This document shows, piece by piece, positions 1 to 64,000 of a DNA stretch of 64,000 nt. The notes below the pieces were generated by a model that was given only the letters and a program-made list of their open reading frames with translations, did not search any database and had not been told where the DNA came from. Made by a program: the position numbers and the translations under genes. The stretch lies in contig CALHCF010000003.1 of NCBI GenBank assembly GCA_937930635.1, forward strand, positions 330,272 through 394,271, in the 5' to 3' direction. Position 1 is the stretch's first letter; the number at the start of each line of letters is the position of its first letter. The DNA comes from an uncultured Rhizobiaceae group bacterium. GTDB taxonomy: Bacteria > Pseudomonadota > Alphaproteobacteria > Rhizobiales > Rhizobiaceae.

Positions 1-979
1 AAAGCCGCCGTTGGCGGGTATAGTCAAAATATCCCGCACCAAAACCATAGGCCGCGCGCAGCCCGGTACGCACTGCCTTGAACAAACGCGATTGAGATCC
101 ATAGCCCAGAACACCCAGGGAAATATTCATCTGCAGATCCTGATTGCTCGTTGCCGGCGGCAATTTACCAAAGGCCAAAATAGCAGATTTTGTCACGTTG
201 GGTGCGTGAAAAACAATTGTCTTGTTCAGCAGATTCAACTCGGGCAAAGGGTTTTTAGCGGGTTGTCCGCCACCTGGAAGGTCCTTCAAAGCCCGGTCGA
301 TTGCCGCTGCAACCGTCTCCGGCTGCCCTGATCCGGCGGCTGCAATTGTTAACCCGTCAGTTGCGAAAGCGCCCTTGTGCCACGCCCGGATCGTATCAAG
401 ATCAATCTTTTCGATGTTGGTTGCGGGACGAATGGACCAAAACCTTCGATAGGGGTGGTCACTCATGAGGATCTCACGTGATAGATTCCACGCGATCCCC
501 TGCACGAGATTGTCACGCCCCCGGCTCGCCTTGACGAGTTTGGCGCGCTCACGCTGAAACCAGTTTTTTGAGAAGTTTGGACGCGCCAGAACATCGTTTG
601 CGATTTCAGCAGCCTTCATGAACTCGGCATCCGGTGTCACGATAAATCCGCGAATTTCTTCCGGTTGAACAAACAGCCTCGCCCCGGCATCCAGGTCCTC
701 AAAATCAGCGATGATCTGATCGGGCGTTTTCCCGGCAGCCCCGCCATTCAGCATCAGTTCCGTACCCACTCGCGCCGCCATTTCTTGCCCAATGGGCAAG
801 TCTGCCAGCCCACTGGGCCAGCTAATCGCGACAGCAGAACGCTTTGCACCTTCGATGGGATAATGCCAGAAAACATGCCCACCCGGGGTAGCCTGTCTTG
901 TGACCTCTGCCGACCATGCAGCAACAGCTGTAACAAACCAGACTGTACTGAAGATCGTTACTCGGCTGAGAAATCTCAT
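1..979 (-). CDS. M16 family peptidase-like protein, non-catalytic partner, truncated by window edge
   Basis: Reverse strand open from ATG at 979 (MRFLSRVTIFSTVWFVTAVAAWSAEVTRQATPGGHVFWHYPIEGAKRSAVAISWPSGLADLPIGQEMAARVG...); signal peptide; no HxxEH; next to a second M16 gene. Confidence 0.85.
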   Translation of the reverse strand, partial: MRFLSRVTIFSTVWFVTAVAAWSAEVTRQATPGGHVFWHYPIEGAKRSAVAISWPSGLADLPIGQEMAARVGTELMLNGGAAGKTPDQIIADFEDLDAGARLFVQPEEIRGFIVTPDAEFMKAAEIANDVLARPNFSKNWFQRERAKLVKASRGRDNLVQGIAWNLSREILMSDHPYRRFWSIRPATNIEKIDLDTIRAWHKGAFATDGLTIAAAGSGQPETVAAAIDRALKDLPGGGQPAKNPLPELNLLNKTIVFHAPNVTKSAILAFGKLPPATSNQDLQMNISLGVLGYGSQSRLFKAVRTGLRAAYGFGAGYFDYTRQRRL

Positions 980-982
980 AAT

Positions 983-2308
983 CTACCCTTCCTTAGGAAC
1001 GAAGTGAGTTGTGACACGACGATCAGCCTTGTCGATGGCCCTCATCAGGAAATCGATATCATCTTTCGAGACACTCCTGAGACGCTCAACATACCAGTTT
1101 ACCAGTTCTGGTTGGAAGCCATAGCTGAGGTTTTTGGCAACTTCATCGAAGACGTATTCAACAGAGTCGGCCTGCCGCTCGGCACTGCGTATCAACCGGT
1201 TTCGGACCCGATCAATCGTTGCCTGCGGAATGCCTTCCCGAGCAATGTCCGATATTGCCATGTCGAGTTGCGTAGTGGCTGATTCCGGCGTGACTTCATC
1301 ATCCAAACGCCCCTGGAAAAATATTATGGCCCGCTCATCAATGACCGTCCAGACGCCCACATCAAAGTCGCTGAAAACAAACCCGTCGATCCGAAGCGGC
1401 AGGGATAAACTGCCCTGAAGTGCTGATTCCAGAACACCCTTCAATACATCCATCATCGCCTGATTGCTTGAACGCCCTCTGTTCTTTGTAAGAGGGCCGG
1501 GCCAATCAGCAACGAAAATCCGTGCCACCGCAGGGTGGGCAACATAGCGATCACGCACAACCACCGTTTTATCGACCCGTCCCTGGGGAGGTTCTCTGCG
1601 CCAGGGTTGCTCGTTCACGGGTCCCGCCGCAATCCTCCCAAAAAAGGCCTCAACTTTTGCCGTCACTTCGTCCTTGCTGAGATCCCCGCCAACAAGCAAA
1701 ATCATATTGGCGGGATGGTAGTTTACCCTATGAAAAGAACGAGCCTGCTCAAGTGTCAGAGACGCAATAGACTGCGGCGTCCCAATAACGCTACGGGCAA
1801 CTGAATTATCTGGCAGGACAACCGGCCACATTTTGTCCCACTCGCGCCGGTGTGGGTTTTCTGAAAGCCGAAAATCGTATTCGCGTGACACGACCTTACG
1901 TTCATCGAGCATGAATTTTTCATCAAGTTCAGGACCTGTGAGAAGCCGTTGGGCAAACTTGAACATATCATCAAGTTCTGAGCGTGGCCCCCTGTTGAAA
2001 TAGGTTGTGATCAAGCCATTGACCCAGGCGTTACCGGTACGCCCATGGTAAGGCCGGTTACCGATTTTATTCGCATGCCAGTACATAAGATGCTCAAGAT
2101 AATGAGACAGCCCTTCAGGGCCATCAGCATCTGCTTCACCTGCAATAAATATCGATTGAACAGTTATGAGTTTCTGCCGCCTGTTTGAAAGCAGATAAAC
2201 GCCCCGTAGATTTGTATTTGTTTCAAGACGTATCAGCTCCGCGTGAGCGGAGGGCAGCAAGGGCATGTGACAAAGAAATACCAGAAGCGCAACAACAGCG
2301 CTTTTCAT
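983..2308 (-). CDS. M16 family zinc metallopeptidase
   Basis: HYLEHLMYW gives the HxxEH motif; signal peptide MKSAVVALLVFLCHMPLLPSAHA; the ORF track start at 2446 is probably too far upstream. Confidence 0.85.
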   Translation of the reverse strand: MKSAVVALLVFLCHMPLLPSAHAELIRLETNTNLRGVYLLSNRRQKLITVQSIFIAGEADADGPEGLSHYLEHLMYWHANKIGNRPYHGRTGNAWVNGLITTYFNRGPRSELDDMFKFAQRLLTGPELDEKFMLDERKVVSREYDFRLSENPHRREWDKMWPVVLPDNSVARSVIGTPQSIASLTLEQARSFHRVNYHPANMILLVGGDLSKDEVTAKVEAFFGRIAAGPVNEQPWRREPPQGRVDKTVVVRDRYVAHPAVARIFVADWPGPLTKNRGRSSNQAMMDVLKGVLESALQGSLSLPLRIDGFVFSDFDVGVWTVIDERAIIFFQGRLDDEVTPESATTQLDMAISDIAREGIPQATIDRVRNRLIRSAERQADSVEYVFDEVAKNLSYGFQPELVNWYVERLRSVSKDDIDFLMRAIDKADRRVTTHFVPKEG

Positions 2309-2434
2309 CACCCCAAAATTACCGCGCGGCATACCCATATTAAAATCCAAAACCTTCCTGATTTCACGCGCATCAACAATAGGCGCTTGAGCCGCACGAC
2401 ACTCCATGCAAAAAACAGACGAGTAAGATCGGGC

Positions 2435-2467
2435 AAGTCCGCTCAAAGTCCGCTCAAAGTTCGCTCA
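2435..2467. repeat. 11-bp tandem repeat x3 (AAGTCCGCTCA, third copy one substitution)
   Basis: aagtccgctca aagtccgctca aagttcgctca read directly. Confidence 0.9.
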
Positions 2468-2534
2468 AGGGGAGTACAATCACGGTGCAAGTCCTGCGTA
2501 GTCCAACCGAAGCTGCCCCTCCGTGTCAACACAG

Positions 2535-2690
2535 ATGACCAATACCAGTTCAGCGATCCGGGTCGAAAATCTACACAAGAGTTTTGCCGATTTGGAAGTC
2601 CTCAAAGGCGTATCCATGGATGCTCACGACGGTGATGTGATCTTGTTTCGGTGGCTGGAAAACCGGGTTCCGGCCCTTAACAGGGCTTGA
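2535..2690 (+). pseudogene. N-terminal remnant of an amino-acid-type ABC transporter ATPase
   Basis: 51-codon ORF MTNTSSAIRVENLHKSFADLEVLKGVSMDAHDGDVILFRWLENRVPALNRA*; first ~36 aa look like the GlnQ/HisP-type N-terminus but no Walker A follows. Confidence 0.65.
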
Positions 2691-2696
2691 TCCAGT

Positions 2697-3593
2697 ATGA
2701 CCAAGATCCTGCTTGCCGGAATTGCTGTTCTTGATTTCGTTTTTCAAGTTGATGCGTTTCCCGATGCGCCAAGAAAATACCGGGCGCGGGATGCCACTAT
2801 TGTTGGCGGCGGCAACGCTGCAAATTCATCTGTCGCCGTGTCACGGTTAGACGCTACAGCCATCCTCGCGGCGCGCCTGGGTAAGGATCAGGTCGCTGAC
2901 ATGATCCTTGCGGAACTGGGCAAAAACGCCATCGACTGTTCGCTGGTCCAGTGTTTTGAGGGACGGCGCTCATCCTTCTCTTCCATTTTGATTGATGACA
3001 CCGGCGAGCGGCAGATCGTCAACTACCGCGATGTCGGCCTGACCATGGATGCCGACTGGCTCGAGACAAGTCTGCCCGTTTCCTTCAACGCTGCGATGGG
3101 CGAGACCCGTTGGCCGGAGGGAGCACGCGTTGCAATGGAAGCCGCAAGGCAACGCGGCCTGCCCGGCATCATGGATGCTGAGGAGCCCGTTGGCGACTGC
3201 CTGCCCGCTATGGAAGCCGCCAGCCACACCGCATTTTCCGCCCAGGGTGCTGAGGATTTCACCGGCCAATCAGACCCTGAGGCCGCAGCCCTGGCAGCAG
3301 ACAAGGAACTCCCTGGAAAAGTCATCGTGACGGATGGTGAACGCGGTGTGGTAAGTATTCGGGATGGAAAACCCGTCTGGCACAAATCATTCCCCATCTC
3401 ACCCGTCGATACGCTGGGCGCGGGTGATGTGTGGCACGGAGCCTTTGCGGTTGCACTCGCCGAAGGGCAGAACGAAGACGAAGCCATCCGCTTTGCAAGT
3501 GCAGCAGCAGCCATCAAATGCACCCGTTTTGGAGGCCGCGAAGGCGCACCAACACGGAACGAAGTCAACCAATTCCTGAGGGAAAATCCATGA
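2697..3593 (+). CDS. PfkB family carbohydrate kinase
   Basis: GGGNAANSSVAVSRL and DTLGAGDVWHGAFA signatures. Confidence 0.9.
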   Translation: MTKILLAGIAVLDFVFQVDAFPDAPRKYRARDATIVGGGNAANSSVAVSRLDATAILAARLGKDQVADMILAELGKNAIDCSLVQCFEGRRSSFSSILIDDTGERQIVNYRDVGLTMDADWLETSLPVSFNAAMGETRWPEGARVAMEAARQRGLPGIMDAEEPVGDCLPAMEAASHTAFSAQGAEDFTGQSDPEAAALAADKELPGKVIVTDGERGVVSIRDGKPVWHKSFPISPVDTLGAGDVWHGAFAVALAEGQNEDEAIRFASAAAAIKCTRFGGREGAPTRNEVNQFLRENP

Positions 3594-4600
3594 GTATCAA
3601 AGAGCTTTTTGGCAAAACCGATGATGGTCAGGATGTCCATCGTGTGACACTGACGGGTGGAGGGCTGACCGCCAACATCATGACCTGGGGCGCCGCACTG
3701 CAGGATCTGAGGCTTGAGGGCCACGAACCGGCTCTTGTTCTTGGCTTCGACACGTTTGACGCCTACCCGGCCCATTCGCCTTATTTTGGTGCCATCCCCG
3801 GCCGTTTCTCAAACCGGATTGGCGGGGCGACTTTTGAGATTGATGGTAACCGCTATCACACAGATAAAAACTTCCTTGAAAAACATACCCTGCATGGAGG
3901 CGTCAAAGGCACGGGTCGTCGCAACTGGCAGATCGCCGATCTTGGCACGTCGCATGTCACCCTCACTTTGACCGACCCGGATGGCACAATGGGTTTCCCC
4001 GGCACCTGCATGATGACCTGCGACTACACGCTGAAAGCCGATGGTGTGTTGCATCTCGCCCTCACCACCCGCTCTGACGCTCCAACAGTTGCCGGGCTCA
4101 CACATCACTCCTATTTCAATCTGGATGGGACAGCAGATTGTCGCGACCACGCACTGCAAATCTTTGCTGACCATTACCTCCCGGTTGATGAGGAACTTAT
4201 TCCAACCGGCGTAGTCGCCGATGTAACTGGCACGCCATTTGATTTCCGCACATCAAAATTTATCGGCTCAGATATCGAAGATAGTCTGATCTATGACCAC
4301 AATTTTTGCACCTCAAGAGACCGCCACGGGTTGCGGGAAGTCGCCATCGCTTCTTCACAACATTCGGGTGTTACGATGAGCGTGGCAACATCGGAACCCG
4401 GCCTGCAGTTTTATGCCGGGCACAAGGTCAACACACCCGTCGCCGGGCTGATGGGCAAACCCTACGGGGCCTATGCCGGGTTTTGTATGGAGACCCAGAA
4501 CTGGCCGGACGCCCCCAACCACTCAAACTTTCCCAACGCCATCCTGCGGCCTGATGAAGAATTGCGACAGGTCACTGAATACCGTTTCGACATGAATTAG
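3590..4600 (+). CDS. aldose 1-epimerase family protein
   Basis: GRFSNRIGGATFEIDG, LHGG, THHSYFNLDG motifs; 4-nt overlap with pfkB-type gene. Confidence 0.9.
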   Translation: MSIKELFGKTDDGQDVHRVTLTGGGLTANIMTWGAALQDLRLEGHEPALVLGFDTFDAYPAHSPYFGAIPGRFSNRIGGATFEIDGNRYHTDKNFLEKHTLHGGVKGTGRRNWQIADLGTSHVTLTLTDPDGTMGFPGTCMMTCDYTLKADGVLHLALTTRSDAPTVAGLTHHSYFNLDGTADCRDHALQIFADHYLPVDEELIPTGVVADVTGTPFDFRTSKFIGSDIEDSLIYDHNFCTSRDRHGLREVAIASSQHSGVTMSVATSEPGLQFYAGHKVNTPVAGLMGKPYGAYAGFCMETQNWPDAPNHSNFPNAILRPDEELRQVTEYRFDMN

Positions 4601-4625
4601 GCAGACCAGCACATGGTGCTTTGGG

Positions 4626-5231
4626 TTATGTTTCACTTAGCGTCGCCGGCTGGCCATCCAGTCTAAGAAGACGATCCGCCAACATATCGGCCTCCGCCTG
4701 AGAATGGGTAACGAAAAGCGTTGTGCAACCGTTTGCAGCGATCAGATCGCGGCTCAGTGCCAACATTTCCGTAACCCGTTCCTGGTCGAGTGAGGCAAAG
4801 GGTTCATCCATGATTAACAAATCCGGTTTGATCGAGAAGGCACGGGCCAGCGCCAGGCGACGCCGCTGGCCAAGCGACAATTGTGCCGGAAAAAGCGTCT
4901 CCTTACCTGCCAAGCCAACATCCGCCATGGCGCTTGCCGCCACCTGGGGTGCTACATTTGTCACCAGGGTAATGTTCTCAAGTGCGCTGCGCCAGTTCAG
5001 CAGGGTCGGCTCCTGAAAAACCATTGCCAGCGCATCTGGTCGTTCAACTCTGCCGGTATAGGCTTCATCCAAACCGGCAATAATGCGTAACAGCGAAGTC
5101 TTTCCCACACCGGACGGGCCAAGAAGCGCCACCGTCTCTCCTGCCTGAACAGAGAATTTGAGCGGAGCCAGAATCCGGGTCGCACCAAAGGCCTTGCCTT
5201 CAATATCAACAGAGATCACGCCCGCCTCCAC
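4626..5231 (-). CDS. ABC transporter ATP-binding protein (NitT/TauT type)
   Basis: Walker A GPSGVGKTS, LSLGQRRRLALARA signature, Walker B LLIMDEP; GTG start. Confidence 0.9.
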   Translation of the reverse strand: MEAGVISVDIEGKAFGATRILAPLKFSVQAGETVALLGPSGVGKTSLLRIIAGLDEAYTGRVERPDALAMVFQEPTLLNWRSALENITLVTNVAPQVAASAMADVGLAGKETLFPAQLSLGQRRRLALARAFSIKPDLLIMDEPFASLDQERVTEMLALSRDLIAANGCTTLFVTHSQAEADMLADRLLRLDGQPATLSET

Positions 5232-5977
5232 CGGCTGGCCGCCTGCTCGGCGGGCCGCAGCACAAATGCTTCGATCGCTAACATCACGGCGATGAACGCG
5301 AAGGCATATGCGAGCACACGGCCGACATCAAAAAGCTGGAAATAGAGATGGATCTGAAACCCCACACCGTTGGAACGGCCCAGAAACTCGACCACCAGAA
5401 CAATCTTCCAGATCAAAGCGATGCCCGACCGGGCGGCCGCCGCGATATGGGGCGCCAGTTGCGGCAAAAGAATGTGCCGCAAGCGCTTTCCCGGCTTCAT
5501 ATGAAAGACCTTGGCCAGATCATCCAGATGGGAATCAAAAGCCCGTGCACCCTCCCGGATCATCACGGTCACCATCGGGATCTTGTTCAGGGAAACTGCA
5601 AGAATGGCAGCCACTTCCGTAAGACCAATCCATATATAGCACAGCACGATTGCGACCAGGGCAGGAAGGTTCAGCAAAACCACCAGCCAGGGGTCAAACC
5701 AGCGGTCGAACCCGCGGCTTCGCCCCATAATCAAACCCAGCGCCAGACCGATGAACATGGCAACAACAAATGCCGCTAAAACCCGCAGCAGAGTTGCGAC
5801 GAGGTGACCAAAAAGCTCGCCGCTCGCCGCTTCCTGCCAGATCAGCTGCACCACGATCCAGGGCGAGGGAAGCACACCTGGATCATCACCAATCCAGGAT
5901 GCAACGGCCCAGAACGAAACAAAGACCGCAAGAGAGGCAGTGCGGATTGCTGTATTGCTGAAACGATCAGTTACCAA
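5216..5977 (-). CDS. ABC transporter permease (NitT/TauT type)
   Basis: Multiple TM helices and GLALGLIMGRSRGFDRWFDPWL...; probable TTG start overlapping the substrate-binding gene. Confidence 0.85.
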   Translation of the reverse strand: MVTDRFSNTAIRTASLAVFVSFWAVASWIGDDPGVLPSPWIVVQLIWQEAASGELFGHLVATLLRVLAAFVVAMFIGLALGLIMGRSRGFDRWFDPWLVVLLNLPALVAIVLCYIWIGLTEVAAILAVSLNKIPMVTVMIREGARAFDSHLDDLAKVFHMKPGKRLRHILLPQLAPHIAAAARSGIALIWKIVLVVEFLGRSNGVGFQIHLYFQLFDVGRVLAYAFAFIAVMLAIEAFVLRPAEQAASRWRRA

Positions 5978-6941
5978 GATTGACGAACACACCGTCCGGC
6001 AAAGTGGTGGCTTTGCCAACCAGTTTCTCACCGCCAAATTTTGCCATGACTTCCAGCAGTTTCGCCGCCGCCTCTGGGTCAACACCACCTGGCTTAGGAA
6101 TGCCTGCAACAAATCCCGTTTTCAAGGCAGTGAAATCGGCGTCCTTGTCGGCCCGCATTTTCGGACGCAGGCGATCCCAGGCACTTTCATCTGAACTCAG
6201 CTTTTCCTTTGCCGCGCGGGAAGCCGCGATAAGTCCGGCAACAAGCTCTGGTTTGTCGCGCGCCATTTCTCCACGCACCACGTATCCAAGAAGCGGCAGG
6301 TCCGGGTCAAGCCCCAACGCTTTTGCCGCATCAGAAACCGACACCAGCGGCTTCATACCGCGAGCCCCCATCTTGGCGGCAAAGTGCCAGAAATTTATGG
6401 CGCCATCCGTTTCTCCCTTCAGCGCCGTCTTGAAAATAAGCGGAGGAGCACCAAAAGCCTGCTCCGTCGAGGCCTTGAGATCAAACCCGTATTTCTGTTG
6501 CGCATAGGCCTGCAGAATAAGCCAGCTTTTATCGACGGGCCCGCCAGCGATCCCGATTTTCTTGCCCTTCATGTCGACCAGCGATTGTGCCGCGCTATCC
6601 TTTGGTATCATCAGGCTGCCGACAGCCTTAGAATAGGGAATGAAGACAAAGTCCTTGCCTTCTGCACGCTGACGCGCCACCCAGATCCAGTCTGCAACAA
6701 CAATATCAGCCTCCCCCGCCTGGAACGCCACGCGGGTGGCGGCATTGCCTGCCATGCCTGTCACTTCGAGTTTGAAACCATTCGCCTTGTCGAGACCAAA
6801 GTGCTGAATCGTATCAAGTTCCCAATTGACCGTACCAACTTTCAATACAGCCGCTTTCAGCGTCGGATTATCCGCCCGCACCGAGACTGACGCTCCCAAA
6901 ACAATCAAAAACGCCATACAAAACTTGATAATACTACGCAT
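5967..6941 (-). CDS. ABC transporter substrate-binding protein (NitT/TauT type)
   Basis: Signal peptide and SsuA/TauA-like periplasmic binding fold sequence; operon with permease and ATPase. Confidence 0.85.
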   Translation of the reverse strand: MRSIIKFCMAFLIVLGASVSVRADNPTLKAAVLKVGTVNWELDTIQHFGLDKANGFKLEVTGMAGNAATRVAFQAGEADIVVADWIWVARQRAEGKDFVFIPYSKAVGSLMIPKDSAAQSLVDMKGKKIGIAGGPVDKSWLILQAYAQQKYGFDLKASTEQAFGAPPLIFKTALKGETDGAINFWHFAAKMGARGMKPLVSVSDAAKALGLDPDLPLLGYVVRGEMARDKPELVAGLIAASRAAKEKLSSDESAWDRLRPKMRADKDADFTALKTGFVAGIPKPGGVDPEAAAKLLEVMAKFGGEKLVGKATTLPDGVFVNLGN

Positions 6942-7164
6942 ATATTCCTCCTGAGGATCACATCAGCTCCCAAAGCCTGACAAGAGATTAGGCGGCACCC
7001 TTTGAGGATGCAACCGGCATTTGCCTAAGCGCATGCAGGCGCGGCTCACGGTTCGCTCACACTCTCTTTTTGTAGCCCCAATCGCAGCCCGTCTGCCAAA
7101 AACCGCGTTGACCAGCCGTTCGTCCCGTTTCAGGGTATTGGAACATTAGTGAGGGAAGTCGGTC

Positions 7165-7953
7165 ATGAAGCTCTCAGGAAAAACCGCAATTGTCACCGGA
7201 GCAGCCCATGGCATCGGCTACGCCATTGCCCAAAGGTTCCTGCGGGACGGTGCTCAACTGGTTATCTGCGATATCGATGACGAGGCGGGAGAGAATGCGG
7301 CAACCGAGCTCGCCGCGCTTGGCGATGTTCGCTACATCCATGCTGATGTTGGAGAAAGGCTTGATGTCCACAACCTCGTTGCGGCAACCATCGATGCATT
7401 TGGAGATATCGATGTCCTGATCAACAACGCTGGAATCGTGATTGGTGGTGACTTTCTTGATATACCTGAAGAGGACTTCGACACGGTTTTGCGGGTCAAT
7501 CTGAAAGGGCCCTTCCTGTGTTCACAGGCTGTCGCGCGGCATATGGTCAAGAGGGTAGAGGCAGGCGGCCCGGCTGGATGCATCATCAACATGTCATCCA
7601 TAAACGCGACCCTCGCAATCCCCAGTCAACTTCCCTACACCGTGTCAAAGGGCGGTATTCGCCAGCTCACCAATGTAATGGCACAGGCCCTCGCCCCCCA
7701 TGGAATCCGTGTCAACGCCATCGGCCCCGGTTCCATTGCAACCCGGATGCTGGATACCATTAATTCAGACGAAGATGCAAAACGCCGCCTGCTTTCAAGA
7801 ACACCGATGGGGCGGGTTGGCGAACCTGAAGAGATAGCCGCTATCGCGTCATTTCTGGCCTCTTCAGATGCAAGCTATATCACCGGACAGACAATCTATG
7901 CCGATGGCGGACGTCTGGGGCTGGCTTACACGGTCGACAGTCAGCAAGAATGA
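7165..7953 (+). CDS. SDR family oxidoreductase
   Basis: TGAAHGIG, NNAG, YTVSKGG motifs. Confidence 0.92.
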   Translation: MKLSGKTAIVTGAAHGIGYAIAQRFLRDGAQLVICDIDDEAGENAATELAALGDVRYIHADVGERLDVHNLVAATIDAFGDIDVLINNAGIVIGGDFLDIPEEDFDTVLRVNLKGPFLCSQAVARHMVKRVEAGGPAGCIINMSSINATLAIPSQLPYTVSKGGIRQLTNVMAQALAPHGIRVNAIGPGSIATRMLDTINSDEDAKRRLLSRTPMGRVGEPEEIAAIASFLASSDASYITGQTIYADGGRLGLAYTVDSQQE

Positions 7954-7974
7954 TCCAGGGCCAATTCCCAAACA

Positions 7975-7998
7975 CTCCTGACATAACGTTGTCAGGAG
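7975..7998 (+). promoter_or_regulatory. perfect 9-bp stem-loop upstream of VOC gene
   Basis: CTCCTGACA-taacgt-TGTCAGGAG. Confidence 0.7.
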
Positions 7999-8002
7999 GG
8001 GT

Positions 8003-8044
8003 ATGAGAAAAAGGATGTGTCACAACCAAGGAGAGAAGACATGA
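8003..8044 (+). CDS. putative 13-aa leader ORF (MRKRMCHNQGEKT)
   Basis: Strong SD (AGGAGGGG) just upstream; TGA overlaps the ATG of the next gene (ATGA). Confidence 0.4.
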   Translation: MRKRMCHNQGEKT

Positions 8045-8415
8045 CACAGACCAAGCCCAAAAATTCAATCGCCTGGTTCGAAATCCCGGTTACTGATCTT
8101 GAGAAAGCCAAGAAATTCTACGGCAATGTGTTGCAGATCGGATTCCAGGACATGACGGAAGGTCCAAATCCGATCGCCATTTTTGACGTTGCCGATATGG
8201 AAAGCACACCTGCCGGTCACCTCTATAATGGAAAACCTGCGACAGACGGCACAGGCCCCACAGTCCATCTGGGTGTCCGCGACGGGCTGGAAAACGGTTT
8301 AGCCAGAATCAAAAATGAGGGAGGAAAGGTCCTGTCTCCGGCCATCGAAGTGCCGGCAGGCCGTTTCGCTTACTGTCTTGATCCAGATGGCAACAGCATT
8401 GCTGTCTTCGGTTAG
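8041..8415 (+). CDS. VOC family protein (glyoxalase-like)
   Basis: IAWFEIPVTDLEKAKKFYGNVLQ ... FAYCLDPDGNSIAVFG. Confidence 0.9.
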   Translation: MTQTKPKNSIAWFEIPVTDLEKAKKFYGNVLQIGFQDMTEGPNPIAIFDVADMESTPAGHLYNGKPATDGTGPTVHLGVRDGLENGLARIKNEGGKVLSPAIEVPAGRFAYCLDPDGNSIAVFG

Positions 8416-8430
8416 CAGGAACACATTGAT

Positions 8431-9138
8431 ATGAGACGCGCTGACCGGCTTTTTCAGATTGTCCAGCACCTTCGGGGAGGGCGGCTTGTCACAGCCGCCA
8501 ACCTGAGTGAATGGCTGGAAGTTTCTGAACGCACCATATACCGCGACATTGTTGATCTTCAGACCAATGGCGTACCGATAGATGGTGAAAGAGGTGTCGG
8601 TTACATTATGCGCGGCGGGTTTGATCTTCCCCCGCTGATGTTCACCAAGGAAGAGCTTGTTTCACTGGTTGCCGGTGCGCGGTTTATCGGCACCTGGGGT
8701 GGCATGTCCATGTCGAGAGCTGCCGAAGAAGCATTAGCCAAAATCGAGGCCGTGCTACCGGAACATGAACGTCATCGCCTCTCGCAGGTTGAAATTCATG
8801 CGCCCGGCTTTTCCATGACCCGCGAAGAACGAAAACGCCTGGATGCGCTTCAGCAAGCCATTGAGGAACACGCGGTTGTCAGCATTGCGTATGGCGACAA
8901 AAAACAACAAAGAACGAACCGAACCATACGCCCCCTGGCGCTATGGTATTGGGGCAAAGTCTGGACTGTTCTGGCCTGGTGTGAGTTGCGAAGTGCGTTC
9001 CGGGTATTTCGAACCGATCGCATCCAGAAAATGCGTTGTACCGGCACTGTTTTTACCACGGAAAAGGGCAAAACAATCGCCGATTTCTATATCGAGATGG
9101 AAGAAGACGGTTTTTCACCGTCTTCAATCGGCTTTTAG
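8431..9138 (+). CDS. HTH/WYL-domain transcriptional regulator (YafY family)
   Basis: RRADRLFQIVQHLRGGRLVTAANLSEWLEVSERTIYRDI; WYL-like C-terminus. Confidence 0.9.
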   Translation: MRRADRLFQIVQHLRGGRLVTAANLSEWLEVSERTIYRDIVDLQTNGVPIDGERGVGYIMRGGFDLPPLMFTKEELVSLVAGARFIGTWGGMSMSRAAEEALAKIEAVLPEHERHRLSQVEIHAPGFSMTREERKRLDALQQAIEEHAVVSIAYGDKKQQRTNRTIRPLALWYWGKVWTVLAWCELRSAFRVFRTDRIQKMRCTGTVFTTEKGKTIADFYIEMEEDGFSPSSIGF

Positions 9139-9173
9139 ATTGAGCTTTGCTCTGCCGCCCATACCGAACTCAG

Positions 9174-9878
9174 CTAAGAGGCGTCTCCACCAGCATCCCC
9201 TTCGATGGCCGCGTCACCAAGAGCAGCAAAATTCTTAAACACTGAATCTGCATCCACTTCCTCAGCAGCCTGAGGATCGGCAGGTGCTTCTGCACCTTGC
9301 GTTTCCGAGGCAGGAAGCAAACCATCTTCGGTAGCGCCTTCTTCCACCTTGGGAAGGTATTTGGCGGCTTTTGCGACCTCAAAATCGAGGTCAATCTGGC
9401 TGCAGATTCCCAGCGTTACGGGGTCGAGCGGCTGAAGATTGGTAGAGTTCCAATGAGTGCGGTCACGGATGGCACTAATGGTCGTCTTTGTTGTCCCAAC
9501 CAGACGGATAATTTGAGAATCCTTCATTTCCGGGTGGTTGCGCACCAGCCACAAAATGGCATTGGGCCGATCCTGACGACGGGATACCGGCGTATAGCGG
9601 GGGCCTTTTTTCTTCAGCTCAGGAACTTTCACTTTCGGTTCCAGCAGGCTCAGGCGGACCGAAGGGTCCTGCTCGGCGTCCTTGATCTGATCACGAGAAA
9701 GCTGACCGGTCTGGATAGGATCCAGCCCCTTGATACCCTGGGCAGAGTCACCATCGGCAATCGATTTCACTTCAAGATGATGCAATCCACAAAGAGCACC
9801 AATCTGATCAAAAGTGAGCGCCGTGTTGTCAACCAGCCATACGGCCGTTGCCTTTGGCATAAGCAATGTCGTTGCCAT
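9174..9878 (-). CDS. trcR: cell cycle transcriptional regulator TrcR (DUF1013)
   Basis: MPKATAVWLVDNTALTFDQIGALCGLHHLEVKSIADGD...RPNAILWLVRNHPEMKDSQIIRLVGTTKTTI matches family pattern. Confidence 0.85.
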   Translation of the reverse strand: MATTLLMPKATAVWLVDNTALTFDQIGALCGLHHLEVKSIADGDSAQGIKGLDPIQTGQLSRDQIKDAEQDPSVRLSLLEPKVKVPELKKKGPRYTPVSRRQDRPNAILWLVRNHPEMKDSQIIRLVGTTKTTISAIRDRTHWNSTNLQPLDPVTLGICSQIDLDFEVAKAAKYLPKVEEGATEDGLLPASETQGAEAPADPQAAEEVDADSVFKNFAALGDAAIEGDAGGDAS

Positions 9879-10239
9879 GATCCTCGTTTCCTCTTCTTGC
9901 GGCCAGGCCGCATATGAAATCCTTCAATACGATCCGATTCGCGACCGGCTCCTCAACAGAATCGGTTGAATCACATCTTCCCTGTCTGCTTGCCCGCAGG
10001 TCGGTGAGCAAGCCGTGGAACAGCCACGTTGTAGAGAATGGCGCCTCTATACGCCGGACACCGGGCAAATGCAACGCACCTTACCCGGTGGCAATGTCTC
10101 AGCTTGATTTTGCAGCCGTGGGATTAACTAGCACTCCCAAACTGGTCGGCGATCCCCCCTGCGACGCACCACTCAACATCACCTTGCGTTATGATATGCC
10201 CCCTCACAAAGGAATGGCAATGGCTCCTTAGAGCCCTTC

Positions 10240-10923
10240 TTACTTTATACTGCGCTTGGAACGAATGTCCGCTATCGCGGTGAGGTCGTCCTCGAGACTG
10301 GCCATGCACATGTCGAAAGAGAGACGTGCAGCGGCATCGGCTTCAGCGGAACAGAGGGCCGAGATCAATGGCTTGTGCCACTCGACCAGATCAATGCGTT
10401 CTGGCTCCTTTGCTTCTGAATTTGCATAGATCCATTGAAGCTTATCAGCAAGTTTGGCGTAGCTTTGTTGCAGCATCTTGTTGCGACACCGCTCGACTAT
10501 GAGCGCATGAAAGGCCAAATCGGCCTCACCCCTGTTTTTCCCTGACCTTTCGGCGTCGACCAAGGCCTTCGCCGCCTTTTGGATCGCTTGCTGGTCGTCC
10601 GCAGTGATCTGAGAAGCAAGCAAACGCGCAGCGCCGCTTTCAAGTGAAGCGCGCAGCGTATAGATTTCCCATAAGGTTTGACCGTCTAGTGTCGCCACGG
10701 CCCAGGAGCTGTAAGGCCGACTATCGATCAGGCCATCACGTTTCATCTCTGACAGCGCCGCTCGTACCGTTCCACGGCTGATCCCCATCTCTTCGGCGAG
10801 GTCTGTTTCAACCAACCGCGCCCCGGCAGGCAGTTCTGCCGACAGGATAGCTTCTTTCAACCTGTCCGACGCCATGTCCGCCAAGCTGCGTTTGGCGATT
10901 GAAAGTCCAGGTTTCTTCGACAT
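10240..10923 (-). CDS. GntR family regulator (FCD subfamily)
   Basis: N-terminal wHTH (LVETDLAEEMGISRGTVRAALSEMKRDGLI) and FCD-like all-helical C-terminus. Confidence 0.9.
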   Translation of the reverse strand: MSKKPGLSIAKRSLADMASDRLKEAILSAELPAGARLVETDLAEEMGISRGTVRAALSEMKRDGLIDSRPYSSWAVATLDGQTLWEIYTLRASLESGAARLLASQITADDQQAIQKAAKALVDAERSGKNRGEADLAFHALIVERCRNKMLQQSYAKLADKLQWIYANSEAKEPERIDLVEWHKPLISALCSAEADAAARLSFDMCMASLEDDLTAIADIRSKRSIK

Positions 10924-10974
10924 TGGCGTGACCCACAGAGTGTGTTGACTGGGGCACTCTTTCGCCCTTATTGA

Positions 10975-10990
10975 TAATTGTCAACAATTA
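10975..10990. promoter_or_regulatory. candidate GntR operator TAATTGT-CA-ACAATTA
   Basis: Perfect 7-bp inverted repeat with 2-nt spacer in the divergent GntR/SDR intergenic region. Confidence 0.6.
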
Positions 10991-11006
10991 ACGATTCGAG
11001 ATGTAG

Positions 11007-11747
11007 ATGAAGCACTGCATTATCATCGGCGCAGGTCCGGGATAGGGCGAAGCCATCGCGCGAAAATTTGGTGCAAATGGGTATGCAATTGGCCTTATTG
11101 CCCGCAATGGCGCCTCGCTAAGCGCGCAGGCTGAGAGGTTGAGTCTACATGGTATCAAAGCGGGGTATGCGGCTGCGGACGCTGGCGATGCCGAGCAGCT
11201 TTTGACGGCGCTCACCAAGCTACAGGCGCAATCGGGCCCCTTTGACGTGCTGGTTTATAACGCTGCTGTACTGCGGCCTGACGGGCCTTTGGAACTGGAC
11301 GCCGACACCCTGCGCGTGGAATTTGATGTCAACCTGGTTGGCGGGCTCGTAGCGGCACAGGCCGTCGCGCCGCATATGGTAGCCCAAGGCGAGGGCGCGA
11401 TCCTGTTTACCGGCGGTGGACTGGCGCTGGAACCCTATCCGGAATGGACGTCACTTGCGCTCGGCAAGGCGGCTCTGCGCAGCCTCGCCTTTTCCCTATA
11501 TAAGGAGCTTGCCCCTAAAGGCGTGCATGTGAGCGTCATTGCCGTCTGTGGCATCGTTGAAGAGGGCGGGCCATTTGATCCAGATACAATCATTGGCGAG
11601 TACTTTCGACTCGCAACGAAACCCGACGGTCCCACAGATCGCGAAGTGATCATCCAGCCACCAGGTACCGACCCGCATTACAATGACCCTGAGCGCAAAC
11701 ACGCGGCAACAAGCATCACGCCACTTCATGCACGCTCACGCTCATGA
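11007..11747 (+). pseudogene. atypical SDR family protein interrupted by in-frame TAG at 11043-11045
   Basis: MKHCIIIGAGPG*GEAIARKFGANGYAIGLIARNGASL... continuous Rossmann protein on both sides of codon 13. Confidence 0.75.
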
Positions 11748-12586
11748 CGCAACGGACCATTGAAACCAGCGACGGGATAAATCTAACCGTGGACATGCGA
11801 GGGCCCGCACACGCGGAGGCCATCGTTTTCGCCCACGAGTTTGGTGGTGACATGGGCACCTGGGATGGCGTGTTCGACGTTTTGTCGTCGGAGTTCCGCT
11901 GCGTCTGCTTTGCCGCGCGGAGCGTTCACCCTTCTGCGGTGCCATCCGAAATGTCCCGATACGGGCATGCGCGAGCGACGCAAGATGTGTTGGATTTGGC
12001 CAAAGCCTTGGGGCTTGACCGGTTCCATCTGGTGGGGTGTTCCATGGGGAGCTTTACATCTCTCATGACGGCCATAGAGGCCCCTGAAATGATCCGCTCG
12101 CTGACCTTGATCGGATGCAGCACCGGCCCGCGTGATGATCAGGAACGCAGAACCTATCGCGATGCCCTAACGAAGGAGATTGCGCTTCTCGACAGCAAAT
12201 CCGCTGCGGGTGCAGTTGAATGGTTTGCCAATGATCCCGCCTATGCCCGTATGGGCATCAAACAACCCGCCCATTGGCGAACCTATCTGGACCGTCTGGA
12301 ACGGCAGTCGGTCGAGGGTGCGCGCCAAATCCTCAAGACGGTGCATTGGAACCGAGTCGCGCTTCCGACGCTCCGAGGGGCCATTCAAAGCATCAGCGCA
12401 CCGGCTCTGGTACTATACGGCGAGGAAGATCACCCGCTGGTGCTTGAAACAGCCCCTTTTCTTCAGGACTGCCTGGCGAACGGCACCACCCTACCGATGC
12501 CGGGCACGGGGCATCTAGTGCATCTGGAAGAACCAAAGCTCTTTCTTGACGCATTCCTAAAACTCGCGCGCCCGGCGGCGGGTTGA
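11744..12586 (+). CDS. alpha/beta hydrolase
   Basis: GCSMGSF nucleophile elbow, GTGHLVHLEEP; ATGA overlap with upstream gene. Confidence 0.9.
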   Translation: MTQRTIETSDGINLTVDMRGPAHAEAIVFAHEFGGDMGTWDGVFDVLSSEFRCVCFAARSVHPSAVPSEMSRYGHARATQDVLDLAKALGLDRFHLVGCSMGSFTSLMTAIEAPEMIRSLTLIGCSTGPRDDQERRTYRDALTKEIALLDSKSAAGAVEWFANDPAYARMGIKQPAHWRTYLDRLERQSVEGARQILKTVHWNRVALPTLRGAIQSISAPALVLYGEEDHPLVLETAPFLQDCLANGTTLPMPGTGHLVHLEEPKLFLDAFLKLARPAAG

Positions 12587-12603
12587 AGAACGAGGACACC
12601 CCC

Positions 12604-13383
12604 ATGGCAGACCACATCATCAGCCAACGTGACGGCGATATCCTCACCGTAACCATTGACCGACCGCAAAAGCTCAACGCGTTCACGAATGACATGTATC
12701 GAGCTTTTGGTGAGGTATTTCTCGCGGCAACGAATGACACGGCAGTGCGCTGCATCCTTCTCAGGGCGTCCGGCGAGCGGGCTTTTTGTGTGGGCAGCGA
12801 CATTGCCGAGTTCAACGCAACCCTGGGGCAGCCCGATCGGCAGATTGCTGACACGCGGATTGGGCGGGCGGCCATGGACGCCATGGCAGCTTGCCCCCAT
12901 CCGATCATCGGGGCGCTGCAGGGCGTTTGCGTTGGCGGCGGTTTGCAGATCGCGACACTTTGCGATCTTCGCCTTGCAACGGAAAACACACGCTTTGGTA
13001 TCCCGATCAAGTCGCTCGGAATGCTGGCCGAGGTTGAGGACCTGCAAGCGATGCACCGTACTTTAGGGTCTGGTCTGTGCCTTGATTTGCTGCTGACAGG
13101 TCGGATGATGACCGCCGAAGAAGCCAGCGATTGCGGGTTCGTGCATCGTCTGTGCATGGCAGATCAGTTGGAGAGTTCGGCGGCCGAGCTAGCACGGACC
13201 GTCGCTACCGGCGCGCCTTTGGCGGCGCGTTGGCACAAGAAAGCTTTGCGCGCCTTGTCTGAACCCTCAACTGACATGCGCCCGCTCGTCGAAGAGGCGC
13301 TTGCATGCTACCGCCATCGCGATTTCGCCGAAGGCTGCGCAGCCTTTGCCAAAAAATGCTTTCCATACTTCACCGGCACATAA
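12604..13383 (+). CDS. enoyl-CoA hydratase/isomerase family protein
   Basis: VTIDRPQKLNAFT, GERAFCVGSDIAEF, GALQGVCVGGGLQIATLCDLRLA. Confidence 0.92.
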   Translation: MADHIISQRDGDILTVTIDRPQKLNAFTNDMYRAFGEVFLAATNDTAVRCILLRASGERAFCVGSDIAEFNATLGQPDRQIADTRIGRAAMDAMAACPHPIIGALQGVCVGGGLQIATLCDLRLATENTRFGIPIKSLGMLAEVEDLQAMHRTLGSGLCLDLLLTGRMMTAEEASDCGFVHRLCMADQLESSAAELARTVATGAPLAARWHKKALRALSEPSTDMRPLVEEALACYRHRDFAEGCAAFAKKCFPYFTGT

Positions 13384-13396
13384 GGACACATAACTC

Positions 13397-14557
13397 ATGG
13401 AGGAAAGAGATACGCCCTTGGCAGGCATCCGCGTGGTCGAGCTGTCTCACGTACTGGCCGGGCCTATCTGCGGCCTCATGCTGGGGGATATGGGGGCAGA
13501 GGTTATCAAGTTCGAACGCCCGGACGGTGGTGACGCGCAGCGTTAGGATGTCTCCGAGGCGGATCGGTTGGGCGCGGACAGTGCCAGCTTCTTCATGGTC
13601 AATCGCGGCAAGGATAGCATAACCATCGACCTCAAATCTGACGAGGGCAAGGCCGCGTTGTGGGATCTGATTGCCTCGGCGGATGCCTTGGTCGAAAATT
13701 ACCGCGTCGGCGTGCTGGATAAACTTGGCTTTGGGTATGAGGATGTTAAGGCGCGCTGCCCCGGGGTCGTCTATTGTTCGATATCCGGCTACGGGCGATC
13801 CGGGCCTTGGGCGGAGCGCGGCGGGTTTGACCTGATTATGCAGGGCATGAGCGGTTTGATGTCCTTCACAGGCGATGTAGGCGCGCGCCACCCCACCAAA
13901 TGCGGGGCCCCGATCACAGATATCGCCACCGGGGTTGTGGCCGCCATGGGCGTGATCGCGGCGCTGATGCGCAAGATGCGCACTGGACATGGCGATCTGG
14001 TCGAGGCGTCATTGCTGGAAACCGGCGTGATGTTCACGTACCTTCAATCGGCCCTCGTGCTGGCCGGTGCAGACGATCCAAAACCACTCGGGACCGGTTA
14101 TCCGACCTACACGCCATATGAGGCCTATGAAGCGGCGGACGGTTGGATCGCCTTTGGCACGACCGCCGGGCCGGACAGCTGGCAGAGCATGCTGAAAATT
14201 CTAGACCTGAGCCACATACAGGATGATCCGCGTTTTGCGACGACCCAAACACGCGTTGAAAATCGCGAGGCGTTGCGCGTGCTGATCACCGGGCAGCTTC
14301 GCGGCAAGCCACGCGAACACTGGGTCGAAGAATTGTCCGCCGCGGGATTGCCCTGCGGTCCTGTGCTGAAAGTCTCGGAAATGATGGAACACCCTCAGAT
14401 TGTCGCCCGCAAGGTCTTTGATGATTACCCGCATCCGGACGTGGGAACCTTCAAAGCCATCAACTGCCCGGTTCGTTTTACTGAAGCCGAACGCCCGCCG
14501 AAGAAAGGGGCACCGCATTTGGGTGAAGCTGGCTTGGTCAAGAAAATCGAACGCTGA
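13397..14557 (+). pseudogene. CaiB/BaiF family CoA transferase interrupted by in-frame TAG at 13544-13546
   Basis: [79 protein letters not shown]...; rest of frame intact to 14557. Confidence 0.8.
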
Positions 14558-14837
14558 ACTACGAAAGCCGCCATTGGCGCAACTGCAGCGAACGGCAAGT
14601 TTGTCCACATAGTTGCCTTTGATTAATTCTGATCAACATCAACTTCGGGCCAGACTCTGGCGGTCTTCTGGTTGCAACATCATCTAATCTGCGACACGGC
14701 ATCGATTGACGGTTTCGCATGGACCCGGGCATTCAAACTGAGGCACCGCCCATCCGGCAAACCAGCATTGGCGTGCTTCATATTGCCCCCCAAAACCAAA
14801 ACGGTTTAGCATCTGCATTCAGCAGAGGAGAAACGCC

Positions 14838-15035
14838 ATGTTTGATGAAGCCGACAGCGGAAAAGAGCCGGTTAGTCACATCACTTTGGGGGCCGACCTT
14901 TCGACGCTTTCTCTTGGAGACATTGACGATCTCGTTGCCGCTCTGGAGGCCGAAATAGGTCGGTTAAAAGAAGAAAGAAACAAGAAATCCGGCAGCCTTA
15001 GCGAAGCCGAGAAATTCTTTAAAATTAGCAAATGA
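14838..15035 (+). CDS. DUF1192 family small protein
   Basis: LSTLSLGDIDDLVAALEAEIGRLKEERNKK...AEKFF. Confidence 0.8.
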   Translation: MFDEADSGKEPVSHITLGADLSTLSLGDIDDLVAALEAEIGRLKEERNKKSGSLSEAEKFFKISK

Positions 15036-15056
15036 TTTCGCTGCGTGTTAACCATT

Positions 15057-15071
15057 TTAATCATTTGTTAA
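15057..15071. promoter_or_regulatory. candidate CtrA binding site TTAA-N7-TTAA
   Basis: TTAATCATTTGTTAA. Confidence 0.55.
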
Positions 15072-15161
15072 GCTTTATAGACGTTAATGAAGTCTATCCA
15101 GTTCGCTGGATTTCGTTGATGTGATCTCCTTTCATTGATACGAGCCTCCCTGTTAACTCTT

Positions 15162-15187
15162 AAGAGCCGCTTGCGGCTCTTTTTTTT
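15162..15187 (+). terminator. Rho-independent terminator
   Basis: AAGAGCCGC-TT-GCGGCTCTT followed by T-tract. Confidence 0.9.
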
Positions 15188-15281
15188 GTCTTGATCACAG
15201 CCCAACATTGAATTTCGTGCTCGCTCAAGCCTTTACCCCCGATAGGTTCCTGATAATGTATCGGCGACAGGGTGGAGAAAA

Positions 15282-15836
15282 ATGACCAGTACCGAGCACA
15301 ATTCAGCCGACAACAAGGCCGCCATATCTTCACAGCCCGTCCGGCTTGCCCAGCATTTTGCTGGCTCAGAGAAGTTCGGCTCACTCTTCGCCTATGGAAT
15401 GGATTTGGTGGAGGAGACCGCAACCTTTCTGGATACGGAAGGGCGTGAGGCGGCCAAAACTCTTTCCAAAGCCGCCGCTGGCCTTTATGGCGCGGAGTCG
15501 ATGCGCCTCACCACCCGTCTGATGCAGCTTGCTTCCTGGTTGTTGCTGCAACGCGCAGTCGGCGAAGGAGAAATGACAGTCGAGCAAGCCATTTCCGAAA
15601 AGAAGAACGTCAAGTTGAACCAGCTGCGTTCACGCACCAACGGTGCAGGCTGGGACGAGCTTCCTCCGCGTTTTCTGGAATTGGTGGAGCGCTCGGTTTC
15701 CCTGCAACGCCGCATCCAGCGCCTTGATGATGAAATTTACGCCCGTCCGAAGGAAGAAGCCGAGATTGTCGAAAATCCGGTTGCCCTTCAGCGAACACTG
15801 CTGGAAACTGCGTTCGATCCCAAGTTTCGTAGCTAA
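15282..15836 (+). CDS. rcdA: DUF1465 / regulator of CtrA degradation (RcdA-like)
   Basis: FAYGMDLVEETATFLDTEGREAAKTLSKAAAGLYGAESMRLTTRLMQLASWLLLQRAV typical of DUF1465. Confidence 0.8.
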   Translation: MTSTEHNSADNKAAISSQPVRLAQHFAGSEKFGSLFAYGMDLVEETATFLDTEGREAAKTLSKAAAGLYGAESMRLTTRLMQLASWLLLQRAVGEGEMTVEQAISEKKNVKLNQLRSRTNGAGWDELPPRFLELVERSVSLQRRIQRLDDEIYARPKEEAEIVENPVALQRTLLETAFDPKFRS

Positions 15837-16047
15837 GGTCATGACGCTGGAGCGTTGCAGTTTTTGACTGACACGCGAAGGCAGCCATCAGCCAACCCGG
15901 CGCCGCAGCTATCAGCCAACCTTGTGCCATGTTCATACAGACATCGGGCATAACCCAGCTGCCGTGAGCGAAAATCAACCGGATTGATTCCGCAAAAAAA
16001 GCAAAAGCAGCGTGGATCCGACCGACGTTTGTCGCCGGTGTATCGGC

Positions 16048-18063
16048 TCAGAAATTAGCGAGAGCGAGACGCGTAAACGCAACCCGGGTACGCGAATTGC
16101 CGGTAAAGGCATCGGCCCGCAACAAGGTGCGACCGCTATTAAAGCCTGCAGAGAAAACGGAGGCTGGCATTGGGCGACGCATACCCTGCTTGTAGCTTGG
16201 CGCTTTCAGGGTCGCCAACGCTCCAACGCGGGTGCTGCTTGAGACCGCCCAAACTTTGACTGAACGACCATCAAGGTCACCAAGCCGCAATTCCGGCTTG
16301 ATCGGTTCGCCATATCCCACGGCAACCATAGAGGGTTCACGGTCTGTCAGTTCGTTTGGCTTGGGAAGCGGAACCACAACCGGTTTCGTGGATTTGAGAA
16401 CTTCCTCAGCTCTCTCGACCACAGTCTCATCAATACGCCAGGCTGGCGCTGGCACGTTGCCAGGCACCTGCAGCGAGGCCTGAAGAACAGGTGGGGTCAC
16501 AACAGCAGCCGGCACGGCTTCAATCGGGTTACGCTTGGGTTGAAGGCGAGCAACAAACTCTTCCGTCGACTGTTGCGGGAACGTTGGACGGGCAACCGGT
16601 TTCGTTGGTTTCAACTGAGCTGATGCCACAACGGTTTCTTTTGCCTCAGCCAGAACCTCAACAGCCCGTTGCGAAGGCGTCAGGTTGGTTGAACTGGCCA
16701 AAGCCGTTCTGATGCGCGCGTTCAGGCGGGCAATCTCTTCTGACGTTTCCTTTGTAGCAGGCGGGGCCTGAGGAATCTCAACCCGGGGGCGCAGAATGCT
16801 GGTTCCCTCTTGTGGCAAAGCAAGCGCCACACGGGTATCACCGACCGGTTCCAGTGGCCGCCTGTCAATCTGTTGCGGCGTTTCATCGTTTTGAGCAATC
16901 TGCGTGGCAACCTGAGCAATCTGGGCCTGAGCAATCTGAGGCTCAGCAATCTGAGGTCTGCGTCGCGGAATTGTCACCCGCGAAGGCGTCAGATCAGACG
17001 GGTCTGCTGCAGCCAGTTGCAAGGCTTTCTCGCTATTCTTACGGGCGACTTCAGCTTCCTGCGCAAAGGGGTCCGGCCCCTTTGGTTTCTCCGCCACCAC
17101 AACAGCGGGAGCAGGAACTTCCTTCTTCTCAGGAGCTTCGATCTTCGGCTTTTCTTTCTTTACAGGAGCCTTTTTGACCACCTTTGGAGCAGCCTTTTTC
17201 GGCTTGGCAGTAACATTGCTCTCGTTCTCGTCGCCATCATCCCCGGATTTTCTGAAAATACGGGCCAGCAGCGTTTTCCTGACAGCCGAACGGCGGGAAC
17301 TGCCATCAGCATTGCGACCCCGTTTCAGGTTCGCCATTGCTGTCTTGTAACCCTTGAGCGGCTTGCCATTGGAAGGAACATGAATGGTTTTGCCACGCGG
17401 GAACACGCGCGCCAGCTGGCGGCGGCTCATCCGAGGCCAATGCCGCACCCGTCCCGTATCCATGTGCACAAATGAACCACGGTAAAAACCAACACCACCG
17501 CGATGAGCCTGAAGTCCAAGAGCACGAAGCTTTTTAACGCTCACATCCGGCATGAAGAAATCCAGCGCCTTGCCTCTAGTGTGCTGGCTGCTGCGTGCAA
17601 CACCGCGGCCCCGCCGCCGCAACATTTTGTTGGTGCGCGGAGAGCGGTATCCTGAAATCACGTGAATACGTTTGCGCGACCCACTTTTTTGGTAAACCTC
17701 CCAGACAAGATCCAGCAGCGCCGGATCCATCCGTGTCGGTTCCTTGCGCCGCCAGTCACGAAGAAAACGGTTGGCCTTGCGCAGGCCGCTTTTCACATAG
17801 CGACCGTTTTTCTTGAAGGTAATGTCTGCCTTTTCCTTGGTATGCGTAAAAAACATACGCAAGGTCCGGGTCTCGGCTTCGGCCTGGTTGAATGCGGCAG
17901 TGCCGGCGGAAAACAGGATCGCAAGAACACAAAGCAGCAACACACGCAAGCCGGTGCCGAAAACCGGTGCGACGGGATAAACCGTTTTCAAACCGCGCTG
18001 ATAAGCTGCCGACTGCATATTCAGGATCACGTCGCCTTTATACTCTGCGAAAAGCCAATACAT
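16048..18063 (-). CDS. DUF882 / YcbK-like M15-family peptidase with long low-complexity C-terminal region
   Basis: HVISGYRSPRTNKMLRRRGRGVARSSQHTRGKALDFFMPDV ... GSFVHMDTGRVRHW. Confidence 0.88.
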   Translation of the reverse strand: MYWLFAEYKGDVILNMQSAAYQRGLKTVYPVAPVFGTGLRVLLLCVLAILFSAGTAAFNQAEAETRTLRMFFTHTKEKADITFKKNGRYVKSGLRKANRFLRDWRRKEPTRMDPALLDLVWEVYQKSGSRKRIHVISGYRSPRTNKMLRRRGRGVARSSQHTRGKALDFFMPDVSVKKLRALGLQAHRGGVGFYRGSFVHMDTGRVRHWPRMSRRQLARVFPRGKTIHVPSNGKPLKGYKTAMANLKRGRNADGSSRRSAVRKTLLARIFRKSGDDGDENESNVTAKPKKAAPKVVKKAPVKKEKPKIEAPEKKEVPAPAVVVAEKPKGPDPFAQEAEVARKNSEKALQLAAADPSDLTPSRVTIPRRRPQIAEPQIAQAQIAQVATQIAQNDETPQQIDRRPLEPVGDTRVALALPQEGTSILRPRVEIPQAPPATKETSEEIARLNARIRTALASSTNLTPSQRAVEVLAEAKETVVASAQLKPTKPVARPTFPQQSTEEFVARLQPKRNPIEAVPAAVVTPPVLQASLQVPGNVPAPAWRIDETVVERAEEVLKSTKPVVVPLPKPNELTDREPSMVAVGYGEPIKPELRLGDLDGRSVKVWAVSSSTRVGALATLKAPSYKQGMRRPMPASVFSAGFNSGRTLLRADAFTGNSRTRVAFTRLALANF

Positions 18064-18223
18064 GCATCGTCACCCTAAGGTTCTTACCCATGCCACTCCG
18101 GCCCGCCAAAAATCGCAACGAATTGCGATCAATTAATGGCAGTCAGTATATTGACCACTGCGTGGTTAATATAGCGTTTCCAAAGGATTTTTGGAAATTT
18201 TGGTGAATTTTTGCCCCAAATTC

Positions 18224-19777
18224 TTAAGCAACATCTGACGCAACGTCAAAATCTTCTTTGCGGCTACCTGCCGCATCCGCAACCGTGTTTGCGGTCGGAT
18301 TGGGGTCATTGGCGTCGATCCCCTGCTCCTTGAGTTTGCGATAGAGCGTTGAACGCCCGATGCCCAGGCTCTTAGCCACCCTGGTCATGCGCCCATTATG
18401 ATGAGCAATTGCAAAGCGGATCATTTTCCCTTCAACATCCTCTAAACTCCTCATTTCTCCCGTTTCTGAGAGCATTGAGACAGCAAAAGATGGAGTTTGA
18501 ATCGACGCTGGATCGCTGGGCTGGCTGTTCACCGGAGCAGTAGAAACCAGCGGAACAATCTTGCCATCATCGCTAGTTTTGAAATCTTCCCCCATTGCAG
18601 CCGCGACTTGTGGAAACTCGTTGGGGGTCAGTTCTTCGCCATCACACAAAATTACAGCGCGAAAGATTGTGTTTTCAAGCTGCCGTATGTTGCCCGGCCA
18701 ATCATAGGCTTCCAGCATCGAAAGAGCGTCCTTTCGGATGCCGGAAATGCCACGACGCCCCTCTTCCAGACAGATGCGGGCCGTAAAATGCTTCACAAGC
18801 GCCGCGATATCGGTCTTGCGTGCGCTAAGCGTAGGAACAAGGATTGGGAAAACATTCAGCCGGTAGTAAAGATCTTCCCGGAACTGGCCGGACTTCACCA
18901 GCTCAATCATGTCTCGATTGGTCGCGGAGATCAGTCGGAAATCTGTCTTTACCGAGCGCTTGGCCCCAACTGGATCAATCTCGCCTTCCTGGATAGCGCG
19001 CAAGAGTTTGACCTGAATATCGAGCGAAAGTTCACCAACCTCGTCAAGAAAAAGCGTACCGCCATCGGCCTCTTTGAACTTGCCGGAATGACTGGAAACT
19101 GCGCCGGTAAACGCTCCTTTTTCATGACCAAACAGAATGCTCTCAACCAGGTTTTCCGGCAAGGCACCGCAATTGACGGTCACGAAGGGTTTGCCATTGC
19201 GCGGACTGGACCCCTGAATGGCGCGAGCAACAACTTCCTTGCCCACACCCGATTCACCTTCGATCAAAATTGGGATGGATGACGCCGCAGCACGCCGCCC
19301 CAGACCGGCAACCTTTTGCATTGCCGGGCTGTCACCAATGACATCATCAAAGCCAAAGACGCCATTGTCCGATTTTCGGATCTTGCGAACAACATCCTCC
19401 ATGGCCCCCAGCTTCAGCGCATTGTGAATGGAAACCTTCAACCGTTCGAACGAGACGGGTTTGACACAAAAATCTGTTGCCCCCGCCCGCATAGCGCTCA
19501 CAACCGCGTCGATGCTGCCCTGTGACGTCTGCACGATGACCGGCACGTCAACATTCTTGCGCCGCAACTGCTCCAGGACGCCCATGCCATCCAGGCCCGG
19601 CATGACCAGATCGAGCACCACAATCGAGATATCAGCGCCAGAACCATCACAGAGCATGTCGACGGCACTCTCACCATCCTGCACCATGACAGCCCGATAT
19701 CCCATTTTGTTGACAGCATTTTCCAGCAACCTGCGTTGTACCGGATCATCGTCAACGATAAGTACTGTCGTACCCAT
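18224..19777 (-). CDS. sigma54-dependent response regulator (NtrC family)
   Basis: REC + AAA (GESGVGKE, GAFTGAV, FLDEVGELSLD) + Fis-type HTH. Confidence 0.95.
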   Translation of the reverse strand: MGTTVLIVDDDPVQRRLLENAVNKMGYRAVMVQDGESAVDMLCDGSGADISIVVLDLVMPGLDGMGVLEQLRRKNVDVPVIVQTSQGSIDAVVSAMRAGATDFCVKPVSFERLKVSIHNALKLGAMEDVVRKIRKSDNGVFGFDDVIGDSPAMQKVAGLGRRAAASSIPILIEGESGVGKEVVARAIQGSSPRNGKPFVTVNCGALPENLVESILFGHEKGAFTGAVSSHSGKFKEADGGTLFLDEVGELSLDIQVKLLRAIQEGEIDPVGAKRSVKTDFRLISATNRDMIELVKSGQFREDLYYRLNVFPILVPTLSARKTDIAALVKHFTARICLEEGRRGISGIRKDALSMLEAYDWPGNIRQLENTIFRAVILCDGEELTPNEFPQVAAAMGEDFKTSDDGKIVPLVSTAPVNSQPSDPASIQTPSFAVSMLSETGEMRSLEDVEGKMIRFAIAHHNGRMTRVAKSLGIGRSTLYRKLKEQGIDANDPNPTANTVADAAGSRKEDFDVASDVA

Positions 19778-19944
19778 GGTGCTCCTGGTGGTATCCCGTT
19801 AAGAATCGGTTCAAATTGGCACACTGCCCTGAACGCTGACTTAACCTCTCTGGTAAAGATAAGATTAACGTCCAGGTTCGCGGTTACTCATAATTGGTTG
19901 TAAAACCTTTAGAAACGGTGCCTTTCGGCAAGGAATCAAATCAT

Positions 19945-21780
19945 ATGAAAAGTGTATACAAGGCGTCGATTGTCAAAGCCCTGGCTGAAGGAGCCGCGAC
20001 AAAAAGCGAAGCCACCCTGCCCGAATGGAATCTCGACGACCTGTATCCCGGCATGGAATCAGCGGAGTTCAGGAAAGATTTTGATGCCTCCATCCCGATG
20101 GCCCAGGAATTTGAGATCCGGTACAAGGGCAATTTGCAGGCGCTGCTTGAAGAGGGTGGCGGAAAACTCGCGCAGGCCATTCGCGATTACGAAGCTCTGG
20201 AAGAAACACTGGGGCGCATCATTTCCTATGCGGGTCTGCTTTATGCCGGCAATTCTGCCGATCCCGTTCGTGCCAAATTTTATGGCGATGTGCAGGAAAG
20301 GATCACCACCGCCAGCAGCAATTTGCTGTTCTTCGGGCTTGAGCTGAACCGCCTGGAAGACGATGCCATCAGCCAGGCAATGGAGAACGATGCGGCTCTG
20401 GCTCACTACCGCCCGTGGCTCACCGACTTGCGCCTGGATAAGCCCTACCAGCTGGATGACAAGCTGGAGCAGCTTTTCCTTGAGAAGTCAGCAACCGGAC
20501 GTGCTGCATTCAACCGGCTGTTTGATGAGACCATGTCAAACCTGCGCTTCCAGGTGGATGGAGAAGAGCTCGCCATCGAACCGACACTCAACATGCTTCA
20601 GCACACCGACGGAGATGTTCGCAAGTCCGCATCCGACGCACTGATTGAGACCTTTAAGGGCAATCTGCGCCTGTTTACGCTGATCACCAACACGCTGGCA
20701 AAGGACAAACAGATCGGCGACACTTGGCGGGGTTTCAACGATGTTGCCGACAGCCGCCATCTCGCTAATCGTGTGGAAGGGCCGGTGGTGGATGCATTGG
20801 TCAACGCTGTTGAAGATGCGTTTCCCCGCATCTCTCACCGCTATTACAAAATGAAGGCCAAATGGCTGGGTATGGATGTCCTTAATCACTGGGACCGCAA
20901 CGCACCTTTGCCCGATGGCCCGCAACGCGACATTGGCTGGAAGGAGGCACAAGAAACTGTATTGACCGCCTATTCCGGTTTCGCGCCGGAGATGGCTGAT
21001 ATTGCCTCTGACTTTTTTGAAAAGCGCTGGATTGATGCTCCGGTTCGACCCGGCAAATCACCGGGAGCCTTCGCCCATCCAACCGTACCGTCAGCTCACC
21101 CCTACGTGTTGCTCAATTATCAGGGCAAGCCTCGCGATGTGATGACCCTGGCCCATGAACTGGGACATGGCGTCCATCAGGTTCTGGCCGGTAAGCAGGG
21201 AGCGCTGATGGCGTCGACACCTCTGACGCTGGCCGAAACGGCAAGTGTGTTCGGGGAAATGCTGACCTTTCGTTCCTTGCTCGAAACGGCCGATTCTGCA
21301 CAGGAGCGAAAAGCCCTTCTCGCAGCCAAGGTCGAAGACATGATCAATACGGTCGTGCGACAAATCGCCTTCTATCTCTTTGAACGCAAAGTCCATGAGG
21401 AACGCCGCAATGGTGAGCTGACGTCAGATCAGCTTGGCGATATCTGGATGTCAGTTCAGGCTTCCAGTCTGGGACCGGCGGTCAGAATGGGTCCCGGCTA
21501 CGAGACCTTCTGGACCTACATTCCGCATTTCATCCATTCGCCTTTTTATGTCTACGCCTACGCTTTCGGCGATTGTCTCGTAAATTCCCTCTATGCGGTC
21601 TATCAGAACTCCGAAAGCGGTTTTCAAAAGAAATACTTTGACATGCTGCGCGCTGGCGGCACCAAACATCACAGCGAACTTCTGGCTCCGTTTGGGCTGG
21701 ATGCCAGCGATCCGGCTTTCTGGCAAAAGGGTCTGTCGGTTATCGAGAACCTGATCGATGAAATCGAGGACCTTGACTAA
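19945..21780 (+). CDS. M3 family oligoendopeptidase (PepF-type)
   Basis: HELGHGVHQ zinc motif; M3 family sequence. Confidence 0.93.
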   Translation: MKSVYKASIVKALAEGAATKSEATLPEWNLDDLYPGMESAEFRKDFDASIPMAQEFEIRYKGNLQALLEEGGGKLAQAIRDYEALEETLGRIISYAGLLYAGNSADPVRAKFYGDVQERITTASSNLLFFGLELNRLEDDAISQAMENDAALAHYRPWLTDLRLDKPYQLDDKLEQLFLEKSATGRAAFNRLFDETMSNLRFQVDGEELAIEPTLNMLQHTDGDVRKSASDALIETFKGNLRLFTLITNTLAKDKQIGDTWRGFNDVADSRHLANRVEGPVVDALVNAVEDAFPRISHRYYKMKAKWLGMDVLNHWDRNAPLPDGPQRDIGWKEAQETVLTAYSGFAPEMADIASDFFEKRWIDAPVRPGKSPGAFAHPTVPSAHPYVLLNYQGKPRDVMTLAHELGHGVHQVLAGKQGALMASTPLTLAETASVFGEMLTFRSLLETADSAQERKALLAAKVEDMINTVVRQIAFYLFERKVHEERRNGELTSDQLGDIWMSVQASSLGPAVRMGPGYETFWTYIPHFIHSPFYVYAYAFGDCLVNSLYAVYQNSESGFQKKYFDMLRAGGTKHHSELLAPFGLDASDPAFWQKGLSVIENLIDEIEDLD

Positions 21781-21887
21781 TCGCAAGTTTTTTGGGGAAT
21801 TACTCGCAACTGGCCCTTCACCGTGCCATAATCACTTTATATAGGCACATGATGTGGCCAAAAAACGAGCTTGGGGACAGTTCGACG

Positions 21888-22337
21888 ATGCGAAACACAA
21901 TACTCATTTCCCTGTCATTGGCTGGTGCTGTGGCGCTGTCTGGTTGTCAGTCGACCGGATTCGGCCTTCCGTCGCTGCGTTCGGCACCAAAGGCGCAAAG
22001 CACCGCTACGCCGCAATTGACGGCAAATGCGGCACCTGCAACACGGGCTGCTCCACCGACCGGTATTGACGGCAGGTGGATACCCACCGACGAAGGCGCC
22101 AGAGGCGTCTATGTCGCAGAATTCCGCAAGGGCGTATTCGTTTCGCGCCCCCCCAACAATGGCGACGCATTGGCTCGTGGCCGTTACACTGTAAAATCCG
22201 AAAAAGAAGTAGAGCTGAGCTTTATCGGAGCGGTCTCAAAACGCTCCGTCAACGCAACATGTGAACGCAAATCCGCCGACACGCTTTTCTGCGTGCCAAA
22301 CAGCGGTTCACCGTTCAATCTGCGCAGAACCGGCTGA
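21888..22337 (+). CDS. Omp10-like / AprI-Inh-type outer membrane lipoprotein
   Basis: Lipobox ALSGC; GIDGRWIPTD...LARGRYTVKSEKEVELSFIG...CERKSADTLFCVPNSGSPFNLRR. Confidence 0.7.
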   Translation: MRNTILISLSLAGAVALSGCQSTGFGLPSLRSAPKAQSTATPQLTANAAPATRAAPPTGIDGRWIPTDEGARGVYVAEFRKGVFVSRPPNNGDALARGRYTVKSEKEVELSFIGAVSKRSVNATCERKSADTLFCVPNSGSPFNLRRTG

Positions 22338-22432
22338 TCAACATCAAATTTTTGGCAGACACCTTGCACCATCAGCGAGCCTTGGTGTAACCCGTTAATG
22401 AGCAAAACGACCTATAGGGGCGAGCAAACTTA

Positions 22433-22657
22433 ATGGCTGACCAGAGTTATGACGTGAACCATGAAGATGGTGCACCAATGGATTATCCGCAGCACGAAGA
22501 GACTTATTCACTGTTCCTTTGGATGACCAAATGGGGCATTTTGTTTAACGTCGCACTTTTGGTTGCAATGGCCGTTGGCTTCTTCATGGGCGGTGGCTTT
22601 CTTGGCGGTACACTCACCTTCATCATCTTGATGATAGTGGCCCGCATCGTCGCCTGA
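22433..22657 (+). CDS. aa3-type cytochrome c oxidase subunit IV
   Basis: MDYPQHEETYSLFLWMTKWGILFNVALLVAMAVGFF. Confidence 0.88.
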   Translation: MADQSYDVNHEDGAPMDYPQHEETYSLFLWMTKWGILFNVALLVAMAVGFFMGGGFLGGTLTFIILMIVARIVA

Positions 22658-22759
22658 CACACAAAAATATTGCCTGACGCGAAAATCGTTTCAAGGGTTT
22701 CGAACGTTTCAGTTTTTGGCTGATACGCCAAACCGGCTGACAGCCGCCTGGCGCTTATA

Positions 22760-23599
22760 TCAGGATCCGCGGGTGCGGCGTTTACCTTCCTGAGCGGGCT
22801 GGTATTTTGGCTTGAGCACAGCAGCCCGCGAATAGGAGCGAAAAGCCCGTTTCTTCTGGCCGCGCTGCTCATAAACCAGCGCCTGATTGGTCCATGCTTC
22901 CGCATAGTTGGGGTCAAGCTTCAACGCCGTGTTGAAATCATCCAGCGCATTATCAAGCGAGTTACCCGCAAGATAAGAAAGCCCACGGGCATTGTAAGGT
23001 TCGGGCTGTTTGTCAGCCAGCGAAATCGCATTTGAAAAATCTTCAATCGCTTCATCATGATTGCGATTGCGTTGGTAGATCAAACCCCGGTTGTGATAAG
23101 CTCGGGGATTGGTAGTACCAAGCTGAATGGCTCTGCCATAGTCGGCAAAAGCAGATCGTGTCCGGTCTGCCCGGCGATACACATCACCGCGCCCGACATA
23201 GGCTTCACTGTAATTCGCGTTGATCGCCAGAGCGCGGTCATAGTCCTTTGCCGCTTTGGCAAGTTCACCGGTCCGGCTGAAAATCAAACCCCGGTTTGCG
23301 TAAGCCTGATAGAAGCGCGAATCGAGAGAAATCGCCGTATTGAAATCCTGAAGCGCCTGCGAGAACTTGCCAGCCCTGCCATAAGCCGCGCCGCGCACAT
23401 TATAGGCGTTGGGATCACGCGGATTGCTATTGACCACGTCCGAAAGCGAGCTGATATTTTCCGCTGAACCCTGTTCTTTATCGAGCTTCAAACCGTCGGG
23501 AAGGTTCGTTGAAACACAACCCGCCAGCAACACACCAGCCACAAGAAGGCCCGTGTTAAGAAGCGTCTTCGGTTTCCTAAAATTTACTGGTCTGCTCAT
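22760..23599 (-). CDS. tetratricopeptide repeat lipoprotein
   Basis: Lipobox LLAGC; repeated TPR units (YQAYANRGLIF..., YSEAYVGRGDVY...). Confidence 0.9.
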   Translation of the reverse strand: MSRPVNFRKPKTLLNTGLLVAGVLLAGCVSTNLPDGLKLDKEQGSAENISSLSDVVNSNPRDPNAYNVRGAAYGRAGKFSQALQDFNTAISLDSRFYQAYANRGLIFSRTGELAKAAKDYDRALAINANYSEAYVGRGDVYRRADRTRSAFADYGRAIQLGTTNPRAYHNRGLIYQRNRNHDEAIEDFSNAISLADKQPEPYNARGLSYLAGNSLDNALDDFNTALKLDPNYAEAWTNQALVYEQRGQKKRAFRSYSRAAVLKPKYQPAQEGKRRTRGS

Positions 23600-23776
23600 G
23601 AAAGCCGTGACCGTCCGTTTTCCAGGCACATAAACATGCACAGTCCACCCCAACCCCAGTTGATGTCTATACCGCCAATGCGTTGACCACCCACTTGTTT
23701 ATCCCCGTTGAACATATCCAAATGCAGGGGGTCCGCGCCAGCCCAGACTTAACCAACCAGAACTTAGCCCCAGATA

Positions 23777-23812
23777 AAACACAAAAGGCGACCGATTCCA
23801 GAATCGCTCGCC
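23777..23812 (-). terminator. likely terminator of rpsU
   Basis: Minus strand GGCGAGCGATTCTGGAATCGGTCGCC then TTTTGTGTTTT. Confidence 0.7.
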
Positions 23813-23871
23813 TGATCAGCATTTAATTCCATAATCGGCAAAATTGGGGCAATACCCAAATTTGTTCCTGA

Positions 23872-24102
23872 TTAACGGCTGGTGGTGGGTTTGCCGGGAA
23901 TCAGACCTTCACGCTGGGCGCGTTTACGGGCCAGTTTACGGGCACGACGCACAGCCTCTGCCTTTTCCCGGGCACGTTTTTCGGACGGTTTCTCATAAAA
24001 GTTCCGCAATTTCATTTCACGGAAAACGCCTTCTCTTTGAAGCTTTTTCTTCAGGGCACGGAGGGCTTGATCAACATTATTGTCACGAACGACGACTTGC
24101 AC
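23872..24102 (-). CDS. rpsU: 30S ribosomal protein S21
   Basis: [43 protein letters not shown]. Confidence 0.97.
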
Positions 24103-24318
24103 GGGCTTTTCCCATTTCTGAATACATAGATGTTGTGAGAGTTAGGATCGGTGACATACGGACAAATTATAAAAATTTAGCCCGAATTCAGGCACACAAG
24201 CCTTTATCCCGGTTCTCGCAGAGAACCAATTAGGGTGTCGATAGCAGACAAGTTTTGAGTTGTCCAGTATTTCAGCACGTTTCGGGCGCAGTTTGTCGCG
24301 CCAGGACACACTCAAAAA

Positions 24319-25464
24319 TCAACGGGCGAGTGCCAGCAATTGGACATAGTGGCCCATCTTCCGCCCGGCCCGCGCCTCGGCCTTGCCATAGAGTGTCACC
24401 TGTACCGATGGGTCGTCAAGAAGATCGGCAATTGTGTCCGCCTCATGCCCCAGCAAATTGCTCATGCTGCAATCATGGTGACGAGAGACTGAGCCCAGGG
24501 GAAGACCGCAAATCGCCCGAATATGCTGTTCGAATTGCGAGGTTTCGCAGGCTTCGTGGGTCCAGTGTCCCGAATTATGAACCCTGGGAGCAATCTCGTT
24601 TACAAGAAGCCTGTCACCCGCCTGAAAGAACTCCACTCCCAAAACACCAACATAGTCGAGCGCATCAAGAATTCTGGTTGCTATGCGACCCGCTTCATCC
24701 GCCTGTTCATCGGAAAGTTGAGCCGGAACGGTGGAACGGCGCAGGATTCCGCCCTCATGTTCATTGGTTGCGGGATCAAAACTGCGCACATTGCCCTTGC
24801 GGTCACGGGCCGCAATCACGGAAAACTCGCTTGAAAAAGCAACCTTCTTTTCAAGCACATAGGGCCCCGTCCCGATCTGGGTCAGCGCGGCCTCAACATC
24901 ACCATCAGCAGCGTCGAAAACATGCTGTCCTTTCCCGTCATATCCAAACCGGCGCGTCTTCAAAACACCGCCGTCGAAAGCCTTCAGTGCAGCCCGGATA
25001 TCGCTGGCATTTTCGACGGGCTCAAAGGGAGCCACCTCGATGCCATTTTCGCGAAGGAACGTCTTTTCCGTAAGCCGGTCCTGCGACACCTCCAGCGCAC
25101 GGGAAGGGGGAAAGAGAGGAACCTTCGCCTCCAAATAACGTGCAGCAGAAAGCGGAACGTTTTCAAACTCATAGGTAACAACGTCACAAAGGTCCGCAAG
25201 CCGGTCAAGCGCTTCGGGATCATCATAAGGTGCGGCCAGATGTTCATTGGCAAGCTGAGCTGCAGGGCACCCCGTCGACGGTTCCAGCACCACAACACGA
25301 TACCCAAGCCGGGCCGCACTTGAAGCCAGCATACGCCCCAATTGCCCACCACCAATCATTCCTATTGTGGCATTGGGCAACAAGGCTCCCTGCTCGCTTG
25401 TCAGGCCATCCTCAGTCAACTGGATGGTCTCCAACGGCGCCGGTTTGGGCGCTCCGCCACTCAT
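24319..25464 (-). CDS. purK: 5-(carboxyamino)imidazole ribonucleotide synthase
   Basis: [25 protein letters not shown]-grasp sequence; overlaps purE. Confidence 0.95.
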
Positions 25465-25915
25465 CAAGGCGCATCGCCAGATCATCATCATTAAGTGCCA
25501 GTACGGCAGTGGCAAGCAATGCAGCATTGACGGCACCTGCCTTGCCGATTGCAAGCGTTCCAACCGGAATCCCCGCAGGCATCTGTACGATAGACAAGAG
25601 GCTGTCCTGGCCGGACAATGCTGCCGACTGCACCGGCACCCCAAACACCGGCAAAGGTGTCAGGGCAGCGATCATGCCGGGAAGGTGCGCAGCCCCGCCG
25701 GCACCAGCAATGATGACCTTGTGGCCGGTGGCCTTTGCACCTTTTGCAAACGCGCTCATTCGGTCAGGCGTGCGGTGTGCAGATACAATTTTTGCGTCGC
25801 ACGACACGTCCAGTTTTTTGAGAGTATCAACCGCGTGGCGCATGGTTTCCCAGTCCGACTGACTTCCCATAACGATGGCCACCAAAGCGCCATCAGACTG
25901 CGATGTGGCACTCAT
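25412..25915 (-). CDS. purE: 5-(carboxyamino)imidazole ribonucleotide mutase
   Basis: [34 protein letters not shown]. Confidence 0.96.
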
Positions 25916-26118
25916 GCAATAATGTCCGGTATAATATTGGAGGCAACTTTTTCCATCTTGTCTTTCAGACCGAGTTTTTTCTTTTTCATGCGCTGAACCG
26001 CCAACGGGTCGCACCCTTTCGCAATCATGGCGTCAATTGCCATGTGATAGTCGTCATGCTCCAGTTTCAGTTGCGCCAGTTTCATGCGCAAGTGAGCCTG
26101 GTCCTGATCATCGCTCAT
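25912..26118 (-). CDS. YdcH/DUF465 family protein
   Basis: [15 protein letters not shown]...[23 protein letters not shown] overlap with purE. Confidence 0.88.
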
Positions 26119-26204
26119 ACTGACATACCTGCCTGATTGAAGCGGGTCTTCTAACCTCTTTTATGCCATCGCGCCAAGAGCAGGCACTTAACACCTGCAA
26201 TTCC

Positions 26205-26236
26205 GGCGCAAACTTCCACAGGCGCAAACTTCCACA
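26205..26236. repeat. perfect 16-bp tandem duplication
   Basis: GGCGCAAACTTCCACA x2. Confidence 0.95.
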
Positions 26237-26340
26237 GGCTCTGGGATCGAAGGTCCCAAAACCCCGGCACATTCTCGACAGGCTAAAAATTGTGTGACAG
26301 ATTCCCTATGTAAAACAGCAACGATGACGAAAGGATTCTC

Positions 26341-26514
26341 ATGTCTGTACAATCGCATATCCAACAACTTGAACAACGGCACCAATCATTGGAAGCTGAG
26401 CTGGCCAATCTCACCGCCAGTCCATCAACATCGGACATTGAGCTAGCTGACGTTAAGCGAAAGAAATTGCGATTAAAGGACGAGATCAGTCGGTTGCAGT
26501 CACAGATAAACTGA
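26341..26514 (+). CDS. second YdcH/DUF465-like small protein (57 aa)
   Basis: MSVQSHIQQLEQRHQSLEAELANLTASPSTSDIELADVKRKKLRLKDEISRLQSQIN; below the ORF track size cutoff. Confidence 0.75.
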   Translation: MSVQSHIQQLEQRHQSLEAELANLTASPSTSDIELADVKRKKLRLKDEISRLQSQIN

Positions 26515-26611
26515 ACCTGAAACAGTTTCGCGTTGAAAGCCTATAACCATTTGAAAACCGACATGTTTGACTTGTCTTGCGAATGAATCTCGCACGGCTT
26601 ATGTCGGCACT

Positions 26612-27343
26612 ATGACACGGGCTGAACAAACTGAGAATACATCCGGGGCAAACCAAAACGCCCCGGACCGTTGTCGTGTTGTGCTTATCGCCAGCGGCAC
26701 AAAACTGGCTGCACTGGACCGGCAATGCCCGTCTTTCATGTCCAGCCTTCTGGGGTCGTCAGATGTGGCAAGTCTGGTTCTTTATGCTGACGGGCTTGAC
26801 GAATCAGCATTCCAAAAGCTGGCAGAAACCATCGTTCCGGTCGCACAAGATGCCGGTGTTGCGGCCATTATCGACAATGCAACACGAACCGCCGCACGCG
26901 TCGGTGCTGATGGCATACAACTGGGTCAGGATCCCGATGAGATGCGCGAGACCATTGACCGGTTTTCTCCGCAAATGATCGTTGGAGCCTCCAATGTGAA
27001 ATCTAGGCACAACGCGCTCGTGCTTGGAGAATTACAGCCCGATTACCTGATGTTCGGCAAGCCTGGCAGCGATATCAAACAGCAGCCTCACCCCAAAAAC
27101 CTGGAGTTAGGGTCATGGTGGTCTCACATGATCGAGATCCCCTGCATTGTTATGGGAGGCAGTGACCTTGATACTATCCCGGCGGTTGCGGAAACCGGCG
27201 CGGAATTTGTTGGCTTAAGTTCCGCCATCTTTACTGGCAATGATGGTCAGGGAATTGACACTGATGGGGCATCGGTCAGATTGGCAAAAGCAAACACCCT
27301 GCTGGATAACCATGCACCCCGTTTCGAGAACCCTGATGCTTAG
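26612..27343 (+). CDS. thiamine phosphate synthase-like (ThiE/TenI family)
   Basis: AAIIDNATRTAARVGADGIQLGQ ... GKPGSD ... VMGGSDLDTIPAVAETGAEFVGLSSAIF. Confidence 0.8.
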   Translation: MTRAEQTENTSGANQNAPDRCRVVLIASGTKLAALDRQCPSFMSSLLGSSDVASLVLYADGLDESAFQKLAETIVPVAQDAGVAAIIDNATRTAARVGADGIQLGQDPDEMRETIDRFSPQMIVGASNVKSRHNALVLGELQPDYLMFGKPGSDIKQQPHPKNLELGSWWSHMIEIPCIVMGGSDLDTIPAVAETGAEFVGLSSAIFTGNDGQGIDTDGASVRLAKANTLLDNHAPRFENPDA

Positions 27344-28373
27344 GTTTTCCGCACTTTTAGTCACTGCACTCTGCGCCACCGCTCTTTCGGCATATATGCC
27401 CGCCGAAGCAGCGCAGAGCAAAAAGGTCACCAAACCGCTCGAAGGTCCGGAACTGCCAGGCCCGATTGCAAGACCGGGGCAGCAACCGCAAATCGATGCT
27501 TCGGAGACAGGTCAAAACGAGACAGAAAACACCTCCAACCGCCGCCCGGACCTTGCCTATGGCGCTTACCAGCGGGGATATTATCTGACCGCCCTTGAGC
27601 TGGCTTTGCCCAGAGCAGACGCGGGCGATCCGGCTGCCCAAACCCTCATCGCCGAAATATATTGGCGAGGTCGCGGTGTGGCCATTGATCGCAAAAGGGC
27701 TGCAAGCTGGTATAAGTTTGCAGCCGAAGGCGGTCAGCGCGAAGCCCAGTTTGCTTATGGCAATATCCTGCTGCGCGGCAAAATTGTGCCGGAGGACAAA
27801 GAGAAAGGGCGTTACTATCTCGAAGAGGCAGCAAAAGCCGGTCACACACGAGCCGCCTTCAATCTCGCACAGATCATTACCGCCAAACGCCCAACCTGGG
27901 CCGGATTCAAAAAGGCCCTGCCCTGGTACGAACTGGCCGCCAAAGGCGGTGTAACGGACGCACAATATGCCCTCGCCAGCATCTATGCTGAAGCCAAAGG
28001 GGTTCAGTTCAATGACGACGAAAAGGCTTTGAAATGGCTCCGGCTGGCCGCTCAAGGGGGGCTTGATACCGCGCAGGTCGAGCTTGGCATATGGCTTGCC
28101 AATGGCAGAGCCGGCCCCAAAGATCCCAAAAACGCCTTTCGCTGGTTTTCGCGCGCGGCGGTACGGGGCAATGTGATTGCTCAGAACAGGCTCGCGCGTA
28201 TGCATGCACTGGGTTTCGGCACCAAGAAAAACATGATTCTGGCCGGTGCCTGGCATATCGTCTCACGCAGGGCCGGGTTCAGTGACAGCGACATGGACCG
28301 CCGTTTCCAATCTCTGTCAGATATCGATAAGAAGCGCGCCCTTGAGACAGCAAACCGGTTAAGCCGGTTATAG
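27336..28373 (+). CDS. Sel1-repeat (SLR) secreted protein
   Basis: Repeated AAKGGVTDAQYALASIYAEAKG-type units; signal peptide. Confidence 0.9.
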   Translation: MLRFSALLVTALCATALSAYMPAEAAQSKKVTKPLEGPELPGPIARPGQQPQIDASETGQNETENTSNRRPDLAYGAYQRGYYLTALELALPRADAGDPAAQTLIAEIYWRGRGVAIDRKRAASWYKFAAEGGQREAQFAYGNILLRGKIVPEDKEKGRYYLEEAAKAGHTRAAFNLAQIITAKRPTWAGFKKALPWYELAAKGGVTDAQYALASIYAEAKGVQFNDDEKALKWLRLAAQGGLDTAQVELGIWLANGRAGPKDPKNAFRWFSRAAVRGNVIAQNRLARMHALGFGTKKNMILAGAWHIVSRRAGFSDSDMDRRFQSLSDIDKKRALETANRLSRL

Positions 28374-28475
28374 ACAGTACGCTTGAAGTGCAGCGGAAAG
28401 TGTGATCAAGGAACGACACAAGCCATTGCGGCGCGTTTTCACACCCTTTCGCTATTTCAAAACTGAGCAAACAGC

Positions 28476-29042
28476 ATGAAGATCAACGGCAACGAAATCA
28501 AACCCGGCAATGTGATTGAACACAAGGGCAGCCTGTGGGTTGCCGTGAAAACCAACGCCGTAAAACCTGGCAAAGGCGGGGCCTTCAATCAGGTCGAACT
28601 CAAAAATCTCATTGATGGCACAAAGCATAACGAACGTTTCCGGGCCTCTGAAACGGTCGAGAAAGTACGGCTGGAGCAAAAAGACTTTCAATATCTTTAT
28701 GCAGAAGGCGACATGCTGGTGTTCATGGATACCAGCACCTACGATCAGCTTGAACTGCAACAGGAATTTGTGGGCGATCGCTCTGCCTTCCTGCAGGATG
28801 GTATGGCCGTGACGGTAGAACTTTACGAAGAAAAACCCATCGGCATCAATTTGCCTGACTATGTCACTCTCGAGATCGTCGAGGCTGATCCGGTGGTAAA
28901 GGGACAGACAGTATCATCGTCCTACAAACCTGCGATGATGGACAATGGCGTTCGTGTTATGGTCCCTCCCTTTATCGACGCTGGCGAAAAAATCGTCGTC
29001 GACACCAATGAAATAACTTATGTGCGCCGGGCCGAAGGCTAG
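28476..29042 (+). CDS. efp: translation elongation factor P
   Basis: [45 protein letters not shown]. Confidence 0.97.
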
Positions 29043-29070
29043 GGTGTGAACTCAGGATACGGAACCTGAA

Positions 29071-29880
<810 letters not shown>

Positions 29881-30074
29881 CTTGATAGGCCCAATCAAAT
29901 CTGACCCAGCGTCACGTTTTCTGCTCATTCCTGTTTTCAACTGCCCTCGCTTTTGGCATAGAGTCTCAAGGTGATTTGCAACTTTGGTGGGCTGCCTCTC
30001 AAAATGGCCTGCTTAACTGTGATGATCCATGAGGGATACCCTGTTTGCTTTAGGAAGCGTGGCGGGGTGAGGTT

Positions 30075-30136
30075 GGAGCCGACGACAATGTCGAAGCTCC
30101 GGTCGGTCTGCTAAGCAACCGGCCTTAAAAATGGAG
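30075..30136 (+). promoter_or_regulatory. possible SD/anti-SD structured leader
   Basis: GGAGC-CGAC-gacaat-GTCG-aa-GCTCC; the CTCC arm can alternatively pair with SD GGAG at 30133-30136. Confidence 0.4.
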
Positions 30137-30143
30137 TCTGCCA

Positions 30144-31151
30144 GTGGCACGGGAATATGATCCGCACCGACTTTCATCTCCCAATCTGTACCTGCTGGCT
30201 ATGGCGATTTTTGTCGCCCTTGTCGCATTTCTGGGACTAATACTTTATCGACAAATCCTGTCAGCATTTGCCACCAATCCCGGTCTCAATGGCCTGATTA
30301 TCGGTGTTTTGTTTGTCGGGGTTCTGCTTGCCTTCATGCAGGTTATCCGGCTGATGCCGGAAATATCGTGGGTCAACAGCGTAAGAATGGGCGGTATTGC
30401 CCAGGCGCGGCGAAAACCTGTTCTTCTGGCTCCCATGGAGTCCATGCTGGCCGGACGCGCCGGCAATGTCGCCCTGACGACGGATTCAACAAAATCTATC
30501 CTCGATTCAATCGGGAACCGCCTCGACGAACGGCGCGACATCTTGCGCTACCTTATCAGCCTTCTGGTCTTTCTGGGTCTGCTGGGCACCTTTTGGGGCC
30601 TGTTGGGGACCATAAGTTCAATCGGCGATACAATCGGCTCACTGGATCCCCGTTCTGGCGATGCAAACGACGTTCTGGATGCCTTAAAAAGCGGTTTGCA
30701 GGCCCCTCTTGATGGTATGGGAACAGCATTTTCCTCGTCACTTTTTGGCCTTGCAGGCTCTCTCGTTCTTGGATTTCTCGACCTTCAGGCAGGACAGGCG
30801 CAAAATCGCTTTTATCTCGAACTTGAAAACTGGCTTTGCACCGTCACAGAATTGACAACCGAATTTTCCGGCGCTGCCGCAAACGGTCAGGACGTGACCG
30901 AGGCCATGGAACGCATAGTTGCGGAGGTCAAAGAAGGCGGTGGAGGTGCTCGCACAACTGCGGCGATGGCGAGCCTGGCAGAAGGGATTCAGGGACTGGT
31001 CAAGCACATGCGCGGTGAACAACAACTGATCCGCGACTGGGTCGAAACACAGGCTCAGTCTCAAAACGACATCAAGAAGCTGCTGGAGCAACTCAACGCG
31101 GAGCATTCCAAATCCGCCAAAGGGTCAAATAACGCAAAGGACGGCTTCTAG
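30144..31151 (+). CDS. MotA/TolQ/ExbB-like inner membrane protein
   Basis: GLLGTFWGLLGTISSIG... multi-TM; GTG start. Confidence 0.85.
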   Translation: MAREYDPHRLSSPNLYLLAMAIFVALVAFLGLILYRQILSAFATNPGLNGLIIGVLFVGVLLAFMQVIRLMPEISWVNSVRMGGIAQARRKPVLLAPMESMLAGRAGNVALTTDSTKSILDSIGNRLDERRDILRYLISLLVFLGLLGTFWGLLGTISSIGDTIGSLDPRSGDANDVLDALKSGLQAPLDGMGTAFSSSLFGLAGSLVLGFLDLQAGQAQNRFYLELENWLCTVTELTTEFSGAAANGQDVTEAMERIVAEVKEGGGGARTTAAMASLAEGIQGLVKHMRGEQQLIRDWVETQAQSQNDIKKLLEQLNAEHSKSAKGSNNAKDGF

Positions 31152-31154
31152 GGC

Positions 31155-32186
31155 ATGGCACCAGGTCGCCTACATGCAAGAGGAAGACGGGTCGACTACT
31201 GGCCCGGTTTCGTTGATGCGCTCTCGACCCTGCTGCTGGCCATTATGTTTCTGCTGTCGGTCTTCGTGCTCGCTCAGTTTCTGCTCAGTCAGGAAATCAG
31301 TGGCAAAGACACCGTACTGAACCGCCTTAACAACCAGCTCAACGAGCTTACCGAATTGTTGGCGCTGGAGAAATCAGGCAAGCAGGATCTGGAAGATCAG
31401 CTCAAGTCACTTTCATCCAGCCTGAATATCTCCCGCAATGAACAGTCACGCCTTCAGGCATTGCTGGAACGGGGTTCAGGAGCAGCAACAGCGGCCGAGG
31501 AGCGCGCCACGGAACTGTCGGGAACTCTCGATGAAGAGCGTAAGATAAGTCGTCGGGCACTCGGTCAGGTGCAACTGCTAAATCAACAGCTATCAGCACT
31601 ACGCAAGCAGATTGCCACTCTCGAAGATGCCCTTGATGCATCCGAGGTCAAGGATCGCGAGAGTGCCACCAAAATCGCCGCGCTTGGGAGACGTTTGAAC
31701 CTTGCACTGGCTCAAAGGGTCCAGGAATTGAATCGCTTTCGGTCCGATTTCTTTGGTCGCCTGCGTGAAATTCTCGGGAACCGGGAAGATATCAGAGTGG
31801 TGGGAGACAGGTTTGTTTTTCAGTCCGAAGTTCTTTTTGGATCAGGCGATGCCAATCTCAATGAAGCCGGGCTTGAGGAAATGACCAAACTGGCAAAGGC
31901 GCTGATTGAGCTGGGCCGGGAGATTCCCGGCGAAATCGATTGGGTCTTGAGGGTTGATGGTCACACCGATGATGTACAACTCTCAGGCCGTGGTCGCTTT
32001 CGCGACAACTGGGAATTATCATCAGGCCGCGCTACATCAGTGGTGAAATATCTGATTTCTCAGGGTGTTCCTGCCCGGCGGTTGGTCGCCGCAGGCTTTG
32101 GCGAATTTCAGCCGCTGGACCCCACTGACACTCAAGAAGCACGTGACCGCAATCGGCGTATTGAGCTGAAGTTGACCGAGAAATAG
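31155..32186 (+). CDS. OmpA/MotB-like peptidoglycan-binding protein with long coiled coil
   Basis: N-terminal TM, coiled coil, RVDGHTDDVQLSGRGRFRDNWELSSGRATSVVKYL. Confidence 0.9.
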   Translation: MAPGRLHARGRRVDYWPGFVDALSTLLLAIMFLLSVFVLAQFLLSQEISGKDTVLNRLNNQLNELTELLALEKSGKQDLEDQLKSLSSSLNISRNEQSRLQALLERGSGAATAAEERATELSGTLDEERKISRRALGQVQLLNQQLSALRKQIATLEDALDASEVKDRESATKIAALGRRLNLALAQRVQELNRFRSDFFGRLREILGNREDIRVVGDRFVFQSEVLFGSGDANLNEAGLEEMTKLAKALIELGREIPGEIDWVLRVDGHTDDVQLSGRGRFRDNWELSSGRATSVVKYLISQGVPARRLVAAGFGEFQPLDPTDTQEARDRNRRIELKLTEK

Positions 32187-32238
32187 GCCGGGCAAGACCT
32201 CACTTTCAAAAGATACCAGACAGACGGGATGATCAGAC

Positions 32239-33819
32239 ATGAATGTTGGAGAAGCCCTGATCGACCTGCTGGAACAGGCAGGGGTCGACACGGTTTTCGG
32301 TATTCCCGGAGTCCACACGATTGAGCTTTATCGCGGTCTGGCTAACAGCTCAATTCGCCACATCACGCCGCGTCACGAACAGGGAGCGGCCTTCATGGCA
32401 GACGGTTATGCCAGAGCAACGGCAAAGCCTGGGGTCTGCCTACTGATCACTGGTCCCGGTCTCACCAACGCCATAACCGCCATGGCACAGGCGCGTGCCG
32501 ACAGCATCCCTATGCTTGTCATTACGGGCGTGAATCCTGTGGCAACGCACAACAAGGATTATGGCCATCTCCATGAACTGCCCGATCAGTCAGCACTGGC
32601 AAAGACCGTGGCTTTACGGTCTTACACGCTCACCAAACCAGAAGAAATTTCTGAGGTAATCGCCAGGGCATTTCATTCCATGACAGCGGCCAGGCCAGGC
32701 CCGGTTCATATTGAAATTCCAACCGACATCATGACCGCTCAGGTCCCGCAACCGACTTTAGAAGCTCTGTCAAACAACAAAGCCAAGCCTTCAAACGAGG
32801 AACTGACTTCAGCAGTTTCGATGTGTGTAGAGGCTGAAAATCCGACAATCATCTGTGGTGGTGGTTCACTTCATCAGGCCCCACTTGTTCGTCATTTTGC
32901 TGAGTTGCTCGGTGCCCCAACGGTCAGCACTATCAACGCGCGGGGAATAATGGCCAGGTCTGTTCTTGATGTACCTGCCAGCCCCAGTCTTGGCGCGACA
33001 CGCGATCTGCTGGAAAAATCCGACTTGGTCATCGCTCTTGGTACGGAACTGGGGCCAACTGACTTTGATATGTATGAGACAGGAATGCCCCTCCCCTCTT
33101 CCCCCATGATCCGGGTTGATATCGACGACGCAAAACTGGCGCATAGTCCGCCATCAACACTGGCCATAAAGGCAGATGTAGGCGCGTTCATCGAAATGGT
33201 ATGCGACCGGATTGCCAAAACAGGCCATGTAAAATCATCAACGGGCGGGGAACGGGCAAAAAAAGCCAGAGCCCTTGCCCTTGAAGAAATCGGAGAGGTC
33301 AGCCGCCGCCATATTGATCTGATCGCAGGGATGTGGCGGACATTGCCCAATGCGACACTTGTGGGCGATTCCACCCAACTCGCCTATGCAGGCAATCTTT
33401 TTGTCACGGCACCGCGGCCTGGCGCATGGTTTAATTCAGCCACCGGTTTTGGCACCCTTGGATATAGCGCACCGGCAGCAATCGGAGCCTCACTCGGCAA
33501 GCCCGGCGAGCCCGTTCTCAGTCTGATTGGAGATGGAGGATTGCAGTTTACACTTGCCGAACTCGGCAGTGCCAGGGATTGCGACGCTGATGTCGCCTTC
33601 ATTGTGTGGAACAATCGCGGCTACCGCGAAATCGAGACATCGATGATATCGGCACAGGTCAGGCCGGTGGGCGTAACACCTACACCGCCGGATTTCACAC
33701 TTGTCGCACAAGCTTACGGCCTTCCTGCAACCAGAGTGGAAAGCGCCGAAGAACTCTATGCAGCGCTCCAAACGCTGCAACGTCCTTGCCTGATCGAGTT
33801 CATGGATAGCGAAGCTTAA
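32239..33819 (+). CDS. thiamine pyrophosphate-dependent enzyme (5-guanidino-2-oxopentanoate decarboxylase-like)
   Basis: ThDP PYR/PP domain motifs (HEQGAAFMADGYARATAKPGVCL, GDGGLQFTLAELGSARD). Confidence 0.8.
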   Translation: MNVGEALIDLLEQAGVDTVFGIPGVHTIELYRGLANSSIRHITPRHEQGAAFMADGYARATAKPGVCLLITGPGLTNAITAMAQARADSIPMLVITGVNPVATHNKDYGHLHELPDQSALAKTVALRSYTLTKPEEISEVIARAFHSMTAARPGPVHIEIPTDIMTAQVPQPTLEALSNNKAKPSNEELTSAVSMCVEAENPTIICGGGSLHQAPLVRHFAELLGAPTVSTINARGIMARSVLDVPASPSLGATRDLLEKSDLVIALGTELGPTDFDMYETGMPLPSSPMIRVDIDDAKLAHSPPSTLAIKADVGAFIEMVCDRIAKTGHVKSSTGGERAKKARALALEEIGEVSRRHIDLIAGMWRTLPNATLVGDSTQLAYAGNLFVTAPRPGAWFNSATGFGTLGYSAPAAIGASLGKPGEPVLSLIGDGGLQFTLAELGSARDCDADVAFIVWNNRGYREIETSMISAQVRPVGVTPTPPDFTLVAQAYGLPATRVESAEELYAALQTLQRPCLIEFMDSEA

Positions 33820-35618
33820 GCGGCCCCAGTCAGTTCCGTTTCAAATTGCAGCTTTGCCAGCCGGGCATATAGCCCACCCTTTTTGACCAGTGCGCTGTGC
33901 GTGCCTTCCTCGACAATCACACCCTGATCCATGACGAGAATGCGGTCCGCTTTCAAAATTGTGGCCAGACGGTGCGCAATCACAATCGTCGTGCGCCCCA
34001 CCATCAGGCCATCCAGCGCCTTCTGCACAAGCTTCTCACTTTCGGCATCCAATGCACTGGTTGCCTCGTCCAGCAGCAATATGGGCGCATTTTTCAGGAT
34101 CGCCCTGGCTATGGCGATACGTTGCCGCTGCCCGCCTGAAAGCGTGATGCCCCGTTCGCCAATAATCGTGTCGTAGCCATTCTGGAGATCGCAGATAAAA
34201 TCATCGGCAAGCGCCAGGCGGGCTGCCTCCCGTACGTCTTCGTCGCTGGCCTCAGGTCGGCCAAAGCGAATATTGTCCCGCGCGGACATCGCAAATACGG
34301 TCGTGTCCTGTGGCACAAGAGCAATGCGCTGACGGACAGCCTCTGGATCAGCTTTGGAAATATCGACACCATCCACCAGCACCTGGCCATGTATCGGGTC
34401 ATAATACCGTAGGATAAGATTGAAAATTGTGCTTTTTCCTGAACCGGAAGCGCCCACAAGCGCGACAGTTTCTCCAGGTTCAATAGTAAGATCGATACCC
34501 GAAACAATGCTCTGATCCGGGCGCGTGGGATAAGCAAAGGAAATTTCTTCAAGCCTCACCGACCCCTGTTTGGAGTGCGGCATCGAAACCGGGTTTTCAG
34601 GTGCCCTGATCTCCGGCTTCATTGCCAACAGCTCGCTTATACGTTCTGCAGCCCCAGCCGCCTGGCTAAGCTCACCCCACACTTCCGACAACGCGCCCAA
34701 TGCACCCGCCGCGAAGACCGAATAGAGCAGAAACTGGCCCAGAGTGCCTGGAGTCATACTCCCGGCAAGCACGGCATTGGCTCCAATCCACAACACCATG
34801 ACCACGCTGGCAAATATTGAGAAAATGGCAAAAGCGGTCAGCAATGCCCGTCCGGCAACTGACGCACGAGCCGCCTGGAAAGCTTTTTCCACTTCCTTGC
34901 CGAACAAGCCGGAAACCATGCTTTCATTGGTAAATGCTTGCAGGGTCTTAATGGAAGAAATTGATTCAGAAGCATAGGCCGTCGCTTCTGCCAGTTTGTC
35001 CTGAGCAATTCGCGAACGCCGCCTTACCGCCCGACCAAACGCAAAGATTGGCAATACGATGAATGGGATCACTGCCAGTACGATGGACGATAAATGTGGG
35101 CTGGTGACAATCATCATGGCAATTGAGCCGATGATGAGCACCGTATTGCGCAATGCCATCGATGCCGTAGCGCCCGTCGCAGATTTGATTTGAGTTGTGT
35201 CTGCGGTCAGGCGTGAAACAAGTTCGCCCGTCTTTGCGGTATCAAAAAAGGATGACGACAAACGCGTTATGTGGGTAAAGACATCGGCGCGCAGGTCTGC
35301 AACCACCCGCTCACCCAGCCAGATAACAAAGTAATAGCGCCCCGCACTTGAAACGGCGAGCAATCCGGCAACAGCCAACAAGGCCAGAAAATAGCTATCG
35401 ATTAGTCCGCTGTCTTCAGAGGAAAACCCGCTGTCCAGCATACGACGCACCGCTATTGGAAGGGTCAGCGTGGCTCCGGCGGCCATCAGGAGAAATACCA
35501 ATGCGCCCAGCAGGTGGCCGCGATAACGCAACAAATAAGGAAAGAGTTGCGCCAGCGGCTTTATGCCTTTGCGCCTCTGTTGTTCCGTTTCACCCTGCAC
35601 TGTTTCAGAAACTGCCAA
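33816..35618 (-). CDS. ABC exporter, fused permease-ATPase (MsbA-like)
   Basis: 6-TM domain, [29 protein letters not shown]. Confidence 0.95.
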
Positions 35619-35804
35619 CTCACAACCGCGCCACCAGCAAGCTCCGGCGCCCTTCTTGTATTGTTAAGTGCTATCCTGTATAGGCTCTGCGAAGAAAATC
35701 AAAGGCCTTCAAGTCTGATGCAGACCGGTCTTTATTCCAACAACAAGCTGGCACACATGTCCTCCATTCGAGAGCATGGTCCGGTTATGAAATCAGGAAC
35801 GACC

Positions 35805-36026
35805 ATGAAACCCGATATCCACCCCGACTACCACACCATCAAAGTGGTCATGACCGATGGTACCGAATACGAAACCCGTTCAACCTGGGGTTCCGAAGGC
35901 GATGTGATGAACCTTGATGTCGATCCGACATCTCATCCGGCATGGACCGGTGGTGGCGGCCAATTGCTCGACCGCGATGGCCGTGTGTCGAAATTCAACA
36001 AGAAATTCGGGGGCCTGGGCATCTAA
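35805..36026 (+). CDS. rpmE: 50S ribosomal protein L31
   Basis: [32 protein letters not shown]...[27 protein letters not shown]. Confidence 0.96.
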
Positions 36027-36051
36027 CCAGCGTTACACGAGCGAAATTAAA

Positions 36052-36084
36052 GACCCGCCCGGCACCGTCGCGGCGGGTTTTTTG
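36052..36084 (+). terminator. Rho-independent terminator of rpmE
   Basis: ACCCGCC ... GGCGGGT followed by T-tract. Confidence 0.85.
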
Positions 36085-36129
36085 TATCCGGGTTGGATTG
36101 TATAGGGCCCACTGCAACACGCATTTTTA

Positions 36130-36170
36130 CAAAAAAAGCGCGCCCGGTTCCCCTCAAAACCGGGCGCGAC
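36130..36170 (-). terminator. Rho-independent terminator (minus strand)
   Basis: GCGCCCGGTT...AACCGGGCGC, poly-A on + strand = poly-U on minus transcript. Confidence 0.85.
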
Positions 36171-36195
36171 AACTTTAACGGCAAAAAAGTCCAGC

Positions 36196-36519
36196 TTATT
36201 CGCCGAAAAAGCACCTGTTCGCCACATAAGCGCTCCTAACGCCTCGGGCTTTGTATTGATTGCGCCAGCGGTTGGCCTGGCTGCGTGAACCGGGTCCAAG
36301 CGCCACCACCCAAAGGCCTTTGCCCGCATTGGGACTGTTGGAAGAATCCAGCCCCCAGGCGGCACCGCCAACCCTGTTGGCCTGCCGGTTAGCAGCAGCA
36401 AAGCTTTTGAACGCGCCAGCAAATGCAAAATAACCACATGAGTCTGCAGCCGATGCAGATGTTGATGCTCCCAATGCCAACCCAAAAAGAACGGTGGTAG
36501 CCAATACAAGTTTTTTCAT
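36196..36519 (-). CDS. small secreted hypothetical protein
   Basis: Signal peptide MKKLVLATTVLFGLALGASTSASA; mature protein with 2 Cys. Confidence 0.7.
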   Translation of the reverse strand: MKKLVLATTVLFGLALGASTSASAADSCGYFAFAGAFKSFAAANRQANRVGGAAWGLDSSNSPNAGKGLWVVALGPGSRSQANRWRNQYKARGVRSAYVANRCFFGE

Positions 36520-36745
36520 AAAGGTCCCCTCACGGTATCCATAGGCCGCATTATTGCAGCGCTTCAATTACACATAAATTGCCTGCAAACAAACCGCGCC
36601 GCCGTGTATTTTATCACATGGAAAACATCAGGCAATTGGCGAGTTAAAATGGCGCTTCAGTTTGACCGACGCGCAGGCATTCGGCACGGCTGAACTGCAG
36701 CGTTTGAAAGCCGACCAGACTATCTCCGTAAAAGATGGAAACGGC

Positions 36746-38377
36746 CTAAAAAGTACCGTCGTAAGCGCGGCGGTCGATACGGCAAGCAAGAAGCGTAAAG
36801 GTATCTCGCTCAAGACCAGCCTGAACCTGATCTTTCAGGGTCTGTGCATCATCAATCCACACCCCGTGTCCGCCAAGAGCATTAGCGACACCCACAAAAT
36901 CTGTGCCATCAAAATCCACACCAACATTCTTGCGTTGGGTGCCGCGCTGCTTGAGTTCGATCAACGCGAGAGATTGATCAACCAGCACGCATATGAGCAG
37001 CGGTTGCTTCATATCGCGAATGGTGGCCAACTCGCCTAACATCATTTCCAGCCCCGCATCGCCAACAAAGGCGCAAACCGGTGTTGCCGGACGCGCCATC
37101 TTGTAACCAGCCGCCAGCGGCACCGCGCAACCCATGGTGCAAAGGGCCGTGGACTGCAAAAAAGCATGTGGATGGCGCGATCGCCACATCTGAGAAAGGA
37201 GAATGCGGTGAGCGCCGGAATCTGCGGTGATAACTGCATTATCGGGCAAACAGGCATTCATTGTACCAAAAACCTGACCGGGGCCCCAAGTCTCCGGCAA
37301 GGCAAACGCCTCTGCCAGGGCTTCGCGCGCCCTGGCCGGTTCACCATCGGCCCATACTGTTTTGTCTCCAAGACCATGCCCAAGCTGCGCAAGCGTTGGA
37401 ACGATCCCCGCATGAAGGGTAATGTCACACCGATGCATTCCGTGGGTACGCAACGCGGGTGTAATTTCGATGACCGTCGCATCATCACTCCAGGGATTGC
37501 GCCAGCCCGTGCGCATTTCGATCGGATCATACCCGGCCAGAACAATGCAATCAGCCGCCTCAAGCAGGGGGAGGAGAATACGGTCGGATTTGGGTGAAAG
37601 GCCATGACCGCCAAGCGCCAGCGCATGATTTTCATCAAGCAGCCCTTTGCCCTTGTAGGTGGTGACAAGCGGCAGACCATAGGTCTTGCAAAAATTGCCC
37701 AAAGCCTCTGAGGCCCCTTCATGAACCGCATCCACACCTGCAATGACCAGGGGCTTTTTTGCAGATCCAAGTGCTTCAATCGCCGCAGCAAGTATCTCAC
37801 CAGGTGCCGCCATGGGTGTTGCAGGCGGTTGCGGGAGCGTGCGAAGAGTTTCATCACTTTCGCCCTCTGCAACACTGATAGGCACGTCGATGTGGACAGG
37901 GCCGGGCTGCCCTTCGAATGCGATAGCCAGTGCCTTTTCCATCATCACGCCCACGGTACCCGCACTTGCCCTGAAACTCGCCTTGACGATGGGGGCCAGC
38001 ATAGCCTGATGATCAAACACCTGATGCGTGTAGGTCTCGGCTTCTGCGGCATCAACGCAGCCTGTCAAAAAGATCAGGGGCACCCGGTCCTGATGGGCAT
38101 TGGCCACCACATTCACGGCATTGGCCACTCCAGGCCCGATGGTTGCCACCAGAACACCGGGTGCGCGCGATCCCAGCTCCTCGGCGTGCCAGGCCCCTTC
38201 AGCCATGAAACCGGCAGCATTTTCGTGCTTGGTGAGATGAAAATCGATGCCCGCGCGATCAAGCGAATCCAGTATGGCCAGCACTTCGCCGCCAGGAATC
38301 CCGAAAGCGCGCTTGCAGCCGGATTGTGCGAGTTTGGCCGCAATTACGTCTGCGCCAGTTTGTAATCTTGTGGTCAT
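36746..38377 (-). CDS. thiamine pyrophosphate-binding protein (acetolactate synthase-like)
   Basis: ThDP family motifs (HENAAGFMAEGAW, GDAGLEMMLGELATIRD). Confidence 0.88.
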   Translation of the reverse strand: MTTRLQTGADVIAAKLAQSGCKRAFGIPGGEVLAILDSLDRAGIDFHLTKHENAAGFMAEGAWHAEELGSRAPGVLVATIGPGVANAVNVVANAHQDRVPLIFLTGCVDAAEAETYTHQVFDHQAMLAPIVKASFRASAGTVGVMMEKALAIAFEGQPGPVHIDVPISVAEGESDETLRTLPQPPATPMAAPGEILAAAIEALGSAKKPLVIAGVDAVHEGASEALGNFCKTYGLPLVTTYKGKGLLDENHALALGGHGLSPKSDRILLPLLEAADCIVLAGYDPIEMRTGWRNPWSDDATVIEITPALRTHGMHRCDITLHAGIVPTLAQLGHGLGDKTVWADGEPARAREALAEAFALPETWGPGQVFGTMNACLPDNAVITADSGAHRILLSQMWRSRHPHAFLQSTALCTMGCAVPLAAGYKMARPATPVCAFVGDAGLEMMLGELATIRDMKQPLLICVLVDQSLALIELKQRGTQRKNVGVDFDGTDFVGVANALGGHGVWIDDAQTLKDQVQAGLERDTFTLLACRIDRRAYDGTF

Positions 38378-38496
38378 GAGTGTTCTCTGCAGCCTGTTGC
38401 CGCGTCAAAAGTTATACTGCCTTAGAAGCGCAAAACGGTGCTGGCAAGCCAGGGACAGCGCCCGGCTCCGGATTGACCGCACCAAAAAGCTGGTTG

Positions 38497-38970
38497 CTAC
38501 TTGATCGCAGCCTTAGCAATGCCGCTAAACACCCCGTCAAGCTCCGTTGCCAGCGCTTTCAGCTTGTCTCCACCCTCTTCCATATAGGGAGCGAATACAG
38601 CGCTGGGTGTGCGGTAGGCCAGACGTGTTGTTCCATCAGAGTTTTCGGAGAGATAATAGCGAATGGGAGCCTCTATGCCTGCATCAATGCTCGCTTCCAG
38701 CATACGAACGGCATAGTCATTGCGATAGACACCCACAATCATGTTGCCCGGGATGGTCAGCCCCCGGCCCTTGGCACCTGCCGAGGCACTGGCACGGGTG
38801 ACACGCAACATCTTGGCACTCTTGATGGCGCCATTCAGTTTTTTCACCATATCCGCGAAAGAATGCTTGGTCTGATGAACCACCCACCCCGGACGCACGT
38901 CCGCCGCCCAGGCCGCTGGTGAGAAGGTCAGCAAAAGCAATAGGGTGGCAAGGCAAGTTTTTCTGTTCAT
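38497..38970 (-). CDS. DUF302 domain secreted protein
   Basis: Signal peptide; TKHSFADMVKKLNGAIKSAKM...YRNDYAVRMLEASIDAGIEAPIRYYLSE. Confidence 0.8.
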   Translation of the reverse strand: MNRKTCLATLLLLLTFSPAAWAADVRPGWVVHQTKHSFADMVKKLNGAIKSAKMLRVTRASASAGAKGRGLTIPGNMIVGVYRNDYAVRMLEASIDAGIEAPIRYYLSENSDGTTRLAYRTPSAVFAPYMEEGGDKLKALATELDGVFSGIAKAAIK

Positions 38971-38991
38971 TGATTGTCTCCTGTTTTTTGA

Positions 38992-40176
38992 TCAAAGGCC
39001 GAAACGCGGTTTCATAAGCGCCATGAAAGACGAACCGGCAAATGCAAACAGGCCCCACAACCAGCCGTGGGCGCTGCCGGAAACGATGCCCCCCAGATAA
39101 GCTCCAATGTTGCAGCCATAAGCGAGCCGGGCACCATAACCCATCAAAAGTCCGCCGATGATAGCAGTGGCAATATTCTTCCAGCCAATGCGCAATACAG
39201 GGCTGAATTTGCCGGCCAGTGATGCAGCGGCCATAGCGCCAAAAATAATGCCAAAGTTCATGATGGACGTGGAATTGGCAAAAACGCTGCGTTCAAGAAC
39301 ATTCGCCCGCCCACCACTCCAATAGGGCCAGGACACGACATCCACGCCAAGACCACTTGCAATCTTTGCGCCCCAAAGCGCGAAGCCGGAAGTCACACCC
39401 CAGGGGCGGCCCAAAGTGAGTATCGTTGCTACGCTGACCAATGCCAAAGCAACAGCCCCCATAAGGGGAGACCACGGACCAGACAGGAGAGACCCGGTTG
39501 TCTTGCGCGGTTCCAGCGAACCATGGTTCGAAAGCTCGATGCGGCGGCTGACGAGCCAGATGGTGCCACAGATTGCAAAGATGGTTAACAGCGCCCCAAT
39601 GGCGCCGAACTCTCTTACAAACGAGAAAGCCTGCATTTTCGGCAAACCCGCCCAGGCGGGAAGATGCCATGTTCCGATCAGCGAACCGGCAATAAATGCA
39701 CCCAGCGTGATCACCATTCGCGAACTGCCGCCACCCACGGTAAACAAGGTCCCGGAGCCGCATCCGCCCCCCAACTGCATACCAATCCCGAATACAAAAG
39801 ACCCCACCATAGCCGTGACCCCAAAGGGCAATACCCAGGCACCGCTGCGAAACCCCCAATCAGCCAGAGGTGGGCCATGCGCAATAAGAGGGAAAGTGAG
39901 CAAACAAGCTAATAAAAGCAACAACATCTGAGCACGAAGGCCCTGCCCCCGACGTTCGGTCACAATACGACGCCATGCCGCCGTAAAGCCGAACGATGCG
40001 TGATAAAGCGCAAAGCCTGCACAAACACCGATGACAGTCGCGATCACAAAACGCCAACCGCCGAAAGGAAAAGTCAGAAGCGACACCATTATCGCGCCGA
40101 CAAGAGCAACAATAAGTGGAAAAACGGGCGGTATGGAAGCATTTCGCGCACCAGGCCAGTTGGTCACCATCGACAT
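38992..40176 (-). CDS. YeeE/YedE (TsuA-like) family membrane protein
   Basis: GGGCGSGTLFTVGGG and YGARLAYGCNIGAYLGGIVSGSAHGW conserved Cys motifs. Confidence 0.9.
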   Translation of the reverse strand: MSMVTNWPGARNASIPPVFPLIVALVGAIMVSLLTFPFGGWRFVIATVIGVCAGFALYHASFGFTAAWRRIVTERRGQGLRAQMLLLLLACLLTFPLIAHGPPLADWGFRSGAWVLPFGVTAMVGSFVFGIGMQLGGGCGSGTLFTVGGGSSRMVITLGAFIAGSLIGTWHLPAWAGLPKMQAFSFVREFGAIGALLTIFAICGTIWLVSRRIELSNHGSLEPRKTTGSLLSGPWSPLMGAVALALVSVATILTLGRPWGVTSGFALWGAKIASGLGVDVVSWPYWSGGRANVLERSVFANSTSIMNFGIIFGAMAAASLAGKFSPVLRIGWKNIATAIIGGLLMGYGARLAYGCNIGAYLGGIVSGSAHGWLWGLFAFAGSSFMALMKPRFGL

Positions 40177-40355
40177 GCTTTGATCTCGTCTCGTCATTTT
40201 TGGTTAGTTGGCCAAGATTGCCATAATTCGAACAGAAGCAGGGTAAAAAGAACGTGCAGACTGGTTCACGCAATTGTCACGTGACTTTTGGTCACTTAGC
40301 ACCAATCTTGCACAGTGAACCTAATAGCAATTTGTCCGCCCAGGCAGGATTTTTA

Positions 40356-41747
40356 ATGAATAAGCGTACTGATATTTTTGGCTGCACAGTCTCTCTTTCA
40401 GCATCAGGAGACTTGGATGCGTGGAACAAGACGCAGTTAGGTTTTTTGGCCCATGCTGCCGTAACACCAGAACATCTTGGCCAGACAATCAAGAGCGATC
40501 CTGATTTTGCATTACCCTATGTTTGTAAAGGGCTTTTTTCCCTTCTTCTGGGTCGCCGCGAGCTTGTACAAGTTGCAATAGATGCCGAAAAAGAGGCTCG
40601 TTCAGCCGCTTCACGCCGCTCGTTGAGTTCTCGCGAAACCGTATTTCTGGAAGCCCTTTCAGACTGGAATTCCGGTCATGCAGCCCGCGCTGCAACCCGC
40701 ATTAATGCCCTGTTGGATACTGCACCTCACGATGCCCTTGCGATGAAACTGGTTCAGGCCATCCGGTTCGTATTGGGTGATGCAAAAGGCATGCGCTCGT
40801 CGATCGAAACCGTCATTCCCAGTCTTTGCGAAAAAGACCCGGCCTACGGCTACGCCCTGGGGTGTCACGCCTTTACGCTGGAAGAAACCGGCGATTACAA
40901 ACTCGCCGAACTGAAGGGCCGCGAAGGGCTGATACACACCCCAGACGACGCCTGGGGACTGCACGCCGTGGCTCATGTTTACGACATGACCAATGACACC
41001 AATGCGGGTGTACGCTGGCTGGAAGATCGCACAAAGGCGTGGGAGCATTGCAACAACTTTCGGTACCATGTGTGGTGGCATCTGGCGCTGATGTATCTCG
41101 ACAAGGGCAATATTGATGCGGTTTTTGCCCTGTATGATCGCGATATTCGTGCTGATAAAACCGATGATTACCGCGATATCTCAAACGCGGCCTCACTGCT
41201 GAGCCGTCTGGAACTAGACGGTCACAATGTTGGGGACCGATGGGAAGAACTTGCCGACATTTCCGAAAAGCGTGTTGACGACGGTTGTCTCGCATTCGCT
41301 GATCTCCATTACATGCTCGCGCTGATAGGCGGAAACCGCCAGAACGCTGCAACGTCGCTTATCGCTCGAATGCGCAAGAACGCAGCGACTGAAGCAAGTG
41401 ATATGGACGCGATTATAAAACATCCGGGACTTTCTGCGGCCCAGGGCCTGGAAGCCTTCGGAGAAGGCAATTTCACAGCAGCCTTCCGCCATCTGGCTGG
41501 CGCTCGTGATTCCATGCAAACAATCGGCGGCAGCCATGCCCAACGCGATGTTTTCGAAAGACTGACAATCGAAGCAGCCCTGCGCGGCGGTTATTTTGAT
41601 GCCGCAGAAAGATTTTTGATCAGCAGAACAGACAGACGAGCAGGCCAGGAAGACCGGTTTGCAAGCATGCGTATGGATGAACTGGCGCGCCAACGGGCAT
41701 TTTCAAGAGATTCTCAGGATATCCCTCAAATAATCCCTGCCGAGTAA
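40356..41747 (+). CDS. TTC38-like tetratricopeptide repeat protein
   Basis: WGLHAVAHVYDMTNDTNAGVRWLEDRTKAW...NNFRYHVWWHLALMYLDKGNIDAVFALYD. Confidence 0.8.
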   Translation: MNKRTDIFGCTVSLSASGDLDAWNKTQLGFLAHAAVTPEHLGQTIKSDPDFALPYVCKGLFSLLLGRRELVQVAIDAEKEARSAASRRSLSSRETVFLEALSDWNSGHAARAATRINALLDTAPHDALAMKLVQAIRFVLGDAKGMRSSIETVIPSLCEKDPAYGYALGCHAFTLEETGDYKLAELKGREGLIHTPDDAWGLHAVAHVYDMTNDTNAGVRWLEDRTKAWEHCNNFRYHVWWHLALMYLDKGNIDAVFALYDRDIRADKTDDYRDISNAASLLSRLELDGHNVGDRWEELADISEKRVDDGCLAFADLHYMLALIGGNRQNAATSLIARMRKNAATEASDMDAIIKHPGLSAAQGLEAFGEGNFTAAFRHLAGARDSMQTIGGSHAQRDVFERLTIEAALRGGYFDAAERFLISRTDRRAGQEDRFASMRMDELARQRAFSRDSQDIPQIIPAE

Positions 41748-41834
41748 TTGAATCCAAATGATTTTTCGCCACGCTCCAGTACATTAATCGACGGGCGCGA
41801 ATTTTAGAGACTTTTTAGGAGCGCGTTTTTTGCA

Positions 41835-43178
41835 GTGACCCGCAGCGCAGCCACCAGTTCTGTTCCGGTTTCTTCAAACGGTCGTACCGTGCGCGACCCC
41901 CGTCTGGATTTCTTCCGCGGGATTGCGATGTTCATTATTTTCATCGCTCATACTCCAAGAGATTGGTGGGCCTTGTGGATACCTGCCCGTTTCGGTTTTT
42001 CTGATGCTACAGAAACCTTTGTGTTTTGTTCGGGCATGGCATCAGCCATTGCCTTTGGCGCTGTTTTCGACAAAAGGGGCTGGCTGTTGGGCGCGGCCCG
42101 TATCGTCTACCGCGTATGGCAGGTCTATTGGGCGCATATCGGGTTGTTTTTCGCAGTTCTTTTGTTGATTACGTCTTTTGATCAGGTAGGGACATTAACC
42201 TCCAAACACTGGAGTGGCTCCTATGTCGAGAGCCTGAATCTGGCGCATTTTTTCAATCGCACACCAGATCTGGTTATTGGTCTTTTCACGTTGACCTATG
42301 TGCCAAACTACTTTGACATTCTGCCCATGTATCTGTTCATCCTGGCTATGATCCCGATTATCATGGGCCTCTCGCGTATCTCTCTGTGGGCCGTTTTTGC
42401 TTTTGTAGCCGCGGTTTGGATTGCAGCGAACGCAAAGCTTTTTGGCTACACACCGATCCACTTTCCAGCCGAACCGTGGAGCGAACGCAAATGGTTCTTC
42501 AATCCATTGGGCTGGCAATTGGTATTCTTTACCGGCTTTGCGTTCATGCGCGGCTGGATCAAACCACCCGCAGTAAAGAAACAATACATCATCGCGGCAA
42601 TTGTGATCGTGCTCATCAGCCTGCCCTTTGCCTATTTCCGTCTCTACGGTGCCCGGCCTGAACCACATCACCTTTCCGCCCTCTACATCGCAGAATGGTC
42701 TCCCTGGTTTAAGGAAATGCGCGAATATATGCGCCCGCTGATCGGCAAGTCCGAATTTGGTTTGTTCCGCTACATTCATTTCCTTGCAACGGCCTATCTG
42801 GCCTGGGTTGCTGTTGGCCCACTGGGCTCACGTATCCGGGACTGGGGGCCGTTTCAGTTCGTGGTCGATACGATCCGGAAAGTCGGCCAGCAGTCTCTTG
42901 CTGTGTTTGTCTCTTCACTGGTCATTGCCCAGTTCATCGGCATGCTGTTTCGGGTCTTTGGAAATCACTGGGACATGGCATTGATAGGAAATCTTTTGGG
43001 CTTTGCCCTTCTTATCGCGGTTGCTTATTCAGTTGCCTGGTTCAAGTCACAACCATGGCGCAAGCAACCGGCATCTCCCGCCACAGCAATTCCACATTCC
43101 TCTGCTGTCAGTTCTTCGCCCATCAGTACAGGACATCCTTCTGTGTCTGACGGCGTACCCGCAGCAAAGATTGATTGA
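41835..43178 (+). CDS. opgC: OpgC-like glucan modification acyltransferase
   Basis: DPRLDFFRGIAMFIIFIAHTPRDWW...ATETFVFCSGMASAIAFG. Confidence 0.88.
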   Translation: MTRSAATSSVPVSSNGRTVRDPRLDFFRGIAMFIIFIAHTPRDWWALWIPARFGFSDATETFVFCSGMASAIAFGAVFDKRGWLLGAARIVYRVWQVYWAHIGLFFAVLLLITSFDQVGTLTSKHWSGSYVESLNLAHFFNRTPDLVIGLFTLTYVPNYFDILPMYLFILAMIPIIMGLSRISLWAVFAFVAAVWIAANAKLFGYTPIHFPAEPWSERKWFFNPLGWQLVFFTGFAFMRGWIKPPAVKKQYIIAAIVIVLISLPFAYFRLYGARPEPHHLSALYIAEWSPWFKEMREYMRPLIGKSEFGLFRYIHFLATAYLAWVAVGPLGSRIRDWGPFQFVVDTIRKVGQQSLAVFVSSLVIAQFIGMLFRVFGNHWDMALIGNLLGFALLIAVAYSVAWFKSQPWRKQPASPATAIPHSSAVSSSPISTGHPSVSDGVPAAKID

Positions 43179-43198
43179 GCAATCCAAGTCCCCCGATG

Positions 43199-44746
43199 AT
43201 GAACCGACGCAATCTTCTAACGTCTATTGCCGCACTTTGTGCATCGCTGGGTGTAGGGCCTCTGCGTGGGCAGGCAGCATGGGCTGACGGCGCTGCGTCA
43301 GGAGCGGTTAAACTGGGCACATCGACGCCCTTTTCCCGCGATCTCCTGATTGATCAGGTACGCAAACTTTCAGGCCAGGCCTACAAGAAGCCGCCTCAGG
43401 TTCCACAAGATTGGATCGATCTCAACTACGACCAGTATCGCGGCATTAATTTCAACAGAGAGTCTGCCTTGTGGCGGGAAACCCAACGACCGTTCGAGCT
43501 GGAATTTTTTGCACCAGGCCTCTATTTCCCTTCACCGATTATGGTTTCGGTTGTTGAAGGAAACGAAGCCAGGCCGGTCCTGTTTTCAAAGCGGGCCTTC
43601 AATTTTTCACAAGCGGTTCCCCCTCTTTCCGACTCCGATGCCCTTGGCTATTCAGGCTTTCGCATACGCGCTCCAATCAACAGGCCTGACCGCAAGGATG
43701 AATTTGTTGTATTTCAGGGAGCCAGCTATTTCAGGTGTGTTGGCCGTGGCCATGCTTATGGCATGTCGGCACGGGGTCTGGCTCTCAACACGGGCGAGCC
43801 TGAAGGGGAGGAATTCCCGGACTTTCGATCTTTCTGGATAGAGGGCGGTGACGAAGGGACACAGTCAATAACCGTCCATGCACTGCTTGACTCCCCCAGC
43901 GTGGCCGGCCTGTACACATTCGAAATCACCCCCGGTGCGACGACCCAGATGAATGTGGAATCCGTTCTCTTTCCCCGTACCGAACTGCCTCATGTCGGCA
44001 TAGCTGCAGAAACAAGCATGTTCCTGTTTGACGAAACCAACCGCAACCGGTTCGACGATTTCAGGCCAGCGGTTCATGATTCAGATGGCCTGTTGATTGA
44101 GAACGGTGCCGGGGAAACCCTTTGGCGCCAGCTGGCCAATCCAACAAACCTCCAGACCAGCAGTTTTGTCGACAACGCCCCCCGCGGATTTGGCCTGATG
44201 CAGCGGCCGCGCAAACTTTCCGACTACGCGGATCTCGAAGCCAATTATCACAAGCGCCCCGGCCTTTGGGTCATTCCAGGCGAAGATTGGGGACGCGGCG
44301 CAGTTACTCTGGTTGAGATTCCAGCCGATCGCGAGATTTATGATAACATCGTTGCCTATTGGCGGCCCCGAACCCCGCTGCAACCGGGCACCGAATATCG
44401 CTACAGCTACAAGCTTGTCTGGTGCGATCAGGCACCGCTTTCGGGAAAACTTGCCCGTGTAATCAACACACGTATGGGCAAACGTTTCGAAGGCGGGCGG
44501 CTTGCAAGTATCGACTATGCTCCAGTCGAAAATATGCCGGACGACCTCTCCAGATTAATGGTTCATACCAGTTCAAATTTTGGCCCTGTTTCTCAGGGCA
44601 TAGTCCAACGAAATCCGGCAACCGGCGGGCTGCGCGTTGCCTTCAACTTTGACACAGGCAACCGCAATCTGATGGAACTTCGCTCACAGCTCATGCTTGA
44701 TGGAAAACCACTCTCTGAGGTTTGGCTTTACAGGTGGACAGCATGA
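43199..44746 (+). CDS. opgG: periplasmic glucan biosynthesis protein OpgG
   Basis: MdoG family sequence (YDQYRGINFN..., FVVFQGASYFRCVGRGHAYGMSARGLALNT). Confidence 0.93.
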   Translation: MNRRNLLTSIAALCASLGVGPLRGQAAWADGAASGAVKLGTSTPFSRDLLIDQVRKLSGQAYKKPPQVPQDWIDLNYDQYRGINFNRESALWRETQRPFELEFFAPGLYFPSPIMVSVVEGNEARPVLFSKRAFNFSQAVPPLSDSDALGYSGFRIRAPINRPDRKDEFVVFQGASYFRCVGRGHAYGMSARGLALNTGEPEGEEFPDFRSFWIEGGDEGTQSITVHALLDSPSVAGLYTFEITPGATTQMNVESVLFPRTELPHVGIAAETSMFLFDETNRNRFDDFRPAVHDSDGLLIENGAGETLWRQLANPTNLQTSSFVDNAPRGFGLMQRPRKLSDYADLEANYHKRPGLWVIPGEDWGRGAVTLVEIPADREIYDNIVAYWRPRTPLQPGTEYRYSYKLVWCDQAPLSGKLARVINTRMGKRFEGGRLASIDYAPVENMPDDLSRLMVHTSSNFGPVSQGIVQRNPATGGLRVAFNFDTGNRNLMELRSQLMLDGKPLSEVWLYRWTA

Positions 44747-46653
44747 CAGCTCACATTCCCCGTTCTTCGGTGAACATGCCAACACCAACTCCCCTTAACA
44801 TGCCGGAGCAGGACCTCTCCCGTCCATTCACCGACCCCAGGGCACCCGCTCTCGCGCGCGTAAAACATACGTGGCTTTATCGTTTCGCCACGTTCCTTCC
44901 AGCGCTGGCGACAACATTCGTGTTCGTCGCAATATTACACGATTGGTTTCACAAGGACGGATTTGTTGCAGCCGAAATCGCAATGATTGTCCTGGTTGGC
45001 ATCTCATCGTTCTGGATTGCACTTTCTGTTGCAACCAGCACCATTGGAGTGTTCGTCTCCCATGCATCCGCCGGATCACATCGCCCGTCAAAAAAAGGGC
45101 TTCGCACGGCATTGATTGTCCCGATCTTCAACGAAGATGAAAAATCGGTCTTCGCTCGGGTAACGGCCATGCGTCAGCAATTGCTGCAAACGGGTTCTGC
45201 CCACAAGTTTGCCCTCTTCATCCTGAGTGACACCTGCGACGAACGCATCGCTCAACAAGAAATACTGGCCTTCAATCGTCTTGGCGATACATCATCGGGG
45301 CCGCTTCCGGTCTATTACCGTCGTCGCCTCAAGAACACGGAACGCAAGACCGGCAATATTCGCGACTGGATTGAGAACTGGGGCGCGGACTGGGACGCGT
45401 TTATTACCCTGGATGCCGATAGTCTGATGTCCGCCAAAGCAATCATCACACTGGCAGACGATCTGTCGACCTCTCCTCAATGTGGTCTGATCCAGACAAT
45501 TCCCAAACTGCTTGGTGCCAACTCCCTATTTGGCAAGGTTCAGCAGTTTTCCAACAATGTGTATGGCGGCGTGCTCGCCCGGGGTCTGAACAAATGGTCG
45601 GGCAATGAAGGCAATTACTGGGGCCACAACGCAATCATTCGAACCCAGGCATTCGCCGCCTGTGCCGGCCTGCCCCGTTTGTCGGGCAAAGGTGCATTAA
45701 GCGGAACCATCAAGAGCCATGATTTTGTTGAAGCTGCCCTGCTGCGCCGCGCCGGATGGGCTGTGCAACTGCGCCCGGCAATTACCGAAAGTTACGAAGA
45801 GCCTCCCCAGACGATTATCGATTATGTCCTGCGCGACCGCCGCTGGTGCCAAGGCAATCTCCAGCATCTGCGTCTGCTGAAAACAAGGGGTTTTAGCAAC
45901 GCTTCACGCTTCCACATGCTGCAGGGAGCCATGGGCTACATCGCGTCATTGCTGTGGTTTGTTCTTCTGGTGCTATGGGCACTTATGGGACGCAGCGAGA
46001 GCGAAACTGTTCTGCGTTATTTTTCCGACACCAATCCGTTGTTCCCTCAATGGCCGGAAATGGATGCTGTGAGCCGTTTCGTTGTTTTGTGCCTCATGTT
46101 TGGCCTCTTGTTGCTGCCCAAAGTGGTCGGCGTGTTTTCCGTGGTCAAAGGCGAGGCTGCTGATACGGGCTGGCGGTTGCCACGACTTGGTGGGCCGGCC
46201 CGGTTTATTTCATCAGCTTTCCTGGAAATCATGATGTCGTTTATTCTTGCGCCCATCATGATGATCCAGCACGTGAATGCCGTATTGCGCACCCTTGGTG
46301 GCTTCGATACCGGGTGGGCGCCACAAAACCGCAGCGGCACACAATATCCCCTCAAAACGCTGGCTCGCTTTCACTGGCTTGAGACGTTGATCGGCGCAAT
46401 TTTGACAACCGGCATGGCACTTGGCCTGGTATCTTTGTGGTTGCTCCCCGTCGCCGTTAGCCTGTTGCTTGCCATTCCAATTTCGCTGGTCTCAGGTTGG
46501 CGCATGCCAAAGAGAGGGGTTCTGCGTCACCTTCTGGCAACAAAAGAGGTCTGGTCACCACCGGCAATTGTCGTGACCACCAACAAGCTTCTGGACACCA
46601 AGGCAACACAAACCAGTGATACAGAAGTGCCCGCCGCAGCGGTTCCTGCCTGA
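44743..46653 (+). CDS. opgH: glucans biosynthesis glucosyltransferase OpgH
   Basis: GT2-type membrane transferase; LIVPIFNEDEKSVFARV, DRRWCQGNLQHLRLL; ATGA overlap with opgG. Confidence 0.93.
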   Translation: MTAHIPRSSVNMPTPTPLNMPEQDLSRPFTDPRAPALARVKHTWLYRFATFLPALATTFVFVAILHDWFHKDGFVAAEIAMIVLVGISSFWIALSVATSTIGVFVSHASAGSHRPSKKGLRTALIVPIFNEDEKSVFARVTAMRQQLLQTGSAHKFALFILSDTCDERIAQQEILAFNRLGDTSSGPLPVYYRRRLKNTERKTGNIRDWIENWGADWDAFITLDADSLMSAKAIITLADDLSTSPQCGLIQTIPKLLGANSLFGKVQQFSNNVYGGVLARGLNKWSGNEGNYWGHNAIIRTQAFAACAGLPRLSGKGALSGTIKSHDFVEAALLRRAGWAVQLRPAITESYEEPPQTIIDYVLRDRRWCQGNLQHLRLLKTRGFSNASRFHMLQGAMGYIASLLWFVLLVLWALMGRSESETVLRYFSDTNPLFPQWPEMDAVSRFVVLCLMFGLLLLPKVVGVFSVVKGEAADTGWRLPRLGGPARFISSAFLEIMMSFILAPIMMIQHVNAVLRTLGGFDTGWAPQNRSGTQYPLKTLARFHWLETLIGAILTTGMALGLVSLWLLPVAVSLLLAIPISLVSGWRMPKRGVLRHLLATKEVWSPPAIVVTTNKLLDTKATQTSDTEVPAAAVPA

Positions 46654-46658
46654 ACAAA

Positions 46659-46686
46659 AAAGGCCCGCATGAGCAGCGGGCCTTTC
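46659..46686 (+). terminator. terminator after opgCGH
   Basis: GGCCCGC-atgagca-GCGGGCC TTTC. Confidence 0.8.
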
Positions 46687-46727
46687 TAAAAAGTCAGATG
46701 CCATAGTGGCAGGTGATTATCTCGGCT

Positions 46728-47243
46728 TTACCGGTTCAGCGAACCAAGCACACCACCAAATTTACGGTCGATCATTGAAACGACCCGCAACTCTCCGCCG
46801 AGTGTGCTCTCGCCATCGGCGCGGGCAATAATCTGCAGCAGGCACATTGAGAACAACAGTTCTGCAAGCGCCAGAACAGGCATTGCCAAAACAACAGCTG
46901 AAACAACGACAATCGACCGCGCAAAAAACTGAGCGTTGGAACTCAACCCATCATCAAATGGTACAGCAGGAATGAATGAAATAGCGCTCCAGGCAAGAAG
47001 CGCAAACAGACCTGCACCAAGCACTGGAATGGTAATGCGGTTTTGATCTTCAGCAGCCGGGCGGCTTGCCAGCAAAACAATGGTCAAAGAAACAAAGATT
47101 GCTGCAATAAACGAGACAGTCACAGACAACTCCAACATGTGGAGGCCTGACAGCAATCCTGCAGTCAACGCGAGCCAGGCAAAAGGCCCGGCAAATGTCC
47201 GAATTCCCGACTGTCCGGCATTAATTTTTTTTGTGTCACCCAT
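46728..47243 (-). CDS. multi-TM hypothetical membrane protein
   Basis: 171 aa with about four hydrophobic segments. Confidence 0.65.
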   Translation of the reverse strand: MGDTKKINAGQSGIRTFAGPFAWLALTAGLLSGLHMLELSVTVSFIAAIFVSLTIVLLASRPAAEDQNRITIPVLGAGLFALLAWSAISFIPAVPFDDGLSSNAQFFARSIVVVSAVVLAMPVLALAELLFSMCLLQIIARADGESTLGGELRVVSMIDRKFGGVLGSLNR

Positions 47244-47384
47244 TTTTGAGCATCCCCATAGTTTTTTATGGGATCAATGGTGACACGGGCATCTTGCCAG
47301 CAACTTAATCTGGCAAGGGCATTGAAGTTGCAGTTAATGGGAACTGAAGACCAGACCGGATCACAAGCGCATTTCGATGTAAAA

Positions 47385-48044
47385 TCAGAACTTGTAGGAA
47401 ATGCGCCCAACAACCATATCGACATCCGCGTCCAGAGGTTGGTCGTCGAAATCTTCAAATACATGGTGCTGATATTGCACGCCGGCAATCAGATTTTGGG
47501 TTACCGCATAATCAATACCGGCACCCAAAACATAACCAAAGTCATCAAGCCCGATACTGGTGTTGGCATACGAAAGACCACCGGTCACGTATCCCATGAC
47601 AGGGCCGAAAGCATATCCCAACCGAGCACGCGCCGACGCAATTTCGTCAACTGTTATGGGCGGGAAAATCTCGGAAGTAAGAGCACCTGGAACAAAGAGC
47701 GGAGCGCCGGGAACAAATATCGGCGTGTTATCGATCCGCTCATTCAGGCGGAAAACATCCCCTTCAACACCGACAACAAAATTGTTCCATGCAAAATTGT
47801 AACCTGCGTGAACACCAACAGAAACACCGCTGGCCTTGCCTTTGTCTGGGATTCCCAGAGGCGCGAGCGGAAGCAGGCGATCATCCTGATCCTCAAGCCA
47901 AGTTGGGCCTGCAGAAATGCCTACATAAACGCCCGACCAGTTCTGGTCCGCATATTCGGGTTCCAGTGAACCACGAAGTTCGCTCGCGTGCGCACTGCTT
48001 GCGAGAACCGCAAGAAGTGTTGCTCCAAAGATAGATTTACGCAT
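47385..48044 (-). CDS. outer-membrane beta-barrel porin-family protein
   Basis: Signal peptide; NWSGVYVGISAGPTW...VGVHAGYNFAWNNFVVGVEGD...VVGRISYKF terminal aromatic. Confidence 0.9.
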   Translation of the reverse strand: MRKSIFGATLLAVLASSAHASELRGSLEPEYADQNWSGVYVGISAGPTWLEDQDDRLLPLAPLGIPDKGKASGVSVGVHAGYNFAWNNFVVGVEGDVFRLNERIDNTPIFVPGAPLFVPGALTSEIFPPITVDEIASARARLGYAFGPVMGYVTGGLSYANTSIGLDDFGYVLGAGIDYAVTQNLIAGVQYQHHVFEDFDDQPLDADVDMVVGRISYKF

Positions 48045-48122
48045 TAACTCAACCCAACCCAATTTACTTCTTGTAACCTACAGCGCGAAAGTTTCCGAAC
48101 TGTTAAGTGATTAACATATTGA

Positions 48123-50486
48123 TTATGCAGACTTCTTGTTTTTCCTGGTCTTCTTGACCAATTTTTTACCAGCTGACTTTGTTCCCGACACCGCCTCCTT
48201 CAAGAAGTAAGCAGGAAGGTCTTCTTCCTTCATCGGCTTGGAGAACATGTAACCCTGCAATTGATCGCAATTGACACTTTCCAGGAAGTCAGCCTGCGAT
48301 TTTTGTTCGACACCCTCAGCTGTCACCTTCAGATTAAGTTCACGTGCCAGCGCGGTTATCATCCGAACAATGGTCTTACCGGAGCTGTTCCCGGTCACCT
48401 GGTCAACGAAAGACTTGTCGATCTTCAATTTGTCAAAGGGGACGCTCATCAAATAGGAAAGGCTGGAATAGCCCGTGCCGAAGTCATCCATCGCCACTGA
48501 AATACCCACTTCCTTGAGCTGATTCAGCTTGTGAGTAACCTCATCGGCCTTGTTCATCAGCAGGCTCTCAGTAATCTCCAGTTCAAGCCTGCTTGGTTCA
48601 AGACCTGTTTTTTCAAGGGCTTCAGCGGCTTCAGCGACAATGTCCGACCGCATAAAATGGTGGGCAGACAAATTGACCGCAACAAAAGTTCCGTCCGGCC
48701 ATTCCCTGGCGGTTTCACATGCTTTTTGAATGGTCCAGCGACCGATATCGCAGATCAAGGGAGACATCTCTGCGAGCTCAACAAACTCGGCTGGGGAGAG
48801 CAGACCACGAATTGGGTGCTCCCACCGAATAAGAGATTCCATACCCACTGTCTTGCGGGTTTTTGCATCGACCAGCGGCTGAAAGTGCAAAACAAGTTCG
48901 TTCTTCTCGACGGCGTCTTTCAGTTCTGCCTCAAGCATACGCCTCTCACGCAGTTCTGAATCCATGTCGTTTTCGAAGAAACGGAAAACGCCACGCCCAT
49001 CTGCCTTCGCGCGATAGAGGGCCAGGTCTGCATTGCGCAGGAGTTGATCGGGCCGTGTGCCATTGACCGGTGCCATTGCAATACCAATGCTCAGCCCAAC
49101 CCGATATTCCTCATCTTCAAACTGATAGGGTTCTCCAATCTCGGAGATCAGCCGCGCGGCCAGACGAGCGGCAGATCCCGCATCCCCCTGCCCTTCCATG
49201 AGTATTGCAAATTCGTCACCACCAAGACGGGCAATAGAATCGCCTTCCCGCACTTCGTCGGCAATCCGCTCACTGACTTCCGCCAATATCCGGTCACCCA
49301 GAACATGACCTCGGGTGTCGTTGACCAGCTTGAACCCATCCAGATCAAGATAGAGAATGGTGAAGGGCTTGCCGTAACGTTCCAGATTGGCAACAGCGAT
49401 GCTCAAACGTTCCGAATAGGCGTTCCTATTCATCAAGCCGGTCAATGAGTCGCTCTTGGAAAGAGTTGCAATACGCTCTTCAGCCAGTTTCTCTGAAGTC
49501 ACATCGGACCCGATGCCCACATAGCCCGTAAAAACGCCATCGCTATCAAAGGACGGGTGTCCGTTTAGCCGAACCCAGAGCTCTCCCCTGCCAGCATCAA
49601 GGCAAAGCAAAATGTCCTTGAAGGCTTCACATTTCTCCAGAGCATTGCACAGATCATCAAACTGAGTGCCTTTTATCGTGATGGTGCGCTCCAGATAATC
49701 GATCAATCTGATCTCATTATCGGCTTCGTCGCCCGACAACCAACCATCCGGCAACTCATCAATCACCCCCTGTGAATCGGTTTCCCAGAGCCAGTCATTG
49801 GAATTTTCGCGATACTCATCCAAAAACATACCAAGCAACGCACCTTGTTCCTTCGCTTTGATCGAACTGCCCATGAAGTAGACAAACAATCGCGCGTAGA
49901 AAAAAGCGACAATTGGTGTGGTGATCGACAACCAAGCCAACAGAACCAACAGCGGAATTATGAGAGAGGTGTTGCTTTCGAGGCTCAGCGAATAAGCCGC
50001 ACCGATTGCCACCGGCAGGCTAAACGAAATGACAGCGGCGGGAATAGCAGCCAGTGCAACGCCTCCAGCCGCGAGAACCGCAACCAGCCCCACCGACAGC
50101 ACAATTTTTGCACTTGCATCGCCAGTGGTGGCAAACAGAACGGCTGCCACACCCCATAAGCTTCCCAGCAATGCGGCATTGAGACAAAGGCGGCGTATGG
50201 TCGAAAGCGAGGCTTTTCCGTGAGATCTGCGGGTGCGGCTGCGTTTCCAGCTCATCATTGCAAAAGTAATCAGGAATACGAGGATCGATGCCCATGCCAG
50301 GACGATTGGAAAGTCGTCCGATTTGCGCACCAGCCAGACCAGCAATCCAGCCAAAAACAGGTTGGAAAACGACATAACCGGCGTAAGATTGATGATGGAG
50401 CGGACCTGAGAGCCCCGAAGTTTGTCGCGATGACTTTCCTTCAGACCAGTAACACCCAGTAACCGCTCAATACCCCCCAACAACAA
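48123..50486 (-). CDS. membrane GGDEF/EAL c-di-GMP protein with PAS-like region
   Basis: RLGGDEFAIL; EAL domain with ESL variant (GMESLIRWEHP) and DDFGTGYSSLSYL. Confidence 0.95.
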   Translation of the reverse strand: MLLGGIERLLGVTGLKESHRDKLRGSQVRSIINLTPVMSFSNLFLAGLLVWLVRKSDDFPIVLAWASILVFLITFAMMSWKRSRTRRSHGKASLSTIRRLCLNAALLGSLWGVAAVLFATTGDASAKIVLSVGLVAVLAAGGVALAAIPAAVISFSLPVAIGAAYSLSLESNTSLIIPLLVLLAWLSITTPIVAFFYARLFVYFMGSSIKAKEQGALLGMFLDEYRENSNDWLWETDSQGVIDELPDGWLSGDEADNEIRLIDYLERTITIKGTQFDDLCNALEKCEAFKDILLCLDAGRGELWVRLNGHPSFDSDGVFTGYVGIGSDVTSEKLAEERIATLSKSDSLTGLMNRNAYSERLSIAVANLERYGKPFTILYLDLDGFKLVNDTRGHVLGDRILAEVSERIADEVREGDSIARLGGDEFAILMEGQGDAGSAARLAARLISEIGEPYQFEDEEYRVGLSIGIAMAPVNGTRPDQLLRNADLALYRAKADGRGVFRFFENDMDSELRERRMLEAELKDAVEKNELVLHFQPLVDAKTRKTVGMESLIRWEHPIRGLLSPAEFVELAEMSPLICDIGRWTIQKACETAREWPDGTFVAVNLSAHHFMRSDIVAEAAEALEKTGLEPSRLELEITESLLMNKADEVTHKLNQLKEVGISVAMDDFGTGYSSLSYLMSVPFDKLKIDKSFVDQVTGNSSGKTIVRMITALARELNLKVTAEGVEQKSQADFLESVNCDQLQGYMFSKPMKEEDLPAYFLKEAVSGTKSAGKKLVKKTRKNKKSA

Positions 50487-50751
50487 ACCACAGCCTCATC
50501 ATGAAATCGGTCCACTCACCTCGTTCATGATTTGTAAGCAATGCGTATTAACGCTTAGTTGCCATAATGTCAGTTTACCCAGCGGCATACGTGAATTCAG
50601 GCACCTTCGGCGTCATCACAGAAAATCCGGCAAGAGTTTCCTAACCAATTTCTCCGGTAACCAATCGATAACCAACGTCATTAAGCGCCTGTTTTTACCA
50701 TAGCGTCCATATTCTGCCGCGAATTAAGCAATCACAGGGTTGGGGAAACTA

Positions 50752-52134
50752 ATGTCTAAGAACACTAAACAAACCGCACGCATACCAGAAGAAGCTCTCA
50801 CCGGCAGTTTGCGCGAATATCGCGTACCGGAAGGCGGGCACCTTATCGAGCGTGTCAAAAACTTCTATGGCTGGCAGAATCTGCGCCGCGAGCACAATCT
50901 TTGGCCCTACGCCAAATCAACATCATCTGCACCGCGCACACACACAACGGCCCTGACGGATGCCGGACAGAAGCTAGCCGGTGTCAACTTTGCATCGCAG
51001 GACTATCTCAGCCTTGCTTCGCATGACCGCGTTAAAGAAGCAGGCGCCCGCGCCATCAAAGATTACGGCGTACACAGTGCCGGTTCAGCAGCCCTGCTGG
51101 GCAACACCAGCGGCTCTCTGGCTCTTGAAAAAGAAATCAGCGACTTCCTTTTCGGTCGCGAGACAATTTTGTATCCAACCGGTTGGTCTGCAGGTTTTGC
51201 AGCCGTTCAGGGGCTGGTTCGTCCCGACGACCACATCGTTATGGATGTTCTTGCTCACTCCTGTCTTCAGGAAGGTGCACGCGCTTCAACGCAAAACGTC
51301 CATTTCCATGGTCACCTCAACACCCGTGCTGTTGAGCGTCGCCTGCAGCGCATCCGCGCCAACGATACAAAGAACGGCATTCTGGTTGTTACTGAAAGCC
51401 TGTTCTCAATGCATTCTGACACGCCGGATATCGGTGTTCTGCGTGCACTTTGTGACGAATATGATGCACAACTGCTTGTCGATTGCGCCCATGACTTTGG
51501 ATCAATCGGCGATGCGGGATTGGGCCATCTGGGCTTGCAGAACATGGTCGACAGCGCCGATGTCATTATTGGATCGTTCTCAAAGACTTTTGCATCAAAT
51601 GGCGGTTTCATCAGCGTCAAAGACATCGAAACCTCAGAATATCTGAAATACTATTCGGCCACACAAACCTTCTCTAACGCTTTGTCGCCGGTACAGTCTG
51701 CGGTGGTTTTGGAAGCTTTCAAGATCGTTCGCTCGAAAGAAGGCAAGGATCGCCGTCTCAATCTCATGAACAACGTGCTTTATATGCGCGCCGAAATGGA
51801 AAAGGCAGGTCTGGAAACACTTGGTGATCCATCTGCGATTGTTCCGGTTCGCGTTGGTGCAGAGGGTCTCGCCCGTATTGCATCACGCAACCTCAGCAAT
51901 CTGGGTGCAATTGCAAACCTCGTGGAATACCCAGCTGTGCCACAGGGTGGTGCCCGCTTCCGCGTCCAGGTCATGTCTGATCACACGACGAGTGACATCG
52001 ACAAACTCGTTGTCCTGATGCTGCAGGCCATGAAAGATGCTGAGATTGAGTACCGCACTTACCGCGAGGACGAAAACTCCAGCATCCACACTCCGACTAT
52101 CTCAATGGATGAACCCGCAAGCCGCGCCGCTTAA
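50752..52134 (+). CDS. alpha-oxoamine synthase family PLP enzyme
   Basis: FASQDYLSLASHDRVKEAGARAIKDYGVHSAGSAALLGNTSGSLALEKEISDF ... GSFSKTFASNGGF PLP lysine motif. Confidence 0.88.
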   Translation: MSKNTKQTARIPEEALTGSLREYRVPEGGHLIERVKNFYGWQNLRREHNLWPYAKSTSSAPRTHTTALTDAGQKLAGVNFASQDYLSLASHDRVKEAGARAIKDYGVHSAGSAALLGNTSGSLALEKEISDFLFGRETILYPTGWSAGFAAVQGLVRPDDHIVMDVLAHSCLQEGARASTQNVHFHGHLNTRAVERRLQRIRANDTKNGILVVTESLFSMHSDTPDIGVLRALCDEYDAQLLVDCAHDFGSIGDAGLGHLGLQNMVDSADVIIGSFSKTFASNGGFISVKDIETSEYLKYYSATQTFSNALSPVQSAVVLEAFKIVRSKEGKDRRLNLMNNVLYMRAEMEKAGLETLGDPSAIVPVRVGAEGLARIASRNLSNLGAIANLVEYPAVPQGGARFRVQVMSDHTTSDIDKLVVLMLQAMKDAEIEYRTYREDENSSIHTPTISMDEPASRAA

Positions 52135-52169
52135 GGCGCAGTTTGCAAACTTTGTGAGGGAATAAAAAC

Positions 52170-52562
52170 ATGACCAAACAAAACCGTCTTCTTGCCGTTG
52201 ATGATGATGTAACATCAGCCGAGTTGATCGTCCGCGTTGCAGAACGTTGCGGTTACGAAGGTTTCGCCACTTCAGATTCTCGTGGTGTTACCAATCTGGC
52301 CAATGCGTTGCAGCCTGATGTCATGGCTATCGATGTCAACATGCCGAACATTGATGCCCGCGGCCTGCTCGAGCTTCTTTCAGAAGCTGGTTACAAGGGC
52401 CACATTTTCATCGCCAGCGGATCTGATCCCGAAGTTTTGCGCGAGACACAGAAATTTGGGCAGTCAAAAGGACTGTCCATACCTTTCGTCATGCAGAAGC
52501 CTCTGGACTTCGCGCAATTGCGTAGGAACCTGATAGAGCGGGAGTTGTCCGAGGCCGCATGA
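52170..52562 (+). CDS. single-domain response regulator receiver
   Basis: LLAVDDDVTSAELIV...VMAIDVNMPNID...FVMQKPLDF. Confidence 0.9.
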   Translation: MTKQNRLLAVDDDVTSAELIVRVAERCGYEGFATSDSRGVTNLANALQPDVMAIDVNMPNIDARGLLELLSEAGYKGHIFIASGSDPEVLRETQKFGQSKGLSIPFVMQKPLDFAQLRRNLIERELSEAA

Positions 52563-52594
52563 ACCAACGCTCTCTTCCTGAGTAACAATCAAGA

Positions 52595-52628
52595 GGCTGC
52601 AGTCTGAATAAGACTGCAGCCTTTTTTG
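52595..52628 (+). terminator. Rho-independent terminator
   Basis: GGCTGCAGTCT-gaat-AAGACTGCAGCC then T6. Confidence 0.9.
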
Positions 52629-52737
52629 TTGCATCATCGCCCACATCACATCCCGGTATCAAACCAAACAGGAGATGTCTGTCCGATGATAACCGAACAC
52701 ATAAATCTGCAAATGCAGCGGCTCGCCCATAGCGCGA

Positions 52738-53103
52738 TTACACAGCATCCGGCTTGTGCTGAAGAATATTAAGAAGTCGCCCGGCCGGATCCCGGACAAA
52801 GAACCGACGGACACCCCAAGGCTCGTCCCTCAACTCCAGCACAATCTCGTGCCCGGCGCGTTGCGCCCGTCGAAAAACCGCATCCACATCATCCACCTCG
52901 ATTGACACATCAGGAACGGCGACATCATCACCGTTTTGCGACAGGACATTGATCTGAGGTCTGGCAGCAACACCACCACTTGCAAAAGTTACTATCCACC
53001 CCTGATCCATGACGACTTCCAGACCCAGGATCTCCTGATAGAAGATGCCTGCCTTTTGGGGCGTCTCAAAATGAAGGTTCGGCACAATGCGCAACACTGT
53101 CAT
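52738..53103 (-). CDS. VOC family protein
   Basis: LRIVPNLHFETPQKAGIFYQEILGLEVV...FFVRDPAGRLLNILQH. Confidence 0.88.
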   Translation of the reverse strand: MTVLRIVPNLHFETPQKAGIFYQEILGLEVVMDQGWIVTFASGGVAARPQINVLSQNGDDVAVPDVSIEVDDVDAVFRRAQRAGHEIVLELRDEPWGVRRFFVRDPAGRLLNILQHKPDAV

Positions 53104-53277
53104 GCGCAAAAGCTAACACGACGCCGCAATCGAGTCAGCAATCGCGTTCGAAATGGGGACTGTCCAGATATCAAAACGACAAACGGCCCCAATTCAAACA
53201 TTAGCGGACCGCTCAGGAAGTCAGAATATCAGGTGGACAGATACCGGATTTCAGCAGGACTTTTGAAACAACAGCGC

Positions 53278-53649
53278 TTAAGCGGGTTGAGCGGCGCAAC
53301 GTTCCATTTTTGCAAGGAGACGAGGGAGATCCACCGGCTTGGTATCAAAATCAATACAGCCGGCCTCAAACGCTTTCTTGCGATCCGTCTCGAACGCGCT
53401 GGCGGTAAGAGCGATAATAGGAATATTGACGGTGTCAGGATTGGCCTTGATACGCCGGGTGGCCTCGCAACCATCCATCTCCCCCAGACCGATATCCATC
53501 AAAATAAGGTCTGGCTGCAAATCCTGGGCTGCCTGGATACCGCTTGGGCCATCCACAGCAAAGCGAACAGTATACCCGCGGCGCTCAAGACGACGGCCCA
53601 ACACATCACGGTTGACTGCATTGTCTTCGATTACCAGTACCAATGTCAT
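53278..53649 (-). CDS. DivK-like single-domain response regulator
   Basis: VLVIEDNAVNRDVLGRRLERRGY...DLILMDIGLGEMDGCEATRRIK...TKPVDLPRLL. Confidence 0.9.
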   Translation of the reverse strand: MTLVLVIEDNAVNRDVLGRRLERRGYTVRFAVDGPSGIQAAQDLQPDLILMDIGLGEMDGCEATRRIKANPDTVNIPIIALTASAFETDRKKAFEAGCIDFDTKPVDLPRLLAKMERCAAQPA

Positions 53650-53729
53650 AACTACGCTCTCTATCCTGCTCTAATTCAGTTTCTAGGCCCCACAACACCT
53701 TGTCGAAAGCAATCTTTCTCGAAGGGCGC

Positions 53730-55694
53730 TTATCCGGTCATTTTCGTCTCATCATCACCGGAAGGCTCAAAAATATCTTCTATCAATGCACGCAACTTGC
53801 CAGCATCAAGCGGCTTTTCGAGAAAGCCTGACGCCTTATGTCGACGCGCTTTCTCCCGATTGTCGTTATTGCTGATCATAATGACCGGAATATTGGACGT
53901 ATCGGCATCCGCTCGAAGTGTTTCTATCACATCCCAGCCATCGAGGCCCGGCATCAGTACATCAACCAGAATTGCGACAGGCTGCGAATTTCGCGCCACT
54001 TCCAGGGCGACTTCAGGCGCATCAGTTGTAATCGCCTTGTAACCCTCACGCTCCAGCATACGTTCCGAGACTTCCAGAAAATCAGGATCGTCGTCGATCA
54101 CCAGAATGCTGGGTTGATCTCCACGCGTATCGGCCGATGCACCAATTTTCCGCAAATCCTGAATTGCTTCATCGAGCTGCGTCTCATCAGCGCCGTCTTG
54201 GACTTCATGATTCAACTGGGCGGAGTCTTGCTGTTCGCCGATAGCATTGGATTCAGTCTCCTGATCATCATCGCTTTGAGGAAGCTCAGCAACATTTGCC
54301 GGCAGGTGAATGGTGAAACACGAACCCTCTCCAAGCTGACTTTCAAGCGTAATTTCACCCCCCATGAGACTACACAGGTTCTGGCTCAAAGACAGACCCA
54401 GACCGGTGCCACCGAACTTCGCTGTAATAGAGGCATTTGCCTGGGAGAAGTTACGGAAGAGGTTGTTCATGTTCTCATCAGAAATGCCAACGCCCGTATC
54501 GCGAACAGCGATGGTAATCCAATCCTGGCCATCCCGCTCGATCCGGTTGATAGAAAGGGTAATCTGACCATTTTGCGTGAACTTTGCGGCATTCGACAGC
54601 AAATTGAGTACAGACTGCCGAAGCTTGGTTGCGTCCATCCGCACTTCACCAAGATCCTCACCCTTCTCCAGGACAAAGGCATTGGTGTTCTTTGCAGCAA
54701 GCGGGCGCGATGTCGCTTCAACCTCATAGACAAAGTTATCCAGATCGAAGGTCTCAAGATAGAGATCCGCCTTGCCTGCCTCGATTTTGGAAATATCGAG
54801 AATGTCATTGACCATCGCCAGCAGGTGTTTGCCGGCAGCTGAAATTTTCTGCAAATCAGCGATTTCCTCACCACGACCGTCAAGTTCTGCGTCTTCCAGC
54901 AGAATTTCACTATAGCCCAGCACCGCGTTCAGCGGGGTTCTCAATTCGTGGCTCATATTGGCCAGAAAGTCAGACTTCGCATTGTTTGCACGCTCAGCAT
55001 CATCTTTGGCATCGGTCAGCTGCTCCAGCGTTTCCTGATGTCGGTCAATTTCCTTGAGCAGCTCAGACTGAGAGTCCACCACACTCGAATAATAGCTCGC
55101 CATCAGGAAGATGTAGATTGCGGCAGATAATGTGGAGACCATCGCAACATCCACCATCGACGATAGCGGAATATGAATAGGAAACGAGTTGTCCAACTTA
55201 TAGGCCCCGTAGAAGAGGCCCAGGCTGACAACCAGTTGCGAGAAAATAATGACACGGGTCTTCATACCGGATCCCAGGTAGAAGAACGCCAGAAGCGGGA
55301 TAACCAGCACCCACATCAGGAAGGGCGAAGAGGCACCGCCATAGTGATACGACCCCCAGAGGATCGCGAAGGTCAGATTCTGAACTGAAATGAGAGCCAG
55401 AAGGAAGTATGACTTCTGGAAGATTTTCAGGGCAATCGGAAACAACCAGAACGCCGTAATCGAGCCAGCAAGAATCCACACATGCGGAGAAGGCTGAGGG
55501 TCGTTCAGGAAGAGATAAATCGTGATCGGGTGCGCGATCAGAGGGCCAAACAGATGGCTTATCAAGAACATACGGACATTTTTGTAGTCCGAAATGTTGT
55601 CCTTCATATGCTCTGGTGTCAGCCAGTAAAGAAGCTTGTTCACCTGATCGATAAGCATATTCATTGCCACAGTCCCATGCGCAAAAATTCCCAA
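53730..55694 (-). CDS. hybrid sensor histidine kinase (six predicted N-terminal TM, HK, REC)
   Basis: SDFLANMSHELRTPLNAVLGYSEIL; GTGLGLSLSQNLCSLMGG; ILVIDDDPDFLEVSERMLEREGY...LVDVLMPGLDGW. Confidence 0.95.
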   Translation of the reverse strand: MGIFAHGTVAMNMLIDQVNKLLYWLTPEHMKDNISDYKNVRMFLISHLFGPLIAHPITIYLFLNDPQPSPHVWILAGSITAFWLFPIALKIFQKSYFLLALISVQNLTFAILWGSYHYGGASSPFLMWVLVIPLLAFFYLGSGMKTRVIIFSQLVVSLGLFYGAYKLDNSFPIHIPLSSMVDVAMVSTLSAAIYIFLMASYYSSVVDSQSELLKEIDRHQETLEQLTDAKDDAERANNAKSDFLANMSHELRTPLNAVLGYSEILLEDAELDGRGEEIADLQKISAAGKHLLAMVNDILDISKIEAGKADLYLETFDLDNFVYEVEATSRPLAAKNTNAFVLEKGEDLGEVRMDATKLRQSVLNLLSNAAKFTQNGQITLSINRIERDGQDWITIAVRDTGVGISDENMNNLFRNFSQANASITAKFGGTGLGLSLSQNLCSLMGGEITLESQLGEGSCFTIHLPANVAELPQSDDDQETESNAIGEQQDSAQLNHEVQDGADETQLDEAIQDLRKIGASADTRGDQPSILVIDDDPDFLEVSERMLEREGYKAITTDAPEVALEVARNSQPVAILVDVLMPGLDGWDVIETLRADADTSNIPVIMISNNDNREKARRHKASGFLEKPLDAGKLRALIEDIFEPSGDDETKMTG

Positions 55695-56020
55695 CCTCTC
55701 TAGGTTTAAGAAAACTTCCTTAATTTTCGGCTAAATGAGCGCGTTGAGAGCATTTTGACGAGTTGAGACAAACTGTCTCATCAGGCTTGTTGCAATCCGG
55801 CACCCCTGCCCCCGAAATATCAGGCTGAAGAAATAAAACCGCATGCTCATGAACAGCTATTTACTGCGCCATGGACAGCATGAAAGCGGCTGGCTTACAT
55901 GAACAAAGTATTATAGAAGCGACCCCGGCATCACTTAATTCAGCTTGCCACAACGCTCACGATGCCGTTCAGTGCGGGGCCAACCCGACGGTATTCAGTT
56001 TACAGGGTATTCCTTCGTCA

Positions 56021-57190
56021 ATGCGTCTTGTTATTACCGGAGCATCGGGGTTTATCGGCCAACAAATAATTCCTCTGCTATCTCGCGAAGGTCTTCCTCT
56101 GCTTTTGGTCGGGCGTGACGTTGAGTATTTGCAGCAGCTCTTCCCGCAATTTTCCTGCCTTGAATATAAAGACCTTGAACAATCCCTGGAAGAATCGGAC
56201 TCGTTGCTGCACCTGGCTGTCATGAACAATGATCAGGAAGGAACCCTTGAAGATTTCCGGCAGGTTAATGTTGAACTGCTGAAACAGGTGCTCGAAATGA
56301 GCAAAAGAGCAGGCATTCAAAAATTTCTCTATCTGGATACCGTTCATTCAAACAACCCCACGACATCATACAGCATATCCAAATCCGAAGCCGTCAAGAT
56401 CATCGACGCCGAGAAAGATCTGTCGGTAAAAAAAATAACGATTCCAGCAGTCTACGGCGATGCACAATTTAAGGGGCGCTTGTCATTGATCAACAAGATT
56501 CCCGCTTTCCTGCGGACCCCGATCTTCCAGATATTGCGCAGCATGAAGCCGACCATTCATGTCAACAAGGTTGCGCAGTCGATCCTGGAACACCTTGAGG
56601 ACAGCAGACCAAGCCCTGAAACGATTTCAGACGAACAGCAGGGCAACTGGTTCTTCCATATCGGCAAGCGAGCCGTAGATTGGGGGTTTGCTCTCATCAT
56701 AGTCGTTTTGTTCTGGTGGTTGCTTGTGGTTATCTGGGTGGCGATCAAGCTGACCGCTCGGGGAACACCCATCTTTGCTCAGGAACGTGTGGGGCAGTTT
56801 GGGGAATCATTCACCTGCTACAAGTTCAGAACAATGAAGCCGGAAACCCGGCAGGCCGGAACCCATGAGATCCCGGTAGACAGTGTTACGCGTATTGGCC
56901 GGTTTTTGCGTCGGGCCAAGCTCGACGAACTCCCCCAGGTGCTCAATATCATGAGGGGAGAACTGAGCCTCGTTGGACCACGCCCCTGCCTTCCGTCTCA
57001 GACCGAGTTGATCACAGAGCGCCAAAAGCGAGGGGTCTTTAATGCCATGCCGGGTATCACTGGATACGCTCAGGTGCGCAAATGCGACATGAGCGAACCT
57101 GAGCGTCTGGCGAAGCTTGACCAGGAATATCAGTCATTGAAAACACTGCCGCTTGATCTGATAACGATAATGCGAACCGTATCAGGCTAG
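56021..57190 (+). CDS. fusion: NAD-dependent epimerase/dehydratase domain + polyprenyl-phosphate sugar transferase
   Basis: N-term MRLVITGASGFIGQQIIPLL; C-term FKRAVDW-like, CYKFRTMKPETR, RRAKLDELPQVLNIMRGELSLVGPRP. Confidence 0.88.
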   Translation: MRLVITGASGFIGQQIIPLLSREGLPLLLVGRDVEYLQQLFPQFSCLEYKDLEQSLEESDSLLHLAVMNNDQEGTLEDFRQVNVELLKQVLEMSKRAGIQKFLYLDTVHSNNPTTSYSISKSEAVKIIDAEKDLSVKKITIPAVYGDAQFKGRLSLINKIPAFLRTPIFQILRSMKPTIHVNKVAQSILEHLEDSRPSPETISDEQQGNWFFHIGKRAVDWGFALIIVVLFWWLLVVIWVAIKLTARGTPIFAQERVGQFGESFTCYKFRTMKPETRQAGTHEIPVDSVTRIGRFLRRAKLDELPQVLNIMRGELSLVGPRPCLPSQTELITERQKRGVFNAMPGITGYAQVRKCDMSEPERLAKLDQEYQSLKTLPLDLITIMRTVSG

Positions 57191-57287
57191 CACGTCCGAT
57201 AGAAGCATCTATACGCCTCGCCCGTGCCGACATTCAGCATAGCCCAACTGGCGTCAGCAAAAGCCCAAAACACCTTAGGGTCAGGAC

Positions 57288-58373
57288 CTAGCTTGCACCC
57301 CGGTCTGAACCATAAAGCGGGGAAATCAGATCGCGCCCATCAAATGTCAGTTCCACCGGCGCTCGGGCCAATGTGTCGACGTCGAGGTCTGCAAATCTCT
57401 TCTGCTCAAGTGCCTCCAGATAGAATGCCTCGTACTCCGCCAACTGTTGAGACCATGCAGTCCGTTTCCTTCTTTCACGACTGGACGGCCATCCCAAATT
57501 CGACAAACGCTGTCTCAAAGCCTGCTTGAGACCTCGCGCGGACATTGACTTGCCACTCCCCGACCGTCCATCAATTGCGCGCTCCAGGCCGATCGCCGAA
57601 AACGCCTCAACATAGAGGGCACGATATGAGGGATGGTATGGGGAAGCCTCCCTGCCCCACGGTTTGTGGTAATTGGTGAAATGATAGAAGCAGGGCCTGA
57701 AAGTCTCTTCGAACCCGAAATTCAGGATCGGATACTGGAAATTCCAGCATGGGCTGAGTTCGGTCCACCTGTTGCGGAAAACGAAGTTTAGAAAGTCCTG
57801 GTCAAACATCCGTGTTTTCTGCCCAAACGAGGCATGATGGCTCTTGAGCTCGTTGACAAAATCGATCTCAAGCCATTTCTTCACATCGATGACAAGGACA
57901 CCTGAATTCAGATACCGGGAACCTTCCAGCCCAATTGAGCTTAGCCATTGCTTGGTTTCGATATCGGTTCCAAGCAAATACTTTCCCACCACGCCGCAAT
58001 CATGAACAGCACCCAGTCCCGCTGGCAGGTCTATCGACCAGATCAGATCGGGCATTTCTTTCACATAAATATCGGCGTCAAGATAAATAACCCGATCGTA
58101 GTGTTTGAGAAACTGAGGCGCAAAGAGGCGCATATAGATGATGGCGGGCCATTTCTCAGAGCTTGGCAACCCTGTCGGCAAGTGCCGGGACAACAGGTTA
58201 TGGTGGTAGGAGACCCGGTTTGGCAGGTTAGAATACCCGGCAAGATCGACACCGGTTTCCGATTCCTCAAAAATATGAACATCGACACCAAAACACCGGG
58301 CAATCCGCGCGGCCTGCGCAAAAGCCACATCAGCAAATTTCTGGTTTACGACAAAAAAAACAGCAGTTTTCAT
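57288..58373 (-). CDS. glycosyltransferase family 8-like protein
   Basis: YDRVIYLDADIYVKEMPDL, YLNSGVLVIDVKKW, DQDFLNFVF. Confidence 0.85.
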   Translation of the reverse strand: MKTAVFFVVNQKFADVAFAQAARIARCFGVDVHIFEESETGVDLAGYSNLPNRVSYHHNLLSRHLPTGLPSSEKWPAIIYMRLFAPQFLKHYDRVIYLDADIYVKEMPDLIWSIDLPAGLGAVHDCGVVGKYLLGTDIETKQWLSSIGLEGSRYLNSGVLVIDVKKWLEIDFVNELKSHHASFGQKTRMFDQDFLNFVFRNRWTELSPCWNFQYPILNFGFEETFRPCFYHFTNYHKPWGREASPYHPSYRALYVEAFSAIGLERAIDGRSGSGKSMSARGLKQALRQRLSNLGWPSSRERRKRTAWSQQLAEYEAFYLEALEQKRFADLDVDTLARAPVELTFDGRDLISPLYGSDRGAS

Positions 58374-59182
58374 TTCCAGGCTTTTGGAACCGCATATATC
58401 CAATGCATGTCGTGACCGCGAAATTCGCTCAATACAACAAACCTGTCGAGTTCTACCAAATGGGCAAGTTCCGGGAATGCCCTGTGATCACGAACCTGCT
58501 GATGAATAACCTCGACATCATGAGTTTCTTCCATGGCCGCCACCAGGTTTTCCGTAACATTGGGAACGTTCATGTCGTGACATTCCACCAGGAAGAGTGA
58601 CTTTTGAATCTCATCCGGCTTCATCAACGCGATCCGTTCTTCACAACCTTCACAGTCGACGATAAAAGCCGGTCGCTCAAACCGGCTCAAATCGATATCG
58701 GATTTTTCCGACTCAAAGTTGAAATGCTGTGAGACACTGATCTCCACCTGATTTCCGGTCATGCATTTGTTGAGCGCAGGCAATGCATTCTTGTCTATGT
58801 CAAAAGTAAAAACCGAACAGTCCGGCAGCCGCCTCTTCAAACCAATCGCATAGTAACCTTCCGAGGCTCCAATATTGACGGCACAGTCCGGTTGCAGTCC
58901 GACAATTTCCTCCAGTGCCGGAAACAGCTCCGCCTCATAGGCCCCAATAAGCTTGGCGACGATGTCGTAATCACTCCACGTTCCCGAGTCCGGTAATTTC
59001 AGCCCCTCAAAGGGGCCGCGTTGCACAACATAGTCAAGCTTTTCCGCGATTGGCGGACACACAACGGTCTTACGCTCAAGTGCGACGCTGTTGAGAATAC
59101 TGCCACCCTGGTTCTTCTGCTTTCTATGAGCCCGAAAACCTAACGGAGAGAGGAGCGCATTGAGTATTTTTCTTCGTGCCAC
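58370..59182 (-). CDS. FkbM-like SAM methyltransferase
   Basis: AVNIGASEGYYAIGLKRRLPDCSVFTFDIDKNALPALNKC; FIVDCEGCEE. Confidence 0.7.
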   Translation of the reverse strand: MARRKILNALLSPLGFRAHRKQKNQGGSILNSVALERKTVVCPPIAEKLDYVVQRGPFEGLKLPDSGTWSDYDIVAKLIGAYEAELFPALEEIVGLQPDCAVNIGASEGYYAIGLKRRLPDCSVFTFDIDKNALPALNKCMTGNQVEISVSQHFNFESEKSDIDLSRFERPAFIVDCEGCEERIALMKPDEIQKSLFLVECHDMNVPNVTENLVAAMEETHDVEVIHQQVRDHRAFPELAHLVELDRFVVLSEFRGHDMHWIYAVPKAWK

Positions 59183-59379
59183 TCAGGCCTGCCTTGTCTG
59201 TTTTTTGCACCGCACAATGCGGCTGTCTGATCTTCTTATGACAGGCGCCGCCAAGGGCGCAAAGTCTGTTATTGAGGAATTGCCATCCGCCCAGCAATTT
59301 TTTGCATGAAGACCCATCTTTAAGCTTTCAATTGAAGCAAAAAGAGCATACATCAACCCCCGTCGCAAAGCGGCCTTAT

Positions 59380-59456
<77 letters not shown>

Positions 59457-59542
59457 ATATCTCGGTATTCATACACGCAATCACAGCAAGTGACCCCCGG
59501 TCGCGTATGCGCATATTGGTTTCATTGGCGGGTGTCGGTATT

Positions 59543-60871
59543 TTACTTTGAACCTGAAGTGAGCTCCAAAGCCTCTGATAAATACGTGTTGCGGGCTGTG
59601 GCGTTGATCTCGGATTCGGCCAAAGTTCTCAGCGTCTTTATTTTTTCCTGCACCACGTCTTTACCCAACACAGACAGATGATCGAGAAGTTCAAGCTTCC
59701 ATTGCAAATCGACAGCTGCAAGTGCTGCCACTTCAAGGGCATCGGCTCCCCCGGCAAGCTCGGCCATTTGCCGGGCGCGACTTTCAGTTGAGAGGGTTCC
59801 CAGATTGGTGGGATTGCCATCATACCAACCCAGTGTTCCAACGGCATAGGCGCGGGCAGACCACGAAACCTTGCCGTAAAACTCTTTCAGCCAGGGTTTG
59901 TCAGCCAGATGGTCGGGCAAGGTGATGGATGATGCAATGTCATCCATCGACAAACCCGCATCCATCGCATCGGCGGTATAGCGCATGACGTGCAGGATCG
60001 CGTCCCGTGTTGAGGTCAAAACATCATGAACATTTCTGCGGCCGAAGACCGGTCGCGTATGTCCAGGCGCAAGAACTTCCGCCCCCAGGTCCGCCAACAA
60101 ACTCAATGAATCCGCCCAGGCCTGAAAGTCACGATAGGGCGTTCCCCGGATCGCATAGAGGTTGGGAAAGGCATGGTACCAATTGTCCCCGCAAAACAGG
60201 ATTTTGCGGTCGGGAAGCCAGACCACCATATGATCATCTGTCTCACCGGGCGCATGGATCAGGTCAGCGGAAAGACCATCCAGATCGATATGACGGTCTT
60301 CAACTTCCAGAACTGTGGGCGCGCGGAAACCAGCGCCAAGCCCTTCCATTGGTCGGTCCCCCGGCCCACATCCAAGACTTATCCTCTCTTCGGGGGACAG
60401 CCCCATGCCAAACTGCGCGCGCGTGCGGCGGGCAAGCGCCTTGTTTGGGGCAATAGCATCACCATCCACCGCGATGAGATCCGAACTGAATTTGTGGCTC
60501 GCATGAATGGCCGCGCCGCCATCTGAAAACACGGTCGCGCCTGAAATATGATCCCGGTGCGAGTGGGTATAGATAATTCGACTGATCGGTTTACTGGAAC
60601 ACTTGCGGAACTCAGCCAAAATATTCTGGGCTGCCCTCGTTGACTCAGACGTATCAATGATGGTGGCGCTGTTCAATCCTTCAATCAAATGCACATTCGA
60701 TGCCGCATAACCCACAGCGGTCCAGATACCATCGTCAAGTTCGATGATATCCCGCGCGGTCTGGGAACTGTGAGCAACAAGGTCAGGGTTTGGCATCGAG
60801 GCAGTCTCCAAACTTTTCCGTTTGAGTAAAGACCTTATTGCCTTGAACATAAGGTCACAAAAGACAGTCAA
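59543..60871 (-). CDS. MBL-fold metallohydrolase (alkylsulfatase-like)
   Basis: IIYTHSHRDHISGATVFSDGGAAIHAS, HAPGETDDHMVVWLPDRKILFCGDNWY. Confidence 0.88.
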   Translation of the reverse strand: MTVFCDLMFKAIRSLLKRKSLETASMPNPDLVAHSSQTARDIIELDDGIWTAVGYAASNVHLIEGLNSATIIDTSESTRAAQNILAEFRKCSSKPISRIIYTHSHRDHISGATVFSDGGAAIHASHKFSSDLIAVDGDAIAPNKALARRTRAQFGMGLSPEERISLGCGPGDRPMEGLGAGFRAPTVLEVEDRHIDLDGLSADLIHAPGETDDHMVVWLPDRKILFCGDNWYHAFPNLYAIRGTPYRDFQAWADSLSLLADLGAEVLAPGHTRPVFGRRNVHDVLTSTRDAILHVMRYTADAMDAGLSMDDIASSITLPDHLADKPWLKEFYGKVSWSARAYAVGTLGWYDGNPTNLGTLSTESRARQMAELAGGADALEVAALAAVDLQWKLELLDHLSVLGKDVVQEKIKTLRTLAESEINATARNTYLSEALELTSGSK

Positions 60872-60939
60872 ACCATCAGGCTGGCAGTTGGGTCTTCGCG
60901 TCAGTCCCCCGCCCCAGCCACGGCCACGTCAGGTCAGGG

Positions 60940-62592
60940 TTAGGCAAGAGTGCGGGAACGTCCAACCTGACGGCCAGAGAAGATGCAGCCGCCAAGGAAT
61001 GTGCCTTCCAGTGCGTTGTAGCCGTGATAACCGCCGCCACCAAAACCACAAACCTCCCCCGCTGCAAACAGGCCGGAAATACTGCTACCGTTTTCATCCA
61101 GAACCCGGCCATCGAGATCGGTGTGAAGTCCACCAAGGCTTTTTCGGGTGATGATATTGAGGCGGACTGCAATCAACGGACCATTGGCCGGATCCAGAAA
61201 CCTGTGCGGTTTAGCGGTGCGCATCAATTTGTCGCCCCGAAAATTACGCGCTGCATGAATCGCCATGACCTGCGCATCCTTCGAAAACGGATTATCAATC
61301 TGGCTGTCACGCGCTACAATCTGAGATCTCAGCTTTTCGTAGTCGAGCAGGTCATCACCAATCCGGTTCATGCCATCGACCAGATCCCGCAGATTGTCGG
61401 CCACCACAAAATCCTCGCCGTGTTCTTTGAAGGCTTCTACAGCGGGGGTTGCCTGTTTGTTGAGGATGCGATGCTTGAAGGTCATCATCCAGTCTTTGCT
61501 GGCAAAATCAGGGTTTTGTTCCGACCCCGACAGCGCAATCTCTTTCTTGATGATATTCTGGGTCATGATGAACCACGAATAGTCGTGACCGGTCTTCATA
61601 ATCTCCTGCAGGGTTGTCAGCGTATCGAAACCGGGAAGACAGGGCGGCTTGAGCCGGTTGCCATCAGCATCAAACCACATTGACGATGGCCCCGGCAAAA
61701 TGCGTATGCCATGTTTGGGCCAGATTGAATTCCAGTTCCGCACCCCTTCGACATAGTGCCACATCCGGTCAGCATTGATGACCCGCCCCCCTGCCTTCTC
61801 GGTTATGCCCAGCATCCGTCCGTCAACATGGGCAGGCACACCGGAAATCATGTTGCTTGGCGGATTGCCAAGGCGGCCCCTCGGCCAGACCTTGCGAACA
61901 TGATCATGGTTGCCACCAATCCCCCCCGACGCGACAACAACATTTGCAGCAAAAAGCTCAAAATCACCAACAACGTCACGGTTGGTTTCTTCTCCCCGTT
62001 CCTTTGTATCATCAGCCAGAACTTCCCCGCAAACTCCGGCAACGGCGCCATCTTTCATGATAATTTCTGAACACCGGTGACGGAATTTCAGTGTAATCAG
62101 ACCATTTGCAACATGTTCGCGGACACGCCTTTCAAACGGCGCGATGATGCCCGGCCCCACCCCCCATGTCAGATGAAAACGGGGTACAGAATTGCCATGA
62201 CCATCAGCGTAGGAGCCACCACGTTCCGCCCAGCCGACAATCGGAAACCAGCGCATTCCCATATCCCGCAACCATTGCCGCATATCACCTGCAGCAAAAT
62301 CGACATAAGCCTCCGCCCATTTGCGAGGCCAGGCATCTTCTTCGCGGTCAAATTGCGCTGACCCCATCCAATCATTCATTGCCAGTTCATGGCTGTCACG
62401 AATGCCCATACGGCGCTGCTCAGGTGTATCGACCATAAACAGGCCACCCAGTGACCAGAATGCCTGAGCACCGAGATTATTCTCCTGCTCCTGATCAAGA
62501 ATGAGCACTTTCTTGCCGCGATCTGCCAGCTCGGCAGCTGTCACCAGACCAGAAAGACCATTGCCGACGATGATGACGTCACTTTGTTCCAT
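60940..62592 (-). CDS. FAD-binding dehydrogenase (KstD/FRD-like)
   Basis: DVIIVGNGLSGLVTAAELADRGKKVLILDQE; GEVCGFGGGGYHGYNALEGTFLGGCIFSGR. Confidence 0.92.
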   Translation of the reverse strand: MEQSDVIIVGNGLSGLVTAAELADRGKKVLILDQEQENNLGAQAFWSLGGLFMVDTPEQRRMGIRDSHELAMNDWMGSAQFDREEDAWPRKWAEAYVDFAAGDMRQWLRDMGMRWFPIVGWAERGGSYADGHGNSVPRFHLTWGVGPGIIAPFERRVREHVANGLITLKFRHRCSEIIMKDGAVAGVCGEVLADDTKERGEETNRDVVGDFELFAANVVVASGGIGGNHDHVRKVWPRGRLGNPPSNMISGVPAHVDGRMLGITEKAGGRVINADRMWHYVEGVRNWNSIWPKHGIRILPGPSSMWFDADGNRLKPPCLPGFDTLTTLQEIMKTGHDYSWFIMTQNIIKKEIALSGSEQNPDFASKDWMMTFKHRILNKQATPAVEAFKEHGEDFVVADNLRDLVDGMNRIGDDLLDYEKLRSQIVARDSQIDNPFSKDAQVMAIHAARNFRGDKLMRTAKPHRFLDPANGPLIAVRLNIITRKSLGGLHTDLDGRVLDENGSSISGLFAAGEVCGFGGGGYHGYNALEGTFLGGCIFSGRQVGRSRTLA

Positions 62593-62633
62593 GTCAGTCT
62601 CCGTGGATGAAAGGGCGCAGCCTTTTTCGGGTG

Positions 62634-63491
62634 TCAGCGCCTGCGGAACCAGACAATGGCGGGGGCCACAACGATATACATCAGGATTCCATACACGGCC
62701 GAAGGCAGGGAAAATGCGGTGAAACCTGCGGCTGCCCCCGTCATCAGGGTTGCAACAGTGATCCCCAGCGTCGAGTTCTGCACGCCGGTTTCAATCGATA
62801 TCGTCTTTCGCTCCTGAACACTTAGCCCCATTGCAGCAGCAACCAAAAACCCGATGACCAGCAAACCGACATTCAAGGTAAGAAGCGACGGTGCCAATAC
62901 CGGCAGATTATCGACAAACAGGCTCCAGTTGGACGCCAGTGCAGCAATCACGATGACAACAAACAATGCCGTGGCCACCTTTGAAATAAACGGCTCGACC
63001 CGCTCAACCGCAACCGGGAAAAACCGGCGCAACGTCACACCCACGAGAACCGGGAGGGCTGTCAGCAGAAACATCGAAATGGCGACACCGGCGATGTTTA
63101 CAGGCTCGGCGGCTGACCCCATGAAATGAGAAACGCTCCACGCCAGCAGGAAAGGCAGCGTGATCATGCTCGTCAAGCTGATCACGGCGGTAAGTGAAAC
63201 CGATAACGCCACATCACCTTTGGCCAGACGTGTCATGATATTGCTGGTTACGCCACCAGGACAAAAGGACAGGATCATGAACCCAACCGCCAGTTCCGGC
63301 GGCAGTGAAAAAACCTTGGCGATCACGAATGCCAAAGCCGGCAGCAAAAACACCTGATTGACAGCGCCAATGAGAAACGAAAACGGGCGTGTTGCGACAC
63401 GGGCAAAATCCGCAAAGGCAAGCCCCAGTCCCAGCGACAACATGATAAAGGCCAAACCCAATGGAAGGACCACCGAAATCAGAATATCCAT
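62634..63491 (-). CDS. bile acid:sodium symporter family protein
   Basis: VGFMILSFCPGGVTSNIMTRLAKGDVALSVSLTAVISL. Confidence 0.92.
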   Translation of the reverse strand: MDILISVVLPLGLAFIMLSLGLGLAFADFARVATRPFSFLIGAVNQVFLLPALAFVIAKVFSLPPELAVGFMILSFCPGGVTSNIMTRLAKGDVALSVSLTAVISLTSMITLPFLLAWSVSHFMGSAAEPVNIAGVAISMFLLTALPVLVGVTLRRFFPVAVERVEPFISKVATALFVVIVIAALASNWSLFVDNLPVLAPSLLTLNVGLLVIGFLVAAAMGLSVQERKTISIETGVQNSTLGITVATLMTGAAAGFTAFSLPSAVYGILMYIVVAPAIVWFRRR

Positions 63492-63647
63492 GAGGACAGC
63501 TCCCCCAACCTGCTTTTATCGACTAACGGCTCCAGTTGCCCGGGTCCTGGTCATATCGTCAAGCTCAACATGAACCTGGGCATGATTGATACCATTTCTG
63601 AAGAGTTGAAACCCGCCAAATTTGAAAGGCCAACCAAACGGGTTGGA

Positions 63648-64000
63648 TCACAGTCTGATATTGAATCGTTGTCTGATCGAGACATCAGCTTCGCGATTGA
63701 TGAAGTTAGGATGGTGGCTATCCAGAATTTCTTTCGCCTTTGCTCTTGCGACCGTCCAGGCATCCGGTGCCCCGGCCTCGTTCCAGACATCCGGGCTGTC
63801 GCGGTTGGCAACCGCAGGATAATAGTAGTCGCGTTCCATTGCCCGAATTGTATGGTCACCTCCAAGAAAATGCCCCTCACCCAGAACACTTTGACGGATG
63901 GTCTCGAACCCCAGGGTATCCTCATTGACTTCTATGCCCCGAACAACGCGTTGAATGGTCGCCAACATTTCGTTGTCCAGAACAAATGCCTCAAATGAGG
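63648..64000 (-). CDS. trimethylamine methyltransferase (MttB) family protein, C-terminal part, truncated by window edge
   Basis: SFEAFVLDNEMLATIQRVVRGIEVNEDTLGFETI...GHFLGGDHTIRAMERDYYYPAVANRDSPDVWNEAGAPD. Confidence 0.85.
   Translation of the reverse strand, partial: SFEAFVLDNEMLATIQRVVRGIEVNEDTLGFETIRQSVLGEGHFLGGDHTIRAMERDYYYPAVANRDSPDVWNEAGAPDAWTVARAKAKEILDSHHPNFINREADVSIRQRFNIRL

Follow-up and report, generated by a model that had tools for sequence, protein, structure and literature searches.

The region from 15095 to 15187 of the window, the 64,000-nucleotide stretch of DNA analyzed here, is almost certainly a small-RNA (sRNA) gene, to judge from its conservation among relatives. CtrA, the master cell-cycle regulator of the Alphaproteobacteria, very likely acts on this gene and probably does so as an activator. 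The reading that combines these elements, namely a stand-alone and CtrA-activated sRNA gene that is terminated before rcdA and whose product pairs in trans with ribosome-binding sites, carries a high probability in our judgment. The original prediction of a CtrA-controlled sRNA at this locus is still the best reading of the sequences, with three covarying helices and a CtrA box that is found at a fixed distance and is kept where rcdA lies elsewhere. Comparative sequence analysis establishes the gene as such and the structure of its RNA, and shows that both are conserved and that a CtrA box constantly accompanies them. The sRNA family itself is already known, as BjrC1505 in Rfam and as SmelC671 in S. 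meliloti, and is functionally unstudied.

The locus and the predicted RNA

The features of the locus are collected in Table 1. The upstream neighbor of the sRNA gene encodes a DUF1192 protein and the downstream neighbor, rcdA, scores 198.5 bits against the RcdA equivalog model (cutoff 170). The box, hairpin, two CU-rich patches and terminator named in the original prediction each lie where they had been placed, with the patches TCTCCTTTC and GCCTCCC at 15125-15133 and 15144-15150, respectively. The terminator also ends short of rcdA, as had been claimed, since the ATG of that gene (15282) is found 94 nt beyond 15187. The extent originally given, 15072-15187, does contain the sRNA, but its 5' part is promoter DNA and the likely transcript covers only about 15095-15187.

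Table 1. Features of the sRNA locus and its neighbors (window coordinates)
Feature	Position	Strand	Basis or remark
DUF1192 protein gene, upstream neighbor, outside the sRNA	14838..15035	+	Pfam PF06698, 49.7 bits
CtrA box TTAA-N7-TTAA (box 1), TTAATCATTTGTTAA, putative sRNA promoter	15057..15071	+	Sole perfect match in the window
-10-like hexamer TTAATG	15084..15089	+	Tentative; TTTA[CT]T-like stretch in aligned homologues
Small RNA, ~93 nt	~15095..15187	+	Predicted start +/-3 nt; R1 and BjrC1505 matches
Hairpin 1, ATCCAG-TTCG-CTGGAT	15096..15111	+	97.9% of cells paired; 4/6 pairs changed on both sides
Hairpin 2, two-tier, loop UCUCCUU at 15125-15131	15112..15144	+	Minimum-energy fold of 15095-15187
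Core CCUCCCUGUUAACUCUU, mostly single-stranded	15145..15161	+	Near-invariant A1 columns; RFMSmelC671 motif
CUCCCUGU, near-invariant, anti-Shine-Dalgarno type	15146-15153	+	Inside the core
Intrinsic terminator AAGAGCCGC-UUGC-GCGGCUCUU plus U-run	15162..15187	+	98.9% of cells paired; 5/8 pairs changed on both sides
RcdA (DUF1465) gene, CtrA-protease adaptor, downstream neighbor	15282..15836	+	Pfam PF07323; NCBIfam NF051867

At -25.0 kcal/mol, the fold predicted for 15095-15187 consists of hairpin 1, hairpin 2, the mostly open core and the terminator, the stem of which spans 15162-15181 and is followed by a T-run that reaches 15187. A long extended 5' hairpin, seen in the fold of 15082-15188 (z -3.1), was discarded because its outer arm falls upstream of the likely start. 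The position of this start comes from 79 homologues aligned on hairpin 1, which have a TTTA[CT]T-like stretch at -13 to -8, so that transcription would begin near the first base of the hairpin (15094-15097) and give a transcript of about 93 nt, in agreement with the 100 nt of SmelC671.

Within one genome, these elements alone are weak support for an sRNA gene. A single perfect TTAA-N7-TTAA in 64 kb compares with an expectation of 0.32 and is present in 28 of 100 shuffles, and terminator-like sites are no commoner in the window than in shuffled sequence. What leads us to accept the gene is conservation, since box, 5' stem, CUCCCUGU core and terminator have all been kept within the order and beyond it. 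As a separate observation on the neighborhood, the gene convergent with rcdA (16048-18063, minus strand) encodes a peptidase M15 or MepK-like protein, the C-terminal part of which is long and of low complexity; the protein scores 166.5 bits against a MepK model with a cutoff of 185.

Conservation and family membership

Homologues of the sRNA are found in nearly all of 101 relatives and also in other orders of the class. A DNA search of the 101 whole genomes recovers the 3' part (15144-15187) across most of the order, almost without exception a short distance upstream of rcdA, and the roughly 85 homologous loci that were read have one common architecture. Hairpin 1 takes the form UCCAG-loop-CUGGA, of which compensated variants, among them UUCAG/CUGAA and UCCGG/CCGGA, also occur; hairpin 2 is GAGUGG/CCACUC in many families; these are followed by an unpaired GACGCCUCCCUGUUAAC and then by a terminator, GAGCCGC/GCGGCUC, with its U-run. 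The stem of the originally predicted hairpin is therefore conserved, but its UUCG loop is incidental, with other tetraloops occurring in most relatives. The two CU-rich patches, described as anti-Shine-Dalgarno-like, have similarly divided fates: CUCCCUGU is near-invariant, whereas the first patch falls within the hairpin 2 loop and has CTCC in only 25 of 71 aligned relatives.

A covariance search had been proposed as a check on the prediction, and all three helices are indeed found to covary among relatives. In an alignment of 71 rows (A1), which includes the window and excludes the promoter, 92.9% of cells are paired and 15 of the 20 pairs have changes on both sides, a result matched by none of 500 shuffles on any measure; partners slid out of register pair in 32-50% of cells. 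All six pairs of the hairpin 2 helix are changed on both sides, but only 80.2% of its cells are paired. A covariance model built on A1 (R1), and hence without the promoter, matches the window at 15094-15188 with 77.1 bits (E 3.7e-13), the window being one of the 71 rows on which the model was trained. R1 recovers further copies that were overlooked by simple searches and, when run on 385 genomes of the class, gives strong matches of 81 to 55 bits in families of other orders. The window RNA has the elements of this wider SmelC671/BjrC1505 family in the proper order (hairpin 1, hairpin 2, CUCCCUGU core and GC-rich terminator), and it shares with 88 of 102 homologues the location upstream of rcdA, here at 94 nt. 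Some genomes harbor more than one copy of the sRNA, as observed in G083 (L062 and L069), G310 and G477, and in the latter two the extra copies are closely spaced on one contig.

An Rfam search of the window region returns no family at its cutoff. A permissive search gives BjrC1505 (RF02356) at 33.5 bits (E 5.9e-5), with the model matched over its full length (1-140) to 15053-15186; this is the only match in the genome and falls below the curated cutoff of 50 bits. Since relatives score 126, 105, 91 and 90 bits, the window copy appears to be of the same family, though drifted, and its low score is due to changes in hairpin 2 and the 5' part. In the close relatives of the window, too, hairpin 2 is weak and the Rfam score low. 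The window RNA is therefore claimed only as a diverged homologue of BjrC1505, short of Rfam-grade membership. BjrC1505, an alphaproteobacterial sRNA first named in Bradyrhizobium, shares its CCUCCCUGUUA core and its terminator with the window RNA, and in the top-scoring relative (G094) it is located upstream of rcdA, as in the window. At E <= 0.1, RF02356 has no match in S. meliloti or in L100, which has the same core variant. The first positions of the model (about 1-30) align with the CtrA-box promoter as if this were RNA, and the family boundary has probably been set about 40 nt too early.

The window RNA also very probably matches the SmelC671 family of S. meliloti. SmelC671 is a 100-nt transcript identified by deep sequencing (PMC2873474), and ReC71 of Rhizobium etli, a homologue of the family, is likewise a sequenced transcript. 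The family model RFMSmelC671 has CUCCCUGU in a long single-stranded domain between hairpins and a 3' terminator (PMC3927594), and both of these are found in the window RNA. Like the window RNA, SmelC671/Sm84 and ReC71 are about 100 nt in length and single copy, with CUCCCUGU single-stranded between variable hairpins and a terminator at the 3' end, and they are distributed across the Rhizobiales. The core differs slightly, being UUUUCUCCCUGUUUUACC in S. meliloti and GAGCCUCCCUGUUAACUC in the window; a pattern scan of named genomes finds the sister core UUUUCUCCCUGUUUUACC in Rhizobium, Sinorhizobium/Ensifer, Agrobacterium, Neorhizobium and Shinella. The homologue in S. meliloti 4H41 scores 63 bits with R1, lies about 195 nt upstream of rcdA and has a perfect CtrA box. 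It is situated between MmgR and 6S RNA, in an arrangement whose order and strands agree with those around SmelC671 in Rm1021. The spacings in the two strains are unequal (12.4 vs 14.2 kb and ~77 vs 60 kb), and we identify the 4H41 homologue as SmelC671 with a confidence that is high but falls short of certainty.

The CtrA box and its relation to rcdA

The box was scanned for at 12-45 nt upstream of hairpin 1, with dinucleotide shuffles as the control. Among 83 order-level loci, 80 have a box that matches at least 7 of the 8 half-site positions (51 perfect and 29 at 7/8), compared with 0.5 perfect and 5.5 at 7/8 in shuffles, and 64 of these 80 have it at a distance of 24-26 nt from hairpin 1. 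A box is also present in 17 of 18 class-wide R1 loci (8 perfect and 9 at 7/8; shuffles 0.2 and 1.4). The window has its TTAA-N7-TTAA at promoter distance, as in CtrA-regulated genes, 25 nt before hairpin 1, and box 1 is perfect in each of the 11 loci checked in its genus, where it precedes the hairpin by 22-31 nt. The seven letters of the spacer vary while the TTAA half-sites hold. The query of the first DNA search did include the box region; most relatives matched only from query position 105 onward, and because only the 3' part was matched there, the box is a fairly independent test in most relatives.

The next gene found is rcdA, on the same strand, in 88 of the 102 loci, and this arrangement lends itself to an alternative in which the RNA is a regulated leader, or attenuator, of rcdA, with one transcript from the CtrA promoter and a terminator that decides whether reading continues into the gene. 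The genus of the window fits such a leader as well, since a scan of the full interval between terminator and rcdA finds no perfect box there. At the other 14 loci, however, no rcdA is found within roughly 0.9-1.5 kb downstream, yet RNA, terminator and box (perfect in 10, 7/8 in 4) are all kept. Because every one of these 14 loci keeps the box, it belongs to the RNA and travels with it. Within the core Rhizobiaceae, moreover, rcdA has a second perfect box of its own, located shortly after the terminator and before the gene in 68 of 68 loci. This second box, of the type TTAACC[CT]TT[CT]TTAA, occurs in 27 of 78 loci of the order set against 0.1 expected, and lies 28-34 nt after the terminator in L253, L185, L199, L214 and L240. 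The unlinked rcdA genes of G042 and G029 also have their own box, and no alternative anti-terminator fold was noticed among the folds computed. A leader is accordingly considered improbable. On account of the 14 loci, the second box and the unlinked rcdA genes, we infer two separate CtrA inputs, one near-universal for the RNA and one lineage-specific for rcdA, and the distribution of the second box suggests that CtrA control of rcdA was gained or lost in particular lineages. As rcdA in the window's genus is without a box of its own, read-through from the sRNA into rcdA is possible there.

Other explanations place the RNA or the box in a different context. In one of them the region has no promoter of its own and serves the DUF1192 gene as its 3' UTR and terminator, a processed 3'-end fragment being the most it could yield. 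In the window about 60 nt do separate the end of the DUF1192 gene from hairpin 1, and such a gene is detected immediately ahead of the RNA in 37 of 102 loci, but most loci have no detected DUF1192 gene (the protein is short and can be missed) and still keep both RNA and box; furthermore, the fixed-distance box would have no role, and the S. meliloti homologue is classed as an independent trans-encoded sRNA (PMC2873474). We regard this explanation as very improbable. It is also conceivable, though unlikely, that the RNA is real but that CtrA represses it, or that the box serves the DNA in some other way, for instance by co-regulating a distal rcdA promoter. Among known genes, CtrA activates some and represses others. 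The box, however, is found 24-26 nt before the likely start, which fits the usual position for activation by CtrA, and it persists at loci that have no rcdA nearby. In S. meliloti, CtrA is bound at the rcdA promoter, yet rcdA mRNA is unaffected (PMC4433202), which can be taken to favor repression or another role of the box, and is also compatible with the sRNA as the target, without proving it. The ChIP peak at this promoter spans two candidate boxes and, because both are upstream of rcdA, cannot be assigned to either one; the notion that the peak must be that of the sRNA was dropped in view of the second box, which S. meliloti has before rcdA and the genus of the window does not. In Agrobacterium several start sites and a predicted CtrA site have been described for rcdA (PMC10469942), and the multiple starts are compatible with an sRNA promoter upstream. 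The report that gives promoter motifs lists no sigma-factor motif for SmelC671 (PMC7143759), as would be expected for an activator-dependent promoter.

Proposed action, related RNAs and targets

In the favored scheme of a stand-alone, CtrA-activated gene, CtrA~P would bind the box, which overlaps the -35 region, and would activate transcription from around 15094-15097, both the activation and the precise start being presumptive. The transcript would stop at the terminator before rcdA, and the RNA of about 93 nt would fold into two hairpins and the terminator stem, with CUCCCUGUU left exposed. The most likely role of this segment is base-pairing in trans with ribosome-binding sites (...AACAGGGAG...), in which Hfq may take part, such that a set of mRNAs would be turned down in the phase of the cell cycle in which CtrA is active. 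An exposed anti-Shine-Dalgarno motif followed by a U-tailed terminator is the usual build of base-pairing sRNAs such as AbcR (PMC3712013), and pairing in trans is suggested because the window RNA shares this build; by this analogy, the balance tips slightly toward action through anti-Shine-Dalgarno pairing.

The RNA is distinct from several other known sRNAs. The original prediction had suggested a comparison with EcpR1 (SmelC291), which is likewise a cell-cycle-linked sRNA of the Rhizobiales, and the answer is a clear no: EcpR1 is stress-induced, has a conserved UCCGCCGCAUCU loop and lies between divK-pleD and rpmG (PMC4414408), whereas the window locus is DUF1192/rcdA and the loop is absent. 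GspR (SmelC775) differs in both locus (SMc03844/SMc03845) and taxonomic spread, being restricted to the genus Sinorhizobium (PMC5928217). AbcR1/AbcR2 (alpha-r15) and MmgR (suhB, RF00519) share with the window RNA the anti-Shine-Dalgarno C/U motif and terminator in a single RNA of ~80-120 nt. In AbcR, however, UCCUCCC is exposed in a 5' loop (PMC3712013), whereas the motif of the window RNA lies between hairpin 2 and the terminator, and the RF00519 match of 22.1 bits is well below its cutoff of 41. CcnA of Caulobacter crescentus, a non-coding RNA that is presumed to be activated by CtrA and likewise carries a C-rich motif for pairing (PMC8959179), is encoded at the chromosomal origin and pairs via a CCCC loop; it is a different RNA at a different locus, and an RF02356 search of control genomes, Caulobacter vibrioides included, gave no match. 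In L160 (1503-1590), sub-cutoff Rfam matches are seen to the Rhodobacter sRNAs SorX (33.9 bits, cutoff 46.6) and SorY (29.4 bits, cutoff 111), reflecting either a distant relation or merely a common C/U motif plus terminator.

To our knowledge, few CtrA-linked sRNAs have been described. The literature searched, which was mostly open-access and did not extend to the original Bradyrhizobium report, holds no report of CtrA control of the BjrC1505/SmelC671 family. With a CtrA box retained in several orders, even at loci from which rcdA is absent, this single-copy RNA ranks as a strong candidate for a conserved output of CtrA at the RNA level. We give even odds to a broader reading, in which an ancient single sRNA, present in several alphaproteobacterial orders and driven by CtrA in nearly all of them, constitutes a general post-transcriptional arm of the CtrA cell-cycle circuit; in this reading the arm escaped notice because its promoter box was taken to be that of rcdA or was absorbed into the Rfam model. 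Caution is advisable in any case when a CtrA site or a distal start is located upstream of rcdA, as either may be that of the sRNA.

No conserved target of the sRNA emerged from the rcdA leader, from the extended complement or from scans of relatives for seeds before an ATG. The ribosome-binding site of rcdA was rejected as a conserved target, with ACAGGG upstream of the gene in 8 of 77 cases, and so was the 16-nt extended complement, the matches to which are mostly the sRNA loci themselves plus about 10 other places, close to chance by estimate. An AbcR-like function, in which the RNA represses genes for ABC/TRAP solute-binding proteins, would be compatible with the stand-alone gene and draws on the AACAGGGAGG-N3-9-ATG loci of 61 relatives; about 17 of the 68 that were read, by eye from translations, encode such proteins. 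The control seeds AAC[CGT]GGGAGG, however, give a share that was counted as equal (9/30 vs 17/68), and in a hand count in the same genomes the A variant of the seed (~28) is no commoner than the C (45), T (33) and G (23) variants. Since the controls are equal and not rarer, the link appears to reflect strong Shine-Dalgarno sites in general; solute-binding-protein genes were set aside as specific targets, and such a function is unlikely. Judging by the 61 relatives, a strong Shine-Dalgarno sequence, AACNGGGAGG before an ATG, is frequent upstream of ABC/TRAP solute-binding-protein genes in this order, whatever the letter N. Finally, the homologue in G005 (L043/L064), which is of the window's own genus, keeps a perfect CtrA box and the terminator but has the core CCTCTTCTCCTGAATTTC rather than CCTCCCTGTTAAC, a change that may possibly alter target specificity.
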